64,000 bases of DNA from Halorubrum depositum (GCF_007671725.1 NZ_VCNM01000001.1:806001-870000); one strand, 5' to 3'; shown: positions 1 to 64,000, counted from the stretch's first letter. Notes: generated by a model from the sequence alone, not told the origin. Numbers and translations: made by a program.

Positions 1-1
1 G

Positions 2-559
2 AACACCATCCACGTCGCCGGCGGCGTCGGCGTCGCCGACACGGCGATGGCCTCCTACGACGCCGCGCTCGCGGACGCGAACCTCCACAACTACAACCTC
101 GTGGCGGTCTCCTCCGTGGTCCCCGCGGAGGCGACCGTCGAGGCGGTCGAGGCGGCGCCCGACCTCGGCCCCGCCGGCAACCGGCTCACCGTGGTCGAAG
201 CTCGCCGGACGGTCGGCCCGGACGACGAGGTGGACTTCCGCGAGGGCGGCCGCGCCGGCGCGGAGGACGCCGAGTCGAAGCGCGCCCCCCGCCGCCGCCC
301 GGACGTGGCCGCCGGGCTCGGCTGGGCGACCGGCCCCGGCCCCGGCCTCTTCTACGAGGTGACCGGCGAGGACCCCGAAGACGTCCGCGAGCGCATCGAG
401 GCCGGGTTGGACGCCGGCGGTGAACTGCGCGACTGGGCGCTCCCGGACCGGGAGGTGCGCGTGGAGACGGCGGCCTCGGCGCCCGGGCGGTACACGACCG
501 CGGTCGTCATCGCGGCGTACGGCGAGTCGGAGCCGATCCTGTCGCCGTCGGACGCGTAG
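2..559 (+). CDS. pdaD: Pyruvoyl-dependent arginine decarboxylase (5' end cut by window)
   Basis: This enzyme converts arginine to agmatine with a covalently bound pyruvoyl group made by self-cleavage; in archaea it feeds polyamine or agmatinylated-tRNA synthesis. The frame is open from base 2 to the stop at 557-559, giving 185 visible residues, so only a short N-terminal piece is missing. The Ser-Ser cleavage site lies at fragment residues 37-38, in AVSSVVP, the context expected for the archaeal PvlArgDC family. The segment HVAGGVGVADT before it fits the beta chain, and a Glu (FYEVTGED) near residue 119 fits the conserved region of the alpha chain. The extension rich in Arg and Pro around residues 80-105 looks lineage-specific. 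It is followed 70 bp later by a separately promoted gene. Confidence 0.9.
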   Translation, partial: NTIHVAGGVGVADTAMASYDAALADANLHNYNLVAVSSVVPAEATVEAVEAAPDLGPAGNRLTVVEARRTVGPDDEVDFREGGRAGAEDAESKRAPRRRPDVAAGLGWATGPGPGLFYEVTGEDPEDVRERIEAGLDAGGELRDWALPDREVRVETAASAPGRYTTAVVIAAYGESEPILSPSDA

Positions 560-629
560 GGAGCGACGCCGAACGGGATTGCGGGTTCCGCGGACTTTAG
601 GCGGCGCGAACCGGGATCAACGGGTACAC

Positions 630-1787
630 ATGACGGCGAACGACGACCGGATCCGGACCACGCACATCGGCAGCCTCCCGCGACCGCCCGAGCTCCTCGA
701 CCTCCTCACGCGCCGCCAGGAGGGCGAACCCGTCGACGACGAGGAGTGGGACGAGACCGTCGCCGCGGCCACGCGCGACGTGGTCGAGCGACAGGCCGAG
801 GCGGGGATCGACGTCGCCAACAACGGCGAGCAGTCGCGCGTCTCGTTCAACTGGTACGTCGCGGACCGCCTCAGCGGCATCGAAGGAACGCGCGAGCAGG
901 AGCTGTGGGCCGACCTCCAGGCGTTCCCGAGCTACGCCGAGGAGACGTTCAAGACGGACGTCATCGACCTCTCGAAACACCCCGTCGTGACCGGTCCCGT
1001 CGAGTACACCGGTCGCGAAGAGGCGGAGGCGGAGCTGGCCGAGTTCCGCGACGCGCTCGACGCCGCCGACGCCGACTTCGAGGAGACGTTCGTCACGGCG
1101 GCGTCGCCGAGCGTCGTCACCGCGACCCACGTCGACGACCACTACGGCGACTACGAGGAGTACCTCTTCGCCGTCGCCGACGCGATGGCCGAGGAGTACG
1201 AGACCGTCGCCGACGCCGGCTTCACCCTCCAGATCGACGCGCCGGAGCTTCTCACCGTCGGCCACACGGCGGCGTACGCCGACGAGCCCCTCGAGGAAGT
1301 GAAGGGTGCCACGCGGCTCCACGTGCAGGCGATCAACGAGGCGCTCTCCGGGATCCCCGAGGAACGGGTCCGGCTCCACACCTGCTGGGGGAGCTACGAG
1401 GGGCCGCACCACCTCGACACGGACCTGTCGGACATGCTCCCGGAGATCTACGAGGCCGACATCTCCGGGCTCAGCGTCGAGCAGGCGAACCCCCGCCACC
1501 AGCACGAGTACCGCGCGTTCGCCGAGCACCCGGTCCCCGACGGTTGGACGCTGATCCCGGGCGTCGTCGACGTGAAGACGAACATCATCGACCACCCCGA
1601 GACGATCGCGGACCGGCTGGAGCGCGTCGCCGACGCGGTCCCCGACGGGACGCCGCTGGTCGCCGCGCCCGACTGCGGCTTCGGCACGCAGGCCGGGATC
1701 GGCATGGTCGACTCCGAGATCGCGTGGGCGAAGCTGGCGGCCCTCGACGAGGGCGCCGCGATCGCGACCGAGCGGATTCACGGCTGA
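630..1787 (+). CDS. Cobalamin-independent methionine synthase (MetE C-terminal type) family methyltransferase
   Basis: The protein (385 residues) matches the C-terminal catalytic half of MetE, the stand-alone archaeal form. Such proteins transfer a methyl group to homocysteine or a related thiol using zinc; archaeal versions may take the methyl group from methylcobalamin rather than folate. The N-terminus has the family motif THIGSLPRP at residues 10-18. Zinc ligands are visible as His250 and Cys252 (LHTCWGSY), a Glu about 20 residues later (E272) and Cys349 (PDCGFG). I chose ATG 630 because a TATA-like ACTTTAGG lies about 30 bp upstream (centre near 598) and the family motif follows at once; the longer reading frame upstream is arginine-rich shadow sequence. 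The exact substrate cannot be read from sequence. Confidence 0.85.
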   Translation: MTANDDRIRTTHIGSLPRPPELLDLLTRRQEGEPVDDEEWDETVAAATRDVVERQAEAGIDVANNGEQSRVSFNWYVADRLSGIEGTREQELWADLQAFPSYAEETFKTDVIDLSKHPVVTGPVEYTGREEAEAELAEFRDALDAADADFEETFVTAASPSVVTATHVDDHYGDYEEYLFAVADAMAEEYETVADAGFTLQIDAPELLTVGHTAAYADEPLEEVKGATRLHVQAINEALSGIPEERVRLHTCWGSYEGPHHLDTDLSDMLPEIYEADISGLSVEQANPRHQHEYRAFAEHPVPDGWTLIPGVVDVKTNIIDHPETIADRLERVADAVPDGTPLVAAPDCGFGTQAGIGMVDSEIAWAKLAALDEGAAIATERIHG

Positions 1788-1827
1788 GCGAGCGGCGCGG
1801 CGAGGGGCGCCCCGCGGACCGCCGCCC

Positions 1828-1913
1828 GCCCGCCGCTCGGATCGCCCCCGTCGACCGCCCGCCGCTCGGATCGCCCCCGTCGACCGCCCGCCGCTCGGAT
1901 CGCCCCCGCCGAC
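1828..1913. repeat. Three-copy 29-bp GC-rich tandem repeat
   Basis: Between the MetE-like gene and the next small gene, the unit beginning GCCGCTCGGATCGCCCCCG recurs at 1832, 1861 and 1890, an exact period of 29 bp. The first two copies are identical and the third changes near its end (GTCGAC to GCCGAC). It ends just before the TATA-like CTTTTTGACC of the downstream gene. There are no spacers, so it is not a CRISPR. It is probably replication-slippage DNA, possibly variable between strains. Confidence 0.85.
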
Positions 1914-1952
1914 GCCTTTTTGACCCGGCTCCGCGTACCGAGTGTGTCTTCG

Positions 1953-2330
1953 ATGAACGGCAACAACCCGTACGCCGGGGCACCGGGCGTGACGAACGCG
2001 GGCGAGCCCGCGGCCGTCGACCTCTCCCCCGACCAGGAACGGCGCCTCCGGCGCGCGGTCGCCGGGATCGTCTCGCGAACCGAATCGTATCTGCCGAACA
2101 GCTACGCCGTCGGCTCCGAGCTGTCGGTCGGCGCGAACGGACCGCAGGCGACCGTCGCGGTCAACCCGCCCGCCGGCCACCCCGTCTCGGCCGGCTTCAC
2201 GCCGGACCCCGACGAGCTGGAGGCCGGGATCGCCGACGCCGACACCGACGAAGTCGCCCGCGGGCTGGCCGCCAGCGCCGCGATGCAGGTGATGGACGCC
2301 GTCGGCGACGTCACGCCGACCGCGAAGTGA
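1953..2330 (+). CDS. Small conserved haloarchaeal protein (probably DUF5811 family)
   Basis: A 125-residue soluble acidic protein of unknown function. It begins MNGNNPYAGAPG, which I associate with a haloarchaeal family named DUF5811; this assignment is from memory and unverified. Residues 25-50 form a likely helix rich in Arg and Glu, and residues 50-110 look like a compact alpha/beta domain (SYAVGSELSVGANGP then VAVNPPAGHPVSAGF). There is no membrane segment, signal peptide or metal motif. ATG 1953 is preferred because the TATA-like TTTTTGACC sits about 30 bp upstream; an in-frame TTG at 1920 would overlap that promoter. The next gene converges, with 7 bp between stops. Confidence 0.7.
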   Translation: MNGNNPYAGAPGVTNAGEPAAVDLSPDQERRLRRAVAGIVSRTESYLPNSYAVGSELSVGANGPQATVAVNPPAGHPVSAGFTPDPDELEAGIADADTDEVARGLAASAAMQVMDAVGDVTPTAK

Positions 2331-2337
2331 GTACCGG

Positions 2338-3201
2338 CTACTCCGCCGTCTCTTCCGCCGAGTCGCCTCCCGCGTCCGGTTCGTCCGCGGCCGACGCCGG
2401 CGGCTCCATGGTCCCCGTCACGCGGCCGTAGATCCCGAATATCTCCTCGTACCCGTGTTCGCTCGCGAGGATCGGGACGACCCCCTCCTTCTCGACGCGG
2501 TGGGTGTACACGTCGTCCTCGGCGAACACCGCCCCCGGCGGGATCGCCTCGAAGTTCGCGAAGTGGACGCGCGGCTCTCCGCCGCCCTTCGGCACCTCCT
2601 CGTCGCCCGCGACGACCGTCGTCTCGGTAAACGTCGGCGGCTCGTCGTCGAGCGCGCCGTGCGCCCGGAGGAACGCCAGACACGCCTCGTAGCCGAACGC
2701 GACCGCCTCCTCGCTCCCCTGTCGCCCGACCTCTATCGAGACGGTGTGGGGGACGACGGAATCGAGCGTCGTCGACCGCAGGCCGCCGGAGTCGACGACG
2801 AACTCCACGGGCATCCCGGTCACGCTCCGGCGCACCGACTCGGTCGGGTCGCTGTAGATCGCGAACGGCGGCGGCGCGCTGTGGGAGGTGTGGAGCGCGA
2901 GCACCGCGTCCATCCCCTCCAGCTCGGCCGCGAGCCGCGGCGCGAGCGCCCGCTCGTACTCGTCGCTGTCGGGGTCGCCCGGGAAGACCCGGTTCAGGTC
3001 GGCGTCCGTGTACCGCGTCCCGGCCGCCAGCGCCGGCTCGTTGGCGACGATCAGTCGGACGCAGCCGCTCCCCGCGCCCGTCTCGTCGAGCTCGTCGGCG
3101 AGCCGTCTGACTATCCGCTCGCCGGCGGGCTCGTCGCCGTGGATCCCGCCGACGATCGCGACGCGGGCGGAGCCGGCCGACCCGCGCTCGAACGTTTCCA
3201 T
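2338..3201 (-). CDS. Succinylglutamate desuccinylase/aspartoacylase family zinc hydrolase (M14-type)
   Basis: A 287-residue protein of the AstE/AspA (M14) zinc-carboxypeptidase superfamily, whose members cleave N-acyl amino acids or related amides. The zinc site is visible: His21 and Glu24 in GGIHGDEPAG, and His104 in ALHTSHS. The substrate-binding signature DLNRVFPGD is at 68-76 and the catalytic Glu157 is in VSIEVGRQG. Residues 190-260 form the usual C-terminal beta barrel, followed by an acidic tail. The start at 3201 is preferred because a TATA-like element at 3224-3236 leaves almost no leader. Substrate specificity is not predictable: the family includes succinylglutamate, aspartoacyl and glutathione-type amide hydrolases. 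It is transcribed toward the DUF5811-like gene. Confidence 0.85.
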   Translation of the reverse strand: METFERGSAGSARVAIVGGIHGDEPAGERIVRRLADELDETGAGSGCVRLIVANEPALAAGTRYTDADLNRVFPGDPDSDEYERALAPRLAAELEGMDAVLALHTSHSAPPPFAIYSDPTESVRRSVTGMPVEFVVDSGGLRSTTLDSVVPHTVSIEVGRQGSEEAVAFGYEACLAFLRAHGALDDEPPTFTETTVVAGDEEVPKGGGEPRVHFANFEAIPPGAVFAEDDVYTHRVEKEGVVPILASEHGYEEIFGIYGRVTGTMEPPASAADEPDAGGDSAEETAE

Positions 3202-3223
3202 GGGACATCGTACGCGTCGGTCG

Positions 3224-3236
3224 GAATATAAAGGGT
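3224..3236 (-). promoter_or_regulatory. TATA-like box for the M14-type hydrolase
   Basis: On the minus strand the sequence reads CCCTTTATATTCC, centred about 28 bp upstream of the ATG at 3201. This spacing predicts a leaderless transcript, the common haloarchaeal arrangement. Confidence 0.65.
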
Positions 3237-3275
3237 CGACCTTCGGACGCGCGACTTCGGCCGGTCGACGGCGGC

Positions 3276-4862
3276 TTACCGGCGGAACCGCCGCGCGATC
3301 GCTCCTCGGTACCGTCCCGCAAGCCGCCGGGCGACGAGACGATCCCGCGGGTCGACGCCGAGGTAACGGAGCGTCGCCGCGTACGCCGCGAGCCCGACCG
3401 CGGCGCCGAAGACGACCGCGGCTCGACCCGGGACGAGCGCGCGGATCCCCCGCATCGCGAGGAGGGCCACGCCCCCGGCCGCCAGCGGAGTGAGGAAGGT
3501 GCGGTCGAACGGCCACAACCCCTCGAACCGCCGGAGCAGCAGCACCTGGATCGCGTTCTGGGCGGCGATCGCGAGCGACGTGCCGAGCGCGGCGCCGACG
3601 AGCCCGAAGCGGACGACGAACGCGTACGTCAACCCGACGTTGAGGACCGCGAGGAGCCAGTCGAGCGCCATCCGGGCGTACTGGTGGTCGGTCATCATCA
3701 GGAGCCAGCCGGTCGCGCCGACGGCGCTGCCGACGAACACCCCGCCGAGGTAGACGACGAGGGGGAGGTAGCCCGCGACGTACGGGTCGCCGAACAGCCC
3801 GAGCAGCTCCCGGCCGTACACCGCGAGGACGGCGAGGATCGGGACGACCGCCGTGACGATCTGCCGGGTCACGGAGCCGTACACCGCGTTCAGCGTCGCC
3901 GTCCGGTCGTTCCCGTACAGCTCCGAGGCGACCGGCGGGAGGAGCTGGTTGAAGGACATGAGCGGAATCCACGCGATCGCGATCAGCACGAGCACGACGT
4001 TGTACACCCCGGCCGCCGTCGCGGTCAGGAGCGCGCCGACGAGCAGCACGTCGACCCGGTTCTGGAACACCTTGCCGAGGCTGCTCATCGCGACCGGCGC
4101 CGCGTGGTCGTAGAAGCGCCGCGCCTCCCGCCGGGCGCCGCGCAGCGACGGGACGACCCCGGTCACCCGCGCGGCGAGCGGGACGGCGACCGCGGCGAGC
4201 AGCGCGGTCGCGGCGACGATGCCGACGGCGACACCGCCGATCGAGTAGCCCGCGGCGAGCGCCGCGACCGCGGCGACGAGGCGAACTCCCGGTCGGAGCA
4301 GCTTGTTGAAGGCGATCTCGCCCCGGGCGGAGCCGACCGCCCTGAAGATCGCCGACGCGACCATCACGACGCCGAGAAGCCCGACGAGCAGCCCGAACGC
4401 CCGCATCGCGCCCGGGAAGGCCGCTTCTCCGACGGTGAGCTCGTTGATCCGCGGGGCGGCCACCCAGACCCCGGCGGCGATGGCGGCGCCGAAGCCCAGC
4501 GTCGTCGCGTACGCGAGCCCGGCGACGACGCCCCGCCGCGGCGGGTCGTCGGCGTACTCGGGGAGGTACCGCTGGAGCGCCGGCACGCTCCCGAAGGTGA
4601 CGAGCCGCGACAGGAGCTGGGCGATCCGCCACGCCAGCGCGTAGACGCCGTACGCCGTCGGGCCGAGCCCCCGCGCGAGGACGAACTCGGTCGCCGCCGT
4701 CAGCGCCCGCTGCCCGGAGACGCCGCCGGAGGTGACCACCGCGCCGTGAGCGATCGTCACGAGCGCCTCGCGCTCGTCGTCGGGGATGGAATCGGTATCG
4801 CCGTCGCTCGCGGGCTCGCCCGGAGGGCTGTCGTCGGCGTCGGGGCCGGCTCCGTCGACCAC
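3276..4862 (-). CDS. Polysaccharide biosynthesis protein / lipid-linked oligosaccharide flippase
   Basis: A 528-residue integral membrane protein of the MOP/PST flippase superfamily (Wzx/RfbX-like; haloarchaeal relatives include AglR-type proteins), expected to move lipid-linked glycans across the membrane. Residues 1-35 are a cytoplasmic acidic region. About 12-14 hydrophobic helices follow, with the N-terminal family pattern ATEFVLARGLGPTAYG (residues 56-71) and an ALQRYLPEY motif near 95-103. The start is GTG at 4862; no upstream ATG is available in frame. The gene stands alone between an M14-type hydrolase and an aldo/keto reductase, far from the glycan locus at the end of the window. The direction and identity of the substrate are not readable. 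Confidence 0.8.
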   Translation of the reverse strand: MVDGAGPDADDSPPGEPASDGDTDSIPDDEREALVTIAHGAVVTSGGVSGQRALTAATEFVLARGLGPTAYGVYALAWRIAQLLSRLVTFGSVPALQRYLPEYADDPPRRGVVAGLAYATTLGFGAAIAAGVWVAAPRINELTVGEAAFPGAMRAFGLLVGLLGVVMVASAIFRAVGSARGEIAFNKLLRPGVRLVAAVAALAAGYSIGGVAVGIVAATALLAAVAVPLAARVTGVVPSLRGARREARRFYDHAAPVAMSSLGKVFQNRVDVLLVGALLTATAAGVYNVVLVLIAIAWIPLMSFNQLLPPVASELYGNDRTATLNAVYGSVTRQIVTAVVPILAVLAVYGRELLGLFGDPYVAGYLPLVVYLGGVFVGSAVGATGWLLMMTDHQYARMALDWLLAVLNVGLTYAFVVRFGLVGAALGTSLAIAAQNAIQVLLLRRFEGLWPFDRTFLTPLAAGGVALLAMRGIRALVPGRAAVVFGAAVGLAAYAATLRYLGVDPRDRLVARRLAGRYRGAIARRFRR

Positions 4863-4928
4863 GGATCGATCTATCTGACCTGATTCGGCTCGGGAGAAAA
4901 GCGACTCGTTCCGTCGCCGACCCGCCCG

Positions 4929-5948
4929 CTACCAGCGGTGGTGGACGTGTTCGCGGACGAGCTCGTCGTACACCTCGCGGACCGTCTCGTGGGCGGCCTC
5001 GTCGAGCGGGAGAATATCGCTGACGGCCGCGTTCGCGCGGATATGCGCGGGCGTCGTCGACCCCGGGATGACCGTCGAGACGGCGTCGTGATCGAGGATC
5101 CACCGGAGCGAGAGCTGCGCGAGCGAGAGGCCGTCGCCGCTCGCGTCGGTCGGGTCGGCGGCGACCGCGTCGACGCGGTCCGCGAGGGCGTCGGCCGCGT
5201 CGAGACCGGTCTCGTAGGGGATCCCCGCGAACGTCTCGCCCACGTCGAAGGCGTCGCCGTCGCGGTTGTAGTTGCGGTGGTCGTCCGCCGGGAACTCGGC
5301 GTCCCGCGAGAGCGCGCCGGTCAGCAGGCCGGAGGCGAGTGGCACTCGGCAGATCACGCCCACGTCGCGCTCGGCGGCCCGGTCGAGAAACAGTTCGGCC
5401 GGGCGCTGGCGGAACGGGTTGAAGATGATCTGGACCGACTCGACGCCGGGGTACTCGACCGCCTTGAGCCCCTCCTCGACGCGCTCGACGCTGACGCCGT
5501 AGTCCGCGATCCGCCCCTCGTCGGCGAGCGTCGCGAGCGCGTCGAACGTCTCCGGTCGGTAGTAGACGTCCGTCGGCGGGCAGTGGAGCTGGACCAGATC
5601 CAGCGTCTCCACGTCGAGGTTCTCGCGCGACCGGTCCACGAACCGCCGGAGGTTCGCCTCGGCGTAGCCGTCGGCGACGTGGGGGTCGAGCCGGCGGCCG
5701 GCCTTCGTCGCGACCGTCACGTCGCCGCGCGCGATGTCGTCTTCGAGCACGTCGCCGAGGATCTGCTCCGAGCGCCCGTCGCCGTACACGTCGGCGGTGT
5801 CGAAGAAGTCGATCCCGGCGTCGCGGGCGGCCTCGACGGCCTCCACGGCTTCGGCCTCGCTCACGTCGCCCCAGTCGCTCCCGATCTGCCACGAACCGTA
5901 GCCGACCTCGCTGACCGCGCCGACGTCGCCGAGTTCCCGGTGGTTCAT
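4929..5948 (-). CDS. Aldo/keto reductase
   Basis: A 339-residue TIM-barrel NADPH-dependent oxidoreductase. The N-terminus MNHRELGDVGAVSEVGYGSW is the standard AKR opening. Active-site candidates follow: Asp and Tyr in FFDTADVYGDGRSE, Lys in TVATKAGR, and His in LVQLHCPPTDVYY. The cofactor-binding end is VSTVIPGSTTPAHIRANA. ATG 5948 is chosen because it gives the canonical N-terminus; a GTG two codons upstream is possible. A TATA-like TTATAAATATTT at about 6030-6041 would give a leader of roughly 55 bases containing a purine-rich GGTGGGAG before the start. Its substrate is unknown. Confidence 0.85.
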   Translation of the reverse strand: MNHRELGDVGAVSEVGYGSWQIGSDWGDVSEAEAVEAVEAARDAGIDFFDTADVYGDGRSEQILGDVLEDDIARGDVTVATKAGRRLDPHVADGYAEANLRRFVDRSRENLDVETLDLVQLHCPPTDVYYRPETFDALATLADEGRIADYGVSVERVEEGLKAVEYPGVESVQIIFNPFRQRPAELFLDRAAERDVGVICRVPLASGLLTGALSRDAEFPADDHRNYNRDGDAFDVGETFAGIPYETGLDAADALADRVDAVAADPTDASGDGLSLAQLSLRWILDHDAVSTVIPGSTTPAHIRANAAVSDILPLDEAAHETVREVYDELVREHVHHRW

Positions 5949-6029
5949 GTTCACTCCCACCTGATCGGGGCGGCGGCAAGGGCGTTCCGGAGGCGGAACC
6001 GCGAGAAGCAACCGAACGACGGGCGGGAA

Positions 6030-6041
6030 ATATTTATAAGC
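6030..6041. promoter_or_regulatory. Strong near-symmetric TATA element between the AKR gene and a structured repeat
   Basis: The sequence AATATTTATAAG is AT-rich in a very GC-rich setting. On the minus strand it could start the aldo/keto reductase transcript with a leader of about 55 bases. On the plus strand it would start transcription close to the beginning of the structured repeat at about 6050. The sequence does not settle which strand is used. Confidence 0.45.
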
Positions 6042-6049
6042 AGATTGCG

Positions 6050-6353
6050 GTGGCGCGTGCCGACGAGCGCCCGGAGGGCGCGAGTCGCACGCGCGAGGTC
6101 GCCGGCGCTTCGCGCCGGCTGCCAGAGGGACCGAAGGTCCCTCGCTGGACGCGGTGAGCGCTCGAAGAGCGCGAACCGCGAGGCTGGGGAGGGGTGAGGT
6201 GCGGTCGCTGTGCGGGGCGGGACTCAAAGGGGCAGGCGCGAGGCGGTCGCAGGGGAAGCAAGGACCGCAGCGAAGGAGCGCCAGCGACTGAGCGAGGACC
6301 ACAGCGAGCGTGCGACCGCCTCGCGCCTGCCCCTTTGGAGGCGTTCACCGCCG
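6050..6353 (+). repeat. Dispersed structured non-coding repeat, copy A
   Basis: A block of about 300 bp that shares its whole layout with an inverted copy at about 19651-19980. It opens with GGCGCGTGCC and several short hairpins (for example GCCGGCGCTTCGCGCCGGC). A conserved core follows, GAGGCTGGGGAGG to GGGCGGGACTCAAAGGGGCA (about 6180-6234). A perfect 27-bp inverted repeat (6225-6251 with 6311-6337) flanks a 59-base loop, and the block ends CTTTGGAGGCGTTCACCGCC. All reading frames are low-complexity Arg/Ala/Pro/Ser shadow, so I treat it as non-coding. It could be a MITE-like element or a structured RNA. Confidence 0.7.
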
Positions 6354-6386
6354 CGTCGTCGTCGATACTCACAGACGACTCACCGG

Positions 6387-6403
6387 CCCTGTTGAAATCC
6401 GTT
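6387..6403. mobile_element. IS6-like terminal-repeat resemblance (fragment only)
   Basis: The sequence CCCTGTTGAAATCCG resembles the GGCTCTGTTGAAATCC-type ends of haloarchaeal IS6-family elements as I remember them. The related ends at 26597 and 27872 in this window support the resemblance. No transposase is near it, so at most it is a scar. Confidence 0.25.
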
Positions 6404-6516
6404 CGGCAGACGGTTTCCCGTCTGAAACGGTCGGTCTCTGAGGCCTGCAAACGGAGTCTCATACTACCGTTTGTGTTATCAACAAAATTATTCATAACTG
6501 GACACCAGTCGGAGAC

Positions 6517-7065
6517 ATGAAGCGGAGACGTGCCCTCGCCGTGGTCGGACTGTCTGCTCTTCCCCTTTCGGGATGTTTAGACAGCGTCGGTATGGACGGA
6601 ACGGCCGGAGAGCCAGGGTCGGGTGACGAGCGTTCGATCGCGGTGTCTATCACGCGCGTGGCCGGCGACGGAGCGATCGACTTCGGTTGCGACGTTCACC
6701 ACTCCGAAATCAGTGAGGGTTCTCCGGCAGTCGTCAAACTGACGGCGAGAAACGAAACGAAGAGTGATATCGAGTACGTGACCGGCGCTCCGGAACCGTT
6801 CGGAGCGCTCTACGACCCCGATTCGCCCAACGCGATCTTGTGGACTGACAGATACGTCGAGAGTCAGTACGTGGAGACGGAGGGGCGCCGGATAACCGGC
6901 GGGGAAGACATCGGGATCAGCGTCACGCTCTCTCCCGGAGGCTCTCGGTCTGAAACCTATGAGTTTGCCGCCCCTCCGGGAAGCTATTCGATACAGCGGA
7001 CCGGGAATCCGCTCACGCTCGGAGACGAGACATACGAATTGATCATCGACGTTTCGGAGGCCTAA
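6517..7065 (+). CDS. Putative secreted lipoprotein, unknown function
   Basis: A 182-residue protein with a short positive N-terminus (MKRRR), a hydrophobic stretch and a lipobox LPLSGC with Cys20, so it should be lipid-anchored outside the membrane. The mature part is mostly beta, with patterns such as VKLTARNETKSDIEYVTGAP and SVTLSPGGSRSETYEF that resemble an immunoglobulin-like or BsuPI/intracellular-protease-inhibitor-like sandwich; I do not assign a family. Base composition is visibly less GC-rich than in the neighbours, suggesting an accessory gene. ATG 6517 is supported by an AT-rich element (AAATTATTCATAA) about 28 bp upstream. It converges on the aminotransferase gene and has no partner. 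Confidence 0.75.
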   Translation: MKRRRALAVVGLSALPLSGCLDSVGMDGTAGEPGSGDERSIAVSITRVAGDGAIDFGCDVHHSEISEGSPAVVKLTARNETKSDIEYVTGAPEPFGALYDPDSPNAILWTDRYVESQYVETEGRRITGGEDIGISVTLSPGGSRSETYEFAAPPGSYSIQRTGNPLTLGDETYELIIDVSEA

Positions 7066-7177
7066 TCGCTCCGTCGACCCTTTGTGGTGACCGGAGCAGA
7101 GTGTTGCACCCGCTACCGATTTCGGCGAAATCGGCTCACCAGAACCTCGGAAATCTCCCGACTACTCCGCTTCCGAG

Positions 7178-8269
7178 TTATAAAACGTCCCCCAGCGCGT
7201 CCATCGTCTCGTCCACGCGCTCGACCCGCGCGTTGTGGCCCATGTGGCCAATCCGTAGGATGTCGTCCGCCAGCTCTCCGAGCCCGGTCGCGACGAGCAC
7301 GTCTCGTTCCTCGCGCAGCCGGCTCTGCAGTTCCTCGGCCCGTCCGGGGACCTCGAAGGCCGTCACCGTCGGCGAACTGCGCTCGGGCTCCGGATACGGC
7401 TCCAGTCCCAACTCCGCGCCGCGCTCGCGACACCGCGCCGCGGCCTCCGTATGCCGCTCCCGGACCGCGTCGAGCCCCTCCTCCAGCCACAGCCCGAGCG
7501 CCGCGTCGAGCGCGACGACCTCGGTCGTGAGGTGGGTGTACGGGAACCCCTCGGAGGTGTCGCGCCACGGCAGGAAGTTCGTGTACAGCGAGTGCGGCTC
7601 CCGCTCTTCCATCGCGGCCCACGCGCGGTCGCTGATCGCGGCCGTGGTGAGCCCCGGCGGCGCGCTGAAGCACTTCTGGGAGGCGCCCAGACAGACGTCG
7701 ATCCGCTCGGTCGGCACCTGCACCCCGCCGAGCGAGGAGACCGCGTCGACGACGGTGAGGGTCTCGCCGTCGGTCCCCGCCAACAGGTCCAGCGCGGGCC
7801 CGAGGTCGTTGAGGGTTCCCGTGGGCGTCTCGCAGTGGACCATGGTCGCGACGTCGAATTCGGTGTCCCCGTCCGCGAGCTCCGACTCCAGCGCCGCGAG
7901 CGGGAGCGCCTCGTCGTAGTCGGCCGAGACCAGCGTCGCCTCGCCCCCGTACGACTCGACGAAGTCGGCGAACCCGTCGCCGTAGAGCCCGTTCGAGAGA
8001 CACAACACCTCCGTCCCGGGCTCGACGAGCGAGGCGATCGCGGCCTCCAGACCTAAGATTCCCTCCCCGCCGGGGACGACGACGTCGCGGGCCGGGCCGC
8101 CGCCCTCGCCGCCCTCGCCCGACCCGACGCCGTACACCGTCGCCAGCCGGTCGGTGAGCCGGTCGTAGATCCGCCGAAACTCGGGGTCCACGTCGGGGTT
8201 GATCAGCTCGCGGCTCATCGCCTCGCGGACGGGGTCGGGGACCGCGGTCGGTCCCGGCGTCATGAGCAT
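7178..8269 (-). CDS. Class V aminotransferase (alanine-glyoxylate / serine-pyruvate type)
   Basis: A 363-residue PLP-dependent fold-type I enzyme. The N-terminal motif MTPGPTAVPDPVREAM is typical of the alanine-glyoxylate/serine-pyruvate aminotransferase group. The PLP Asp lies in VVDAVSSLGG and the Schiff-base Lys in LGASQKCFSAPPG. The C-terminal small domain ends RIGHMGHNARVERVDETM. Two start codons lie six bases apart (8269 and 8263); I give the longer, and a TATA-like CGCTTATTCC about 27 bp upstream fits either. It probably moves amino groups between alanine or serine and glyoxylate or pyruvate; the exact pair is not readable. It is divergent from the COG1361-ABC operon. Confidence 0.85.
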   Translation of the reverse strand: MLMTPGPTAVPDPVREAMSRELINPDVDPEFRRIYDRLTDRLATVYGVGSGEGGEGGGPARDVVVPGGEGILGLEAAIASLVEPGTEVLCLSNGLYGDGFADFVESYGGEATLVSADYDEALPLAALESELADGDTEFDVATMVHCETPTGTLNDLGPALDLLAGTDGETLTVVDAVSSLGGVQVPTERIDVCLGASQKCFSAPPGLTTAAISDRAWAAMEEREPHSLYTNFLPWRDTSEGFPYTHLTTEVVALDAALGLWLEEGLDAVRERHTEAAARCRERGAELGLEPYPEPERSSPTVTAFEVPGRAEELQSRLREERDVLVATGLGELADDILRIGHMGHNARVERVDETMDALGDVL

Positions 8270-8343
8270 ACCTCGACACTCGGTTCCAGCGGAATAAGCG
8301 CCTCGTACCGGCCGCCATCGGGACGGTCCGTCACCACGCGTAA

Positions 8344-8353
8344 CCATATATGA
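8344..8353 (+). promoter_or_regulatory. TATA-like box upstream of the COG1361/ABC operon
   Basis: The sequence CCATATATGA is centred about 26 bp upstream of an ATG at 8375. That spacing predicts a leaderless transcript starting at the small upstream reading frame, not at the GTG of the main gene at 8456. Confidence 0.55.
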
Positions 8354-8374
8354 CCGGCGGGCGGAGTTGGACGT

Positions 8375-8455
8375 ATGACACGTGGCCTCCGCTCGCGACC
8401 GGGCCGGGTTCGTTCGGCCGAGAGACGCACCGCAGCCGCCGGGTCGGTGAGCTGA
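8375..8455 (+). CDS. Candidate 26-codon upstream ORF with TGA directly abutting the next GTG start
   Basis: An ATG at 8375 opens a 26-residue basic peptide (begins MTRGLRSRPGRVRSAE, ends AAAGSVS) that stops at TGA 8453-8455, immediately followed in the same frame by the GTG of the surface-protein gene. Its ATG is at leaderless distance from the TATA-like box at 8344-8353. It may couple translation to the main gene by termination-reinitiation. The peptide resembles nothing I know, and the reading frame could be fortuitous in GC-rich DNA. Confidence 0.35.
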   Translation: MTRGLRSRPGRVRSAERRTAAAGSVS

Positions 8456-10054
8456 GTGTCCCGACGAGCCCTCCCGGCCCTCGCCGTCGTCGCCGTCGTC
8501 GCGCTCCTCGTCGGGGCGTTCGGCGGACTCGCCGTCGCGCAGGAGGAGCCGCCGTTCGTCCGCGGCGAGCCCGAGCTGGACGTGTACGTCCCCGACTCGA
8601 CGGTGACGCCGGGAACGGCGACGGATCTCACGGTGCAGATCGCGAACGACGGCGAGGTCGACGCCGGGTCGGACGCCCGGAGGGCCACCGTCACGACCGC
8701 GCGCGCCGTCGTGGTCGAGGTCCGGAACGACGGCTCGCCCCTCGTCGTCGAGACGGGCCGTTTCGCCGTCGGATCGATAGGCGAGGGAGAGGTCCGGGAG
8801 GTGCCGGTCTCGGTCAGGGTCCCGGCCGACGCGGAGCCGGGGCGGTACTCGCTCGACGTGCGGCTCCGGTACTCGCACACGTTCCTCTCGGCGCCGCGGA
8901 GCGGGGTCGTCCAGGACCGGACGCGGACGCGGACCGAGTCGATATCGGTGACCGTCGACGACGCGCCCCGGTTCGCGATGCGGACGGTCGGCACGGACGT
9001 CCAGGTCGGCGGCTCCGGAACGCTCGCGGTGAACGTGACCAACGTCGGCGGCGAGCCCGCGCGCGACCTCTCGGTCGATCTCGCCGCGAACGGCCCCGAT
9101 CTCGCGCTCGGCGAGACGGACCGGAACGCCGCCCGGATCGATCGGCTCGCCCCCGGAGAGAACGCGACGGTCAGGTTCCCGGCGGGCGTCCGCGCGGACG
9201 CGGCCGCGGAGTCGCTCGGCCTCACCGGCACCGTGCGGTACACCGGCGTTGACGGCCTCCGCGACGCCCACGAGGGGATCCCGGTCGGGCTCCGACCGCG
9301 CGCCGAGCAGTCCTTCTCGGTCGAGGTCGACGACTCCACGCTCCGGGTCGGCGAGAACGGGACCGTCGACGGGACGATCCGAAACGACGGGCCGGCCGAC
9401 GTTCGAGGCGTCGTCCTCGCGGTCGGCGACGGGGCGTTCGTCCCCCGCAGTCCGCGGTACGCCGTCGGCGACCTCGACGCCGGCGAGAGCGCCGCCTTCC
9501 GATTCCGCGGCGCGGTCCCGGCGGGCGCGGACTCGGTCCCCCAGCAGCTGGTCCTCTCGACGAGCTACCGGAGCGCCGCCGACACCGAACGGACGGTCCG
9601 GGAGGCGGTGCGCGTTCCCGTCGCCGAGCGACGGGACGCGGTGACGGTGTCCGCGGTCGACCCGCGGTTCGCGGCCGGTGAGGAGGGCGTGTTGCGGCTC
9701 GACGTGACGAACCGACGCGACGTGGAGCTCCGGGACGTCGAACTGCGCCTCGCCGTCGACGCGCCGCTGGAGAGCGAGTTTCGGACGACCGTGATCCCGT
9801 CGCTGGCGCCCGGGGAGACGGGACGGGTCGCGTTCGACCTCGCGGTCGACGGCGACGCGCCGACGAGCCGGTACCCGGCGGACGTCGAGATCGGCTACAC
9901 CGACCCCGAGGGGAGTCGCGTCACCGGCGACACCGCGACGGTCACCGCCTCGGTCGTCGAGTCGTCCGGCGGCGAGGTCCCCATCGAGGTCGGCGTGCTG
10001 ATTATCCTCCTGCTCCTCGTCGCCGCCGGCGCGTGGTGGTTCTATGTCCGGTGA
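8456..10054 (+). CDS. COG1361-type surface protein with NEW3/CARDB-like repeats
   Basis: A 532-residue exported protein. Residues 1-29 are a signal peptide (SRRALPALAVVAVVALLVGAF ending AVAQ-EE in outline). The body is a series of Ig-like beta domains with recurring patterns such as TDLTVQIANDGEVDAG, LAVNVTNVGGEPARDLSV, GTVDGTIRNDGPADVRGV and GVLRLDVTNRRDVELRDV, the NEW3/CARDB or APHP style of COG1361. A single C-terminal membrane helix (residues about 507-530) anchors it. The start is GTG 8456. It overlaps the downstream ABC ATPase gene by 11 bp, and COG1361 proteins commonly precede ABC-2 exporters in archaea, so it is probably an accessory of that exporter. The cargo is unknown. Confidence 0.8.
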   Translation: MSRRALPALAVVAVVALLVGAFGGLAVAQEEPPFVRGEPELDVYVPDSTVTPGTATDLTVQIANDGEVDAGSDARRATVTTARAVVVEVRNDGSPLVVETGRFAVGSIGEGEVREVPVSVRVPADAEPGRYSLDVRLRYSHTFLSAPRSGVVQDRTRTRTESISVTVDDAPRFAMRTVGTDVQVGGSGTLAVNVTNVGGEPARDLSVDLAANGPDLALGETDRNAARIDRLAPGENATVRFPAGVRADAAAESLGLTGTVRYTGVDGLRDAHEGIPVGLRPRAEQSFSVEVDDSTLRVGENGTVDGTIRNDGPADVRGVVLAVGDGAFVPRSPRYAVGDLDAGESAAFRFRGAVPAGADSVPQQLVLSTSYRSAADTERTVREAVRVPVAERRDAVTVSAVDPRFAAGEEGVLRLDVTNRRDVELRDVELRLAVDAPLESEFRTTVIPSLAPGETGRVAFDLAVDGDAPTSRYPADVEIGYTDPEGSRVTGDTATVTASVVESSGGEVPIEVGVLIILLLLVAAGAWWFYVR

Positions 10055-11027
10055 CGCGCCTCGCTCCGACGGGGCCGACCACCCCCTCGTCGTCGAGGGG
10101 CTCACGAAGGAGTTCGGAAGCGTGGTCGCGAACGACAACGTGTCGTTCGCCGTGAACGAGGGGGAGGTGTTCGGCTTCCTCGGGCCCAACGGTGCGGGGA
10201 AGTCGACGACGATACGACTGCTGCTGGGGCTGTTGAAGCCCACGTCGGGCACGGCGAGGGTGCTCGGCGCCGACGTCCGCGACGAGGCCGCGCTGACCGA
10301 GGCCAAACGCCGGATCGGCTACCTCCCGGCGCACCTCGGGTTCGACGAGGAGGCGACCGGCGAGGCGGTGCTCGACTACCACGGCGCGATGAAAGGCGAG
10401 CCCCGTCGCGAGGAGCTGTTGGAGCTTTTCACCCCGCCCACCGAGCGACCGATACGGGAGTACTCGACCGGGAACAAGCGGATGCTCGGACTGGTGCAGG
10501 CGTTCATGCACGACCCCGACCTCGTGATCATGGACGAGCCCACCGCCGGCCTCGACCCGCTCAAACAGGAGGCGTTCAACGAGTTCGTCCGGGGCGAGCG
10601 CGACCGCGGCACGACCGTGTTCTTCTCCTCGCACGTGCTGAGCGAGGTGCGACGCGTCTGCGACCGCGTCGGCATCCTCCGCGGCGGGTCCCTCGTCGAG
10701 CTCGAGGACGTCGAAGCCCTGCTCCACCGGAGCGGAAAGCACGTGCGCGTTCACGCGAGCGAGGCGGCGGTCGCGACGATAACCGACCTCGACGGCGTCC
10801 TCGACACCGATCGGTTCGCCGAAGGCGTCCAGTTCGTCTACGCCGGCGACGTCAACGCGCTCCTCCGCGAGCTCGCGGGCCACGACGTCCGCGACGTGGA
10901 GATCGGCGAACCGCCGATCGAGGACGTGTTCTCGCACTACTACGGGTCCGAGGAGGGGGCGGGCGGGAGCGAGGCCGACGAGAACGAGGCCGACGGGAGC
11001 GACGGCGCGGAGGCGACGAATGCTTGA
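10044..11027 (+). CDS. ABC transporter ATP-binding protein (ABC-2 / CcmA type)
   Basis: A 327-residue ATPase that powers the permease encoded next to it. Walker A is GPNGAGKST at 47-55 and Walker B is LVIMDEPTAGLD near residues 164-175. The signature motif is degenerate (YSTGNKRML instead of LSGGQ), as is common in this subgroup, and the H-loop His is in FFSSHVLSE. A C-terminal region of about 110 residues (regulatory, ending in an acidic ADENEADGSDGAE tail) follows the nucleotide-binding domain. It overlaps both neighbours: 11 bp with the COG1361 gene and 8 bp with the permease gene. This is consistent with one translationally coupled operon. Confidence 0.92.
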   Translation: MSGDAPRSDGADHPLVVEGLTKEFGSVVANDNVSFAVNEGEVFGFLGPNGAGKSTTIRLLLGLLKPTSGTARVLGADVRDEAALTEAKRRIGYLPAHLGFDEEATGEAVLDYHGAMKGEPRREELLELFTPPTERPIREYSTGNKRMLGLVQAFMHDPDLVIMDEPTAGLDPLKQEAFNEFVRGERDRGTTVFFSSHVLSEVRRVCDRVGILRGGSLVELEDVEALLHRSGKHVRVHASEAAVATITDLDGVLDTDRFAEGVQFVYAGDVNALLRELAGHDVRDVEIGEPPIEDVFSHYYGSEEGAGGSEADENEADGSDGAEATNA

Positions 11028-11805
11028 GACGGCTCGGTACGAGGGGAGACGACGGCTCCGCGGCGCCGCGGTTCTCACGGCCGGCGTCGGGGCGTACTCC
11101 GGGTTCATCGTCTGGTATTTCACCGTGCTGGAAGGCGTCGACTACGAGGACGTCTTCGAGGACCTGCCGCCGGCGATGCTGGAGGCGTTCGGCATCGAGA
11201 GCCTGTCGACCGTCGAGGGGTTCCTCGGCGCGCAGGTGTTCAATTTCGTCTGGCTGCTCGGCCTGGGGCTGTACTTCGCGTACGTCGCCGGCGGCACCGT
11301 CGCGGGCGACGTCGAGACGGAACGGATGGACCTCCTCCTGTCGTTCCCCGTCACGCGCTCCCGGCTCCTCGTCGAAAAGTTCGCGGCCCTGCTCGTCCCC
11401 ATGGTCGCCGTCAACGCCCTCGGCGGCCCGATCATCTACCTGTTCGTCGTCGCCGTCGGAGAGACGGTCCCCCTCGATCACCTGTTTCTCGCCCACCTGC
11501 TCTCGATCCCGTACCTCCTCGTCTGTGCGGGGGTCGGCCTCGCGTTCTCGGTCGCCGTCGACCGCGCGGCGATCGCCGAGCGGGCCGCCGTCGGCACCGT
11601 GTTCGTCCTCTACCTCGTCGAGTCCGTCGTCGGGGGCGCCGACGCGTACGACTGGATACAGTACCTGAGCCCGACGCAGTACTACGAGCCGACGCCGATC
11701 CTGATAGACGGGTCGTTCGAACCGATCGACTCGGTCATCCTCCTCGTCGCGTTCGTCGGCCTGCTCATCCTCTCGCAGGCGCTGTTCGAGCGTCGAGACA
11801 TCTGA
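11020..11805 (+). CDS. ABC-2 type transporter permease
   Basis: A 261-residue membrane protein with about six predicted transmembrane segments. The first is near residues 17-36 (TAGVGAYSGFIVWYF); others lie in VFNFVWLLGLGLYFAYVAGG, LLVPMVAVNALGGPIIYLF and the C-terminal VILLVAFVGLLILSQALF. The cytoplasmic motif AGDVETERMDLLLSFPVTRSR (broken here only for description) matches the coupling helix of NatB/ABC-2 permeases. It ends with FERRDI. The gene overlaps the ATPase gene by 8 bp, completing the COG1361-ATPase-permease operon. It probably forms a homodimer; the substrate is not predictable. Confidence 0.85.
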   Translation: MLETARYEGRRRLRGAAVLTAGVGAYSGFIVWYFTVLEGVDYEDVFEDLPPAMLEAFGIESLSTVEGFLGAQVFNFVWLLGLGLYFAYVAGGTVAGDVETERMDLLLSFPVTRSRLLVEKFAALLVPMVAVNALGGPIIYLFVVAVGETVPLDHLFLAHLLSIPYLLVCAGVGLAFSVAVDRAAIAERAAVGTVFVLYLVESVVGGADAYDWIQYLSPTQYYEPTPILIDGSFEPIDSVILLVAFVGLLILSQALFERRDI

Positions 11806-11890
11806 ATCGAGGCCACTCAGGCGCGATACGCATCCGTCTGAGTGATTCGGCCGACAACGATGGTAACAGTTACCTACCCGCCCGACACGT

Positions 11891-11900
11891 TCAAATATTT
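11891..11900 (+). promoter_or_regulatory. TATA-like box of the YdjM-type hydrolase gene
   Basis: TCAAATATTT is centred about 27 bp before ATG 11923 and so predicts a leaderless transcript. It is the main reason for rejecting upstream in-frame starts. Confidence 0.6.
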
Positions 11901-11922
11901 CTGTCGCTTTCGTTCCGCCACG

Positions 11923-12540
11923 ATGATGCTCCCGACCCACGTGCTCGCCGGGATGCTGCTCGCCGCGCCGCTCGTGCGCCTGGCGCCGGAGCTGGCGGCC
12001 GTGGGGTTCGCCGCGGGCTTCCTCGGTGGCCTGTTCCCCGACCTCGACATGTACGTCGGCCACCGGAAGACGCTCCACTACCCCGTCTACTACTCGGCGG
12101 CCGGCGCCGTCGCCCTCGTCGTCGCCCTGGCGGCCCCCTCGGCGGTCACCGTCGCCGCGACCCTGTTCCTCCTCGGGGCGGCGCTCCACAGCGTCTCGGA
12201 CATGTACGGCGGCGGGCTGGAGCTGCGACCGTGGGAGGGGAACTCCGACCGCGCGGTGTACGACCACTACCGGGGACGCTGGATCGCGCCGCGCTCCGGC
12301 GTCAGGTACGACGGCGCGGCCGAGGACCTCGCCCTCTCCGTCGGGCTGTCGCTCCCGCTCATCTACCTGCTCGACGGCCACCTCAGGCTGGCTGTGCTCG
12401 GGACGCTGCTCGTCGCCGCCGTGTACACGGTCCTCCGCCGGCACCTCGCGGAGCTCGCCGCCCTCGTCATTCCACTGGTGCCGGCGGCGCTGACCCCGTA
12501 CCTGCCGGACCGGTACGCCGACGAGGGTCCCTGCGAGTAG
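11923..12540 (+). CDS. YdjM/DUF457-type membrane-bound metal-dependent hydrolase
   Basis: A 205-residue membrane protein of the LexA-binding/YdjM (DUF457) family, annotated as inner-membrane metal-dependent hydrolases. Conserved metal-type residues are in MLPTHVLAGMLL (His near 6), GGLFPDLDMYVGHRKTLHYP (Asp and three His, residues about 37-56) and HSVSDMYGG (His and Asp, about 90). Four to five hydrophobic segments alternate with these motifs, and the C-terminus is hydrophobic. ATG 11923 (or the next codon, 11926) fits the TATA-like box at 11891-11900. The real substrate of this family is not established. Confidence 0.75.
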   Translation: MMLPTHVLAGMLLAAPLVRLAPELAAVGFAAGFLGGLFPDLDMYVGHRKTLHYPVYYSAAGAVALVVALAAPSAVTVAATLFLLGAALHSVSDMYGGGLELRPWEGNSDRAVYDHYRGRWIAPRSGVRYDGAAEDLALSVGLSLPLIYLLDGHLRLAVLGTLLVAAVYTVLRRHLAELAALVIPLVPAALTPYLPDRYADEGPCE

Positions 12541-12553
12541 CGGCTCGGCGAGC

Positions 12554-13858
12554 TCAGTCCGCACCGCCCTCGGTCCCGGCCCCTTCCTCGACCTCCGCGA
12601 GCGCCGAGCGGCGGCTCTCGAAGTACGCGCCGGCCGGGTGGTAGTCGGGCTCGACGCCCGGCGGCTCCGGCGCGACGAGGTCGCCGTCGGCGTCGGCCGG
12701 GAGCCGCTTCTCGTACCAGACGCCGGCGGGTCCGCGGAACAGGTCGGTCCGGACCAGAAAGCGGCGGTGCCACCGCCGGAACCGCGCCGCGGCGTCCGCG
12801 TCGCCGCGCGCGGCCGCCCGCTCCGCGAGCGCCGCCGCCGCCCCGAGCCCCTCCGCGAGCGCCCAGCCGTAGCGGTCCTCGACGAGCGGGGTCCCGTCGG
12901 CCGCGTGGGTGTAGACGAACCCGTTCTCCGCCCAGCCGCGGTCGACGGCGGCGTCGAACAGCTCGGCGGCGCGCTCGTACCAGCTGACCTCGGAACCGGT
13001 GGAGGATCCCTCCGGCCCGTCCGCGTCGTACCGATCGAGGAGCGCGAGGAGCTTCGCCCACTCGACGTGATGGCCCGGCTGGTACCCCGGCGGGCGGAAC
13101 TGATGGCGGGGCTCGTCGGCGTTGTACCCGAAGTCGTGCTCCCACTCGGCCGTGTAATGCTCCCAGAGGAGGCCGTCCGTCTCGGCCGCGAGGTCGACCG
13201 CGACCGCCTCGGCGACGTGGCGCGCCCGGTCGAGATAGCGGCCCTCGCCCGTCGCCTCGTGGGCGGCGAGGTACGCCTCGCAGGCGTGCATGTTCGCGTT
13301 CTGGCCGCGATACGGCTCCAGCTCGGTCCACTCCGCGTCGCAGTCGCTCCGGAGCAGCCCGGCGTCGTCGCGGAGCCGGTCCTCGATCAGCGCGTGGGTC
13401 GCCGCGAGGTCCTCGCGGGCGCCGTCGATCCCGGCGTCCGCGGCGCGGGCGTACGCCAGCAGGACGAACGCGTGACCGTACGCCGACCGGGTGCGGTCGA
13501 CCGGCGTGCCGTCGGCCGCGACGACGAGCCGGTAGCCGCCGTCCTCGCTCCGATGCGCCTCGCGGAGGAACGTCAGTCCGTGTTCCGCGGCGGGGCGACA
13601 CCAGTCCGGGCCGTCCGCGAGGGCGCCGAGCGCGAAGTTGGCGACCGAGCGGCAGGTCGCGACCAGGTGTCGGCGGTCGTCGGTGTAGTGGTCTCCCGTC
13701 TCCGGGTGGAGGAGGCGGTAGCCGCGGTCGGCGAGCGCGTCCGGGTACTGGACGCGCAGCGTCGCGAGCAGCCGCGCCCGGCTCGAACGAGCTCGGTAGC
13801 GGGCGGCCGGTGGCGTCGCGTCGGTCGACGTCGCGTCGGTCGGCGTCGCGTCGGTCAT
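12554..13858 (-). CDS. AGE-family epimerase/isomerase (N-acylglucosamine 2-epimerase or sugar isomerase type)
   Basis: A 434-residue (alpha/alpha)6-barrel protein of the AGE superfamily, which interconverts sugars such as GlcNAc/ManNAc, mannose/fructose or sulfoquinovose. Family signatures include RSAYGHAFVLLAYARA, GQNANMHACEAYLAAHE, YQPGHHVEWAKLLALLDR, ENGFVYTHAADGTPL and DYHPAGAYFESR; the His residues in GHHVEW and DYHPAG are catalytic-site candidates. The first 20 residues carry a threefold TDAT repeat (TDATPTDATSTDAT), mirrored in DNA by GTCGCGTCGGTCG copies. ATG 13858 is preferred over an upstream start with a shadow-like extension. It is divergent from the thioredoxin gene. I cannot separate epimerase from isomerase by sequence alone. 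Confidence 0.8.
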   Translation of the reverse strand: MTDATPTDATSTDATPPAARYRARSSRARLLATLRVQYPDALADRGYRLLHPETGDHYTDDRRHLVATCRSVANFALGALADGPDWCRPAAEHGLTFLREAHRSEDGGYRLVVAADGTPVDRTRSAYGHAFVLLAYARAADAGIDGAREDLAATHALIEDRLRDDAGLLRSDCDAEWTELEPYRGQNANMHACEAYLAAHEATGEGRYLDRARHVAEAVAVDLAAETDGLLWEHYTAEWEHDFGYNADEPRHQFRPPGYQPGHHVEWAKLLALLDRYDADGPEGSSTGSEVSWYERAAELFDAAVDRGWAENGFVYTHAADGTPLVEDRYGWALAEGLGAAAALAERAAARGDADAAARFRRWHRRFLVRTDLFRGPAGVWYEKRLPADADGDLVAPEPPGVEPDYHPAGAYFESRRSALAEVEEGAGTEGGAD

Positions 13859-14004
13859 CGGTTTCAACGGGGACGCCTCGGCGACTAATGCCTGTCGGCG
13901 GGCGCGCTGGCCCCGAGCGGCAGGCCTCCCGTGCGAGCGCGACCGCCGAGGAGGCCCCCGGCGCGCCAGTGACACTCGCCCACACGGTATTGTGTGATTT
14001 GCCC

Positions 14005-14016
14005 AAAACTATTATC
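14005..14016 (+). promoter_or_regulatory. TATA-like box of the thioredoxin gene
   Basis: AAAACTATTATC lies about 30 bp before ATG 14041. It is an AT-rich island in GC-rich flanks and fits leaderless transcription of the thioredoxin-aminotransferase pair. Confidence 0.6.
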
Positions 14017-14040
14017 AGCGCAGGGGGCGTAGAGAGCGGT

Positions 14041-14382
14041 ATGAGTTCACCCGAATCCGTTCCCGCGGAACCGATCCAGCTGTCCGACCCCGACGACTTC
14101 GACGATCTCGTCGCCGCCCACGACGTGGTCCTCGTCGACTTCCACGCCGACTGGTGCGGCCCGTGTCAGATGATGGAGCCCGCCGTGGAGGCGGTCGCCG
14201 CGGAGACCGACGCCGCCGTCGTGAAGGTCGACGTCGACGTCCACCAGTCGCTCGCGGCCGAGTACGGCGTCCAGAGCATCCCGACGCTGCTGGTGTTCGC
14301 CGGCGGCGAGCTCGTCGACCGAAGGGTCGGCGCGCAGAGCGAGGACGCCCTGACGGACGCCGTCGCGGAGCACGGCGCCTGA
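14041..14382 (+). CDS. trxA: Thioredoxin
   Basis: A 113-residue thioredoxin. The redox motif WCGPC is at about residues 38-42 (HADWCGPCQMMEP) and the cis-proline is in QSIPTLLVF. Length and layout match classic thioredoxins: an acidic N-terminal extension of about 16 residues, then beta-alpha-beta-alpha-beta-beta-alpha. It reduces disulfides in cytosolic proteins, using a thioredoxin reductase not seen here. ATG 14041 is favoured by the TATA-like box about 30 bp upstream. The stop codon directly abuts the ATG of the following class V aminotransferase, so the two are very likely co-transcribed. Confidence 0.93.
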   Translation: MSSPESVPAEPIQLSDPDDFDDLVAAHDVVLVDFHADWCGPCQMMEPAVEAVAAETDAAVVKVDVDVHQSLAAEYGVQSIPTLLVFAGGELVDRRVGAQSEDALTDAVAEHGA

Positions 14383-15555
14383 ATGGCCGACCGCGACGGC
14401 GACGCCGCGGCGTTCCGAGACGCGGCGACCTCCGGTGACGCGATGACGCCCCGAGAGCTGCGCGCGGACGTGCCGGCGCTCGGCGAGGCGGCGTACTTCA
14501 ACTTCGGCGCGCACGGGCCGAGCCCCGAGTACGTCGTCGAGGCCGCCGGCGAGTTCGTCGCCGACCACGAGTACGGCTCGGCGACGACCGACCCCTACGG
14601 GTACGCCTTCGAGACGTACGAGTCGGTCCGCGAGCGGATCGCCGCGTTCGTCGGCGCCGACGCCGACGAGATCGCCCTCACCGAGAGCACGACCGACGGG
14701 ATCACCCGGATCGCCGGCGCGATCGACTGGGAGCCCGGCGACGTCGTCGTCCGGACCGACCTGGAGCACCCGGCCGGGATCCTCCCGTGGAAGCGGCTCG
14801 AACGCGAGGGCATCGAGGTCCGCGCCCTCGAGACCGAGGACGGCCGCGTCGATCGCGACGAGTACGCCGAGGCGGTCGCCGACGCGCGGCTCGTCTGCTT
14901 CAGCGCGATCACGTGGACCCACGGGACGCGGCTCCCGGTCGCCGACCTCGTCGAGGTCGCGAACGACGCCGGTGCGTTCACCCTCGTCGACGCCGTCCAG
15001 TCGCCCGGCCAAGTCCCGCTCGACGTGTCGGCGTGGGGCGCCGACGCGGTCGCCGCCGCGGGTCACAAGTGGGTCCTCGGCCCCTGGGGCGCCGGCTTCC
15101 TCTACGTCGACCGCGAGGCCGCCGCCGAGCTGGCGCCCCGCGCCGTCGGCTACCGCGGCGTGGAGGACCCGAGCGCGTCCGAGATCGAGTACAAGGAGGG
15201 CGCGCCGCGGCTGGAGGTCGGGACGACGACCGCGGCCGCCCACGTCGGCCTCGTCGAGGCGCTCGACGCGATCGAGGCGGTCGGCCTCGACGCGATCGAG
15301 TCCCGGATCGAGACGCTCACCGACCGGTTCAAGGCGGGCGTCCCCGAGGAACGGCTCCTGAGCCCCCGCGAGTTCGAGAGCGGGCTCGTCACGGTCGACG
15401 TCGACGACCCCGAGGCGACCGTCGAGCGCCTCGCGGAGCGGGACATCGTCGTCCGCGCGCTGCCGTATCCCAACGCGATCCGCGCCTCGATTCACGCCGT
15501 CTCGACCGAGTCCGAGGTCGACCGGCTGGTCGACGCGCTCGCCGCGGAGTGGTGA
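14383..15555 (+). CDS. Class V aminotransferase (cysteine desulfurase / selenocysteine lyase-like)
   Basis: A 390-residue PLP enzyme of the class V group. Signatures are YFNFGAHGPSPEYVVEAA near residue 40, TESTTDGITRIA, the PLP Asp in TLVDAVQSPGQ and the Schiff-base Lys in AAGHKWVLGPWGAGFLYV (about residue 229). It lacks an obvious catalytic-loop Cys of group II desulfurases near the C-terminus, so it could be a desulfurase-like, kynureninase-like or isopenicillin-epimerase-like enzyme. ATG follows the thioredoxin stop without a gap; a later in-frame ATG (residue 21, MTPRELRADVP) is an alternative start. Pairing with thioredoxin hints at sulfur or redox chemistry but does not prove it. Confidence 0.8.
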   Translation: MADRDGDAAAFRDAATSGDAMTPRELRADVPALGEAAYFNFGAHGPSPEYVVEAAGEFVADHEYGSATTDPYGYAFETYESVRERIAAFVGADADEIALTESTTDGITRIAGAIDWEPGDVVVRTDLEHPAGILPWKRLEREGIEVRALETEDGRVDRDEYAEAVADARLVCFSAITWTHGTRLPVADLVEVANDAGAFTLVDAVQSPGQVPLDVSAWGADAVAAAGHKWVLGPWGAGFLYVDREAAAELAPRAVGYRGVEDPSASEIEYKEGAPRLEVGTTTAAAHVGLVEALDAIEAVGLDAIESRIETLTDRFKAGVPEERLLSPREFESGLVTVDVDDPEATVERLAERDIVVRALPYPNAIRASIHAVSTESEVDRLVDALAAEW

Positions 15556-15677
15556 GGGGAGCCGCCGCCTCGTCCCGTCCCGCTTCGCCCGCTCCGTCCC
15601 GCTTCGCCTGCTTCGCCCGCCCCGCCGCGACCCTCGTCGACCGGACGCGTTTTGACGGTTCGCGTCGAATATCGCCC

Positions 15678-16238
15678 ATGGGTTTCCACACGTTCGACGC
15701 CGACCGGGCGGCGGAGCTTGAGCGGCCCGAGGTCCGCTACCGCTGGGTGTCCGCCGAGGAGCTGATCGGCCCCCTCGCGGCCGCCGACGCCGAGGTCGTC
15801 GCCGACCTCGGCAGCGGCACCGGGTTCTACACCGACGACGTCGCGCCGCACGCCGAGACGGTTTACGGCGTCGACGTCCAGACGGAGATGCACGACCTCT
15901 ACCGCGAGAAGGGCGTGCCGGAGAACGTCGAGCTCGTCGCGAGCGACGTGGCGGACCTCCCGTTCGCGGACGGCGAGCTCGACGCCGCCTTCTCGACGAT
16001 GACGTACCACGAGTTCGCGAGCGACGCGGCGATCGCGGAGCTCGCCCGGACGATCCGGTCCGGCGGGTCCCTCGTCACCTTCGACTGGACCGCCGAGGGC
16101 GACGGCGCCGACGGCCCGCCGACCGACGAGCGGTTCGCCGCCGGCGACGCGGTCGCGGCGCTGGAGGCGGCCGGGTTCGAGGTCGTCTCCGAGTCGACGC
16201 GCACGGAGACGTTCGCCGTCGTCGCCCGGGCGCCGTAG
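15678..16238 (+). CDS. Class I SAM-dependent methyltransferase (UbiE/type 11 like)
   Basis: A 186-residue methyltransferase. Motif I is VVADLGSGTGFYTDDV (residues 39-54), the motif II acidic residue is in VYGVDVQTEMH, and the post-motif region LVASDVADLPFADGELDAAF precedes a motif IV-like TMTYHEF. The N-terminus GFHTFDADRAAELERPEVRYR is typical of small haloarchaeal methyltransferases. ATG 15678 is supported by a TATA-like GCGTTTTGACG about 28 bp upstream. The intergenic DNA before it has short imperfect CCCGCTTCGCC repeats. The acceptor is unknown. It appears monocistronic. Confidence 0.82.
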   Translation: MGFHTFDADRAAELERPEVRYRWVSAEELIGPLAAADAEVVADLGSGTGFYTDDVAPHAETVYGVDVQTEMHDLYREKGVPENVELVASDVADLPFADGELDAAFSTMTYHEFASDAAIAELARTIRSGGSLVTFDWTAEGDGADGPPTDERFAAGDAVAALEAAGFEVVSESTRTETFAVVARAP

Positions 16239-16335
16239 GCGGCGGTCGTCGCAGCCACGAAATCGCCGTCTCGCGGTCGCTTTCGAACGTCCGTGAAGAA
16301 ATACCGTTAGGTGCGTTCGGACCCTAGACGCGGTT

Positions 16336-17436
16336 ATGTCCGCTCGCTCCCGATCGGTCGCGCTCGCCGCGCTCGCCCTGTTCGCGACGCTCCTCGCGCG
16401 GCCGGCGGTGGCCCACGTCGACTACGTCACCGAGGACTCGGGCGACCCGCTCGACGCGGTCGCGTTCACCGCCGAGGTGCTCTCCGATCCCTTCAACGCG
16501 GCGCTGTTCGCGGGCTCCGGCCTCGTCGCGGTCGCCGGGATCGCCGCGTATCTGTGGGTGCGTCCGACGATCGTCGACGTCGTGGTCCTCCGCGAGAAGC
16601 TCGTCGGCTACGGCGACCTCGTGCCGTGGATGCTGCGGCTCGCCGTCGGCCTCCCCCTCGTCGGCGCCGGCTTCCAGGGGTACCTGTTCGCGCCGACGCT
16701 CACCTTCGACACCGGCGCGAGCCCGCTCCTCCGGGTGCTCTTCATCGGGCTCGGCTTCTGTCTCCTCTTCGGGCTCGCGACGCGGATCGCCTCGGCGGCC
16801 GGGCTGTTGACGTACGCGTGGGTCCTCGTCGCCGTCGACCCCGGCGTCGTCATCGCGATGGAGTACGTTCCGGTGCTGGTCGCGCTGGCGGTCCTCGGCG
16901 GCGGGCGCCCGAGCGCCGACGACATGCTGCTTGAGGTCGCGAGCACGCCCGGATCGTACTACGGTCGGATCGACCCCGTCCACCACCTGAAGGCGTTTCT
17001 GGACGGGTCGACGGCGCCCCTGCGGCGGTACGTCCCGACGGTGCTGCGGGTCGGAATGGGAGTCACGTTCGTCTACCTCGGCCTGATCCAGAAGCTGGCA
17101 GACCCCGGCAGCGCGCTGCAGGTCGTCGAGAAGTACGACCTCACGTCGGTCGTCCCGGTCGACCCCGGGCTGTGGGTCGTCGGCGCCGGGATGACCGAGA
17201 TCGCGGTGGGGCTGGCGCTCATCGCCGGCTTCTTCACCCGCGGCGCGGCCGCGCTCTCGTTCGTGCTGTTCACGACGACGCTGTTCGGGCTCCCCGACGA
17301 TCCCGTCCTCGCCCACGTGGCGCTGTTCGGCATGGCGTCGGCCGTCTTCACGCTCGGCTCCGGTCCGCTCGCGTTCGACCGGTGGGTCGGTCGCCCCGCA
17401 CTCGACGGCGACGAGTCGGTCATTCCGGCCGACTGA
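16336..17436 (+). CDS. DoxX-family membrane protein with export signal
   Basis: A 366-residue membrane protein. Residues 1-26 look like a signal peptide (LAALALFATLLARPAVAH), followed by about eight hydrophobic helices. Two DoxX-type halves can be seen: one near residues 90-200 and a second at about 236-350 with VLRVGMGVTFVYLGLIQKLADPG, the DoxX opening. DoxX proteins are linked to quinone or thiosulfate chemistry and to oxidative stress in other organisms; here only membership is clear. The AT-rich GAAATACCGTTAG precedes ATG 16336 by about 30 bp. The gene appears monocistronic. Confidence 0.8.
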   Translation: MSARSRSVALAALALFATLLARPAVAHVDYVTEDSGDPLDAVAFTAEVLSDPFNAALFAGSGLVAVAGIAAYLWVRPTIVDVVVLREKLVGYGDLVPWMLRLAVGLPLVGAGFQGYLFAPTLTFDTGASPLLRVLFIGLGFCLLFGLATRIASAAGLLTYAWVLVAVDPGVVIAMEYVPVLVALAVLGGGRPSADDMLLEVASTPGSYYGRIDPVHHLKAFLDGSTAPLRRYVPTVLRVGMGVTFVYLGLIQKLADPGSALQVVEKYDLTSVVPVDPGLWVVGAGMTEIAVGLALIAGFFTRGAAALSFVLFTTTLFGLPDDPVLAHVALFGMASAVFTLGSGPLAFDRWVGRPALDGDESVIPAD

Positions 17437-17485
17437 CGGTGGGATCGCGACCCGGGTCGACCGAGTGCGGCCGCCACACCGACCG

Positions 17486-17494
17486 GTTTTAAGC
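17486..17494 (+). promoter_or_regulatory. TATA-like box of pgi
   Basis: GTTTTAAGC is centred about 28 bp upstream of ATG 17518, predicting a leaderless pgi mRNA. Confidence 0.6.
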
Positions 17495-17517
17495 CGCGCT
17501 CGCCCGCGTGGTGGGGT

Positions 17518-18807
17518 ATGAACGTGGACCTCGGCAACGCGTTGGAGACGACGCCCGGACTCACCCGGGAGACGCTGGAACGCCTCGACGAGCGCGTGGC
17601 GGACGCGCACGACCGGATCGCCGCCGGGATGGACGGAGACGAGTTCGGCTACGCCGCCTTGACCCTCCCGGAGACGGCCGATCCGGAGGCGATCCGCGCG
17701 GCGACCGACCGCTTCGACCGCCCCGAGGCCGTCCTGACGGTCGGGATCGGCGGGAGCGCGCTCGGCGCGGCGACGATCGCGAACGCCCTCGACAGCGACG
17801 TGGACGCCTACTTCCTCGACAACGTCGACCCCGACGCGGTCGGCGCCCTGCTCGGGGAGCTGCCCCTCGCCGACACCGTCGTCAACGTCGTCTCGAAGTC
17901 CGGGACGACCGCGGAGACGCTCGCCAACTTCCTCGTCGTACGCGAGGCGATGGACGACGCGGGCGTCGACTGGACCGAGCGCACCCTCGTGACGACCGGC
18001 GAGGAGGGGAACCTCCGCGCGCTCGCCGACGACCACGACCTCCCCGCGCTCGACGTGCCGGACGGGGTGCCGGGGCGCTTCACCGCGCTCTCGACCGTCG
18101 GGCTCGCGGTGCCCGCGCTGCAGGGCCACGACATCGAGGCCGTGCTGGCGGGCGGACGCGACGGGATGGAGAGCCTCTCGGGCTCGCTGTTCGAGACGCC
18201 CGCGTACGCCTACGGCGCGGCGACGTACGCGCTCGCGGAGCGCGGCGCGCTCACGAACGCCGTGATGCCGTACGCGGAGTCGCTGGAGACGTTCGCGGAG
18301 TGGTTCGCGCAGCTGTGGGCCGAGAGCCTCGGCAAGGACGGACTCGGTCAGACCCCGGCACGGGCGCTCGGCGCGACCGACCAGCACTCGCAGCTCCAGT
18401 TATACCGCGCCGGCCCGCCGGACAAGCTCGTCTCCCTGATCCGTCCGACCGAGCGCGTCGAGACCGGGATTCCGGAGACCGACCTCGACGGGCTCGCCTA
18501 CCTCGGCGGCTCGTCGCTCGGCGAGCTGTTGGACGCCGAGTTCGAGGCGACCGAGGCGAGCCTCGCGGCCGCGGGCGTGCCGAACCTGCGCGTCGAGATC
18601 GACCGCGTCGACGAGCGGAGCCTCGGCGAGCTCCTCTACGGAATGGAGGCCGCCTGCGTGCTGTACGGGGAACTGGCGAGCGTCTCGACGTTCACGCAAC
18701 CCGCGGTCGAGTGGGGGAAGAAGGCGGCCCGCGGGCTGCTCGGCGGCGGCGACTTCCCCGAGGCCGACGCCGTCGCCGACAAGCGCGAACTGCGGATCGA
18801 GCGGTGA
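17518..18807 (+). CDS. pgi: Glucose-6-phosphate isomerase
   Basis: A 429-residue enzyme that interconverts glucose 6-phosphate and fructose 6-phosphate. It has the two SIS-like domains of the PGI family. Visible motifs are VGIGGSALGA (phosphate-binding loop, about residues 75-84), VVSKSGTTAETLANFLV (about 124-140), the Glu/Gln/His site in LGATDQHSQLQLY (about 288-300) and the catalytic Lys in TQPAVEWGKKAARG near 395-408. The length is close to the shorter archaeal/Gram-positive class. A TATA-like box sits at leaderless distance. In haloarchaea this enzyme serves gluconeogenesis and sugar interconversion. There is no operon partner. Confidence 0.95.
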   Translation: MNVDLGNALETTPGLTRETLERLDERVADAHDRIAAGMDGDEFGYAALTLPETADPEAIRAATDRFDRPEAVLTVGIGGSALGAATIANALDSDVDAYFLDNVDPDAVGALLGELPLADTVVNVVSKSGTTAETLANFLVVREAMDDAGVDWTERTLVTTGEEGNLRALADDHDLPALDVPDGVPGRFTALSTVGLAVPALQGHDIEAVLAGGRDGMESLSGSLFETPAYAYGAATYALAERGALTNAVMPYAESLETFAEWFAQLWAESLGKDGLGQTPARALGATDQHSQLQLYRAGPPDKLVSLIRPTERVETGIPETDLDGLAYLGGSSLGELLDAEFEATEASLAAAGVPNLRVEIDRVDERSLGELLYGMEAACVLYGELASVSTFTQPAVEWGKKAARGLLGGGDFPEADAVADKRELRIER

Positions 18808-18903
18808 GCCGTCGGCGAGCCGTGCGCGATCCGTGCGCGATCCCCGGCGCGAGTCCCGTCGCCTTCCGGTGCCGATAAACCGCCGCGAGTCGTACGACCG
18901 CCG

Positions 18904-19632
18904 ATGAGCGAGACGCCGCCCGAGCCGATGAACCGTGTCCTCCGCGTCGCCAGCGCGGCGTTCGCCGTCCTCCTCGCGCTGTTCGTCGCCAGCGCGGTGA
19001 CCGCGCCCCTCTCCGAGTTCGCCGTCTCGCTCGGGCTGGTGGGCCAGGGGACGACCGGCCTGCAGGTGCTTCGGACCCTGCTCCAGTTCGCCGGGTTCCT
19101 GGCCGCGGTCGTCGGCTACCTCGCGATCACCGACCAGTGGGGGCTCGTCGGCGTCTCCCGACCGACGCTCCGGGACGCCGGGCTCGTCCTCGGCGGCGGG
19201 GTGGCCCTGTTCGCGTTCCAGTACGGCGCGCTGTTCGTGCTGGGGGAGATCGGGCTCACGACCGGACAGAACCGGGCGGTCGTGCCCGACGGCGACCCGG
19301 TGACGTACTACCTCGTCATGGTCGCCGTGTCGCTGTTCGTCGTCGGTCCGGTCGAGGAGGCGCTGTTCCGCGGGGTCGTCCAGGGCGGCCTTCGGCGCGC
19401 GTTCGGCGCGGCCCCGGCGATCCTGCTCGCGAGCCTCGCGTTCGGGCTGGTCCACCTCCCCTCGGTCTCGGGGAGCCCCGGCCAGCGATGGGCGTACGTC
19501 GCCGTCGTCCTCGTGCTCGGCTCGGTGCTCGGACTGCTCTACGAGCACACGGAGAACGTGATCGTGCCCGGGCTCGCGCACGGCGTGTACAACGCCGTCA
19601 TCTACGTGGTGTTGCTCGCGCAGTCGCTGTAA
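18904..19632 (+). CDS. CPBP family intramembrane glutamic endopeptidase (Abi/Rce1 type)
   Basis: A 242-residue membrane protein with about seven transmembrane segments. The three CPBP catalytic motifs are present: motif 1 VEEALFRGVVQGGL (EExxxR, about residues 146-159), motif 2 LAFGLVHLPS (FxxxH) and motif 3 GLAHGVYNAV (HxxxN-like). Members cleave prenylated CAAX proteins or act in bacteriocin self-protection; in archaea the substrate is unknown. A TATA-like GATAAACC lies about 27 bp before ATG 18904. Eighteen bases after its stop begins the inverted copy of the structured repeat. Confidence 0.88.
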   Translation: MSETPPEPMNRVLRVASAAFAVLLALFVASAVTAPLSEFAVSLGLVGQGTTGLQVLRTLLQFAGFLAAVVGYLAITDQWGLVGVSRPTLRDAGLVLGGGVALFAFQYGALFVLGEIGLTTGQNRAVVPDGDPVTYYLVMVAVSLFVVGPVEEALFRGVVQGGLRRAFGAAPAILLASLAFGLVHLPSVSGSPGQRWAYVAVVLVLGSVLGLLYEHTENVIVPGLAHGVYNAVIYVVLLAQSL

Positions 19633-19650
19633 ATAGTTGATCGCGGATCA

Positions 19651-19980
19651 GCGGTGACCACCTCCAAAGCCCCAGCCGCTCGGCTGTACGTGAACGACGA
19701 CTCCGCGGTGACCACCTCCAAAGCCCCAGCCGCGAGGTGGGCGCACGCTCGCTGCGCTCCTCAGTCGCTCACTTCGTTCGCTCCCTGCGGTGCTTGCGTC
19801 GCCTGTGCCCACCTCGCGACTGCCCCTTTGAGTCCCGCCCCGCACAGCACCGCACCTCACGCCTCCCCAGCCTCGCGGCTCACGCTTCGCGGCTTCGCCG
19901 CTCGCGTTCGCCGCGTCCCTCGCGCGTGCTCCTCGCGCCCTGTGGGCGCTCGGAGGCACGCGCCGGCCGCGTTTACGAGG
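19651..19980 (-). repeat. Dispersed structured non-coding repeat, copy B (inverted relative to copy A)
   Basis: Read on the minus strand this block has the same order of features as 6050-6353: GGCGCGTGCC, short hairpins, the core GAGGCTGGGGAGG to GGGCGGGACTCAAAGGGGCA, a long imperfect inverted repeat around a loop containing CAGCGAGCG, and a terminal CTTTGGAGGTGGTCACCGCG. The end motif is present twice, at 19651-19679 and 19705-19733, as a 29-bp direct repeat 54 bp apart. It fills the gap between the CPBP gene and the nurA stop. No credible ORF lies in it. Confidence 0.7.
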
Positions 19981-19982
19981 AG

Positions 19983-21290
19983 TTAGAACTGCGCCTTCCC
20001 CCACCGCAGGTCGTCGTACGTCGCCTGCTGGTCGCTGTCGAACCGCTCCTCGAACTTCCGGCGGAGCGCGGCCTTCTCCGTGGCGGCGATCCGCGCCAGC
20101 TCGTCGGCCTTCGCGATCGCCTCGGGCGGCCCCCGCGTCGTCGCCACCTCGGCGAGGACCTGTCGGGTGAGCCGGTCGCGGGTCTCGGCGTCGCGGGCGA
20201 ACGCGTACGGCGCCTCCAGCTTGTACGTCACGTCGGTCCGGGGGTCGTAGGCGATCATGAACGTCGGCTCGTACAGCTCGGGGTCCAGCTCGCGGTCGAT
20301 CCCGAGCGCGTCGCCCTCGGCGGCCATCGTCGCGTCGGCGCCCCCGCGGCTGCGGAACCACGTGGTGAACGTGAGCGCGTCGTCGAGGCGGTCGCCGCGG
20401 CGGCTCTCGCCGCCCCGACTCGCGCTGCCCCGACCGAACGCCTCGTCGGCCGGTTGATCGGGGTCCGCCCGCCGCTCCAGCAGTCGGGTGAACAGGGCGG
20501 TGTCGTCGGGCCACGGCGGCTCGACGCCCTTCCGCGCCAGCGCGCGGACGATCGTCCCGCTGGAGGGGTTCTTCACGAAGCCGGCGAGGGGCACGTCGCG
20601 CTCGACGAACCGCTCGACCAGCCGGACGTACTTCTCGACGACCGCGCGGGGCTTCGCCTCGCGGGCGAGCGCGCCGAGCTCGGGGTTGCGGTCGTCCCAC
20701 GTGAACAGCTCCTTCGGATAGATGGGCCCGTCGAGGACGAGCAGGTCGTCGACCTCGTCGGCGTGGTCGAGCGCGTGGGATCCCTCGGCGAGGTAGAGGG
20801 CGAGCGCGTGGACCACGCCCTCGGCGTACCGGTTCACCCGCGGCGCGTGGAGCACGCGCTGGCGGGTGTGGCCGTCGTCGCGCTTCCGCCAGTCGTCGTC
20901 GAAGTCGGCGGTGGAGTCGCCGGCGTGAACCGTCGCCACGATCGTTCGGTCGCGGTGGAGCTCCAGGTCCGTCGGATCGCTCGCCATCGCGGCGTGCGCC
21001 ACGTCGACGACGAGCCCGTTCTTGAACGTGGTCGGGTTGATCGTGCCGGAGTCGAGCCCGTGAACCGTCTCGAACGGGCGCTCGGCGAGGGCGGCGTCGT
21101 CGATGGGGGCCAGTCGGCGTTCGTGCTCGCCGACGGGCTCGATCACGACGCGGCCGTCGCGGCGGAGCTCGGGGAGCCAGTCGCGCCACACCCGCCCCGC
21201 GAGGTCGTCGTGGTCGGTCGTGTCCACGTCGCTCGCGATCCCGTACGCGAGCCGCGCGATGTTCTCGACGTGGATCGGATCGAGCGTCAC
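19983..21290 (-). CDS. nurA: NurA-type 5'-3' nuclease for DNA double-strand-break repair
   Basis: A 435-residue NurA-domain protein. NurA works with the HerA helicase and Mre11-Rad50 in archaeal end resection. The catalytic region begins with HGLDSGTINPTTFKNG (about residues 77-92, first metal-binding Asp in GLDSG); a second acidic cluster is in LDGPIYPKELFTW near 184-196; and the C-terminal part has MIAYDPRTDVTYKLEAPYAF and a basic end. HerA is not in this window, unlike in many archaea where the pair is adjacent. ATG 21290 is supported by a TATA-like GCTTTATATCC (21311-21321) at leaderless distance. Repeat copy B lies immediately after its stop. Confidence 0.85.
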   Translation of the reverse strand: MTLDPIHVENIARLAYGIASDVDTTDHDDLAGRVWRDWLPELRRDGRVVIEPVGEHERRLAPIDDAALAERPFETVHGLDSGTINPTTFKNGLVVDVAHAAMASDPTDLELHRDRTIVATVHAGDSTADFDDDWRKRDDGHTRQRVLHAPRVNRYAEGVVHALALYLAEGSHALDHADEVDDLLVLDGPIYPKELFTWDDRNPELGALAREAKPRAVVEKYVRLVERFVERDVPLAGFVKNPSSGTIVRALARKGVEPPWPDDTALFTRLLERRADPDQPADEAFGRGSASRGGESRRGDRLDDALTFTTWFRSRGGADATMAAEGDALGIDRELDPELYEPTFMIAYDPRTDVTYKLEAPYAFARDAETRDRLTRQVLAEVATTRGPPEAIAKADELARIAATEKAALRRKFEERFDSDQQATYDDLRWGKAQF

Positions 21291-21310
21291 GGCCGTACCG
21301 CCGTCCGGAG

Positions 21311-21321
21311 GGATATAAAGC
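21311..21321 (-). promoter_or_regulatory. TATA-like box of nurA
   Basis: On the minus strand the sequence reads GCTTTATATCC, centred about 26 bp from the nurA ATG. Confidence 0.65.
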
Positions 21322-21382
21322 GCGTCGGCTCCGGCGGGCGAGCCGCGCCGTCCCGAGACCTCGGAGGGCCGAGCGCGGAGCG

Positions 21383-21646
21383 CTACTCTCCCCCTCTCTC
21401 CTCGCTCGCCCGTCGGGTCACGGCCCTGTTATGCAATCGGTCGAGCCCGAGCGTGAGAACGAAGAAGCTCCCGCCGACGTAGAGGAGCGACTGCGGCTCG
21501 GCGACGAGCCGACTTATCAGTCCGTTCCCGTAGCCGATCACGGTGCTCAGATACCCCAGTACCGACGCCGTCCACCCGAGCCCCGTGAGGCCGGTGAGCT
21601 GGTTAAGCAGATCTTTATCGGTGTCCCGTATCACTCTCAGCGACAT
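21383..21646 (-). CDS. Small membrane protein, unknown
   Basis: An 87-residue protein with one or two hydrophobic segments: a Gly-rich TGLTGLGWTASVLGYLSTVIGYG at about residues 18-40 and SLLYVGGSFFVLTLGLDRL at about 53-71, then a basic/acidic tail. It fits a haloarchaeal small membrane protein of unknown role. The start at 21646 (MSLRVIRDTDKDLLNQL) is reasonable, and the DNA upstream becomes AT-rich (21650-21720). It is divergent from the chemotaxis transducer gene. I have no family assignment. Confidence 0.55.
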   Translation of the reverse strand: MSLRVIRDTDKDLLNQLTGLTGLGWTASVLGYLSTVIGYGNGLISRLVAEPQSLLYVGGSFFVLTLGLDRLHNRAVTRRASEERGGE

Positions 21647-21832
21647 GATGGTCGTATCATCACCTTAACCCGACTACTCGGTGATGGCACATAAATTATT
21701 TTCACAATATTGAGAATGTACTTATATTGTGATTGTCCGGGTTTCGACAATCGGTATCTCGCGGCCGCGACCCCGTTCGGAGGTCGGTTCGGGCGGCGAA
21801 CGAGAGTATCAGTCGTAATATTCGGAGGACGT

Positions 21833-21843
21833 GAATTTTTAAC
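21833..21843 (+). promoter_or_regulatory. TATA-like box of the transducer gene
   Basis: AATTTTTAACC is centred about 26 bp before ATG 21864. An out-of-frame ATG at 21854 lies between it and the start, so the transcript start must be near 21864 for leaderless initiation at the correct codon. Confidence 0.55.
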
Positions 21844-21863
21844 CGATACGACGATGACCGACC

Positions 21864-23777
21864 ATGACCGAATCAGCGACCGGTGCAGCGGCGGACGCGT
21901 CGGGAGCGTCCGGAGTGGCGAAAATCCGCGAGATTATCAGATACATTCCGGACGGTACGACGATACCGGAGGAGATGTGGAGCGGCCGCCACCGGAACAT
22001 CCTGCTCGGAATTGCGGTGCAGGTGCCGCTTCTGATCGCGCTGGGACTGTACTCGGGGACCGAGTCGTTCACCGGCGCGGAGATCCCCGCGGTGCCCGCG
22101 TGGATGCTCGGCGGGTTCACCGCCCTCATCCTCGGCACGGCGGCGCTGGCGAACTGGTCGCGACTCGGCCGCCGCCAGCGGACGGTGCTCGCGGCGTTCA
22201 GCGCGATGACGGTGTCGATGGCGCTCGTGAAGCTCTCCGGCGGCTACATCGAGGCGCACTTCCACTTCTTCGTGTTCATCGCGGTGCTCGCGCTGTACGA
22301 GGACTGGCTCCCGTTCGCCGTCGGCATGCTGTACGTCGCGATCGGCCACGGCGCGTTCAGCCTCATCGACTCCAGCCTCGTCTACAACCACCCGGCCGCG
22401 ATCGCCAACCCGATCGTCTGGGGCGGGATCCACGCCGTCTTTATAATGGCGCTTGCGACGGCGCTGATGGTGAACTGGTACTCCATCGAGAAGTCGCGCG
22501 AGGAGGCGCAGCGCCAGCTCGACCTCGTCGCCCAGCAGAAGTCGGAGATACAGGACGTCGAGGAGGCGAAGGCGGAGGTGGAGCAGCGCCGCGAGGAGGT
22601 CGAGTGGCTGAACCAGCACCTCGAGGCGAAGGCCGACGACTACAGCGCGACGATGGCCCGCGCGGCCGACGGCGACCTCACGGTCCGGCTGGACGCCGAC
22701 AGCGAGAGCGAGGCGATGGAGCAGATCGGCGCCGCGTTCAACGAGATGATGGAGGAGATCGAGGCGACGATGCGGGACGTCCAGTCGTTCGCCGGCGAGG
22801 TGTCCGCGGCCAGCGAGAAGACGGTCGAAGGCGTCGACACCGCCGAGGCCCGCAGCGAGGACGTGCGCCGGTCGATCGAGGAGATCGCCGAGGGCGCGGA
22901 CGACCAGCGCGAGATGCTCGAACAGGTCTCCGGCGAGATGAACAACCTCTCGGCGACGATCGAGGAGGTCGCCTCCTCGACGGAGACGGTCGCGGACGCG
23001 GCCCAGCAGACGGCGTCGATCGCCGACGAGGGGCAGGACACCGCGGGCGAGGCGATAGACAGCGTCCGGGATTCGCGGGAGTCGATCGGCGAGACGGCGG
23101 AGAAGGTCAGGGTCCTCGACGAGCGGATGGAGGACATCGGCGAGATCGTCGACCTGATAAGCGACATCGCGGAGCAGACGAACCTGCTCGCGTTGAACGC
23201 CAACATCGAGGCCGCGCGGGCGGGCGGGGGAAGCGGCGGGAGCGACGGGTTCGCGGTCGTCGCCGACGAGGTGAAACAGCTCGCCGAGGAGACCCAGGAG
23301 GCGGCCCAGGAGATCGAGGAGCTCATCGCCGGCACGCAGGCGCAGACGCAGGCGACCGTCGAGGAGGTCCGGACCGCGGAAGAGCATATGGAGGCCAGCG
23401 CCGAGGCGGTCAGCGACGCCGCCGACGCGTTCGCCGAGGTGGCGGACAACGCCGCGGAGACAGACGACGGGATCCGCGAGATCAGCAAGGCGACCGACGA
23501 TCAGGCCGCGAGCACCGAGGAGACGGTGTCGATGGCGGAGGAGGTGGCGGGGATCAGCAAGTCGACCGCCGACGAGGCCGACGAGGTGGGCGAGGCGGCC
23601 GACGAGCAGCTCGCCGCGATGTCGCAGGCGACCGACGAGGCCGGCTCGCTCGCCGACCAGGCCGAGCGGCTCCGCGCGCTGCTCCGGAAGTTCGAGGTCG
23701 GCGGGGAGTCGCCCGACGACCCGTCGGCGTCGGGCGCGCGTACCGTCGCGATGGGCGACGGCGGGCAGTCGGACTGA
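21864..23777 (+). CDS. Methyl-accepting chemotaxis transducer with multi-TM sensor (HtrVIII/aerotaxis-like)
   Basis: A 637-residue transducer. Residues about 45-215 hold six hydrophobic helices with conserved His in GGYIEAHFHFFVFIAVLALY and AIGHGAF, a pattern like that of the Halobacterium HtrVIII sensor, where His residues were proposed to hold an oxygen-sensing metal. A HAMP-like linker and coiled coil (about 215-300, with AAFNEMMEEIEATM) follow. The hairpin tip is the canonical IAEQTNLLALNANIEAARAG near residue 440, extended by an inserted GGSGGSDG, and then FAVVADEVKQLAEETQ. It ends SGARTVAMGDGGQSD. It signals to CheA/CheW, which are not in the window. Oxygen sensing is inference. Confidence 0.88.
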   Translation: MTESATGAAADASGASGVAKIREIIRYIPDGTTIPEEMWSGRHRNILLGIAVQVPLLIALGLYSGTESFTGAEIPAVPAWMLGGFTALILGTAALANWSRLGRRQRTVLAAFSAMTVSMALVKLSGGYIEAHFHFFVFIAVLALYEDWLPFAVGMLYVAIGHGAFSLIDSSLVYNHPAAIANPIVWGGIHAVFIMALATALMVNWYSIEKSREEAQRQLDLVAQQKSEIQDVEEAKAEVEQRREEVEWLNQHLEAKADDYSATMARAADGDLTVRLDADSESEAMEQIGAAFNEMMEEIEATMRDVQSFAGEVSAASEKTVEGVDTAEARSEDVRRSIEEIAEGADDQREMLEQVSGEMNNLSATIEEVASSTETVADAAQQTASIADEGQDTAGEAIDSVRDSRESIGETAEKVRVLDERMEDIGEIVDLISDIAEQTNLLALNANIEAARAGGGSGGSDGFAVVADEVKQLAEETQEAAQEIEELIAGTQAQTQATVEEVRTAEEHMEASAEAVSDAADAFAEVADNAAETDDGIREISKATDDQAASTEETVSMAEEVAGISKSTADEADEVGEAADEQLAAMSQATDEAGSLADQAERLRALLRKFEVGGESPDDPSASGARTVAMGDGGQSD

Positions 23778-23811
23778 GACGGCGGCCGCGACGCTTCGGC
23801 GGCTACTCTTT

Positions 23812-24255
23812 TCAAATCGCGTCGACCGCGTCCGCCAGCACCGGCAGCGCGCGCTTCACCTGCGCGCCGTCCTCGACGAAGACCAGCGTCCGGGGCGGTC
23901 GCACCGCCTTCGGTCTGACGCGGAGCCCCGCCCCGTCGGCCGCGTCGGCGACGACCTCTGGGAGGGCGGACCCGTCGCCCTCGTCGACCGCGTCCGCACC
24001 GCCGCCCGCGTCGTCACCGACGAACTCGATCCGGACGCGGTCGGACTGGAGGTACACCTCGGCGACGAGGACGGCCTCTACGTCGCCCTCGTCCTCGCGA
24101 ACGATCCGGTACGCGAGCGCGCCGTCGGGCGTCGGCTCCGCGTCGGGGTCGGCGTCGACGAGCGCGAGGTCGCGCAGTCTCCCTTCGTTCCCGGAGACCT
24201 CCGAGGCGAGCAGCTGTGCGATCCGGACGCCGTCGGTCAGGCGGTCCGCGACCAT
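23812..24255 (-). CDS. Conserved haloarchaeal hypothetical paired with DUF2240
   Basis: A 147-residue acidic soluble protein of unknown function. Its N-terminus (MVADRLTDGVRIAQLLASEVSG) is helical and the centre is beta-rich (ALAYRIVREDEGDVEAVLVAEVYLQ in pieces), followed by an Asp/Gly-rich insert and then RPKAVRPPRTLVFVEDGAQVKRALPVLAD, a helix-strand-helix end. I do not recognise a domain. Its ATG overlaps the DUF2240 stop codon (shared ATGA at 24253-24257), so the two are translationally coupled and may act together. Confidence 0.6.
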   Translation of the reverse strand: MVADRLTDGVRIAQLLASEVSGNEGRLRDLALVDADPDAEPTPDGALAYRIVREDEGDVEAVLVAEVYLQSDRVRIEFVGDDAGGGADAVDEGDGSALPEVVADAADGAGLRVRPKAVRPPRTLVFVEDGAQVKRALPVLADAVDAI

Positions 24256-24770
24256 CAGGCGTCACCCGGGGCGTCGGCCGCCGCGTCGTCGGCCACCTCG
24301 TTGCCGTCGCTGGCCGGCTCTCCGGCGGCCGCGAGCTCCTCGCGCACGTCGGCCGCGAGGTGGTCGACCGCGGCGCCGTGCTCCTTCGCGACGAGGACCG
24401 CGGCCGCCTCGATGGTGACCGCGAGCGCGCGCTGGCGCTCATTGATCGCGGCGACGGCGCGCTGCTTCTCCACGCCCGCCGCGACGATGGCGTCGAGGGC
24501 GGTCTCGAAGGTGGACTGCTCGCGGAGGATCGACTCGTCGGGCGTGAACCCCTCGGGGACGAGCACCTCGTCGGGGTCGAAGCGCGCGACGAGGTCGCCG
24601 TCCTCCTCGTCCACCAGCCCGCGGCCGACGGCGACGTCGACGAGCCGCTTCGCCTGATCCGGCGAGAACCAGTCGCGGTCGAGCGACAGCGCGACGACGA
24701 ACTCGCCCTCGCCCAGCCGTTCCTTCGCGCGGTGTTTGAACGGGACGGCGACGGCGACCTCCAGGCTCAT
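24255..24770 (-). CDS. DUF2240 family protein
   Basis: A 171-residue protein whose N-terminus, MSLEVAVAVPFKHR, and the following EGEFVVALSLDRDWFSPDQA match what I know of the archaeal DUF2240 family (COG3612). Residues 1-95 resemble a winged-helix-like fold (AKRLVDVAVGRGLVDEEDGDLVARF as helix, turn, wing). Residues 95-150 are a long helix rich in Ala/Glu, and the C-terminus is an acidic disordered tail. The function is unknown; the winged-helix reading is my inference. It overlaps the downstream 147-residue gene by an ATGA junction. Confidence 0.75.
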   Translation of the reverse strand: MSLEVAVAVPFKHRAKERLGEGEFVVALSLDRDWFSPDQAKRLVDVAVGRGLVDEEDGDLVARFDPDEVLVPEGFTPDESILREQSTFETALDAIVAAGVEKQRAVAAINERQRALAVTIEAAAVLVAKEHGAAVDHLAADVREELAAAGEPASDGNEVADDAAADAPGDA

Positions 24771-24903
24771 GTTCGAACGGCGGGGGGTCGACGGCGGTAA
24801 ACCTACCGGACTGCGAGCCGGACTCGGGAGGTGTCGACATCGTCCGGCCTCGGCCGATCGAGCCCCGCCAACCGTTATGCCACGCGGGCGTGATGCCGAA
24901 CGC

Positions 24904-25788
24904 ATGGAGACCCGCCCGCTCGGCGACACCGGCCACGAAAGCACCGTCATGACGTTCGGCGCCATCGCGCTCAACTGGCTCGAACAGGAGGGCGCGAACC
25001 AGCTGGTCGAACACGTCCTCGACTACGGCGTCAACCACTTCGACGTGGCGCCGGAGTACGGCGACGCGGAGCTGAAGCTCGGCCCGAAGCTCCGACAGCA
25101 CCGCGAGGAGATCTTCCTCGGCTGTAAGACCCAGGAGCGAACGTACGAGGGCGCGTGGCGCAAGCTCGAGCGATCGCTGAACCGCCTCGGCGTCGACAAA
25201 ATCGATCTGTATCAGGTCCACGGGCTCGAGTACGACGAGGAGCTCGACTCGATCACGGGCGACGACGGCGCGCTCGCGGCGTTCCGCGAGGCGAAAGAGC
25301 AGGGGCTGATCGATCACATCGGACTGACGAGCCACGGCGACCCCGGCCTCATCCTCGACGCGCTCGACCGTGTCGACGACCTCAACTCGGTGATGTTCCC
25401 GCTGAACCCCGTCGTCGCCGGCAAGGACGGCGACGAGTACGACTACGAGGCGGTCCTCGCCCGCGCCGAGGAGAAGGACGTGGGCACGCTCGGGATCAAG
25501 GCGTTCGCCGGCGGCTCGTGGCCCCCGACCGACGAGCTCCCCGAGGCGGACCGACCGTTCGCGAACTGGTACCGTCCGGTCACCGCGCCCGACGAGATCC
25601 GCGAGCGGTTCGACTTCGCCGCCGCGCGGGGACTCACCAGCGTGATCAGCGCCGGCGACCCGAAGCTCGTCACCATGATCTTAGAGGCCGCCGCGGAGTA
25701 CGACGGGATGGAGGAGGCCGCCCAGCGGTCGCTGATCGAGCGAGTGCGCCACGACGACAGCCCGGTCCCCGAACAGCTGCACCACTGA
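24904..25788 (+). CDS. Aldo/keto reductase (predicted oxidoreductase type)
   Basis: A 294-residue AKR family protein, shorter than the two others in this window. The N-terminus is METRPLGDTGHESTVMTFGA. Active-site positions are partly unusual: the usual DTA-x-x-Y is replaced by FDVAPEYGDAELKLG (Asp and Tyr kept), Lys is in FLGCKTQER, and the His region is LYQVHGLEYDEEL. The C-terminus has TSVISAGDPKLVTMILEAA. Similar proteins are common in haloarchaea and annotated as aldo/keto reductase. ATG 24904 is preferred over an upstream in-frame codon on family grounds. The downstream methyltransferase starts 8 bp after the stop and is probably co-transcribed. Confidence 0.85.
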   Translation: METRPLGDTGHESTVMTFGAIALNWLEQEGANQLVEHVLDYGVNHFDVAPEYGDAELKLGPKLRQHREEIFLGCKTQERTYEGAWRKLERSLNRLGVDKIDLYQVHGLEYDEELDSITGDDGALAAFREAKEQGLIDHIGLTSHGDPGLILDALDRVDDLNSVMFPLNPVVAGKDGDEYDYEAVLARAEEKDVGTLGIKAFAGGSWPPTDELPEADRPFANWYRPVTAPDEIRERFDFAAARGLTSVISAGDPKLVTMILEAAAEYDGMEEAAQRSLIERVRHDDSPVPEQLHH

Positions 25789-25796
25789 GGCGGCCG

Positions 25797-26579
25797 ATGG
25801 ACGTCCCGAAGACGGTCGCGACCGCGCTCGGCGACCGACCGGTGGCCGGGAAGCGCTGTCTAGAGGCCGGCGCGGGCGCCGGGAACGCGACCGCCGGGCT
25901 GCTCGCGAACGGCGCCGAACGGGTGTACGCCGTGACGACCGACCGGGAGCACGCGCGGACGACGCGCCGACGCGTCGGGGACGGCGGGGACGGCGGAGGC
26001 GACACCGACGGCGACGGGAACGGCGACAGCGACGGCGACAACGGGGCCGTCGGCGACCGACTGGCGGTGCTGGAAGCCGACCTTCGGTCCGTCCCGCTCG
26101 CCGACTACTCCGTCGACCTGATCACCGCCCACGGGCTCTGTAACGTCCTCGAACCCGCGACGCTGTCGGCGATCGCCGAGGAGTTCGCGCGGGTCGCCGC
26201 TCCCGGTGCGCACCTCGTCGTCGACGACTACGACCCGCTGCCCGACGGCGCCGCCGTCCGCGGGCTGTTCGCCGTCGAGAACGCCGCGTCGGAGCTTTCA
26301 CTCGGTCGCCCGGCGCTCACCTTCTACCCGGCGGCGTTCCTGCGGCGGTTCTTCGCGGGGCACGGCTGGGAGTTCGAGCGGGAGCGGACGCTTCTGGAGC
26401 CGGTGCCCTGGACCGAGAGCCACGTCTCCGCACACGCCGACCGGGCGGTCTCGATGGCCGCGGAGGGTCCCGAGGAGACGGGCGACGCGCTGGCGGCGGA
26501 GGCCCGGCGCCTCGCGAGCGAGATCGGATCGGAATCGACGGGTCGGATGTACGGCCTCGCGTTCCGGCTTCCGGACTGA
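25797..26579 (+). CDS. SAM-dependent methyltransferase-like protein with a Gly/Asp linker insert
   Basis: A 260-residue Rossmann methyltransferase. Motif I is RCLEAGAGAGNATAGLL (residues about 20-36), followed by VYAVTTDREHARTTRRRV. Between motifs I/II and the core SVPLADYSVDLITAHGLCNVLEP is a low-complexity stretch of about 30 residues of GDG/DGN/SDGD repeats (about 63-90), encoded by GGCGACGG-type DNA. The C-terminal half (PALTFYPAAFLRRFFAGHGWEFE) is typical of class I enzymes. The target is unknown. It starts 8 bp after the aldo/keto reductase stop. Confidence 0.75.
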   Translation: MDVPKTVATALGDRPVAGKRCLEAGAGAGNATAGLLANGAERVYAVTTDREHARTTRRRVGDGGDGGGDTDGDGNGDSDGDNGAVGDRLAVLEADLRSVPLADYSVDLITAHGLCNVLEPATLSAIAEEFARVAAPGAHLVVDDYDPLPDGAAVRGLFAVENAASELSLGRPALTFYPAAFLRRFFAGHGWEFERERTLLEPVPWTESHVSAHADRAVSMAAEGPEETGDALAAEARRLASEIGSESTGRMYGLAFRLPD

Positions 26580-26596
26580 ACACGTCGCAAGTAGCG

Positions 26597-27887
26597 GCGC
26601 TATTGAAACCCTCAACAGCTGACGCATTTTGAGCCCTCGTGGTCAGTACAGAGGACTTACAGACCAGAGTCGGTCTATCTATATCCTATTTCTGTCAGAA
26701 ACGCCCTGCGAGATATAGAGGTTCCATGCAGCACGGTGACCGTGTTCATTCCGTCTCTGATCTACCGGATCGCCTGTGCTACTCGAAGTGCGTACTGCCC
26801 AGTCGATTGCTGTGAACTACCTCACTCACTTGCCGCTAGCGCGGCTCGCTCTCAAAAAGACGTACGAGTCGTCAGAGTGGCTGCCCCGGTGCAGGGTACT
26901 CTAAGTGAAGGGCACCGAAGACGACGTACGGTTCTCGTGCGGTTTTGATGTCGCCGAAGTCATGGATCGATGTCCCAGACACTTTCCGGCCAAGATCGAC
27001 GCCATCGAGTGTCGCAGACGCGTCGCTGACGGTACGCAGGTGGTCGGCTTCGCCCCAGTAGCGGGTTCCCGTTTCGGTTCTCCCACGCAATGCTAGACCG
27101 TTAGCTCCCATGAGGCGGTCCAGCGTGAAACTGCTGACCGCGGCCCCCATCGCCGACCGCTGGATGGTTCCGGGAACGCCGCCAGCCAGCCCTTCCATGA
27201 GCCGCGTACTGATCGGGCGAGCGAGGACGGCGCTGAGTTCGAGAGTCGTCCCGTCGTCGGCCTCTAGCTGAACTTCGATACGATCGAGATCGGCGACACG
27301 CCAGTTGATAGACGCGCCCACGATGTAGTCGAAGTCGTGATAGGCTTTGACGTACTCGCCCGCAGTCGTCGGATCTACGTACATCGTCACGTCACCCGCC
27401 GGTGATTCAATCCAAATTTCCGAGTACGCACCCACCGGTGTCGGCGTCTCGTCGAATTTTAATAACCAGACTGTGTGGCCGCTCTCGAAAGCGATTCCCG
27501 GGGAAACGAACCCCTCGAACGGTCGAAGTGAGGGTCGTTCCTGTTCTTTGGGGGCCGTGTTCCGCGATCTCGTCGTTTGTGAACTCATTCTTATACTAAG
27601 CTTTCTGAGGGCATAACCGTATCGCCGGCTTACAGTTTTTGATCTTTATGAAACTCCCGAGACAAACCATGATCAAGTGTCGTCTCTCGGTATGTAGCCT
27701 CCCTGTATAAACCGATCTGAACAGTCGATCCTGCTCGGGGGCTCTGTGCAAGATACGCGCGATACATCTTGCACGGCTATCAGAAGGTCTCTCTAAACTG
27801 GTAGAAATATTAACGGCTGATTCACAGTCTTCAGCGAACATCTATTACCGAGAAGGGTATGTCTGAAAAGTAGGATTTCAACAGAGC
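26597..27887. mobile_element. Candidate low-GC cassette bounded by IS6-like inverted ends
   Basis: GCGCTATTGAAACCCT at 26597-26612 and, on the other strand, GCTCTGTTGAAATCCT at 27872-27887 match at 13 of 16 positions as inverted repeats. They resemble IS6-family ends (GGCTCTGTTG...). The enclosed DNA is visibly lower in G+C than its flanks and holds one good ORF (26872-27588), which is not a transposase. No target duplication is evident. It may be a transposon-derived or non-autonomous element, or two unrelated scars. Confidence 0.35.
26872..27588 (-). CDS. Unrecognised 238-residue protein in a low-GC patch
   Basis: I do not recognise this protein. It begins MSSQTTRSRNTAPKEQ, has no signal peptide or membrane helix, and is beta-rich with regularly spaced segments (GHTVWLLKFDETPTPVGAY, DVTMYVDPTTAGEYVKAYH, IEVQLEADDGTTLELSAVLARP), a pattern that could suit a beta-barrel or acetoacetate-decarboxylase-like fold. 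A Gly-rich central part reads LMEGLAGGVPGTIQRSAMG. Codon use is less GC-biased than in surrounding genes, which suggests acquisition. The start at 27588 is the first ATG. The 280 bp downstream (26590-26871) contains no credible gene. Confidence 0.6.
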   Translation of the reverse strand: MSSQTTRSRNTAPKEQERPSLRPFEGFVSPGIAFESGHTVWLLKFDETPTPVGAYSEIWIESPAGDVTMYVDPTTAGEYVKAYHDFDYIVGASINWRVADLDRIEVQLEADDGTTLELSAVLARPISTRLMEGLAGGVPGTIQRSAMGAAVSSFTLDRLMGANGLALRGRTETGTRYWGEADHLRTVSDASATLDGVDLGRKVSGTSIHDFGDIKTAREPYVVFGALHLEYPAPGQPL

Positions 27888-27931
27888 AACCGAACCAACT
27901 CTTCATCCGCGATGAGCGTCTACCACCGGTC
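27589..27931. other. Intergenic stretch without a supportable gene
   Basis: This 340-bp AT-rich gap holds the right-hand IS6-like end (27872-27887) and an ORF of 81 codons on the minus strand whose translation has no recognisable feature, so I leave it uncalled. A short inverted repeat, GCAAGATACGCGCGATACATCTTGC, at about 27748-27772 could form a hairpin. Confidence 0.4.
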
Positions 27932-28597
27932 ATGAGTTCGCGTCACCGGTTTCTCATCGCGGCGGTCGTCATCGTCAGTTCAGGCGTGGCGAGTGTGCTC
28001 GCCGCGCCGGACCTCCCGGCTCAGATGGCGACACACTGGAACGCCGCTGGGCAACCGGACGGAACGATGTCGAAGCCCGTTGCCCTCGCCCTCCTTCCGG
28101 GGATCTCCGCCGCGCTTCTCGTTCTCTTCGCAGTCATTCCGCGCGTCGGGCCGCTCCGAGAGAACATCGCCGGATTCCGTCCCGTGTACGACTGGTTCGT
28201 CGTCGTGTTCGCGGTGTTCATGACGGTGATTCACGGCGGGATCCTCGTGTTCAACCTCGGCTACGAATTCGACTTCACGCTCCTCGTCCTCGCCGCCGTC
28301 GCGGGCCTCTTCTACTACGTGGGAGTGTTACTCACCCACACGGAACGCAACTGGTTCGTCGGCATCCGGACGCCGTGGACGCTCTCGAGTGACGAGGTGT
28401 GGGATCGAACCCACCGGCTCGGGGGCAGGCTGTTCAAACTCACTGCGGTTCTCGCGCTCATCGGCCTCCTCTTCGGTGAGTACGCAGTCTACTTCCTCCT
28501 CGTCCCGGCGCTTCTGACAGCGGGCGTCACCGTGGTCTATTCGTACTACCTGTACGAACGGATCGAGCGCGGCGCAGACGCGGAGTCCGACCGGTAA
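27932..28597 (+). CDS. SdpI/DUF1648-family membrane protein
   Basis: A 221-residue membrane protein with about six transmembrane helices. Residues 20-50 have the DUF1648 signature LPAQMATHWNAAGQPDGTMSKP (described here in pieces: MATHWNAAGQPDG). The C-terminal half has the SdpI pattern NWFVGIRTPWTLSSDEVW followed by RTHRLGGRLF. In Bacillus SdpI gives immunity to the SdpC toxin and sequesters the SdpR repressor; in archaea the role is unknown. ATG 27932 starts 45 bp after the putative cassette end. The gene has lower G+C than average and no toxin gene is visible nearby. Confidence 0.85.
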   Translation: MSSRHRFLIAAVVIVSSGVASVLAAPDLPAQMATHWNAAGQPDGTMSKPVALALLPGISAALLVLFAVIPRVGPLRENIAGFRPVYDWFVVVFAVFMTVIHGGILVFNLGYEFDFTLLVLAAVAGLFYYVGVLLTHTERNWFVGIRTPWTLSSDEVWDRTHRLGGRLFKLTAVLALIGLLFGEYAVYFLLVPALLTAGVTVVYSYYLYERIERGADAESDR

Positions 28598-28771
28598 GTA
28601 ACCGAGTCACACAGGAGATTCAGTACGTGCGGTCACGAGTCGTTCGAATAGACGCGGGTCCAGAGTGAGTCGGTATGGAATTCACAACGAACTAGATCTC
28701 GTCGATAGAACGAGGAGTGGACGTACCGATACGGTTTATCCCCTTGCGGCGCCAAACCATAATGATTAATT

Positions 28772-29194
28772 ATGAATAAAAAGGATGGAACGGCCGGGAT
28801 CACCAGGGGTTACAAGCAACTTATGAGCGAAGCGGCCGAGGAGGTCAATACGTACTCAACGACGGACGCTATCGAGCGGTTCGGTGAGGACGGCGTTACG
28901 TTCGTCGACGTCCGCGACACGTCTGAATCGCTCGAACACGGCGAGATACCGGGCGCGGTGCACGCACCGAGAGGGATGCTCGAATTCCACATCGATCCCG
29001 AGAGTCCCTACTTCATCAGCGAGTTCGGTGACGACTCCGAGTTCGTCTTCGTTTGCGCAATCGGGAGTCGGTCATTACTCGCCGCACAGCGCGCCAAGGA
29101 GATGGGACTCGACCGGGTTGCGAACGTCGAGGGTGGGTTCAACGCTTGGAGAGAGGCCGGTGGCGCTATCGACGGGCCCCGCCCGACGATGTGA
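28772..29194 (+). CDS. Rhodanese-like domain protein
   Basis: A 140-residue single-domain rhodanese. The N-terminal helix (QLMSEAAEEVNTYSTTDAIERF) is followed by VTFVDVRDTSES (CH2A-like), the GEIPGAVHAPRGMLEFHIDP motif and the active-site loop VCAIGSRS with the catalytic Cys near residue 95. The ending NVEGGFNAWREAGGAI is the classic C-terminal signature. It should carry persulfide sulfur between thiols. ATG 28772 gives a basic N-terminal extension; an in-frame ATG at 28823 is too late because it cuts the first helix. The upstream DNA is AT-rich (CGGTTTATCC about 37 bp before). It is in the accessory patch. Confidence 0.88.
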   Translation: MNKKDGTAGITRGYKQLMSEAAEEVNTYSTTDAIERFGEDGVTFVDVRDTSESLEHGEIPGAVHAPRGMLEFHIDPESPYFISEFGDDSEFVFVCAIGSRSLLAAQRAKEMGLDRVANVEGGFNAWREAGGAIDGPRPTM

Positions 29195-29373
29195 CACACG
29201 ACCTTCGTCGCCGCAAGCCGTCGTCGTTCGACGCATCTGCTGACGTTGCGCCCTGTGTTCAGCGCGGCTTCTGAGAGACACCACTGGGCGAACAGATCCA
29301 CGGAGTCGAAACAGCCGGAACGCGCCGTCTGATCGCTTCGACGAGACAGTGGTCGGGCGTCGCCGTCGGCTCG

Positions 29374-30840
29374 TCAGTCGTCGTCGGTGGCGGCGGTCGT
29401 CGTCGCCGCCGCACCGACGCCGCCCGCGTCGGTCGGCGTCGCGTTCAGGCTGTAGCCGGTCGCGGCCATAGCGAACAGCACGAGCGGCGAGAGGAACGCG
29501 AACAGGTAGTACGGCGCGTACTCCAGCGTCGGCACGCCGGTGACGCCCGCCATGTAGACGGCGCCCGCGTGCCACGGGAACAGCGCGCCGGTCGGCGTCC
29601 CCGCGGCCTCGACGGCGCGCGAGAGCTGGTCGGTGTCCATCCCGAACTCCTCGTAGGTGTTCCGGAGCGTGACGCTCGGGAGGACGATGCTCATGTACTG
29701 CTGGGCGGTGAGCGCGTTGATGACGATCGCCGAGACGCCGGTCCCGGCGACCAGCGCGCCCGGGCTCTTCACGGACGAGGTGAACGCGTGGGCGATCACG
29801 GCCAGCACGCCGGTCCGCTCGAGGATGCCGCCGAGCGAGAGGGCCGCGACGACGACCGTGATCGTCCACGCGGAGCCGGTGAGGCCGCCGGTCGCGAGCA
29901 GCTCGTTCACCAGCTCGGAGCCGGACTCGGGCGCGGTCCCGTACATGAACGTGTCCCACGCGGCGACGAAGCCGGCGCCCTGCACGAACACGGTCGTGAG
30001 CACGCCGGCGAAGACGCCGGCGACGAGCGTCGGGAGCGGGGCGTACCCGCGCAGCGCCAGCCCGAAGGTGACGGCGAGCGGGACGAACGCGAGCAGCGTG
30101 ATCGCGTAGGTCCCAGCGAGCGCGCCCTGGATCTCGGCGATCCGTCCCGCGGGGATGGCGCCGCTGGCGCGGAGCCCGAGCGCGAGGAAGCCGAGCACCG
30201 CGAGCCCGAACGCGATCAGGGTGCCGGTCCGCATTCGGCGGATGTGCGCGTACAGGTCCGTGTTCGCCACCCCGGCGGCGAGGTTCGTCGTGTCCGAGAG
30301 CGGCGACTGCTTGTCGCCGGCGTACGCGCCCGAGAGGACGGCGCCGACCGTCATCGGGTCCGGGACGCCGAGCCCCGCGCCGATGCCGACGAAGGCGACG
30401 CCGAGCGTGCCGACGGTGGTCCACGAGGAGCCGATCGCGAAGGCGACGACCGCGGCGACGACCGCGGCGGCGGGGAGGAACGTCGCGGGCGTGAGCGTCT
30501 CCAGCCCGAAGTACATGAGCCCCGGGATCGTCCCGGCGCTCACCCACGTCGCGATGAGCCCGTAGATGGTGAAGATGATGAGCAGCGCCTGGAGCCCCAT
30601 CACGAGGCCGTTCGCGATCCCGTCGAACAGGTCGTCCCAGTCGTAGCCGAGCCGGAGGCCGAAGGCGCCGACGAAGGCGATACTCCAGAGGAGCGGGGCG
30701 TGCGGGTCGAGGCCGAGGACGGCCGAGCCGACGCCGAGGAACGCCACGACCGCGAGGACCGGGACCAGCGCCGCCGCGAGGCTCGGGCGGCGGTCCGGGT
30801 CGATGTCCTCGTACGTCGTGGGCGTGAACGAGCGTGCCAT
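29374..30840 (-). CDS. nhaC: NhaC-family Na+/H+ antiporter
   Basis: A 488-residue membrane protein with about 11-12 transmembrane helices. The NhaC signatures are SSWTTVGTLGVAFVGIG, the conserved SGAYAGDKQSPLSDTTNLA (about residues 160-178), and NALTAQQYMSIVLPSV (about 375). Substrate could be Na+/H+ or, in some members, a malate-lactate antiport; Na+ export is the likely task in a halophile. ATG 30840 lies 27 bp from a TATA-like CCATATTTATGC on the minus strand. The N-terminus MARSFTPTTYEDIDPDRRPSL is cytosolic. The C-terminal Ala/Thr-rich tail is unstructured. Confidence 0.85.
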   Translation of the reverse strand: MARSFTPTTYEDIDPDRRPSLAAALVPVLAVVAFLGVGSAVLGLDPHAPLLWSIAFVGAFGLRLGYDWDDLFDGIANGLVMGLQALLIIFTIYGLIATWVSAGTIPGLMYFGLETLTPATFLPAAAVVAAVVAFAIGSSWTTVGTLGVAFVGIGAGLGVPDPMTVGAVLSGAYAGDKQSPLSDTTNLAAGVANTDLYAHIRRMRTGTLIAFGLAVLGFLALGLRASGAIPAGRIAEIQGALAGTYAITLLAFVPLAVTFGLALRGYAPLPTLVAGVFAGVLTTVFVQGAGFVAAWDTFMYGTAPESGSELVNELLATGGLTGSAWTITVVVAALSLGGILERTGVLAVIAHAFTSSVKSPGALVAGTGVSAIVINALTAQQYMSIVLPSVTLRNTYEEFGMDTDQLSRAVEAAGTPTGALFPWHAGAVYMAGVTGVPTLEYAPYYLFAFLSPLVLFAMAATGYSLNATPTDAGGVGAAATTTAATDDD

Positions 30841-30859
30841 GAACGGGTGTATTCCCCTG

Positions 30860-30873
30860 AAGCATAAATATGG
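30860..30873 (-). promoter_or_regulatory. TATA-like box of nhaC
   Basis: On the minus strand the sequence reads GCCATATTTATGC, centred about 27 bp from ATG 30840. Confidence 0.65.
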
Positions 30874-31044
30874 CTCGAAATATGCGCGAGAAAGATAACG
30901 ATCGTTCATCGGCGTCTGCGGAGCTTCGTCGGCGAGGGATCGTCGGTGCCGCCCACGTCCCTCCGTGAACGACCGTGTGCCGCCGTGTCGCGCGGATCCC
31001 CGAACGGACGGTCTTATACGCGTCGGTGGGCTAGAGCCGTCAAC

Positions 31045-32031
31045 ATGATATTTGAGGGCCTCCCGACGACCCCCCGATCGGAGGAACTCGTCGACAAGGC
31101 GTTCTCGCGGGCGGCCCGCGCGGGACGCGCGAAGCGCGGCCACGAGGCGCAGGAGTCGATGCTGCGCACCGCGGGCAACGTGCTCTCGGACAACTTGGAG
31201 AACGTCGTCGTCTCGTGGCCGGACTTCGGCTTCGACGTCGACCCGTTCTACTACGAGCTCGCCGACGCCATCGTCGACGTCGACCGCCTCCGTCAGGCGC
31301 TCTCGCAGGTGATGTGGGCCAGCCGGCAGATCGAAGACCTGCGCGACGAGTACACCACGAAGATCCGCAACTCCGACGTCGACACCGCGCGCAAACACCG
31401 GAAGCAGGCGTTCGCGCGCATGGCCGACATCATGGATCAGATCGAGGACGACCTGCGGTACATCGGCGACTCGCGGGACCAGCTGAAGGTGCTCCCCGAC
31501 ATCCGCCCCGACGAGCCCGCCATCGTCATCGCCGGCTACCCGAACGTCGGGAAGTCGTCGTTCGTCAACCGCGTCACCCGCGCCTCCAACGAGATCGCGG
31601 AGTACCCGTTCACCACCCGCGGCGTTCAGATCGGTCACTTCGAGCGGGATCACGTCCGGTACCAGATCGTCGACACCCCCGGGCTGCTCGACCGTCCCGA
31701 GGCGGAGCGCAACGACATCGAGCGGCAGGCGGTCAGCGCCCTCGAACACCTCGCGGACGTCGTCGTGTTCGTGCTCGACCCCTCCGGCGACTGCGGCTAC
31801 CCCCTCGACGTCCAGCTGGAGCTGCGCGAGGAGGTCCGCGAGCTGTTCGGCGACGCGGTCCCGTTCCTCACCGTGGCGAACAAACACGACCGCTTCGAGG
31901 CGGTGCAGGCTGAGTCCGTCGACGCGACGATGAGCGTCACCGAGGACGAGAACGTCGAGGACGTCCTCGACATGGCCGTCGAGGCGGCCGCGTTCGAGCC
32001 CGACCTCCCGACGCGCGACGGCGGGGAGTAG
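31045..32031 (+). CDS. NOG1-type GTPase
   Basis: A 328-residue GTPase of the OBG-HflX-like superfamily, NOG1 family, tied to large-subunit ribosome assembly. Residues 1-155 form the NOG1 N-terminal helical domain (MIFEGLPTTPRSEELVDKAF; DFGFDVDPFYYELADAIVD). The G domain has G1 GYPNVGKSS (about residue 168), G2 in EYPFTTRG, G3 DTPGLLDRP and G4 NKHD (about 277). It is about the size of other archaeal NOG1 proteins and lacks the long eukaryotic C-terminus. ATG 31045 starts the conserved N-terminus. hisS follows 108 bp later with its own promoter-like sequence. Confidence 0.92.
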   Translation: MIFEGLPTTPRSEELVDKAFSRAARAGRAKRGHEAQESMLRTAGNVLSDNLENVVVSWPDFGFDVDPFYYELADAIVDVDRLRQALSQVMWASRQIEDLRDEYTTKIRNSDVDTARKHRKQAFARMADIMDQIEDDLRYIGDSRDQLKVLPDIRPDEPAIVIAGYPNVGKSSFVNRVTRASNEIAEYPFTTRGVQIGHFERDHVRYQIVDTPGLLDRPEAERNDIERQAVSALEHLADVVVFVLDPSGDCGYPLDVQLELREEVRELFGDAVPFLTVANKHDRFEAVQAESVDATMSVTEDENVEDVLDMAVEAAAFEPDLPTRDGGE

Positions 32032-32139
32032 GGGAAGCGGTCGGGACGGAGGAGTCGGCCGGCGTGGCGAGCGAGCCGCCGGACCGCCCGGCGGCCCCGA
32101 AAGGATGCTTTCAAGCGGGCGGTCGCCGAACCGACGCGT

Positions 32140-33462
32140 ATGTACGACGGTCTCAAGGGATTCCGCGACTTCTACCCCGGCGAGCAGTCAGCCCGCCGAG
32201 AGGTGACCGACGCGATCGAGGACGCCGCGAGCCGGTACGGCTTCCGCGAGATCGCCACCCCCGCCTTGGAGCGGACGGAAATGTACGTCGACAAGTCCGG
32301 CGAGGAGATCGTCGAGGAGCTGTACGCCTTCGACGATAAAGGCGGCCGCGGCGTCTCCATGACGCCCGAGCTCACCCCGACCGTCGCCCGGATGGTCGTC
32401 GCGAAGGGACAGGAGCTGTCGAAGCCGATCAAGTGGGTCTCGACCCGGCCGTTCTGGCGCTACGAGCAGGTCCAGCAGGGCCGCTTCCGGGAGTTCTACC
32501 AGACGAACATCGACGTGTTCGGCTCGTCGGCGCCCGAGGCCGACGCCGAGGTGCTCGCGGTCGCGGCCGACGCCCTCACGGATCTTGGCCTCACCGGCGA
32601 CGACTTCGAGTTCCGCGTCTCGCACCGCGACATCCTCGGCGGGCTCGTCCGAGCGCTCGCCGACGACCCCGACGCGGTCGACGCGGCGGCCGCGATCCGC
32701 GCCGTCGACAAGCGCGCGAAGGTCGACGACGGCGAGTACCTCGGGCTCCTCTCGGACGCCGGGCTCGACCGCGCGACCGCCCGCGAGTTCGACGACCTGA
32801 TCAGCGATGTCGACGCCCCCGACGACCTCGACGCGGTCGCCGAGGCCGGCGGCGAGGAGGTCGAGGCGGCGGTCGAGAACCTGCGGAACGTGCTCGCCGC
32901 GGCCGACGACTTCGGCGCGGGCGAGTTCTGCGAAGTGTCGCTGACGACCGCCCGCGGGCTCGACTACTACACCGGCGTCGTCTTCGAGTGCTTCGACTCC
33001 ACCGGCGAGGTGTCCCGCTCCGTCTTCGGCGGCGGTCGCTACGACGACCTCATCGAGAGCTTCGGCGGCCAGCCGACCCCCGCGGTCGGTGTCGCCCCCG
33101 GTCACGCCACCCTCAAGCTCCTCTGTCAGCGCGCCGGCGTCTGGCCCGACGAGCAGCTCTCGACCGACTACTACGTGCTGAGTGTGGGCGACACGCGCGC
33201 GAAGGCCGCCGCGCTGGCGAGCGACCTCCGCGCGCTCGGCGACGACGTGGTCGTCGAACAGGACGTCTCCGACCGCTCGTTCGGCGCGCAGCTCGGCTAC
33301 GCCGACTCGATCAACGCCGAGACGGTCGTGGTCGTCGGCGAGCGCGACTTGGAGAACGGGGAGTACACGGTGAAGGACATGGAAAGCGGCGACGAGACGA
33401 CCGTCCCGGTCGAGGAGTTCCCGCCCGAGGAGGGGCTCCCGACGTACGAGGACTACGAATAG
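32140..33462 (+). CDS. hisS: Histidyl-tRNA synthetase
   Basis: A 440-residue class II aminoacyl-tRNA synthetase. It opens with the HisRS N-terminus YDGLKGFRDFYPGEQ. Motif 2 is RPFWRYEQVQQGRFREFYQ (residues about 105-123); the HisA-type motif is ARGLDYYTGVVFECF (about 272-286); and motif 3 is FGGGRYDDLIESFGG with TPAVGVAPG (about 296-320). The C-terminal anticodon-binding domain runs from about 340 (YYVLSVGDTRAKAAAL). A TATA-like GCTTTCAAGC sits about 28 bp before ATG 32140. The stop at 33462 is followed by a T-run at about 33524-33530. Confidence 0.97.
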   Translation: MYDGLKGFRDFYPGEQSARREVTDAIEDAASRYGFREIATPALERTEMYVDKSGEEIVEELYAFDDKGGRGVSMTPELTPTVARMVVAKGQELSKPIKWVSTRPFWRYEQVQQGRFREFYQTNIDVFGSSAPEADAEVLAVAADALTDLGLTGDDFEFRVSHRDILGGLVRALADDPDAVDAAAAIRAVDKRAKVDDGEYLGLLSDAGLDRATAREFDDLISDVDAPDDLDAVAEAGGEEVEAAVENLRNVLAAADDFGAGEFCEVSLTTARGLDYYTGVVFECFDSTGEVSRSVFGGGRYDDLIESFGGQPTPAVGVAPGHATLKLLCQRAGVWPDEQLSTDYYVLSVGDTRAKAAALASDLRALGDDVVVEQDVSDRSFGAQLGYADSINAETVVVVGERDLENGEYTVKDMESGDETTVPVEEFPPEEGLPTYEDYE

Positions 33463-33553
33463 CGGACCGGACGAGGCGACGCGACGTCCGGACGAACGCG
33501 GGGTGTCGCGATCCCTGAACGCTTTTTTGCGTCGCGCCGGGACCGTGGGGACG

Positions 33554-34630
33554 ATGATCCCGCTCGCGACAGCGATGACTCCCGGCGAGATCGGTCTTCG
33601 CGTGGCGGCCGGCGTCGCCCTCATCCTGATCAACGCGTACTTCGTCGCCGTCGAGTTCGCCCTGACCCGCCTCAGGCAGTATCCGGAGTCGGAGATCGAC
33701 ACCCCCGGACTGCGGCGCGCGTGGGAGATGACGGACGACTTGGAGTTCTACCTCACCACCTGTCAGGTGTGGATCTCCGGGACGAGCATCGCGCTCGGTA
33801 TCGTCGCCGAGCCGGGGCTCGCGGCGCTGTTCGCGCCGCTGTTCGAGAACACGGCGCTCGCGTCCGCCGGCGCCGGCTCGCTCCTGGGCTTTTTCATCAT
33901 CAACATGGTGCACCTGACGCACGGCGAGCAGACGCCGACCTACCTCGGCGTCGAGCGCTCCAAGCAGGTCGCCGAGTACGGCGCGCGCCCGCTGTACTGG
34001 TTCGCGTGGCTCATCTCGCCGCTGATCAAGGTCGGCGACTGGGTCGCGAAGGCGACGCTCGGACTGTTCGGTGTCGAGATGACCGGCGCCTGGACCGAGG
34101 CGGAAGAGGAGGTCATCGAGTCGCGCGCGCAGCTCCGGAACCGACTCGGGTCGATGATGGAGGAGGTCGAACTCCCCGAGGAGCGCCGGGAAGAGGTCCT
34201 GAACGCGCTCGCCGTCGGCGAGCGCGCCGTGGCGAACGTGATGACCCCGGCCGACGAGGTCGTGTCGCTGTCGACCGAGGCGTCGGTCGAGACGAACCTC
34301 GACCGGATCCGCGACACGCCGCACACCCGGTTCCCGCTCGTGGGCGACGGACCGAACGAGTTCGAGGGGGTCGTGTACGCCCCGTCGATTGTGAGCCGCT
34401 ACGAGGAGCTCCGGGCGGGCGAGACGACCTTCGAGGAGATCGCGGCCCCGCCGATGACGCTCTCGACGGACACGAGCGTCAGCGACGCCTTCGACCAGTT
34501 CCAGGCGGAGGGCCAGGAGCTCGCCCTAGTCATCGAGGACGGCGAGGTCGTCGGGCTCGTCACCGCGACCGACGCGCTGGAATCGGTGATGGGACAGCTC
34601 GAGGACCCGCTCGACGCGGGCGAGCTATAA
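33554..34630 (+). CDS. CNNM/CorC-type (hemolysin family) membrane protein with CBS pair
   Basis: A 358-residue protein. The N-terminal CNNM (DUF21) domain spans about residues 10-190 with three to four membrane segments, beginning LRVAAGVALILINAYFVAVEFALTRLR and including HLTHGEQTPTYLGVERSKQVA, a variant of the GE-x-x-PK motif in which Lys is replaced by Thr. Two CBS domains follow (about 215-280, MTPADEVVSLSTEASVETNL; and 285-350, MTLSTDTSVSDAFDQF). Relatives transport Mg2+ or regulate divalent cations. A T-rich CGCTTTTTTGCG lies about 27 bp upstream of ATG 33554 and may act as TATA. It lacks the C-terminal CorC_HlyC domain. Confidence 0.85.
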   Translation: MIPLATAMTPGEIGLRVAAGVALILINAYFVAVEFALTRLRQYPESEIDTPGLRRAWEMTDDLEFYLTTCQVWISGTSIALGIVAEPGLAALFAPLFENTALASAGAGSLLGFFIINMVHLTHGEQTPTYLGVERSKQVAEYGARPLYWFAWLISPLIKVGDWVAKATLGLFGVEMTGAWTEAEEEVIESRAQLRNRLGSMMEEVELPEERREEVLNALAVGERAVANVMTPADEVVSLSTEASVETNLDRIRDTPHTRFPLVGDGPNEFEGVVYAPSIVSRYEELRAGETTFEEIAAPPMTLSTDTSVSDAFDQFQAEGQELALVIEDGEVVGLVTATDALESVMGQLEDPLDAGEL

Positions 34631-34734
34631 CGAAGTTGGTCGCGTCGGTCGTTCTCGTTCGGCGGTCGTTCGCGTTCGTTGTTCGGCCGACAGCGGGCCA
34701 GCGAGACCGCCACAACGGAATCACGCGAAATCGC

Positions 34735-35070
34735 TCAGCGGTCGGAACAGGGTGATCCTTCTTCACCCACTTTCTCTAAGAAATTGACGAGTGTCCCGAA
34801 GTTTCGCTCGGGGCAGACCGTCCCCTCACTCTCGTCGTACTCCACGACGGCGGCTTCTTCGAGCTTGGGAAGGTGGGCGTGGCGGAGCCTCAGCCGAATC
34901 GACACCAAATCGCTTGACGCGGGCTCGTCGCACTCGCTGTCTCGGATGCGTTCGGCCAACTCGGTCGTCGGTAGCGGTGTGCCAGCGTCCCGCAACAGTT
35001 GTAGTAGTAGCCGCCGTCGTCGTTTGGCAAGTAGCGTAAGAACGTCGGACGTACTGAGGTCGTTCGGCAT
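34735..35070 (-). CDS. Haloarchaeal winged-helix regulator (DUF7344-like)
   Basis: A 111-residue putative transcription factor. The pattern LSTSDVLTLLAKRRRRLLLQLLRD, then PTTELAERIRD and SSDLVSIRLRLRHAHLPKLEEAAVVEYDE, is a winged helix-turn-helix of the type widespread in haloarchaea and now filed, as I recall, under DUF7344. There is no ligand domain. ATG 35070 sits 27 bp from a TATA-like GTTATAAACCA. Its targets are unknown; local G+C is lower than in the neighbouring core genes. It is followed by a convergent CNNM gene. Confidence 0.75.
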   Translation of the reverse strand: MPNDLSTSDVLTLLAKRRRRLLLQLLRDAGTPLPTTELAERIRDSECDEPASSDLVSIRLRLRHAHLPKLEEAAVVEYDESEGTVCPERNFGTLVNFLEKVGEEGSPCSDR

Positions 35071-35094
35071 CTCACCACGCGGTCACGAGTCGTG

Positions 35095-35106
35095 TTGGTT
35101 TATAAC
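35095..35106 (-). promoter_or_regulatory. TATA-like box of the winged-helix regulator
   Basis: On the minus strand the sequence reads GTTATAAACCA, centred about 27 bp upstream of ATG 35070. Confidence 0.6.
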
Positions 35107-35170
35107 AATGTAATCGTGAGGTCGACTTTCACCCGATTAAGTCAAATTAAGCCGATAGCATCTCACAGGC

Positions 35171-35210
35171 CGGCAAGGCGGAAGTCCCCGACTTCAATCG
35201 TGAGTCACTG
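35171..35210 (+). mobile_element. Remnant resembling the 3' end of an IS200/IS605 (TnpB) element
   Basis: The segment contains GCGGAAGTCCCCGACTTCAATCG, described here as a 6-bp stem (GAAGTC/GACTTC) around CCC at 35181-35195, followed by ATCGTGAG. Haloarchaeal TnpB-type elements commonly end in a similar hairpin (CCCACGACTTCAGTCGTGGG-like). No tnpA or tnpB gene is present here. It is a short scar at best. Confidence 0.4.
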
Positions 35211-35263
35211 ACGAGGCACTCATTTCTCCGGATTCCCGACCGCGTTGACTTCGCGTCCCGCGT

Positions 35264-35668
35264 TCAGTCGAACGCCTCTCGCAGGAACACGAGCGCCCCG
35301 CCCAACATCGCGAGGTTGCCGAAGAAGGCGAGCCGCTCGCCGCTCCTGTCGTCCTCGTCGGCGTTCCAGAAGTCGTGCATCGTCGCGGTCACGACCGTGA
35401 GGAAGGTGACGGCCGCACCGGTCGTGAGTCGAGGCGCCCGCCAGAGTGCGATTCCGATCCCCGAGACGAGCATCATCCCCGAGGCGAACGGGGCGGCCAG
35501 ATCGGGGGCGGGGACGCCCGCCGACTCCGCGTACTCGATCGTCTCGTCCATGTCGCGGAAGTCCTCGGAGGCCTGCGCCGCGAGGCCGATCCCGAGCAGG
35601 ACACGACCGAGCCGCGAGGGCGCGCCGCGGTCGGTCGACGTCTCGATCGCGTCGGTGTCGTCTCTCAT
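35264..35668 (-). CDS. Small DoxX-family membrane protein
   Basis: A 134-residue membrane protein with four hydrophobic stretches. The N-terminus is soluble (MRDDTDAIETSTDRGAPS); then come LGRVLLGIGLAAQASEDFRD, APFASGMMLVSGIGIALWRAP, TTGAAVTFLTVVTATMHDFW and LAFFGNLAMLGGALVFLREA, which is the DoxX length and topology. The MHDFWNADEDDRSGERLAF stretch (in pieces) matches haloarchaeal DoxX proteins. ATG 35668 is preferred because a TATA-like GATTTATGTG lies 27 bp upstream. Its function is not established. Confidence 0.8.
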   Translation of the reverse strand: MRDDTDAIETSTDRGAPSRLGRVLLGIGLAAQASEDFRDMDETIEYAESAGVPAPDLAAPFASGMMLVSGIGIALWRAPRLTTGAAVTFLTVVTATMHDFWNADEDDRSGERLAFFGNLAMLGGALVFLREAFD

Positions 35669-35689
35669 GGACGTACGTACGGTAGCATG

Positions 35690-35700
35690 ACACATAAATC
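35690..35700 (-). promoter_or_regulatory. TATA-like box of the small DoxX gene
   Basis: On the minus strand the sequence reads GATTTATGTGT, centred about 27 bp upstream of ATG 35668. Confidence 0.55.
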
Positions 35701-35767
35701 GACGTGCGGGCGACGCGACGGCCAGCACGGAAGCTGCACCGGGCCGGCAGCGCCGAAACGGCGGCCG

Positions 35768-36547
35768 CTATCCCCAGTTCCACCGAGCGTGAAGCCGGCG
35801 GACGGAGAGGTCGAGCCAGAAGCCGATGAAACCGATCACCAGCATGATCGCGGGGATCTCCGCGTAGGAGAACCGGTCGCGGGCGTCTAAGATGAGGTAG
35901 CCCAGCCCGGTGTTGACCCCGAGCATCTCCGCGGGGACGAGGATGATCCAGAGGATACCGATCGACAGGCGGATCCCCGTGAGCATGTCCGGGATGACCG
36001 CGGGGACGACCACCCGGCGGAGCAGGGCGCGCGTGTCGCCGCCGAGCGACTCCCCGACCGTGATCCAGTCGTCGTCGATCGTCGCGATCCCGTGGGCGGT
36101 GTTCAACACGATCGGCCAGAGGCCGGCCATGAACATCACGAACACCGCCGACTGGGTTCCCACGCCGAAGAGGATGATCGCGATCGGGAACCACGCCAGC
36201 GGCGAGATCATGCGCATGAACTGGAACAGCACCGTGGTCGCCCGCTCGGCCGCCTCGAAGTAGCCGACCACGATCCCGATCGGGAGCCCGACCGTCAGGC
36301 AGAGGCCGAGCGCGATCCCGAACCGGTAGACGCTGACGAGCACGTGGTCGTAGAACGCGGGCGAGACGACGAGCTCGGCGAGGACGGCGAACGTCGCCGC
36401 CGGCGCGAAGTTCGTGATGATGCCGCTCCCGAGCGCCGTCACCGCCCACCAGACGGCGAGGCCGCCGAGGAGTCCGACCGCCGGCAGCAGGCGGCCGCTC
36501 TCCCCGAGCAGCTCAGAACCGTATCGTCTCCTGTCTCTCGTAGCCAT
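35768..36547 (-). CDS. ABC transporter permease (SsuC/TauC/NrtB type)
   Basis: A 259-residue permease with about six transmembrane helices, starting LLPAVGLLGGLAVWWAVTAL. The coupling-helix signature is ESLGGDTRALLRRVVVPAVIPDMLTGIRLSIG (in pieces: VVPAVIPDMLTGIRL), the EAA loop of BPD-type permeases. It belongs to the nitrate/sulfonate/bicarbonate/cyanate group. It is the last gene of a four-gene operon: its start overlaps the end of the substrate-binding protein gene by 35 bp. The substrate is not predictable. Confidence 0.88.
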   Translation of the reverse strand: MATRDRRRYGSELLGESGRLLPAVGLLGGLAVWWAVTALGSGIITNFAPAATFAVLAELVVSPAFYDHVLVSVYRFGIALGLCLTVGLPIGIVVGYFEAAERATTVLFQFMRMISPLAWFPIAIILFGVGTQSAVFVMFMAGLWPIVLNTAHGIATIDDDWITVGESLGGDTRALLRRVVVPAVIPDMLTGIRLSIGILWIILVPAEMLGVNTGLGYLILDARDRFSYAEIPAIMLVIGFIGFWLDLSVRRLHARWNWG

Positions 36548-37826
36548 CGTCCTCGGGTACGTTGAACGCCGGCGGGCCGCCGGCCTCTTCCAGCGCTGTG
36601 CGAACGGGGTCGTACGCGACGAGGTCGTCGGCGACCTCGGTCGGATCCAACTCGTCGAGGAAGACGTCCTCGCCCTCCACGCGGGTCTCGCGCATGCGGC
36701 GGATCAGCTCCTCCGTGTACGACGGGTACGGATACGGGTAGAAGCCGATCCGGTCGATGTCCCACTCCTCGTTCCGGATCGCGCCCGATTCGAGGTACGG
36801 CTCGTGCTCGTCGTAGTGGGTGAGCGCGCGGTCGATCGGCTCGGGCCCCTGCGGCAGCAGGCCGCTCCCCTCGGAGGAGAGCAGCTGCGCCGCCTCCGAC
36901 CGGTTCTCGCGGAGGTACTGCTGCGCGTCGACGATCCCGCTCATCACGTCGGTGGTCCACTCCGGCCGCGACTCCACCAGCTCCTCGCGCATCACGACGA
37001 CGCAGCAGGCGTGTTCGCGCCAGACGTCGCCGGTGAAACGCAATATCTTCCCGCCGGCGTCGAGCTCGCCGATCGCGTTGAACGGCTCGGCGACGATGTA
37101 CCCCTGGATGGAGCCGTTCTCGAGCGCCGCGGGCATGTCCGGCGGCGGCGTGACGACGAGGTTGACCTCGTCGTCGGCCACCTCGTCGGCCGAGGAGTCC
37201 GTCCGTGGCGTGAGCCCGTGCTCGCGGAGCCCCATCTGGAGGATGACGTTGTGGATCGAGTACCAGAACGGGACGGCGACGGTGCCGCCGCCGAGGTCCG
37301 CCCACTCGTCGACGTCCTGCTGGACCGTCAGCGCGGAGCCGTCCGTGTGGTCCCACGCGACGACCTGCACGTTCGCGTCCAGCTCGTCGCCGTAGCGCAT
37401 CCACACCGTCATCGGCATCAGGAAGTGCGCGACGTTGACCTCGCCCGAGAGGAACGCCTCCGCGAGGTCCGACCAGCCGCGGAACAGTTTCGGCTCCGCG
37501 GCGTCGACGCCGTGGTCGGCGAAGTGGTCGTTGGCGTACCCCGTCAGCAGGGGCGCTGCGTCCGTGATCGGGAGGTAACCGATCTCGGCGGTCGGCGGGC
37601 CGTCGCCGCCGCCCCCGCCACCGCCGAGACAGCCGGCCGTCGCGCCGACGCCGGCCGCCGCCAGGGACGCCAGCCCCGATTCCTTCATGAACTCGCGTCG
37701 AGAGAGCCCGCTCGTACGGGCCGTCTCGGAGGGGTTCCGCCAGCCGGCGCCGCCGACGAGCTCGCGCGCGCTCGCGGCGACGTCGGGGTCGGCGTCGTCG
37801 TGGTTCGTGTGATGTTCGTGCGTCAT
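36513..37826 (-). CDS. Tat-exported lipoprotein substrate-binding protein (NrtA/SsuA type)
   Basis: A 437-residue binding protein. Residues 1-40 form a long n-region; the Tat motif SRREFMKE has its Arg pair at 43-44; and a lipobox ATAGC puts the lipidated Cys at 66, followed by a Gly-rich linker. The mature domain has the NrtA/CmpA-like AEIGYLPITDAAPLL opening and later VAHFLMPMTVWMRYG, AVPFWYSIHNVILQMGL and FTGDVWREHACCVVV. It should bind the substrate outside the cell. Possible substrates include nitrate, sulfonate, cyanate or a pyrimidine. The ATPase stop and this ATG share ATGA (37823-37826). Confidence 0.88.
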   Translation of the reverse strand: MTHEHHTNHDDADPDVAASARELVGGAGWRNPSETARTSGLSRREFMKESGLASLAAAGVGATAGCLGGGGGGGDGPPTAEIGYLPITDAAPLLTGYANDHFADHGVDAAEPKLFRGWSDLAEAFLSGEVNVAHFLMPMTVWMRYGDELDANVQVVAWDHTDGSALTVQQDVDEWADLGGGTVAVPFWYSIHNVILQMGLREHGLTPRTDSSADEVADDEVNLVVTPPPDMPAALENGSIQGYIVAEPFNAIGELDAGGKILRFTGDVWREHACCVVVMREELVESRPEWTTDVMSGIVDAQQYLRENRSEAAQLLSSEGSGLLPQGPEPIDRALTHYDEHEPYLESGAIRNEEWDIDRIGFYPYPYPSYTEELIRRMRETRVEGEDVFLDELDPTEVADDLVAYDPVRTALEEAGGPPAFNVPEDDGYERQETIRF

Positions 37827-38662
37827 TCGAGTCCCACCGCTTCGAGGCGTTCGAAGACCGCCGCCCGCTCCGCGAGGAACGCCTCGTCGTCGCGCGAGCG
37901 CGTCTCGCTGTCGATCCGCTCGACGTGTTCGATGCCATCGGGGACCGGCCCCATGACGGCGACGCGGTCGCCGAGGTACACCGCCTCGTCGATGTCGTGC
38001 GTGACGAACACGGCGGTGACGCCGAGCTCGTCGACGATCCGCAACAGCTCGTCCTGCAGCTCCATCTTCGTCAGCTGGTCGAGCGCCGAGAACGGCTCGT
38101 CGAGCAGCAGCACTTCGGGCTCATTCGCGAGCGTGCGCGCGAGCGACGCGCGCTGCGCCATCCCGCCCGACAGGTCGGACGTGTCGGCGTCGGCGACACC
38201 GTCGAGGCCGACCAGCTCGAGCAGCTCGTCGACGTGGTCGGGGTCAGGCGCCTCGCCGCGGAGCCGCGGGCCGATCTCGACGTTCTCGCGCACCGAGAGC
38301 CACGGGTAGAGGAGGGGGTCCTGGAAGACGACGCCCCACCGGTAGTCGGGGCCCGTCACCCGTTCGCCGTCGATCTCGACGCGGCCGCCGGTCGGATCTT
38401 CGAGCCCCGCGAGCAGGTGCAGCAGTGTCGTCTTGCCGCAGCCGGACGGCCCGAGCAGACAGCAGACCTCGCCGGGGTCGACCGCGAGATCGAGCCCGTC
38501 GAAGACGAGGGTCTCGTCGTACCGCTTCGTGAGGTCGCTGGCGACGACCGGCGCCGCGTCGGTCGCGCGACGGCCGGCGCTGCCGGCGTCTGACCCGACC
38601 GCGGACGCGGAGTCGGACTCCTCGCCGTCGTCGGCCGTCTTCAGACGGGACTCGAGGGACAT
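37823..38662 (-). CDS. ABC transporter ATP-binding protein (SsuB/TauB/NrtD type)
   Basis: A 279-residue ATPase. Walker A is LGPSGCGKTTLL (about residue 71-82), the Q-loop is WGVVFQDPLLYPW, the signature is DLSGGMAQRASLARTL, and Walker B is EVLLLDEPFSALD, with an H-loop His in VTHDIDEAVYLGD. These are the features of the nitrate/sulfonate/taurine group. The N-terminal 40 residues are acidic and variable. It is encoded 3 bp after the signal-less binding protein and overlaps the lipoprotein gene by 4 bp, so all four genes probably form one transcript. Confidence 0.93.
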   Translation of the reverse strand: MSLESRLKTADDGEESDSASAVGSDAGSAGRRATDAAPVVASDLTKRYDETLVFDGLDLAVDPGEVCCLLGPSGCGKTTLLHLLAGLEDPTGGRVEIDGERVTGPDYRWGVVFQDPLLYPWLSVRENVEIGPRLRGEAPDPDHVDELLELVGLDGVADADTSDLSGGMAQRASLARTLANEPEVLLLDEPFSALDQLTKMELQDELLRIVDELGVTAVFVTHDIDEAVYLGDRVAVMGPVPDGIEHVERIDSETRSRDDEAFLAERAAVFERLEAVGLE

Positions 38663-38665
38663 CGA

Positions 38666-39619
38666 TCAGTCCGCTGTCGCCTCGGGCTCGTCCTCCTCGG
38701 ACTCGGCCTCGTCGTCCGGGAGCACGCCCTCGTTATCGAGCTCCTCGGCGGTCCCGATGTCGGCGTCGTCCGGGACGAATCCCTTCTCGCGCATCCAGTC
38801 CGTGGTCGCGTCGATCCGCTTCTCGTCGGGGGCGCGCACGGGGAGGAACTCGCGGAGCTCGAACTCCTCGCGGAGCCGCTCGAAGTTCACGTCGTCGAAG
38901 GCGGGCTTGTCGGCCGCCTCCTCTTCGAGCAACTCGACGTAGCGGTCGGTGTACCCCTCGAGGTCGTCGTTGATGTCGGCGACCGCGCGGTTCAGCGCCG
39001 CGAGGAACCCCTCCAGCTTCTCCGGCTCGGGCTGCTCGCGCGTGGTGATGGCGGCGCGGCACGGGCCGTCGAACACCTCCTTCAGCTCCTCGTCGTAGCG
39101 GCCGAGCGTGACGAACGGCTCCAGCACCGCGATGGAGTCGACCTCGCCGTTCTTCACGGCGTCGAAGCGGTCCTCCGCCTCGCCGACGTGCTCCAGAACG
39201 ATGTCGTCGTCCTCGAACCCCTCGTTCTCGAGCATCTCGCGCATCGAGTAGAAGGAGGTGGCGTACTTGTTGATCCCGACGCTGCGACCGCGCAGGTCGT
39301 CGATGGTCTCGGCGTCGTCGTCGGCGTCGACGAAGACGACGCGGTCCCACTCGCTGTAGGAGCCGACGATGTCGCGGTCGGTCTCGGAGACCTCCTGGAC
39401 CGCGTTCCACTCGCAGACGCCGTGGGTGCCGCCGTCCTCGTCCATGTCGTCCCACCAGTCGGCGTCGAAGGCGTTCTCGCCCTCGAAGTCCTGCGTTCCG
39501 GGCGCGAAGTACGAGAGGTCGGCGTCGACGCCCTCGTCCTCGAAGTACCCGTTCTCCTCCGCGACGTCCTGCACCAGTCTCCACGTGAAGTATTCGTGGG
39601 AGACATTGAGATCTGACAT
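38666..39619 (-). CDS. Substrate-binding-protein-like protein without signal peptide (NMT1/THI5-like)
   Basis: A 317-residue protein with the fold pattern of NMT1/THI5/SsuA binding proteins (YFTWRLVQDVAEENGYFEDEG at the N-terminus; GRSVGINKYATSFYSM; IAVLEPFVTLGRYDEEL). ATG 39619 gives no signal peptide, Tat motif or lipobox, so it is likely cytoplasmic or fused to an unusual export route; the in-frame sequence upstream (to 39682) is not signal-like. It heads the ABC operon. The acidic C-terminal tail is haloarchaeal. It may bind the same ligand inside the cell, or be an enzyme of the THI5 type; neither is shown. Confidence 0.75.
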   Translation of the reverse strand: MSDLNVSHEYFTWRLVQDVAEENGYFEDEGVDADLSYFAPGTQDFEGENAFDADWWDDMDEDGGTHGVCEWNAVQEVSETDRDIVGSYSEWDRVVFVDADDDAETIDDLRGRSVGINKYATSFYSMREMLENEGFEDDDIVLEHVGEAEDRFDAVKNGEVDSIAVLEPFVTLGRYDEELKEVFDGPCRAAITTREQPEPEKLEGFLAALNRAVADINDDLEGYTDRYVELLEEEAADKPAFDDVNFERLREEFELREFLPVRAPDEKRIDATTDWMREKGFVPDDADIGTAEELDNEGVLPDDEAESEEDEPEATAD

Positions 39620-39864
39620 CGAATGCTTCTTGGTTTTATTGTAAGGTATAGCTCCGGAAACCGACAAGGATGAGCGGTGCAACCGTTTTCACGCAAATAT
39701 TGCGACGGGCGAACGGGTTCGGTCGTCTGTCCGGTTGGAAAACGGCCGCAGGTCGGTGCGAGATCCCGTCTAAGGGAGGTTCTCGGTCGATAGTGAGAAC
39801 AGTTCGCAACCGAGATACCCACAATATTTGTTCGTTCCTCCGTCGCCGTCGCCATCCCGGCGTT
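39620..39864. promoter_or_regulatory. Intergenic region with operon promoter and a CGCAA-N3-TTGCG palindrome
   Basis: Minus-strand TATA-like CTTACAATAAAA centred near 39640 is about 22-25 bp from the ABC operon start. An inverted repeat CGCAAATATTGCG lies at about 39692-39704 and the related ACAATATTTGTTCG lies at about 39822-39835. These may be operator sites for the operon or for the gene beyond. No gene fits in the 245 bp. Confidence 0.4.
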
Positions 39865-40695
39865 TCAGGCCCGCTCGATGCGTTTCAGCAGGATCTCCGT
39901 CGCGTCGGCGTCGAACGCCATCGGCCGGCGCCACCACGGCCCCCTCCCCGAGTCGCTGGACAGCGCCGTGACGAGGCGGTTCGCGTCCGCGCCCGCTTCG
40001 GGGGTGCTGAGGGGGACGACGCGCTCGAAGGGGCCCGAGGCCGACGCGTCGCCGGCGACGACGACCCGAGCGTCGAACGGGTCGCGCTTCAGGTGGGCGT
40101 TGGTCGGCGCGAGCGCGGCCGCCGCGGCGCGGTCGACGGTGCGGGGCGCGTCCTCACCGCCGGACGCGTCGTCCCCCGTCCCGCCGTCACCGACCGCGAG
40201 CACCCGCTCGACGCGGATTCCCGCGAAGAGGTACGCGCCCCAGTCGGGCGCGAGGTCGTCGTCGCGGTCGGCGAGCGCCGCCCGTTCGGTCTCGCCCGCG
40301 GAAGCGCTCTCTCCCGGCCCCGCCCAGCCGTGCGGGCGCAGCGACAGCGTCGCGTAGAACAGCAGCCAGTCGCCCGGATCGAGGCCGGCGATCCGCCCGG
40401 CCTTCACGCCGTGGGGGTCGCCGTACGTCGCGCGGTCGCGCCCGTGGACGCCGGGGAACTCCGGGTCGAGGTGGACCGGCGTCTCCCGCAGGTCGGCCGG
40501 CACCGCGAAGGGGAGGTCGAGGTCGGCGTACGTCGGGAGCGGCTCGTCGACCGGGAACCGCTCGCGCGGGAGCGTCGCCGCCGATTCGGGAATCGGCACG
40601 TACGCGAACCACCCGTCCGGGTAGACAGGGCCGCGGAAGCCGGGCTGGTTCGTGTTGGCGGCGACGTTGACGGCGACGGCGCGGGGGTCGGCCAT
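39865..40695 (-). CDS. Putative Nmad3-domain protein (nucleotide modification associated)
   Basis: A 276-residue protein with N-terminal VAVNVAANTNQPGFRGPV followed by DGWFAYVPIPESA. This resembles the Nmad3 domain, a domain predicted by comparative genomics to act in DNA or nucleotide modification; I rely on memory, so this is tentative. Conserved pieces include DPEFPGVHGRDRATYGDP, KAGRIAGLDPGDWLLFYATL and NAHLKRDPFDARVVV. No transmembrane or signal segment. ATG 40695 is the first standard start. Its neighbours (ABC operon, DJ-1 protein) are not typical modification genes. Confidence 0.6.
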   Translation of the reverse strand: MADPRAVAVNVAANTNQPGFRGPVYPDGWFAYVPIPESAATLPRERFPVDEPLPTYADLDLPFAVPADLRETPVHLDPEFPGVHGRDRATYGDPHGVKAGRIAGLDPGDWLLFYATLSLRPHGWAGPGESASAGETERAALADRDDDLAPDWGAYLFAGIRVERVLAVGDGGTGDDASGGEDAPRTVDRAAAAALAPTNAHLKRDPFDARVVVAGDASASGPFERVVPLSTPEAGADANRLVTALSSDSGRGPWWRRPMAFDADATEILLKRIERA

Positions 40696-40717
40696 CAAAA
40701 AGGGAAGTTCGGGCGGG

Positions 40718-41311
40718 TCACTCCGCCGCGGCGGCGGGCGCGTCGTGGTCGATCTCGGTGCCGAGCAGGTCGAGGAACCCCGCGATCCACTCCGGGTGGT
40801 CCGGCCACGCCTGCCCGGTGACGAGGTTGCCGTCGGTCGTCACGCCGTCGACCCACGAGCAGCCGGCGGCCTCGACCTCGGGCCGGACCGCCGGGTAGGC
40901 AGTGATCTCGTAGCCGTCGAGCACGCCCGCGGCCGCGAGGATCTGCGGGCCGTGGCAGATGGACGCAACGGGCTTGTCGGTCTCGAAGAAGTGGCGCACC
41001 GCGTCGAGCACCTCATCGTAGCCGCGCAGGTACTCGGGCGCGCGCCCGCCGGGCACGACGAGCGCGTCGTACTCCGCCGGGTCGATCTCGTCGAACCCGT
41101 GGGTGAGTTCGAAGTCGTGCCCGCGGGTCTCCAGGTACGTCTGGTCGCCGCGGAAGTCGTGGACCGCGGTCTTGACCGACTCCCCGCCCTCCCGCTCCGG
41201 GCAGACGGCGTGGACCTCGTGGCCCACCGCCTGCAGCGCCTGGAACGGGACCATGATCTCGTAGTCCTCGCCGAAGTCGCCGACGATCATCAGAATCCGC
41301 TGTCCTGTCAT
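40718..41311 (-). CDS. DJ-1/PfpI family protein
   Basis: A 197-residue member of the class I glutamine-amidotransferase-like DJ-1/PfpI superfamily. The catalytic-type Glu is in VGDFGEDYEIMVPFQALQ (about residue 16), the nucleophile Cys is in VASICHGPQILAAAG (nucleophile elbow, about residue 119), and His follows directly. The family includes proteases, glyoxalase III and deglycase-like enzymes. The N-terminal strand QRILMIVGDFG begins at once after ATG 41311. It is 22 bp from the Nmad3-like gene on the same strand and may be co-transcribed with it. Confidence 0.9.
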   Translation of the reverse strand: MTGQRILMIVGDFGEDYEIMVPFQALQAVGHEVHAVCPEREGGESVKTAVHDFRGDQTYLETRGHDFELTHGFDEIDPAEYDALVVPGGRAPEYLRGYDEVLDAVRHFFETDKPVASICHGPQILAAAGVLDGYEITAYPAVRPEVEAAGCSWVDGVTTDGNLVTGQAWPDHPEWIAGFLDLLGTEIDHDAPAAAAE

Positions 41312-41390
41312 GTAGATAACACCACGCCGATCTACGCACTGCTATCCAATAACGGTACTGGCGAGCGATGACATACCACGACAGTAGTTC

Positions 41391-41419
41391 GCGGCCGGGG
41401 CTTTGGAGATGTTCGTGAT
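41391..41419 (+). repeat. Solo copy of the repeat end motif
   Basis: GCGGCCGGGGCTTTGGAGATGTTCGTG resembles the terminal motif of repeat copy B (GCGGCTGGGGCTTTGGAGG and on) at nearly every position of its first 19 bases, but none of the rest of the ~300-bp block accompanies it. It lies in the gap between two minus-strand genes. Confidence 0.5.
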
Positions 41420-41512
41420 CCCTCCGACAGCAACGATGTATACCGGACTTCGATCAGTTATTTACGAGTGATCGACCGGAGTTTTCGAACCGCGACTCAC
41501 CGACGGTCGATC

Positions 41513-42415
41513 CTACTTCGGCGGCTGCAGGTCTCGCTGGAACTCGTCGAACTGGTCGAGGTCCTCGGGGAGCTCGTACTCGATCTCGCGCTCGTCCTGG
41601 TTGTCGGGGAGCCGACCGTCCTCCAGGTCGGCGGCGACCTCCTCCCAGCCGGGCTTCACGCGGACGCTCCGGGCGGGGGAGCCGACGACGACGTGGTGGT
41701 CGGGCACGTCGCCCTGCACGACCGAGCGCGCGCCGACGACGCTGTTCTCGCCGACTCGGCAGCCAGCCCGCACCATCGCGTCGTAGGTGACGCGCGCGTC
41801 GTCCTCGACGATCGTGTGGAAGTTGCGGACCTCGGTCTGGTCGACGAGGTCGTGGTCGTGGCTGTAGAGGTGGACGCCGTCGGAGACCGACGCGCGGTCG
41901 CCGATCGTCAGCTTCCCGCGGTCGTCGAGGTGGACGTCGTCGTGGATCACGACGTTGTCGCCGACCTCGATGTTGTGGCCGTAGGTGACGGATATCCCCT
42001 TGAAGAAGCGGCAGTTCTCCCCGCACTCGGCGAAGAGGTGGTTGCCGAGCATCTGCCGGAAGCGGAGGGCGAACTCGACGTTGTCGGCCATCGGCGTCGC
42101 GTCGAACTGGCGCCAGAGCCACTGGAGGTGTTTCGAGCGCTGGAAGCGGTCCTCGTCCTTCTCGGCGTAGTACTCCGACTCCAGCGTGGCGTTGCACGGG
42201 TCGTACCCCTGGAGGCGGACGCGCTCGGCTCGCGACACCGACTCCCCGTCCCGCCACGCCTCCCACCGCTCGCGGTCGCCGTGGAGGTCGATCAGGACGT
42301 CGCGAACGACGTCGCAGGTGTCCTCGTCCGAGGAGAGCCGCTCGTCCACCTCGTCGATTAACCCCCGGACCCCTGCCTCTGCGCCGTCGGGGAGGGACAC
42401 GTGTCGCTTTGTCAT
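41513..42415 (-). CDS. Left-handed beta-helix acyltransferase (maltose O-acetyltransferase/LbH type)
   Basis: A 300-residue protein with a helical N-terminal half (residues 1-125) and a C-terminal hexapeptide-repeat left-handed beta-helix (about 130-245). The repeat region includes NIEVGDNVVIHDDVHLDDRG, KLTIGDRASVSDGVHLYSHDHD and CRVGENSVVGARSVVQGDVPD. The catalytic-type His is in LYSHDHD. It should transfer an acyl group, probably acetyl, to a sugar or other hydroxyl or amine. ATG 42415 is favoured by a TATA-like CCCTTTGAGGG about 25 bp upstream. It is divergent from an aldo/keto reductase gene. Confidence 0.85.
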   Translation of the reverse strand: MTKRHVSLPDGAEAGVRGLIDEVDERLSSDEDTCDVVRDVLIDLHGDRERWEAWRDGESVSRAERVRLQGYDPCNATLESEYYAEKDEDRFQRSKHLQWLWRQFDATPMADNVEFALRFRQMLGNHLFAECGENCRFFKGISVTYGHNIEVGDNVVIHDDVHLDDRGKLTIGDRASVSDGVHLYSHDHDLVDQTEVRNFHTIVEDDARVTYDAMVRAGCRVGENSVVGARSVVQGDVPDHHVVVGSPARSVRVKPGWEEVAADLEDGRLPDNQDEREIEYELPEDLDQFDEFQRDLQPPK

Positions 42416-42581
42416 CGGGTCCTCTTCGTCGCCGTCCCTCAAAGGGATTCGGTTGTGCGACGTCTCGACCGAGCGCGCGTCGCGGAACGATCCCGACGGC
42501 GGGCATTTATAAACCGGCGCCGCGGTCCCGCTGCGTGAAGGAGACCGCACTCGCTAAGTGTCCCGATCCCCAATTCGGGGT

Positions 42582-43655
42582 ATGCAGCACCGCGAACTCG
42601 GGAACTCCGGCGTCGAGGTCTCTGAGATCGGTTTCGGCGCGTGGGTCGTCGGCACCGACTGGTGGGGCGACCGCTCGGACGAACAGGCGGTCGAGATGGT
42701 CGAGGCGGCGCTCGACGCCGGCGTCACCTACGTCGACACGGGCGACGTGTACGGCCACGGCGACAGCGAGGAGATCGTCGGGCGGGCGATCGACGGGCGC
42801 CGCGACGAGGTGACGCTCGCGACGAAGATCGGCTACGACTTCTACAACAACCCGCAGGCGGGCCACGGCGAGCTCCCGAAGGAGCTCGACCGCGACTACC
42901 TCGAGACCGCGTTCGAGCGCTCGCTCGACCGGCTCGACACCGACCACGTCGACCTGCTCCAGCTTCACAACGCCAACGTCGACGACGTCACCCCCGAGGT
43001 GCGCGACCTCCTCGCCGAGTGGAAGGCGGACGGCCGCGTCCGCGCGCTCGGCTGGGCGCTCGGCCCCTCGATCGGCTGGCTCGCCGAGGGCGACGCCGCG
43101 GTCGAGTACGAGGAGTTCGACGCGGTCCAGACCGTCTTCAATCTCTTCGAGCAGGAGCCCGGCCGCCACTTCGTCGAGTCTATCCGCGAGACGGGCTCGG
43201 ACACGTCGGTCATCGCCCGCGTCCCGCACTCCTCGGGCCTGCTCAACGAGCAGGTGACGCCCGACACCGTCCTCGAAGACGGGGACCACCGCTCGCACCG
43301 CCCGAAAGAGTGGTACGAGACCGGCTGGGAGAAGGTCGAGGCGATCCGCTTCCTCGAGGAGCCGGACCACGCGGAGGGCACTCGGACGATGGCGCAGGCG
43401 GCGATCCGCTGGCTGCTCGCGCACGACGAGGTCGCCTCCGTGACGCCCACCTTCCGCGACGCGGACGACATCGCGGAGTGGAGCGCCGCGAGCGACGTGC
43501 CGCCGCTCTCCGAGGCCGAGTACGAGCGCGTCGACGAGCTGTACGCGCGGAACTTCGATATCGACCGCGACGACGGGATGGACGTCCTCCGGACCTCCGT
43601 CGATGGCGAGGACATCGAGGCCGCCGGCCTCGACAAGCGCGCCGCGTCGTACTGA
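42582..43655 (+). CDS. Aldo/keto reductase
   Basis: A 357-residue AKR. The N-terminus is MQHRELGNSGVEVSEIGFGA. Active-site candidates are Asp and Tyr in TYVDTGDVYGHGDSEEIVG, Lys in TLATKIGYDFYNN and His in VDLLQLHNANVDD. The C-terminal cofactor segment is ASVTPTFRDADDIAEWSAAS, less canonical than in the 4.9-kb paralog. ATG 42582 is preferred on family alignment. Two TATA-like sequences lie upstream (CGCTAAGTG about 29 bp away; CATTTATAAAC about 75 bp away). Confidence 0.88.
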   Translation: MQHRELGNSGVEVSEIGFGAWVVGTDWWGDRSDEQAVEMVEAALDAGVTYVDTGDVYGHGDSEEIVGRAIDGRRDEVTLATKIGYDFYNNPQAGHGELPKELDRDYLETAFERSLDRLDTDHVDLLQLHNANVDDVTPEVRDLLAEWKADGRVRALGWALGPSIGWLAEGDAAVEYEEFDAVQTVFNLFEQEPGRHFVESIRETGSDTSVIARVPHSSGLLNEQVTPDTVLEDGDHRSHRPKEWYETGWEKVEAIRFLEEPDHAEGTRTMAQAAIRWLLAHDEVASVTPTFRDADDIAEWSAASDVPPLSEAEYERVDELYARNFDIDRDDGMDVLRTSVDGEDIEAAGLDKRAASY

Positions 43656-43939
43656 GACCGAACCCACCGCTTTCGCGTCGAGACCGCAGGACAGCGAGCG
43701 GTCGCGCCCGCGTACGACCACTTTCACTGCGCGACGGAAGCGGCCGTGACGGCGCCGCCGCTCGGCGCGTCGAACGTGGTGGCTCGGTGGGAAACCCTCG
43801 TCACAAGGGGCTCAGTGGGGGTAACACGTCGTCACGGCCACCACGGTCGGTCCTTACTCGCTGGATCGTATAAACTCCCCGCGACGCCGACGACCGCGAG
43901 CCGGTTCGGGGGTTCGCACGGAAAACGGTGGCCGCGGAC

Positions 43940-45907
43940 CTACTCGTTCTCGCCGTCGCCGAACTGCGCGTCGTAGTCGTTCTGGATCTCTATCTTCGTC
44001 CCGCGGCTGATGTCGTCGTAGTCGAACTCTATTCCGTATCGGTCCTGGGTGATCTCGTCGCGGGTCCTGATCTCGCCGGGAGCCACGTCGTCGGGGAACG
44101 GCTGCCGGTTGTAGATCGCCTGCACCTCCCACGCCCGCTCGGCGTCGAGGTCCGCGAAGTCGGCGTCGTACTTCGCCCGACTGATGTTGTCCCGGCTGTG
44201 AGCCGGATCCGACGGGAGCGGCCCGAACTGCGCGTCGTACTCGTTTTGAACCTCGATCGCGGCGTCGCGGTCCAGCTCGGAGAACGGCGCGTCGTACCGG
44301 TCGCCGCTTATCTCGTCGCGGGTCTCGACGTCGGCGGGAACCGCGTTGCCGGCGAACGGCTGCCGGTTGTAGATCGCCTGCACCTCGCCGACCGTCTCGC
44401 TTCCGAGGTCGGCGAAGTCGACGCTGTACTTCGCCCGGGTGATCTCGTTGCGAGTGAACCCCTCGTCGGCGTCAGCGGCGTCGTCCCCGGAACCGTCCGA
44501 GCCGTCCGACGACGTCGACCCCCCGTCGTAGTCGCTCTCGACCGTGACCGAGGCGCCGCTCGTCCCCGTGACGTTGTAGGCGGTTCCGGCTTCGGTGCCG
44601 AGGACGTCGACGCGCAGGCCGATGTCGGTCGCGCCGACCGCGTGGCCGCTGATCGTGACGGTCGCGATCGCGACGCTGCCGTTGTCCGCGGTGTCCGTCG
44701 GCGCGGCCGTGACGTTCACCGCCTTCCCGTCCTCGATGACGGTGATCGCCGTCGTCGCGTCGGACGCGCCGCCTCCCGCGGAGACGTCCGTCACCGTGGC
44801 GTGAGTGACGTCCTTCGACTCGACGCGGAAGTCGTAAGCGCCGACGCCGCCGGACGCGTTCGCGACGACCACGTCGTAGGTCGTCTCGTCGCCGGCGTCG
44901 ACCGTCACGTCGGCGTCACTCGGATCGCCGGTGCCGTTCGGCTCACCCGCCTCGCCGCTCGGGCGGAGCAGCACCGCGGTCTCGGGGATCGGAGCCGATC
45001 CCGCCGCCCCCTCGACGTCGACGATCCCGGTCGCGGAGTCGTTCCCGGTGAAGACGCCGTGGACGTGCGATCCGTGGTCGACCCCGGTCACGTTCACGCC
45101 GCCGAACGCGACGGTCTCGCGGTCGTGTCCCGCGAGCGTCACCTCCCGCGAGGCCGCCGTCTCGTCGGCGTCGAGGGCCCCGTCGCCGTCGACGTCGACT
45201 CCGTACCGGACCGTCCGGGTCGCCTCCAGATCGCCGTCGTTGGTGACCGAGACGGAGACGTTGAACGGCTCTCCCCGCGTCACGTCGCGGGACGCGTTCA
45301 GGTTCGACACCCGGAACGCCGCCGGGTCCGGATTCGGCTCGACGGCGATCGCGGCGCCGGTCGCGGCGGTGACGTCGTACGCGTCGCCGGCGTCGGTGCC
45401 GAGCCCGTCGACGCGCAGTCCGAGATCGGTGGTGCCGGGGGCGTCGCCGCGGACCGTGACGGTCGCGACGGCGACGCTGCCGCCGCCGGCCGCGTCCGTC
45501 GGCGCGGCCGTCAGGTTCGCCGACGAGCCGTCGGCGGCGATCGAGACCCCGGCCGCCTCGTCCGACTGGTTCCCCCGCAGTGAGACGTCCGTTATCGTGG
45601 CCACGCTCGGATCGCCGACGCTGACGACGGCGGCGAGGGCGCCGACGCCGCCGGACGCGTTCGCGACGACCACGTCGTGGGTCGCGGTCTCGCCGACGCG
45701 GACAGTCGCGTCGCTCGGTCCGAGATGGACCGCGGTCTCGGGGGCCGGGGCCGGGTCCTCCTGCTGTGCGAACGGGAGGTCGAGACCGCCGGTGGGGCCG
45801 ACGCCCGCGACCGCCCCGCCGATGCCGCCGATGCCGACCACCGCGATCGCCACGAGGACGGCGACGCCCTTCGCGTTCAGCGTCGCGGAGAGTGCGCCGA
45901 GGTTCAT
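43940..45907 (-). CDS. Membrane-targeted protein with two cohesin-like modules and four novel ~43-residue repeats
   Basis: A 655-residue exported protein. Residues about 13-38 (VAVLVAIAVVGIGGIGGAVAG) form a signal or anchor. Two cohesin-like beta modules follow: about 55-205 and 300-460, each with the VxVGExxTxDVVVANASGGVGA opening and the SVAVATVTVRG or SVAIATVTISG strand typical of cohesins. A CARDB-like segment lies between them. The last 173 residues hold four repeats of about 43 residues with the pattern R-D-x-I-x-x-x-x-Y-x-x-x-F then E-V-Q-x-x-Y-x-x-Q. The upstream gene overlaps by 4 bp and carries a dockerin, its likely partner. The repeats are not a family I know. Confidence 0.75.
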   Translation of the reverse strand: MNLGALSATLNAKGVAVLVAIAVVGIGGIGGAVAGVGPTGGLDLPFAQQEDPAPAPETAVHLGPSDATVRVGETATHDVVVANASGGVGALAAVVSVGDPSVATITDVSLRGNQSDEAAGVSIAADGSSANLTAAPTDAAGGGSVAVATVTVRGDAPGTTDLGLRVDGLGTDAGDAYDVTAATGAAIAVEPNPDPAAFRVSNLNASRDVTRGEPFNVSVSVTNDGDLEATRTVRYGVDVDGDGALDADETAASREVTLAGHDRETVAFGGVNVTGVDHGSHVHGVFTGNDSATGIVDVEGAAGSAPIPETAVLLRPSGEAGEPNGTGDPSDADVTVDAGDETTYDVVVANASGGVGAYDFRVESKDVTHATVTDVSAGGGASDATTAITVIEDGKAVNVTAAPTDTADNGSVAIATVTISGHAVGATDIGLRVDVLGTEAGTAYNVTGTSGASVTVESDYDGGSTSSDGSDGSGDDAADADEGFTRNEITRAKYSVDFADLGSETVGEVQAIYNRQPFAGNAVPADVETRDEISGDRYDAPFSELDRDAAIEVQNEYDAQFGPLPSDPAHSRDNISRAKYDADFADLDAERAWEVQAIYNRQPFPDDVAPGEIRTRDEITQDRYGIEFDYDDISRGTKIEIQNDYDAQFGDGENE

Positions 45908-47232
45908 CGGTCCAACACCTCGTTGAACAGCGCCCGGACGTCGAGGGCGTCCACGTCACCGTCGCCGTTGAAGTCGAACGCGTCCGGGTGGCTCCGGACC
46001 AGCTCGTCGTCCCGGTTCGCGAACATGGCCTCCACGTCGTCGGCGTCGACGTCGCCGTCGCCGTCGACGTCCTCGTAGCGACCGTCCCCGTCCGGGTCGG
46101 TCGGCTGACTCTCGAAGTCGCCTATCGCCTGTCCACCGAAACAGACGGGGTCGCCGCCGCGGACCGGCTCGACGGACCACGGGACGAATTCGACGCCGCC
46201 GTCGACCTCGTCGCCCTTCGGGGCCTCTGCCGGGGTCTCCTCCGCGGCGGGGCCGGTCGGATCGCCCCAGTAGTTACAGGACGCGACCGCGGTCTGCTCC
46301 GACGCGTTCCGGACCCCGAACTCGTCGTTGCCCGCGATGTCGTTCCCGGTGAACGCGTACTCGGGGACGGAATCGCCGAAGCCGTCCGCGACGCCCGACA
46401 GCAGGATCCCGGTCCGGTTGCCGACGATCGCGTTTCCGCGGACGTCTCCGCCGCTGGAGGCGAACTCGATCCCCGGCCCGGCGTTGTTCCGGATGTCATT
46501 CCCGACGACCGTGGCGGACCCCAGGTCGGTCGGCGCGACGAGCCCGATCAGTCGGAGGCCGAACCCGTCGTTGTCGGCGACGGTGTTGTCGACGAACGTC
46601 CCCTCGCCGGTGGCGACGCCGGCGCCGTTCTCCCGCACGGTGCTGCGTCTCAGCTCCGTGACGTGTCCCAGGTCGGTGGACACCGCCGCGTCGCTGTTCC
46701 CGCTCAGCGTGCTCTCGGTTATCGACAGCCGGGTGCCCTCCCCGGGACCGACGCCCACGCCGTTGTCGCTGACGACGGAATCGCGGACCGCGATACGCCC
46801 CTTCGGCCCGCCGCGGATCCCGACGGAGCTGTCGGTGACCGAGACGGCTTCGAGCGCGATCTCGCCGCCCGGGGAACCGACGGAGGTTCCCGCGCCGAAG
46901 TTCGTTATCCGCAGATCGCGGACGGCGGCGCTCTCGTCGCGACCGAGGTCGAACGAGAGGCCGATCCCCGAGCCGTCGCCGGAGATCGCGTGCCCGTTCC
47001 CGTCCAGCGTGACGCCCGGACCGAGGGTGAGACAGTCGCCCTCCGCGTCGAGATCGGCGGTGAGAACGTACTCTCCCGGTTCGGTCAGCGACGCGCATCG
47101 GTCGACCTCCGTCGGCGCGGCGGCCGTCGTGGAGATCGAGGAGAGCCCGACGACCGTCCCCGCTACCACGAGACCGCCTTTCTGAAGTGCTGTTCGGCGC
47201 GATATCTTCTCGTCTGGTCCACCGTCGGTCAT
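45904..47232 (-). CDS. Tat-exported right-handed beta-helix protein with C-terminal dockerin
   Basis: A 442-residue secreted protein. The Tat signal is in ISRRTALQKGGLVVAG (residues about 10-25). The body is a right-handed parallel beta-helix of the NosD/pectate-lyase-like type, with GVTLDGNGHAISGDGSGIGL and many NxxGxxV coils. The last 60 residues form a type I dockerin: two calcium loops DVDGDGDVDADD and DFNGDGDVDALD. It overlaps the cohesin-like gene by ATGA, so the pair is one operon. The minus-strand TATA-like GCTAATAACAAT about 30 bp upstream of ATG 47232 suggests leaderless transcription. Enzymatic activity is not visible. Confidence 0.8.
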   Translation of the reverse strand: MTDGGPDEKISRRTALQKGGLVVAGTVVGLSSISTTAAAPTEVDRCASLTEPGEYVLTADLDAEGDCLTLGPGVTLDGNGHAISGDGSGIGLSFDLGRDESAAVRDLRITNFGAGTSVGSPGGEIALEAVSVTDSSVGIRGGPKGRIAVRDSVVSDNGVGVGPGEGTRLSITESTLSGNSDAAVSTDLGHVTELRRSTVRENGAGVATGEGTFVDNTVADNDGFGLRLIGLVAPTDLGSATVVGNDIRNNAGPGIEFASSGGDVRGNAIVGNRTGILLSGVADGFGDSVPEYAFTGNDIAGNDEFGVRNASEQTAVASCNYWGDPTGPAAEETPAEAPKGDEVDGGVEFVPWSVEPVRGGDPVCFGGQAIGDFESQPTDPDGDGRYEDVDGDGDVDADDVEAMFANRDDELVRSHPDAFDFNGDGDVDALDVRALFNEVLDR

Positions 47233-47256
47233 GAGAGAGTATCGGGGGATAGACCG

Positions 47257-47268
47257 AATTGTTATTAG
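47257..47268 (-). promoter_or_regulatory. TATA-like box of the dockerin/cohesin operon
   Basis: On the minus strand the sequence reads GCTAATAACAAT, centred about 30 bp upstream of ATG 47232. Confidence 0.55.
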
Positions 47269-47451
47269 CTTGCTTCCAGAAATAACAGAGTCTATAACAA
47301 TATCTCGGAGGGCCGAACCGGAACGCGACGCCGCGTCTCGGCGACGCGCGACACCGTGGTGACTCTCGGCGCCGGAGCGGGATCCCGGAGAGACGAGGAG
47401 CATGATACGAACGATTCTCGAACGGCGGACGCCGACGAGCTCGCGGGGGCG

Positions 47452-48657
47452 ATGACGGACGAGTACGAGGTCGTTCGCGGGCTCCCCGACGAGGAGGAGC
47501 TCCTCGGTCTGTTGTGCGAGGCCTTCGGAAACTGGGGAGACGAGGCGTTCCTGCGGTGGAAGTACGACCGGCCCGGCGTCGAGCCGGCGACGGGGTACCA
47601 CGTCGTTCGAAACGGCGAGCTCGCGGCGTTCCGCGGCATGTTCGAGCGCACCATCGAGGGGCCGGGCGGCGGCTACGACTGCCACGTCTGCGGCGACGCC
47701 TGCGTCGCCGAGGCCCACCGCGGCGAGGGGCTCTACTCGCGGATCCGTGACGCGACGGAGTCCGACATCGAACGGAGCGGGAGCGACTTCTGCGGGATCT
47801 TCACCCGGAAGGGCCACATCCCGTTCGAGGTCGGGCTCGACCGTGGGTGGAAGTATCGCACGCTTCCACTGTACCTCCGGGTGCTCTCGCCCGGGAACGT
47901 GATACCGCACTACGCGCGGCTCGTCCTCGACGAGGACGGGACTGCGGCCGACCTCCTCGACCGCCTCGGCGGGAGAGTCACGCTCAGGTCGGGCGGCGAG
48001 TCGCTCCGGCTCGACCGCCTGCTCGGCGAGTCGAAGACCGAGTCGGGGTGGTCCGTTCCGGTCCCCTTCCCCGAGTGGGCGACCACGGCCGCGGTCGAGG
48101 CGGCGGGAACCGACTCGCTCCGCGAGAGCCTGAAGCGCCGGACGCCGATCGGTCGGCCCGGGACGACCGATCGTTCCGCGAGCGCCGCCGACGTCGAGGT
48201 GAGCGTCGAGCGATCGGTCGGAGATGACCTCCTGGAATCGCTGGCGACGCTCTACGTCGAGGCGACGGCCGAGTACGACCTCGCCTTTCGGCGCGAGGCC
48301 GACGACCTCCGTCACCTGCTCGCCCACCCGCGGCTGCTCGGCGTCGTCACGGCGAGGCGGGACGGGACCGTCGTCGGCGCGGCGCCGGTCGCGCTCACCG
48401 AGACGGAAGACACGCTCGAGGCGTGGGTGCTCGACCTCGTCGCCGCCGACGGCGACGTCCGCGACGCGCTGGTTGCGGGGATCGAGGAGGCCGCGATCGA
48501 GCGGGACGCGGACATGGCGCTGCTGCTCTCGGACGCGGACCCCGGGACGGCGTGGGCCCAGATCGATAGACAGGTGCTGATGTGGACGTCGTACGGCGCC
48601 GACACGCGATCGCTCGAAACTGACTCGCTGTTCATGGGGCTCTACGACGTCGTGTGA
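47452..48657 (+). CDS. GNAT-like acetyltransferase (two GNAT-type halves)
   Basis: A 401-residue protein. Its N-terminal half has the acetyl-CoA-loop pattern VAEAHRGEGLYSRIRDATE (about residues 85-103), the Q/RxxGxG/A region of GNAT proteins. A second GNAT-like half begins near residue 245 (VEVSVERSVGDDLLESLATLY) and includes LAHPRLLGVVTARRDGTVVGAA. It ends LFMGLYDVV. ATG 47452 is chosen because upstream residues (from GTG 47356) are low-complexity; the longer start is possible. It opens the glycan region and is transcribed away from the dockerin operon. Its acceptor is unknown, with an amino sugar plausible from context. Confidence 0.75.
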   Translation: MTDEYEVVRGLPDEEELLGLLCEAFGNWGDEAFLRWKYDRPGVEPATGYHVVRNGELAAFRGMFERTIEGPGGGYDCHVCGDACVAEAHRGEGLYSRIRDATESDIERSGSDFCGIFTRKGHIPFEVGLDRGWKYRTLPLYLRVLSPGNVIPHYARLVLDEDGTAADLLDRLGGRVTLRSGGESLRLDRLLGESKTESGWSVPVPFPEWATTAAVEAAGTDSLRESLKRRTPIGRPGTTDRSASAADVEVSVERSVGDDLLESLATLYVEATAEYDLAFRREADDLRHLLAHPRLLGVVTARRDGTVVGAAPVALTETEDTLEAWVLDLVAADGDVRDALVAGIEEAAIERDADMALLLSDADPGTAWAQIDRQVLMWTSYGADTRSLETDSLFMGLYDVV

Positions 48658-48703
48658 CGCCGTCCCCCGCGCGGAGCCGGTTCGGGGATCGACGCTCCGG
48701 CGA

Positions 48704-49690
48704 CTACCGCGACGCCTCGGCCATGGCGCGGAACCACCCCCACGCCGGCAGCACCGTCTCCCTGAACGGGCGGTAGTCGTAGCCGAGCTCCTCGCGCGCC
48801 TTGGCGCTGTCGTAGAAGTGCGTGTCCGTCGCCAGCTCCGCCATCTCGGCGTTGAACGGGAAGATCCGTCGACCGGTCCGGCGGTTCACGACGCCCACGG
48901 CGGGCCCGGCCGCTCTGATCGCGGCCGCCGGGACCGTGATCCGGGGAGCCGACCCGCCGATCTCCTCGGCGATCACCTCGAGGGCCTCCCGGTACCGCAG
49001 GTTCTCGCCCCCGAGGACGTAGTGTTCGCCCGGCTCTCCCTGTTCCATCGCCCGTACGATCCCGGCCGCGACGTCCTCGACGCCGACGAAGCTCGCGCCG
49101 CCGGGGGGATGCGCGAACAGCTTCGGGTCGCTCGCGAGCGCGAAGAACCGTGCGGTGAACCCCTCGTCTCCCGGGCCGAAGATCGACGTCGGGTGCACGG
49201 TGACCGCGTCAAGGCCGCGACTGGTCGCCGCGTCCACGATCCGCTCTGCCGCCGCCTTCGACTGCTGGTAGGCGCCGATCGGGGGCGCCACGTCCGTCTC
49301 GTCAGCGACGCCGTCGGCCCGCCGCGTTCCGGCCGTGCTCGTGAACACGAGGCGCTCGACCCCGGCGTCGAGGCACGCCTCGACGACATTTCGCGTCCCG
49401 ATCTCGTTGACCGCCCGGACGGTCCGCTCGTCGGCGCTCTGTAACCCGGTCCCGGCGAGGTGGTACACCTCGTCGTGACCGTCGACGACCGCTCGCACGG
49501 CCGCTTCGTCGAACACGTCCAACCGCTCCCACCGGACGGCGTCGTCGGACTCGTCGGGCGCCGACGAGCTGTGTCGGGTGGCGGTGACGGTCCCGTTCTC
49601 GTCCCCTTCCTCGTCCGCGAGCCGTTCCAGGAGGTACGAACCGAGGAACCCGCTCGCGCCCGTGACGAGCGCGTCGGCGGCTCCGGTCAT
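48704..49690 (-). CDS. NAD-dependent epimerase/dehydratase (SDR extended)
   Basis: A 328-residue extended short-chain dehydrogenase. The NAD motif is VTGASGFLGSYLLERL (residues 10-25, GxxGxxG), the Ser/Tyr/Lys site is in FTSTAGTRR (Ser) and YQQSKAAAER (YxxxK), and the Asp ligand is near ERLDVFDE. The C-terminal domain reads VLGGENLRYREALEVIAEEIG. Members act as nucleotide-sugar epimerases, dehydratases or steroid-like dehydrogenases. It overlaps the DUF362 gene start-to-stop by 4 bp (49687-49690). It is part of a minus-strand run with DUF362 and a Gfo/Idh/MocA gene. Confidence 0.88.
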   Translation of the reverse strand: MTGAADALVTGASGFLGSYLLERLADEEGDENGTVTATRHSSSAPDESDDAVRWERLDVFDEAAVRAVVDGHDEVYHLAGTGLQSADERTVRAVNEIGTRNVVEACLDAGVERLVFTSTAGTRRADGVADETDVAPPIGAYQQSKAAAERIVDAATSRGLDAVTVHPTSIFGPGDEGFTARFFALASDPKLFAHPPGGASFVGVEDVAAGIVRAMEQGEPGEHYVLGGENLRYREALEVIAEEIGGSAPRITVPAAAIRAAGPAVGVVNRRTGRRIFPFNAEMAELATDTHFYDSAKAREELGYDYRPFRETVLPAWGWFRAMAEASR

Positions 49691-50556
49691 CGGTCCATCA
49701 GCTGCGGCGGCAGCTGATCCCCCGTGACGCGAGCGTACAGCCGGTACCCCGACGTCATCAGCCTCGACGGCGACCCCTCGCTGACCGACTCGTCCGGGAG
49801 CTCGTCGGCCAGCGCGCGGGCGTCGAGGCCGCGAACCCGAGCGGGTCGGTCGTCGCGCGCGGCCCCCCTCGGGAGCGCGTCTCGGTCCAGACCCAGCAGA
49901 TACGCCGTGACCCGTTCGACCTCGAACGGGTCGGCGCTCGCGAGCAGCGCCCGCGTCCGCCGCGGCGCGCCGACGTACGAGTAGGTCGCGTCCAACACCG
50001 CACCGATCGGGTCGGCCGCCGCGGCGAAGGAGTCAACCTCGAAAGCGGTCGGTTCCCGGCTCAACGCGGCCGCCGCGAGACGGTCGAAACAGCCGGCGAG
50101 CGTCGGATCCTCCCGGCGGCGGAGCGCGGGCACGACGAGCGCGTCGTCCAACAGCCGTTCGGGCGCAGTCACGACCGTCTCCTGGTCGTCGACGGAGACC
50201 GTCCGACTCGCCTGCGGCCCGGCGTCGGGGTCGAAGTACTCGACGCCGGACCGCTCGACGAGCCGGTCGTAGCCGAGATACGTCGCGCAGGACGCGTCGT
50301 CGGACCACGCGGTCGCGGCGCGGGCGATCTCGACCCCGTCGACGGCCTCGGCCGCGAGCAGGCGGTCGACGAGGGCCGAGACGGTGTCCGGATTCGTCAC
50401 CGTCCCCGTGCTCGGGTGGTAGGGGTAGTGGAGGTCCGGGACGAGCACGACCCGACCCTCGAACTCGACGTCGGCGTTACCGAGCACCTCGGCGACGCCC
50501 TCGGCGATCGCGTCGGGCTCGCAGTCCGGGAGCCGCGCGCCGTGAACGATCGTCAT
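49687..50556 (-). CDS. DUF362 domain protein
   Basis: A 289-residue protein of the DUF362 type, with VVLVPDLHYPYHPSTGTVTNPDTVSALVDRL (described in parts) near residues 38-68 and the DSxxATxLGY-like SCATYLGYDRLVER. DUF362 is found in proteins near iron-sulfur domains, but no ferredoxin Cys cluster is visible here. Its 3' end overlaps the epimerase gene by 4 bp, and its own ATG lies inside the Gfo/Idh/MocA stop (shared ATGA, 50553-50556). It is likely co-expressed with both, and its role in glycan metabolism is only context-based. Confidence 0.75.
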   Translation of the reverse strand: MTIVHGARLPDCEPDAIAEGVAEVLGNADVEFEGRVVLVPDLHYPYHPSTGTVTNPDTVSALVDRLLAAEAVDGVEIARAATAWSDDASCATYLGYDRLVERSGVEYFDPDAGPQASRTVSVDDQETVVTAPERLLDDALVVPALRRREDPTLAGCFDRLAAAALSREPTAFEVDSFAAAADPIGAVLDATYSYVGAPRRTRALLASADPFEVERVTAYLLGLDRDALPRGAARDDRPARVRGLDARALADELPDESVSEGSPSRLMTSGYRLYARVTGDQLPPQLMDR

Positions 50557-51611
50557 CGCGTCACCTCGATCGGTTCCTCGACCCCCTCGGCCATCCGGTA
50601 CGCCTCCGTCACGAGCTCGACGGCTCGCGCGCCGTCGGCGCCCGTGACGGGCGGCTCGCGTCCCTCCTTCACCGCCGAGACGAACTCCGTCAGCGCGTGG
50701 TAGTGCGCCTGGTAGAAGTACGTCGGCTTGAATATCTCCGGCTTGCGGCCGCGGACCCGGTTCCCGACGTTCTCCAGCGCGGACCGGGCCGCGTGGCCCA
50801 CGAAGTTCGACGGCATGAACTCCTCGCTCGACAGCGAGTCCGCGATCCCGTCGAGGCGCATCCCACCGGTGACGTTCGGCGGGTCCTCCCACTGGAAGAA
50901 GCCGCAGGACAGCGTCGCGGTCGTTCCCGACTCGGCCGAGACGACGAGGGTCGCGGCGTCCTCGTACGGGAGCGTCAGCGTCCGGTCGAGGCTCGCGTGC
51001 TCGACGGTTAGGTCGCCGAAGAACCACGCAAGGACGTCGAGCAGGTGGACGCCGAGATCGAGGAGCGCGCCACCGCCCGTCGCCTCCGGGTCGAGCTGCC
51101 AGCCCGCCGGCGTCTCCCTCGCGGGGGGACTCGAGAACGGGCCGTTGTTGAACCGCCAGATCGAGCAGGTCGGCACGTGACCGATCGACCCCTCGTCGTA
51201 CCGCTCTTTGACCCGGCGGACCTCGGGGCGGTACCGGCTGGTGTGGTCGACGCCAAGGGAGACGCCCGCGCGGTCGGCCGCTCGGAGCATCTCCTCGGCC
51301 TCGTCGGGGTTCCGCGCGAACGGCTTCTCGACGAAGGCGTGACAGCCGGCTTCGACGGCTGCGATCGTCGCCTCCGCGTGCAGGAACGGGGGGAGCGCGA
51401 CGACGACGACGTCCGGGTCGGCGGTCGCGAGCAGCTCCTCGTACTCCTCGTACGCGTTCGTCGCGCCGAGCGCGAGCGCCCGCTCCCGATTCTCGTCGAC
51501 GACGTCGGCGACGGCGACGCGGTCCACGTCGTCGCACGCCAACAGCGTCTGCAGGTGGACGGTCCCGATGTTCCCGACGCCGAAGACGCCCACGTCGACG
51601 GCGTCGGTCAT
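50553..51611 (-). CDS. Gfo/Idh/MocA family oxidoreductase
   Basis: A 352-residue NAD(P)-dependent sugar oxidoreductase. The N-terminal Rossmann motif is DVGVFGVGNIGTVHLQTL (residues 5-22). The catalytic motif EKP is in CHAFVEKPFARN (about residues 90-101). The C-terminal beta-sheet domain has GGGALLDLGVHLLDVL with a conserved His. It probably oxidises or reduces a sugar or nucleotide sugar. It is the 5'-most member of the run of three minus-strand genes ending at 48704. The upstream 315 bp (51612-51927) has no gene. Confidence 0.9.
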   Translation of the reverse strand: MTDAVDVGVFGVGNIGTVHLQTLLACDDVDRVAVADVVDENRERALALGATNAYEEYEELLATADPDVVVVALPPFLHAEATIAAVEAGCHAFVEKPFARNPDEAEEMLRAADRAGVSLGVDHTSRYRPEVRRVKERYDEGSIGHVPTCSIWRFNNGPFSSPPARETPAGWQLDPEATGGGALLDLGVHLLDVLAWFFGDLTVEHASLDRTLTLPYEDAATLVVSAESGTTATLSCGFFQWEDPPNVTGGMRLDGIADSLSSEEFMPSNFVGHAARSALENVGNRVRGRKPEIFKPTYFYQAHYHALTEFVSAVKEGREPPVTGADGARAVELVTEAYRMAEGVEEPIEVTR

Positions 51612-51927
51612 CGGCCGTCGGACGACGCCGGCTTCGGCGGCGGTCCGTCGCTCCGGTTCCGGTCACCCGAGGGGGCGCTCCGCTCCGTGGCTCCGCGAAC
51701 TGTGCTGGGTCGTCCGCCCGGACCGGGGTGTGGACCGCTCGGGTCGGCGCGCGGACCGTCCGCTTCGCCGCGTGGCCTGTTCGGGTTCATCTGTCGTGGA
51801 GTAGCGATCGGACCGTATTTGGTATGCAGTGCCTGTGAGGCGGCGATCGGTCGACAGTCCCGTTATATCGCTGCTAACTCCGCGCGATCGACCTTCGGAG
51901 GCGCGTCGGGAGTCGCCGGTGAGAGAC
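51612..51927. other. Intergenic gap without a gene
   Basis: This 316-bp stretch separates two minus-strand genes. It contains only GC-rich low-complexity ORFs (for example a 60-codon minus-strand frame at 51608-51790 rich in Pro, Arg and Ser) that I do not accept. An AT-rich CGTATTTGGTATGC at about 51818-51831 could be promoter-like. Confidence 0.4.
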
Positions 51928-53037
51928 TCACGGCGAGGAGAAGACCGAGCCGCGACGGCGGAACAGATCCTCGTTCTCTCGGACCGCCGCGTCGACCGAG
52001 CCGGTGACGTCGGCCCGTTCGACGATGTCGACGATGAGCGCCGTCAGGTTACACTTGTCAGCGAGGAACTCGCGCCGCTTGCGCTCCCACTCCGCCGCCG
52101 TGTCGTCCCTCGTGAGCAGCTCCTCGGCGGTCGAGACGACCGAGTCGAACTCGGAGAAGTTGTAGACGAGCCCGGCCCGTTCCAGCTCCTTGAAGTTCCC
52201 CATGTCGTCGTCGCCGACGAAGGAGTTCGAGCGGATCCCGGGCGTGCCGAGGAGCGCGGCCTCGGTGATCATCGTCTGCGTGTCGGCGATGAGCAGCTCG
52301 GCCTCCGCGAGCGCCTCGTGCATCAGGGCCGGATGCGCGTCGTACGGCTCCGCCGCGCTCTCGCCGACGTCGAGCGCGCCCGTCTCGTCGGAGACGAACA
52401 CCCTCGCGTGCTCGGAGAGCCGGGCAATCAGCTCCTCTTTCTGGGCCGGCGTGAATCCCCGCCGACCGACGTCGTGGTGGCCGTTGAACGCGTTGAACCG
52501 GACGAGAACGAACGGGTCGTCGCCGACGCCGAGCTCCTCTCGGACCGTCCCCGTGCTCGCGTAGACGTCCGGGTGGAGGTACGCCGTCTCCTTCAGACCG
52601 GTGAACGCGTAGTGTTTCGGTCCGAGGTTCCGCGTGAACGCGTCGGGAGTGAGGAACGCCTCCACGAACGGGGACATGGCGACGTGACGCCACGCCATCG
52701 GCTCCGAGTCGGTCACCGAGACCGCGGGCGTCCGCGAGACCGCGCCGGCAAACGCCGAGTAGAGACCCATCCCGAAGACGAGATCGAGGTCCTCTTTCTG
52801 GAGAATTCGGTAGATGTTTCGCAGGTGGCTCGGAAGCTGGAGGAACAGGTTTCGCTTCGTTTCGTCGCGGGTGGCGTACCGGTAGTGGTTGATGCCGAAG
52901 TACTCTAGGAGGTCCAGCGCGCACCCGTCGTCGCGAGCGAACACGACTGTCTCGTGGCCCCGCTCTTCCAGTTCCCCTATCGCGTTACGGTACAGGTGGA
53001 CGTGCGCGGGGGTGTTGGTGAATATGCCGACTCGCAT
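51928..53037 (-). CDS. DUF354 family protein (glycosyltransferase/2-epimerase fold)
   Basis: A 369-residue protein. The N-terminus MRVGIFTNTPAHVHLYRN and the LEYFGINHYRYATRDETKRN region match archaeal DUF354 proteins, which share the GT-B fold of UDP-GlcNAc 2-epimerase and related glycosyltransferases. Other family pieces are VFGMGLYSAFAGAVSRTPAVS, LGPKHYAFTGLKETAYLHP, LVRFNAFNGHHDVG and LIADTQTMITEAALLGTPGIRS (donor-site-like). ATG 53037 is favoured because it begins the first strand; the frame extends upstream to 53271, but that part looks unlike protein. Its function in glycan synthesis is likely, its reaction is unknown. Confidence 0.8.
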   Translation of the reverse strand: MRVGIFTNTPAHVHLYRNAIGELEERGHETVVFARDDGCALDLLEYFGINHYRYATRDETKRNLFLQLPSHLRNIYRILQKEDLDLVFGMGLYSAFAGAVSRTPAVSVTDSEPMAWRHVAMSPFVEAFLTPDAFTRNLGPKHYAFTGLKETAYLHPDVYASTGTVREELGVGDDPFVLVRFNAFNGHHDVGRRGFTPAQKEELIARLSEHARVFVSDETGALDVGESAAEPYDAHPALMHEALAEAELLIADTQTMITEAALLGTPGIRSNSFVGDDDMGNFKELERAGLVYNFSEFDSVVSTAEELLTRDDTAAEWERKRREFLADKCNLTALIVDIVERADVTGSVDAAVRENEDLFRRRGSVFSSP

Positions 53038-53270
53038 GCTGGTTAGGGTGCCTACGGCGCTTTCGGGTATAGTTACGAAGAATCTACCGCCGGTCGAATA
53101 GGCGTTGGCACCGCCACCGCTGAAGCGGAAGCCGGCGATCGAGGAGCCCTGCGACTGGATATCCGTCTCGCGCGCGACCGGTTCGATCGCCGGGAGACGG
53201 TCGCTGACGGACCGTCCGCCGTCCGGTAGGACAGACATAACAAAAGCCGCCGAGCGGTTGTCCCCTAGCA

Positions 53271-54845
53271 ATGAAGCGACGGGCCCTCCTCGGATCCCTC
53301 GCGATCGGCTGTGGCGCTTCTCTCGCCGGCTGCGGCGGCCGAGACGACTCTATCGATACGTCGAGGGAGCCGTCGAGAGACCGGTCGGACGCGGAGCCGA
53401 GCGAGGAACAGACGGAATGGGAGACGCTGCGGGAGCGGTTCGGTTTCGAAGAGCGAGTGGACGCCGTCGACGACCTCGAATGGGACCCGAACGGGTTGTT
53501 CCCCATCGACGACTCCCTGGTCGAGAGTTTCGAACGGGACGTCCTCGTCGAGGTGCCGCCGGGAGAGTACAAGATCCTGGAGCCGATAGAGGGCGAGGGC
53601 GTGTCCAACTGGGGGGTCCGCGGAGTCGGCGAGGATCGAACGGACGTGCGGTTCACGACCAACGAGGGTTCTCGAGTGGATTTCAAGCTGCTGGCCGCGA
53701 GCGACGTGCTCCTCGAGAACTTCGCGTTCGACCAGGGCGACCGGTTCGACCGCTCGATGGGGATGACGTTCTTCGTCGAGGACAACCTCCGCATCCGCAA
53801 CGTCGAAAAAGCCGGTGCGAATCCGACGGAGAACCCGACCGGCGTCAGCGCGCTCGCCTTGAACGTCACCGACCCGAACGGGTCCGCCGTCGTGGACACC
53901 CTCGTGCGAACGGGGCCGCAGGAGTTCCTCCCCTATCCGCGGAACGAACTCTGCGTCTTCTCCGGACGGAGCCACCGGGGGACGGTCACGTACCGAAACC
54001 TCGACATCCGCAACGCCGGAGAGAACGGGGTCTACGCGTCGAAGTGTCCCGGAGACGTCCACGTCGAAGGCGGATTCTACAAGAACAACCGAAACGACGG
54101 CGTCCGCATCTCCGGAGACGGGTCGTACATCAGCGGCGCGACCGTCGTCATCGACTCCGACGACTTCCACCCGCAGAACCGAGGCGTGGAAGGAAACATG
54201 CGCGGGATCCGGATGCAGTCCGGCAATAAGGGGCTGACCGGTGGCGTCATCGAGGACACCACCTTGGAGCTTCGCTCGACCTTCCGGACGCAGTCGTTGG
54301 TACACATCGCGCACAACCAGGGCGGGATGGTGCTGCGCGACTCCGAGCTGAAGAACTGGACGGACCACTTCTCGTTCCGGGCGATCGCACCCTCCGAGTA
54401 CGTCGACGAACCGTGGGGCGTCACGTTGGAGAACGTCCGGATCGAGGAGCACGGGGGGTTCGGATCGGCGCTCAAGATAGACAGCCGACCGAACTCGGTC
54501 CTTCGAGACGTGACCGTCGAAACGCCCCGGGAGTTCGGTCTCCGTCACGGGATCACCGTCGTCGACAGCGAGGGGACCGTCTTCGAGGACGTGACGATCG
54601 ATACGAACGGGATCCCGCTCAGGATCGAACGGCCGTCGATACCGGTCGACGACTACTCCGTCGAGTTCAGGGGCACCAACGAGTTCAACATGCGTCGAAA
54701 CTTCGGTCTCGACGGGTCGCTCGACCTGCCGATCGGCGGAGACCGGACCGTGTTCCCGTTCCGAGACGCCGGCGAGGACGTGAGCGCGCTCCTCGTTACC
54801 GGGGTGGAGGACGACCGACTCAGTTTCCGCCAGGTGCGCGAGTAA
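53271..54845 (+). CDS. Lipoprotein with right-handed beta-helix domain
   Basis: A 524-residue lipoprotein. Signal LLGSLAIGCGASLAGC has its lipobox Cys at 21, followed by an acidic linker (about residues 25-60). From about 90 on it is a right-handed parallel beta-helix with PPGEYKIL, VTYRNLDIRNAGENGVYASK, GFYKNNRNDGVRIS and GVTLENVRIEEHGG. The same VTYRNL-x-I-x-NA-x-E-x-G-x-YA-x-K pattern occurs in the 1,074-residue neighbour, so the two are paralogs. It is probably a surface polysaccharide-binding or -cleaving protein. It starts 233 bp from the divergent DUF354 gene. No catalytic residues are clear. Confidence 0.8.
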   Translation: MKRRALLGSLAIGCGASLAGCGGRDDSIDTSREPSRDRSDAEPSEEQTEWETLRERFGFEERVDAVDDLEWDPNGLFPIDDSLVESFERDVLVEVPPGEYKILEPIEGEGVSNWGVRGVGEDRTDVRFTTNEGSRVDFKLLAASDVLLENFAFDQGDRFDRSMGMTFFVEDNLRIRNVEKAGANPTENPTGVSALALNVTDPNGSAVVDTLVRTGPQEFLPYPRNELCVFSGRSHRGTVTYRNLDIRNAGENGVYASKCPGDVHVEGGFYKNNRNDGVRISGDGSYISGATVVIDSDDFHPQNRGVEGNMRGIRMQSGNKGLTGGVIEDTTLELRSTFRTQSLVHIAHNQGGMVLRDSELKNWTDHFSFRAIAPSEYVDEPWGVTLENVRIEEHGGFGSALKIDSRPNSVLRDVTVETPREFGLRHGITVVDSEGTVFEDVTIDTNGIPLRIERPSIPVDDYSVEFRGTNEFNMRRNFGLDGSLDLPIGGDRTVFPFRDAGEDVSALLVTGVEDDRLSFRQVRE

Positions 54846-55155
54846 CCGAGGCGGGTCTGGCGCGCGCGGATCGCAGTCCGTTATTGTCGGCTTATTAAAC
54901 TGAACGCCGAACTACCGCTCTCAGTTTATTTGATTTCTGTCTGACTTTTCCCCGGCCCCTGAGACGTTTTTCGACCCGTCTCAGACGTTAATTATCCATT
55001 AACAGCCCCAGAAACCGCTATTTCTGTACCTGCCAAAACATCCATACAACGATGAATATCATTCCAGTATTAATGAACTTCGGAGACATTCACGTAACTC
55101 TAAATATATAAGATAAGAAACAGTTATTAGTGGTAATTCCTGATTAACAGTCGCG
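54846..55155. promoter_or_regulatory. AT-rich intergenic region with hairpin and strong TATA element
   Basis: This gap between the two beta-helix genes is markedly AT-rich. A perfect 8-bp inverted repeat CTGAGACG/CGTCTCAG (54959-54966 and 54977-54984, 10-base loop) may terminate the lipoprotein transcript. The TATA-like TAAATATATAAG (55101-55112) about 45-50 bp before ATG 55156 would give a leader of roughly 20 bases for the next gene. No gene fits here. Confidence 0.55.
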
Positions 55156-58100
55156 ATGGATTCGAAAGCACACCATAACGAGTGCAAAAATGAAACGGAG
55201 CAGCACACGGGCTGCTCGGAGAACGGGCTTCTCAATCGACGCAAGTACCTCAGTCTCAGCGCGGCGGCGGTCGGCGCCGTCGGGGTCGGCTCCGGCGCGA
55301 CGGCCGCCGCTTCCTCGGGGGCCGCGGAACGCAACGGGATCACCTTCGATCGGGTCGTCAACGCGACCACCGACCTCGGAATCGACGACGGCGACCGAGT
55401 GGACAGCGCGCTCGGTGACGCGGCGAACGAGGACGGCACGCTCGTCCAGTTCCCGCCGGGGGAGTACCTCGTCCGGAGCTCGATGAGCGTCCGCGCGGAC
55501 AACTTCGGGATCGAAAGCACGACCGGAAACCGCGAGGACGTCGTGTTCAAGCCCGTGTCCGGGACCGATCCCACGATGTTCCGTCCCAGGGACGATCCCT
55601 CGGGGTTCTACGTGGGGTCCGTCACGCTCGACCGCCGCGACGAGTGGGACAGCTCGCTGACGCTCATGCGGGGGAACTTCTCCGATAAGGTGTACGTAAC
55701 CGACCTCCTCGTCAACGGGTGGGCGCCCGACGGCGGCGAACAGCTGCTCATCTTCAACATCGTCGACTCGAGCGGCTCCGCGCTCGTGGACGGCGTGACT
55801 CGTCGGGGACCGAGTCAGTTCCCCGCGTACCCGGGCACGACCATCACCATCTTCAACGGACGGGGAACCACGGGGGACATCACGTACCGGAACCTCGAGA
55901 TCCACAACGCCACGGAGTCCGGACTCTACGCCGGGAAGGCCAGGGGGGCCACGCGCGTCGAAGACAGTTACTTCAAGAACTGCGCGCACTCGGCAGTCCG
56001 CGTGACGGGGAATGACTCCTGGGTCAAGAACACGACCGTCGTGATGGACATCGACGACCTCCACCCGGACGCGATGACGGTCGATCCGGAGGGGATCGAG
56101 CTGAACCGAGGGATCTGGACCCAGAGCAACGACGTCGAGCGCGGCGGACCGCTCATCGAGGACTGCGAGATCATCATCAACAACGCCGGCGACGGAATTG
56201 CCGGGATCCTCAACCACGGCGACACCGGTGGGATGGAGCTTCGCAACACCCGGATCGAGTGTAACCAAGACGACATCCGTCCGATCCTCATTCAAGACGA
56301 ATCGACGAGCAAAGCGGGGAAACCGTACGAAGCGGTACTGGACGGCGTGTCGATCACGGGTCCGGGGAGCGGAAAGCCCGCTATCGAGGTCCAGGATCGC
56401 AACGGGACAACGATCAAGAACAGCTGTATCCAGATGCCGAACACCGACGGGATCAAGTTCGAGGGCACGTCTGACGCGACGATAGAGGACACGAACGTGA
56501 ACGTCGGCGGGCGGGCGACGGTCTTCGAAAACGCGGACGTCACGACGACGAACCTCACGTCCAGCGACAGCTGTCCCGCCCCGCAGCCCGACTCCTGGCG
56601 GAACGGAGATTCGAGTTCGGACAACGACGGTTCAACGGACGACGGTTCGACCGACGGTACCAGCGGCGACGGGTCGGGAAACGAGGACACGACGACGGAC
56701 CCCATGACGAGCGGGAACCGGATCGTGGTCGCACAGGTGCGCGAAGGCGAGGTCGTCAGATACGATCTGACCGCGAGCGGCGGACTCACCAGCGGCGAGT
56801 ACGCCGGCGAGGAACCCGACGGCAACACGGTGTCCGGCCGCACCGGCAGCCTCCGCGGTGTCGACGACTTCTACCTCGACGGCTACGTCACCGCCTTCAG
56901 CGGTGGCAGCTTCGACTACGCGAACGTCTACTTCGCTGACGACGGCGTCGACGTCGACGTCGACAACTACGTCCTCCAGAACCCCGAGGACCTCCGCGAG
57001 GTCGACCCCGCCGTGCTCGGCGAAAACGTCCTCACCGTCGAATCCGACGGCGATCAGGCGACGGAGTTCGAGTTCACCGCGTCGGGCGACGTGGAACCCG
57101 GCGCGACCGGCGACGGCGCCACCGTCACCGACGGCACCGTCAACGGTTCGACGACCGACCTCGCCGCCTTCCACTTCACCGGCTCGGTTGACGACGTCGC
57201 CGTTACCGACCCCGAGACCGCGACCGTCACCGTCAACGGCACCGCCGTCGACGGCGCCGACCTCTCCACGATCGGAGACTCCGCGAGCGAATCCGACGCG
57301 GGCGAGAACCGGATCGTGGTCGCACAGGTGCGCGAAGGCGAGGTCGTCAGATACGATCTGACCGCGAGCGGCGGACTCACCAGCGGCGAGTATGCCGGCG
57401 AGGAACCCAACGGCAACACAGTAAGTGGTCGCGTCGGCAGCCTCCGCGGTGTCGACGACTTCTACCTCGACGGCTACGTCACCGCCTTCAGCGGTGGCAG
57501 CTTCGACTACGCGAACGTCTACTTCGCTGACGACGGCGTCGACGTCGACGTCGACAACTACGTCCTCCAGAACCCCGAGGACCTCCGCGAGGTCGACCCC
57601 GCCGTGCTCGGCGAAAACGTCCTCACCGTCGAATCCGATGACGGCCGGGCCAGCGGGTTCGAGTTCACCGCGTCGGGCGACGTGGAACCCGGCGCGACCG
57701 GCGACGGCGCCACCGTCACCGACGGCACCGTCAACGGTTCGACGACCGACCTCGCCGCCTTCCACTTCACCGGCTCGGTCGACGACGTCGCCGTCACCGA
57801 CCCCGAGACCGTCACCGTCACCGTCAACGGCACCGTCGTCGACGACCTCTCCACAATCGGAGGCGAGGAGCTTCCCCACACGCTCAGCCTCGTCGGCACC
57901 GGTAGCGCCACGAGCTACCGCTTCACCGTGTCGGGGGAGATCGAGGCAGAGAGCAGCCCGAACGACGACATCGCCGACAACATCTCCAGCTCGAGCGCCG
58001 AGGGGGCGATCGAGACCGGGACGCACGTGTACGACTTCTCCGGCGAACTGACCGACCTCACGGTCACGGGAGACGTCGAGGTGTACCTCGACGGCGAGCC

Positions 58101-58380
58101 GATCGACGGCGATTCCTCGGACCGTCACCTCATCGTCTTCGACGGGTCGAACGACGACGAGGTCAGCTCGTACAAGTTCGCCGTGTCGGGTTCGGTCGAG
58201 TCGAGCCCGGAACACACGGTCGCGGCGGACGGCGAGTGGGACGCGCTCGAATCGAAGATCGAGACCGACTCTGCCGTGGGGCTCGTTCACAAGGGGAAGG
58301 ACGCGTACTGGTTCTCCGGCTACATCGAGGAGCTCGAACTCCGCGGGTCGGCCGTCGCGACGTTCGAGACCGTCGAGTAA
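55156..58380 (+). CDS. Large Tat-exported beta-helix surface protein with internal duplicated domains
   Basis: A 1,074-residue secreted protein. Tat signal NRRKYLSLSAAAVGAVG lies at about residues 28-44. A right-handed beta-helix (about 65-475) is paralogous to the preceding lipoprotein. A Ser/Asp/Gly/Thr linker (about 478-520) follows. Next are two near-identical ~187-residue domains (about 521-707 and 718-902), each with VREGEVVRYDLTASGGL, YLDGYVTAFSGGSFDYANVY and TGSVDDVAVTDPE. Two diverged related halves follow (about 905-985 and 990-1074, with SYRFTVSGEI and SYKFAVSGSV). No C-terminal anchor is visible, so it is probably secreted or bound to surface glycan. Confidence 0.8.
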   Translation: MDSKAHHNECKNETEQHTGCSENGLLNRRKYLSLSAAAVGAVGVGSGATAAASSGAAERNGITFDRVVNATTDLGIDDGDRVDSALGDAANEDGTLVQFPPGEYLVRSSMSVRADNFGIESTTGNREDVVFKPVSGTDPTMFRPRDDPSGFYVGSVTLDRRDEWDSSLTLMRGNFSDKVYVTDLLVNGWAPDGGEQLLIFNIVDSSGSALVDGVTRRGPSQFPAYPGTTITIFNGRGTTGDITYRNLEIHNATESGLYAGKARGATRVEDSYFKNCAHSAVRVTGNDSWVKNTTVVMDIDDLHPDAMTVDPEGIELNRGIWTQSNDVERGGPLIEDCEIIINNAGDGIAGILNHGDTGGMELRNTRIECNQDDIRPILIQDESTSKAGKPYEAVLDGVSITGPGSGKPAIEVQDRNGTTIKNSCIQMPNTDGIKFEGTSDATIEDTNVNVGGRATVFENADVTTTNLTSSDSCPAPQPDSWRNGDSSSDNDGSTDDGSTDGTSGDGSGNEDTTTDPMTSGNRIVVAQVREGEVVRYDLTASGGLTSGEYAGEEPDGNTVSGRTGSLRGVDDFYLDGYVTAFSGGSFDYANVYFADDGVDVDVDNYVLQNPEDLREVDPAVLGENVLTVESDGDQATEFEFTASGDVEPGATGDGATVTDGTVNGSTTDLAAFHFTGSVDDVAVTDPETATVTVNGTAVDGADLSTIGDSASESDAGENRIVVAQVREGEVVRYDLTASGGLTSGEYAGEEPNGNTVSGRVGSLRGVDDFYLDGYVTAFSGGSFDYANVYFADDGVDVDVDNYVLQNPEDLREVDPAVLGENVLTVESDDGRASGFEFTASGDVEPGATGDGATVTDGTVNGSTTDLAAFHFTGSVDDVAVTDPETVTVTVNGTVVDDLSTIGGEELPHTLSLVGTGSATSYRFTVSGEIEAESSPNDDIADNISSSSAEGAIETGTHVYDFSGELTDLTVTGDVEVYLDGEPIDGDSSDRHLIVFDGSNDDEVSSYKFAVSGSVESSPEHTVAADGEWDALESKIETDSAVGLVHKGKDAYWFSGYIEELELRGSAVATFETVE
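56716..57277 (+). repeat. Internal duplication, copy 1 (591-bp period)
   Basis: First of two long direct repeats inside the 1,074-residue surface-protein gene. The shared start AACCGGATCGTGGTCGCAC occurs here at 56716 and again at 57307, a period of 591 bp or 197 codons. Only about a dozen residues differ between the encoded copies, clustered near GDQATE versus DGRASG and at the end. The low divergence points to recent duplication or gene conversion. Confidence 0.9.
57307..57862 (+). repeat. Internal duplication, copy 2
   Basis: Second direct repeat of the 591-bp unit. It differs from copy 1 by a two-codon deletion near the end (copy 1 has VDGADLST, copy 2 has VDDLST) and scattered substitutions. 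The synonymous string AACACAGTAAGTGGTCGC at about 57414-57431 differs from copy 1's AACACGGTGTCCGGCCGC, a local patch of changed codons in otherwise near-identical DNA. Confidence 0.9.
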
Positions 58381-58593
58381 GCGTCGCATCCGCCGGAGGC
58401 GGTCGCTCTTCGCCACACCGCGGTGGAATCGGTCGCCCGCGCCCGACGAACTAATTCCCGCCGGCGATCTCGGCGGGGCGTTTAGACGCCGTTTATTTTT
58501 CTCAACCCGAGGAGATGTGAGCGCGTAACTATGTTCGAAGAGAAGCAATCGCGAAATGAACGTCGCTTCCAGTGACGCTGCGTTCGAACACTC

Positions 58594-59514
58594 ATGTATC
58601 GTGATTCCGACGACGTCGATCGGTCGCAGAACGGGGTTCCGGAGGGGTACGAGTTCGCGCTCTGTCTGACTCACGACGTCGACAGACCGTACAAGACGTA
58701 TCAGGGGTTGTTTTACGCGCTCACCGAGGAGCCGCTGTACCACCTCTCCTCGCTGCGACCGGGGGTCAATCCGTACTGGCAGTTCGAGGAGATCGCCGAA
58801 ATCGAATCGGATCTCGGCGTGCGCTCGGCCTTCTACGTGCTGAACGAGCCGAACCTGTTCAAGAACCGGGAGCCGGGGGAGTGGCTCCGTCCGGAGAGCC
58901 TCCTCGAACACGCCGGGAGATACGATCCGACCGACGACGCCATCGCGTCCGTCCTCCGACGGCTCGACGAGAACGGATGGGAGGTCGGGCTCCACGGCTC
59001 GTTTCACTCCGCGACCGACCGAGAACGGCTCGCCGAGGAGAAGCGAGTGCTGGAGTCGGTCCTCGGACACGAGGTGCGCGGCGGACGGCAACACCACCTC
59101 AAACTCGGCGACGAAACGTGGGAGTACCACCGCGATCTCGGCCTGGAGTACGACGCGAGTCTCGGGTCGAGCTCGTCCGTCGGCTTCGTTCACGGGTACG
59201 ACCCCGTCCGACCGTTCGACGACGAGTTCGTCGTCTTCCCGCTCACCGCCATGGAGGTCGCGCTGCCGGATCCCGGCGAGGACTTCGAGTCCGCCTGGGC
59301 CGCCTGCGAGGACCTGATCGACGAGGCCGTCGCCAACGACGCGGTGATGACCGTGCTGTGGCATCCACGGTACTTCAACGAGCGTGAGTTCCCGGGGTAC
59401 CGACGGCTCTACCGGCGGCTCGTCGAACACGCGCTAGAGCGAGGGGGGTGGGTCGGTCCGCCGGGCGATCTGCTGGACCGGGAGACGCGGGAATCGCTCC
59501 CGAAGCCGGCATAG
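58594..59514 (+). CDS. Polysaccharide deacetylase (NodB/CE4-like) family protein
   Basis: A 306-residue protein. The metal-binding motif 1 is in CLTHDVDRPYKT (Asp-Asp type: THDVD, about residues 26-30), and motif 2 is in VGLHGSFHSATDRERL (HxxxxH-type, His about 132 and 136). The C-terminal WHPRYFNEREFPGYRRLYRRL (in pieces) holds a further conserved His. No signal peptide is present, so it probably acts on a precursor in the cytoplasm or at the inner face. The substrate would be an N-acetylated sugar. ATG 58594 gives an acidic N-terminus. It is separated by 213 bp from the surface-protein gene. Confidence 0.82.
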   Translation: MYRDSDDVDRSQNGVPEGYEFALCLTHDVDRPYKTYQGLFYALTEEPLYHLSSLRPGVNPYWQFEEIAEIESDLGVRSAFYVLNEPNLFKNREPGEWLRPESLLEHAGRYDPTDDAIASVLRRLDENGWEVGLHGSFHSATDRERLAEEKRVLESVLGHEVRGGRQHHLKLGDETWEYHRDLGLEYDASLGSSSSVGFVHGYDPVRPFDDEFVVFPLTAMEVALPDPGEDFESAWAACEDLIDEAVANDAVMTVLWHPRYFNEREFPGYRRLYRRLVEHALERGGWVGPPGDLLDRETRESLPKPA

Positions 59515-59786
59515 ATTTCGGACGGACGGGCGCTACACGTCGAGGCCGTACGTGGTGCAGAGAGAATCCGCCGATACGACTGGGTTTTCCTCGGTGTTAG
59601 CCGCACGCTGAACGGGGTGTTCGACCGTCGTCGCGTCCGCCTCGTGCGATCGTCTTGCGGACCGAACGCCGCGTCAGCGGTATCCGGCGTATAACGATAT
59701 GGAGACCGTTCGCTGTATAATTCACCTGATACACAGATGTGCGCCGAGACGAACAACCGAGGAGTCGGAACGCGCCGTACGCCCGT

Positions 59787-60803
59787 ATGAGTGTCACGGT
59801 CGAACCGGTCCGTACGGAGTCGATCGACGGCCTTGACGGGACGTGGAACGACCATGTCCGGCGCTCTCCGATGGGGACGCTCTTTCACCGTTGGGAAGTG
59901 CTCGACATCGTCGCGGAACACACCGACGCGAAGCTGCACCGACTGGTGGGTTCGAAGGGCGACGAAGTCATCGGCCTCTTTCCGCTGTTCGAGATGCGGA
60001 AGGGCCCATTCAGCGTCCTCTTTTCTCCACCACCGGGGATGGCGATTCCGAACCTCGGACCGATACTCGCCAACTACGAGAAGATGAAACAACACTCGTT
60101 CGAGCACATGCACAGCGGATTCGTCGAGGAGGTGATGGAGTGGGCCGAGTCGGTCATCGATCCCAAGTTCGTTCGGTTCGAGACCGTTCCCGAGTACGAG
60201 GACGCCCGTCCGTACGCCTGGCGGGAGTTCGACGTTCGGCCGCGGTACACCTACCACCTCCCTATCGGCGATACTCGAACGGAGATACTCCAGCGGTTCA
60301 AGCGGAGCCGGAGAAAGGACATCCTCCGGCACGTCGACGCGGACTACGAGGTATTCGAGTCCGATCAAGAGGGTATCGAGTTCGTCCTCAAGAAGATCGC
60401 AGAGCGATACGAGGCCCAGGGGAAGACGTTCGACGTCGACGTCGACTACGTGCTGACGATGTACGAACGGCTTCCCGACGGCGTCGTCAGATCTTACGTC
60501 GCCGCTGTCGACGGCGAGTGGAAGACGGGCGTCGTAACGCTCGAGCACGACGGCGTCGTCCAGTGGTGGTTCGGTGCCGGGAAGCCGGACAGCGACCTAC
60601 CCCTGACCGACCTCGTTCACCTCTGGATACTCCACGACGCGTCCGAACGGGGCGTCAAAACCTGCGATCTCGTCGGCGCGAACACGGAGCGGATCACGGA
60701 CTTCAAATCGAAGTACAACCCCGATCTCGTGTCTTACTACGCTGTCGAGCGAGGGACACGACTCATGAACGTAGTCGCGGACATATACAAAAAGTTTCAA
60801 TAA
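59787..60803 (+). CDS. FemAB/GNAT-like acyltransferase
   Basis: A 338-residue protein of the FemAB-related GNAT superfamily. Recognisable are LFHRWEVLDIVAEHTDAK and the internal KRSRRKDILRH (about residues 170-180), a K/R-rich acyl-CoA or tRNA-binding-like stretch, and then WWFGAGKPDSDLPLTDLVHLWI and CDLVGANTERITDFKSKYNPDL. FemAB-like proteins add an amino acid or acyl group to cell-wall or polysaccharide targets. ATG 59787 is used; the upstream frame to 59739 is not supported. The stop abuts the ATG of the phosphatase-like gene, which starts a coupled trio. Confidence 0.8.
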   Translation: MSVTVEPVRTESIDGLDGTWNDHVRRSPMGTLFHRWEVLDIVAEHTDAKLHRLVGSKGDEVIGLFPLFEMRKGPFSVLFSPPPGMAIPNLGPILANYEKMKQHSFEHMHSGFVEEVMEWAESVIDPKFVRFETVPEYEDARPYAWREFDVRPRYTYHLPIGDTRTEILQRFKRSRRKDILRHVDADYEVFESDQEGIEFVLKKIAERYEAQGKTFDVDVDYVLTMYERLPDGVVRSYVAAVDGEWKTGVVTLEHDGVVQWWFGAGKPDSDLPLTDLVHLWILHDASERGVKTCDLVGANTERITDFKSKYNPDLVSYYAVERGTRLMNVVADIYKKFQ

Positions 60804-62333
60804 ATGACAAAATTGCTCTCACTCGGACTCGACGGCGCCGCGTGGCACAAACTCGACCGGATGATGGCCGACGGGAAGCTCCCGAACCTCGAACGGATGG
60901 TCGAGGACGGGACGAGGGCGCCGCTCGAAACCGTGCTTCCCCCGGTGACCTGTCCGGCGTGGCGCTGCTCCACGTCCGGAAAGAACCCCGGACAGGTCGG
61001 GGTGTTCTGGTGGCTCAACCTGGACCGACCGACCGGTCGGATCACCTCGCCGACCGCCGACTCGTTCGACACGGCCGACGTCTGGGACTACCTCTCCGAG
61101 GAGGGGAGGCGCTGCGCGGTGTTGAACGTCCCGATGACGTACCCTCCGTCGGAGCTCGACGGCGTCATGGTGTCGGGGTTCGGCGCGCCGTTCGAGATCG
61201 ACCTCGACGCGGATTCGATAACGCACCCGCCGGAGCTGCAGGACCGGTTAGAGGAGGAGTACGACTGGCAGGTCGGCATCGACGACGTGAACGACCCCGG
61301 CGGCGTCGAGGAGGCGCTCGACCTGATCCGATCGCGGTTCGAGCTGCTGCTCGACACCCTCGAAGACGGGGAGTTCGACTACGTCCACCTCACCGTGTTC
61401 TACATCAACGTCCTCCAACACCACTTCGGCGACGGGCCGGAGACGGAGCGCGGGTGGGAACTCATCGACGAGTACCTCGGGAAGCTCCCGGACGACCTGA
61501 CGAAGGTCGTCTACTCCGATCACGGCCACTCGCACATAGAGCGGACGTTCGTCATCAACAAGTACCTCATCGACAACGGGTACCTCTCGATCGAGAGCCA
61601 GGCCGGCGACGAGGTGACCGGCGGCATCTACACCGCGCTCAAGCGGGTCGGGATCTCGCCGCGGACGGCGGGCGCGCTCGCCCGGCGAGTGCTTCCCGAG
61701 GGGCTCTACGAGCGGCTCGTCCAGTCTGGATACCCGATACCCACCTTCGAGCTTGCGAACCGAGTGAACTGGGAGGAGTCCGACGCCGTGGCGCTGAGTC
61801 AGGGACCGATATACGTCAACCGCGACCGGCTCGGCGACGATTACGAGCGGTTCAGAGACGATCTGAAGGCGGAGCTGGAGTCGGTGTCTATCGAGGGGGA
61901 ATCCCCCTTCGACTCGGTCGCGTACGCGGAGGACGTGTACAGCGGAGATCACCTGGACGAGGCGCCCGACCTGCTGCTCGTCGCGGCCGACGAGTGGGAG
62001 GTGTACGGCGGCGTCACTCCCTCCGTGATCGAGCGGCAGGCCACCTCGTGGACGTCCGGCAACCACCCGATCGGGGTGCTCCTCGTCCACGGCGCCGACG
62101 TGACCGCCGGAGAACTTCAGACGCGGTCGATACTCGATATCGCGCCGACGGTGCTCCGATACCTCGACGCGCCGGTCCCGACCGACATGAACGGCGAATC
62201 GTTCGGCGAACCCTTCCGCGACGGGCTCCCGGAACGCCGGACGAGGGAGCCGATCGCGGGGGGAGCGGGGCGGGACGCCGTGCAGGACGAGGAGCTCGAA
62301 AGCCGCCTCGAAGACCTCGGTTACCTCGAATGA
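60804..62333 (+). CDS. Alkaline phosphatase superfamily (type I phosphodiesterase/nucleotide pyrophosphatase)
   Basis: A 509-residue protein. The first metal-binding Asp is in LSLGLDGAAWHKLDRM (about residue 9). The nucleophile Thr is in VTCPAWRCSTSGKNPG (about residues 49-64). The second metal site is in VVYSDHGHSHIERTF (Asp-His-x-His, about 233-247). This layout is that of the AP/NPP superfamily; members cleave phosphodiesters, sulfates or transfer phosphoglycerol. No signal peptide is visible. It begins directly after the FemAB-like stop (TAAATG) and its end overlaps the toroid gene by ATGA, so the three genes are translationally coupled. The substrate is unknown; a lipid-linked or phosphorylated glycan would suit the context. 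Confidence 0.85.
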   Translation: MTKLLSLGLDGAAWHKLDRMMADGKLPNLERMVEDGTRAPLETVLPPVTCPAWRCSTSGKNPGQVGVFWWLNLDRPTGRITSPTADSFDTADVWDYLSEEGRRCAVLNVPMTYPPSELDGVMVSGFGAPFEIDLDADSITHPPELQDRLEEEYDWQVGIDDVNDPGGVEEALDLIRSRFELLLDTLEDGEFDYVHLTVFYINVLQHHFGDGPETERGWELIDEYLGKLPDDLTKVVYSDHGHSHIERTFVINKYLIDNGYLSIESQAGDEVTGGIYTALKRVGISPRTAGALARRVLPEGLYERLVQSGYPIPTFELANRVNWEESDAVALSQGPIYVNRDRLGDDYERFRDDLKAELESVSIEGESPFDSVAYAEDVYSGDHLDEAPDLLLVAADEWEVYGGVTPSVIERQATSWTSGNHPIGVLLVHGADVTAGELQTRSILDIAPTVLRYLDAPVPTDMNGESFGEPFRDGLPERRTREPIAGGAGRDAVQDEELESRLEDLGYLE

Positions 62334-63538
62334 GCCGCAACGTTCCCGCCCTCCCGAAAGCCGGCGGCGACCGGTCGAAGACCGACGCCGACCCGTGGGC
62401 GAGACATCATCTCGTCGCGGCGCTCGATTACGCCCGCGAGCGGGAGTACCGCGGCTGGGACCTCTACGACGGCGAGAGCAGCCGCGTTCTCAGGGCCATG
62501 CCGATGAACAACAAGTGGGTGAACCTCGTCTTCCAACAGACCGTCCGCCGGTCACCGGTGAACATTCGCCCGCTCCTCCTCGTCGAACAGCGCCGGAACT
62601 TCATGGGGATCGCGCTGTTCGCCGTCGCGAACCTTCGGGCGTACGAGCTGACCGGTCAAGAGCGGTTCCGCGAGGACGCCCGCGAGCTCGTCGACTGGCT
62701 CATCGAGAACCAGAGCGAGGGGTATCACGGCTTCTGCGGCGGGCACAAACACCCGCTACAGAGGCTCTCGAAGCGGAAGTACCCGAACGATCCGGGGATC
62801 GTCGGAACGACGTACGCGGTGAAGGCGCTGCTGGCCGCCGGGGAGTACATCGACCCGTCGTACCGCGACGTGGCGCTCACCGCCGCCGACTTCGTCTTCG
62901 AGGACCTCGAATACTCGAGCCACCCCGCCGGCGCGCGGATCAAGTACAACCCCGTCGACAACGGCGATCACTACACGCTGAACGCGAACGCGCTCGGGGC
63001 GCGGCTGCTGATGAATCTCTACGACGTGGCCGGCGAGCCGCGGTTCCGAGAGGGCGCCCGGAACATACTCGACTACGTGGCGGCCCAGCAGACGGAGGAG
63101 GGCGGCTGGATGTACCGCGATCCGCCGGAGAGCTCTCACCTCTCGCTCGACAACTTCCACAACGGGTTCGTCATCGAGTCGCTCCTCAGGTTCCAAGAGA
63201 TCAGCGGGACCACCCGGTACGCGGAGACGCTCTCCGACGCCGTGCGGTTCTACCGCGGGCTGTTCACAGACGACGGCGCGCCGTGGTTCGACGAGTCGAA
63301 CGAGTACCCGCGCGACGTCCACTCGTCGGCGCAGGGCGCCGTCGTGTTCACCATGCTCGGCGACAGGGAGTTCGCCCGGCGACTGATCGAGTGGGCCGTG
63401 AGGAACCTCTCGAACCAGAAGGGGGCGTTCTACCACGAACAGCACAGGCACTACACGAAACGAACCACGTTCATGCGGTGGTGCCAGGCGTGGATGGCGC
63501 ACGGCATCTCGCGCTACCTCACGTCCGCGCTGGAGTGA
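62330..63538 (+). CDS. Alpha/alpha-toroid (six-hairpin glycosidase-like) protein
   Basis: A 402-residue protein. Repeated helical-hairpin patterns, FMGIALFAVANLRAYELTGQ, GTTYAVKALLAAGEYID, LNANALGARLLMNLYDVAGE, HNGFVIESLLRFQEISGT and AQGAVVFTMLGDREFARRL, are those of an (alpha/alpha) barrel such as glycosidases and lyases of the six-hairpin type. His, Asp and Glu occur in the loops but I cannot name a catalytic pair. The ATG overlaps the phosphatase-like stop (62330-62333). It ends RYLTSALE. It is the last gene of the trio. Homologues are often misnamed in databases, so I leave the name structural. Confidence 0.75.
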   Translation: MSRNVPALPKAGGDRSKTDADPWARHHLVAALDYAREREYRGWDLYDGESSRVLRAMPMNNKWVNLVFQQTVRRSPVNIRPLLLVEQRRNFMGIALFAVANLRAYELTGQERFREDARELVDWLIENQSEGYHGFCGGHKHPLQRLSKRKYPNDPGIVGTTYAVKALLAAGEYIDPSYRDVALTAADFVFEDLEYSSHPAGARIKYNPVDNGDHYTLNANALGARLLMNLYDVAGEPRFREGARNILDYVAAQQTEEGGWMYRDPPESSHLSLDNFHNGFVIESLLRFQEISGTTRYAETLSDAVRFYRGLFTDDGAPWFDESNEYPRDVHSSAQGAVVFTMLGDREFARRLIEWAVRNLSNQKGAFYHEQHRHYTKRTTFMRWCQAWMAHGISRYLTSALE

Positions 63539-63550
63539 CTCGTCGGAGCC

Positions 63551-63576
63551 GGAAAAAAAGACCGGCGACGCCGGCG
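63551..63576 (-). terminator. Intrinsic-type terminator of the epimerase gene
   Basis: On the minus strand a perfect 6-bp stem (CCGGCG/CGCCGG, 63562-63574) is followed by a run of seven T (63553-63559), within 30 bp of the wecB stop. The run is A-rich on the plus strand, so it would not serve the toroid gene. Confidence 0.5.
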
Positions 63577-63582
63577 GACCGC

Positions 63583-64000
63583 CTAAGGGCGCGTCCGGAG
63601 ACGCCCGACGACCTCGTCGACGACCCGCTCCGCCGCTCGCCCGTCGCCGTACAGCGAGGGCTTCTCCGAGAGGTCGTCGGTCCGACGGAGCGCCGCCCGG
63701 ATCGCCTCCGCGTCCGCCCCGACGAGCTCGTTCCAACCGGCCTCGACGGTCTCGACCCACTCCGTCTCGTCGCGGAGCGTCACGCACCGGGTGTCGAGGT
63801 AGAACGCCTCCTTCTGCACGCCGCCGGAGTCGGTCGCCACGCGTTCCGCCCCGTCGAGGAGCCCGACGAACTCCAGGTAGCCGACCGGCTCGATCACGTC
63901 CAACTCCCCCGTCGCCCGCTCCCAGAGGTCGTGTCGCTTGAGCGCGTCCTCGGTCCGGGGATGGAGGGGAACGACGACCGGACGCGGCGACGACGCCAAC
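63583..64000 (-). CDS. wecB: UDP-N-acetylglucosamine 2-epimerase, C-terminal part (window edge)
   Basis: The open frame runs off the right edge, leaving 139 C-terminal codons. The segment contains the family signatures VVPLHPRTEDALKRHDLW, VIEPVGYLEFVGLLDGAERVATDSGGVQKEA (in parts: ATDSGGVQKEAF) and LRDETEWVETVEAGWNELVG, all diagnostic of non-hydrolysing UDP-GlcNAc 2-epimerases, which make UDP-ManNAc. This supports the reading of the region as a nucleotide-sugar and surface-glycan locus. An internal ATG at 63999 is not the true start, because the conserved N-terminal domain lies beyond the window. Confidence 0.92.
   Translation of the reverse strand, partial: LASSPRPVVVPLHPRTEDALKRHDLWERATGELDVIEPVGYLEFVGLLDGAERVATDSGGVQKEAFYLDTRCVTLRDETEWVETVEAGWNELVGADAEAIRAALRRTDDLSEKPSLYGDGRAAERVVDEVVGRLRTRP

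Follow-up and report, generated by a model that had tools for sequence, protein, structure and literature searches.

Dockerins are well established as cohesin-binding domains, and one archaeal pair, the cohesin (2xdh) and dockerin of Archaeoglobus fulgidus, involves no cellulosome. In ANME archaea, proteins have been described that combine a dockerin with up to five cohesins, their function being unknown (PMC9012536). In haloarchaea, dockerins found on a mannanase and on a lyase have been called substrate-binding (PMC10963439, PMC13260240); cohesins go unmentioned in these two papers, which are the ones we found on haloarchaeal dockerins, and Peer et al. 2009 may mention them. The words "dockerin" and "cohesin" are both absent from the main text of a study that compared how haloarchaea use cellulose (PMC10267330).

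Here, we analyzed two adjacent genes, P0002 and P0001, in a window of 64,000 nucleotides from Halorubrum depositum (NZ_VCNM01000001.1:806001-870000). We think it likely that they encode a matched cohesin-dockerin pair and that this pair is one instance of a system that extends across the haloarchaea.

The P0002-P0001 locus

Both genes lie on the minus strand. P0002 (45904..47232) is an open frame of 442 aa with an SRRTALQ twin-arginine motif, and its product is a putative secreted beta-helix protein bearing a dockerin. In Pfam it matches PF13229 (1.4e-12), NosD (1.2e-9) and PF00404 (29.1 bits). The right-handed, NosD-type beta-helix (PF13229 / PF05048) covers residues ~84-310 (46303..46983), and the dockerin occupies residues 370-442 (45907..46125), with PF00404 aligned over residues 386-439 and scoring well above its cut-off of 22.9 bits. 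Both calcium loops (46036-46071 and 45940-45975) are canonical and complete, DVDGDGDVDADD and DFNGDGDVDALD, and form two F-hand repeats with ligands at positions 1, 3, 5, 9 and 12. In addition, A3, a profile made from the dockerins of loci that carry P0001-like modules, matched the solved CelS dockerins (2mte, 1daq) at 4e-9 when compared to the PDB. Judged by its sequence, then, the C terminus of P0002 is a true type I dockerin, as an earlier note on this DNA had claimed.

P0001 (43940..45907) encodes 655 aa and would be a two-cohesin surface scaffold. Its start overlaps the P0002 stop by 4 bp (ATGA at 45904-45907), an operon-like arrangement that bears out the two-gene operon proposed earlier. 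A hydrophobic segment at residues ~13-36 (45800..45871) reads as a signal peptide or a signal anchor; the membrane-type N terminus that had been suggested holds as far as hydrophobicity goes. The segment is followed by a first cohesin module (residues 56-192, 45332..45742), an Ig-like CARDB spacer (residues 194-300, 45008..45328; Z 12.4 to CARDB 3idu), a second module (residues 309-457, 44537..44983) and four C-terminal repeats of ~43 aa each (43958..44455), which form eight helices according to an alignment (A4) and the structural model. The CARDB domain and the repeats are additions to the earlier description. With a hydrophobic N terminus at one end and the helical repeats, a putative surface-binding region, at the other, P0001 carries features that may serve surface attachment at both ends.

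The 43-aa repeat matched no known family, and a PDB sequence search returned no match. It also occurs in secreted or membrane-tethered haloarchaeal proteins that lack cohesins (L043, L046, L047, L126-L128). The pair is surrounded by surface-polysaccharide genes (window positions 41500-54850), its neighbors including an epimerase, a GFO/IDH/MocA oxidoreductase, a weak glycosyltransferase match, a hexapeptide acyltransferase and a second beta-helix protein.

The predicted fold of the P0001 modules

P0001 has no significant match in Pfam or NCBIfam, cohesin models included, and neither these libraries nor phmmer searches against the PDB were sufficient to call its modules cohesins; in this genome PF00963, the Pfam cohesin family, finds a single other cohesin. 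Confirming the modules therefore took more than sequence models. The AlphaFold2 model of P0001 has a mean pLDDT of 84.9, with values mostly at 90-98 and a few lower blocks in module 1, and residues 56-192 superpose on cohesin 6kgf over 129 residues at 2.2 A (Z 15.4) and on the A. fulgidus cohesin with a Z of 14.2. A homologous module at another haloarchaeal locus (L067) behaved in the same way: cohesins made up 49 of its 50 best Foldseek matches in the PDB and its 46 best VIA matches (Z 15.4). Module 1 is thus predicted by the model to have the cohesin (jelly-roll-like) fold across the whole domain. Module 2 is taken as a cohesin because it is 57% identical to module 1, the one that the fold search matched, and it shows a similar strand order in the model; P0001 would therefore have the two cohesins of a multi-cohesin scaffoldin, the second by identity.

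The call was decided by single-domain cohesin matches and the VIA alignment. In fact, when the whole 655-residue model is submitted to Foldseek, long multi-Ig chains head the list because several domains align simultaneously. Big_2, MG2 and T-cell receptor readings appeared as weak sequence matches only and were set aside because structural comparison puts cohesins on top; a match to DUF7151 fell below cut-off. Thus, the possibility that the modules have another fold, named earlier as the outcome that would speak against the proposal, was checked and the cohesin fold was returned. The claim of two cohesin-like modules stands by predicted fold for one and by identity for the other, sequence models being insufficient on their own.

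The distance of these modules from recognized cohesins is a property of the family. Across the order to which H. depositum belongs, 392 genomes supplied relatives for a 76-row alignment of the module (A2), whose profile, searched against all PDB sequences at E<=1, gave four matches, all of them cohesins and all weak (0.043-0.18). PF00963 matched only 2 of the 76 members, and weakly (E<=0.01). With P0001 itself unmatched by PF00963, the family is a divergent cohesin branch that Pfam largely misses.

Dockerins and modules across haloarchaea

The modules and the dockerin type are strongly associated across the class. Among the 392 genomes, 140 carry both the module and an A3-type dockerin, 9 the module alone, 14 the dockerin alone and 229 neither. 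The resulting odds ratio is 254, a value that owes something to the design of the profile, since A3 was built from dockerins of module-bearing loci; it ties these cohesin and dockerin types to each other and not dockerins in general to the module. With the independent PF00404 model of Pfam the odds ratio is 6.2 (p 1e-15, a value which, like the other p-value given here, is inflated by shared ancestry of the genomes and not to be taken literally); the module is absent from 42 of the 126 PF00404-positive genomes, some of which have PF00963 cohesins instead. Within Halorubrum (32 genomes), all 7 genomes with strong A3-type dockerins are among the 9 that have the module (p 1e-5).

The association extends to gene order. 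In the Halorubrum sample, 24 of 29 modules have a dockerin no more than 5 kb away. When dockerin ORFs were fetched, a module gene was found directly downstream on the same strand in 46 of 66, and when module loci were fetched by similarity to P0001 alone, the module ORF itself or one close by encoded a dockerin in 32 of 36, and no dockerin lay within several kb in the other 4. The usual order is that of P0002 and P0001, a dockerin gene and then a module gene directly downstream. A search of a named genome collection with P0001 alone gave nothing; a tighter module alignment did match.

The partners are varied. Dockerins are carried by Malectin/PKD proteins, PQQ propellers, beta-helices, a subtilase, PhoX and a nucleotidase, and CARDB and PKD spacers are frequently interspersed with the modules. 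Many haloarchaeal proteins unite cohesins with a dockerin and in this resemble adaptor scaffoldins; in Haloarcula pellucida (L041), for example, a dockerin gene, two cohesin-plus-dockerin genes and a gene for three cohesins and four repeats stand in a row. Two haloarchaeal genomes have runs of at least 12 PF00963-recognized cohesins interleaved with dockerins (G264:C1:77000-110300 and G087:C1:470000-487500).

A search for more dockerins in H. depositum, suggested by the earlier note, brought the number of Pfam-level dockerin genes to four with P0002, and each of the four adjoins a cohesin gene or its remains. At L006, a metallophosphatase-dockerin gene overlaps by 4 bp a following cohesin gene, which is of the PF00963 type and has a hydrophobic C-terminal tail. 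At L007, a P0002 paralogue (52% identical) precedes a 98-codon ORF (L007:7183-7476) in which a P0001-like N terminus is fused to the last repeat; by its sequence, this stub is what remains of a cohesin gene after loss of the central part. The dockerin gene beside it is intact and has a low GC3 (0.58). At L008, the gene of a PKD/CARDB dockerin protein is followed by a truncated cohesin module fused in frame to an Mrr-type restriction endonuclease domain, and a C-terminal repeat and a dockerin have left remnants upstream (L008:6794-7762 and 12380-12826). The P0002 dockerin shares 56% identity with that of L007, 65% with that of L008 and 29% with that of L006; the first two may therefore have the same partner as P0002. 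None of the four dockerin proteins, two beta-helices, a metallophosphatase and a PKD/CARDB protein, is a plant-polysaccharide enzyme, and for this reason we do not file the window pair as a cellulosome. As far as searched, the earlier idea of a cellulosome-like assembly that lacks cellulase agrees with this genome. It does not extend to the wider system, in which other haloarchaea do have cellulases.

In fact, enzyme clusters appeared among five dockerin-rich genomes that we examined. In one of them (L115/L116; L115:976-7431, G368:C23:284000-323000), a single protein joins a GH5 cellulase domain to eight tandem modules; its gene is followed by a one-module gene and then by dockerin genes, with ~14 dockerin ORFs in 38 kb that include GH5, GH10 and PL14 domains. 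Counted from the first methionine, ten of the encoded proteins (1755, 258, 759, 589, 741, 577, 592, 598, 835 and 490 aa) equal in length the Table 1 entries for a Natronoglomus mannanivorans cluster (PMC10963439). On the strength of these lengths the genome is almost certainly N. mannanivorans. The 1755-aa protein is annotated there as a GH5/CBM6 endoglucanase and the second as an S-layer glycoprotein; from their sequences, and with the species almost certainly the same, the two would be a scaffoldin made of GH5 plus eight cohesins and a cohesin anchor. The one-module protein resembles PGF-CTERM below cut-off (15.9 vs 24.5 bits).

A second cluster (L112/L113; G174:C23:1-40000) encodes, at a contig edge, a GH5 protein carrying five or more modules; a one-module protein accompanies it, and GH5, GH9 and GH81 domains occur among its ~15 dockerin ORFs. 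The cluster fits the description of N. cellulositropha in PMC10963439. The third genome (G003, 2.7 Mb or 2,723,120 bp), putatively Halococcoides cellulosivorans HArcel1, is archaeal and contains 70 dockerin domains, with a string of several consecutive GH5/GH10 dockerin genes at L117. Dockerin-bearing polysaccharide enzymes are thus present in all three. The modules of these clusters appear to be a diverged version of the window's cohesin family: a profile of 18 of them (A8) aligned with A2 at 99.3% and matched the Ruminococcus cohesin 5lxv in the PDB at 3e-4, and PF00963 recognizes none of the 18. Taken together, the clusters look like an undescribed archaeal cellulosome.

A putative surface assembly and its relatives

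How would the window pair operate? We envision that, after export, P0001 stays on the cell surface through the hydrophobic segment at its N terminus, the helical repeats at its C terminus or both, displaying two predicted cohesins separated by the CARDB spacer. P0002 could leave the cell by the Tat route, as its motif suggests, after which its dockerin would fold around two calcium ions and plug into a P0001 cohesin, probably in a calcium-dependent manner. With two sockets for the three dockerins of matching type that the genome encodes, P0001 might hold two clients simultaneously, among them the L007 paralogue, whose own neighboring cohesin gene has been reduced to a stub. At the surface, the beta-helix may act on or bind polysaccharide, own or foreign, a guess prompted by the surface-polysaccharide genes that surround the pair. 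In the wider system, the parts would be dockerin-only clients, cohesin-plus-dockerin adaptors, multi-cohesin scaffoldins and single-cohesin anchors.

Other explanations were weighed against this proposal. Cohesin-like folds are found beyond dockerin binding, in TMEM132 (PMC6030884, as far as its accessible part goes) and, by structural match, in the CLIPPER domain 9ifr and Thermus TTHA1873, so the modules could be adhesion or spacer domains whose genes travel with dockerin genes simply because both encode secreted surface proteins. Their frequent mixing with CARDB and PKD domains agrees with this, as does the model of a linked chain from L067, a stand-in for the complex in which a dockerin is continued, across one stop codon, into the cohesin of the in-frame gene that follows: each domain folds well, but with a pTM of 0.58 no confident docking is predicted. 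However, domains of ~135 aa and ~70 aa adjoin each other far beyond chance, mostly as a dockerin gene and then a module gene, cohesin remnants adjoin the other dockerin genes of this genome, and spacers leave unexplained why eight tandem modules stand beside a run of dockerin enzymes. We find this explanation unlikely.

A pairing that is real but crossed, with P0001 binding the dockerins of other genes and P0002 binding elsewhere, for example to the PF00963-type cohesin of L006, is suggested by the presence of four dockerin genes and by the closeness of the L007 and L008 dockerins to that of P0002. Yet the L006 dockerin is a distant relative with its own adjacent cohesin, and for P0002 the most straightforward cognate is its operon partner; crossing strikes us as quite unlikely. 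Finally, the dockerins could bind a polysaccharide substrate, as the literature has interpreted them (PMC10963439, PMC13260240), leaving P0001 an unrelated surface protein. But these papers mention no cohesin and, in their accessible parts, give no binding test of the dockerin domain, the same enzyme clusters hold multi-cohesin proteins, and dockerins otherwise bind cohesins, which makes substrate binding highly improbable.

Taken alone, the matched pair of the window would add one more to the archaeal cohesin-dockerin pairs; the unrecognized cohesin family and the enzyme clusters add interest. A divergent cohesin family lying beside haloarchaeal dockerins is a candidate for their missing partner, a question that is testable with two small recombinant proteins. 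We lean toward a broader view in which haloarchaea build surface complexes with cohesins that the models miss, species that degrade cellulose and mannan (Natronoglomus, probably Natronobiforma, Halococcoides) assemble true cellulosomes, and the window pair belongs to a non-cellulolytic branch. If this is true, these would be the first archaeal cellulosomes, functioning in near-saturated salt, and published clusters for cellulose and mannan degradation become candidates for them. The pairs could also provide salt-tolerant modules for protein engineering, and profiles A2 and A8 can annotate surface proteins that are now named hypothetical or S-layer glycoprotein.

How does the system compare with those already described? 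The A. fulgidus pair is alike in being archaeal, in lacking a cellulosome and in the fold of its cohesin. P0001 differs by its two cohesins, its CARDB spacer and its helical repeats, by ~18% identity to 2xdh and by its halophilic host. The ANME proteins were found with standard models, whereas the haloarchaeal family is largely invisible to Pfam and comes with enzyme clusters. In the Natronoglomus mannanivorans clusters, where ten protein lengths coincide, the cohesins went unnoticed in the published annotation. The bacterial cellulosome (Clostridium CipC/CipA) shares the cohesin fold (1g1k, 1ohz, 1aoh) and the type I, two-loop dockerin. In contrast to it, the window pair comes without an enzyme of a known glycoside hydrolase family, its cohesins escape PF00963, and the haloarchaeal proteins that we inspected have PGF-CTERM-like tails or helical repeats where the bacterial system uses SLH. 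Even so, relatives in other haloarchaea likewise have gene clusters for a scaffoldin, an anchor and dockerin enzymes, and the Natronoglomus scaffoldin departs from its bacterial counterparts by carrying a GH5 domain itself.
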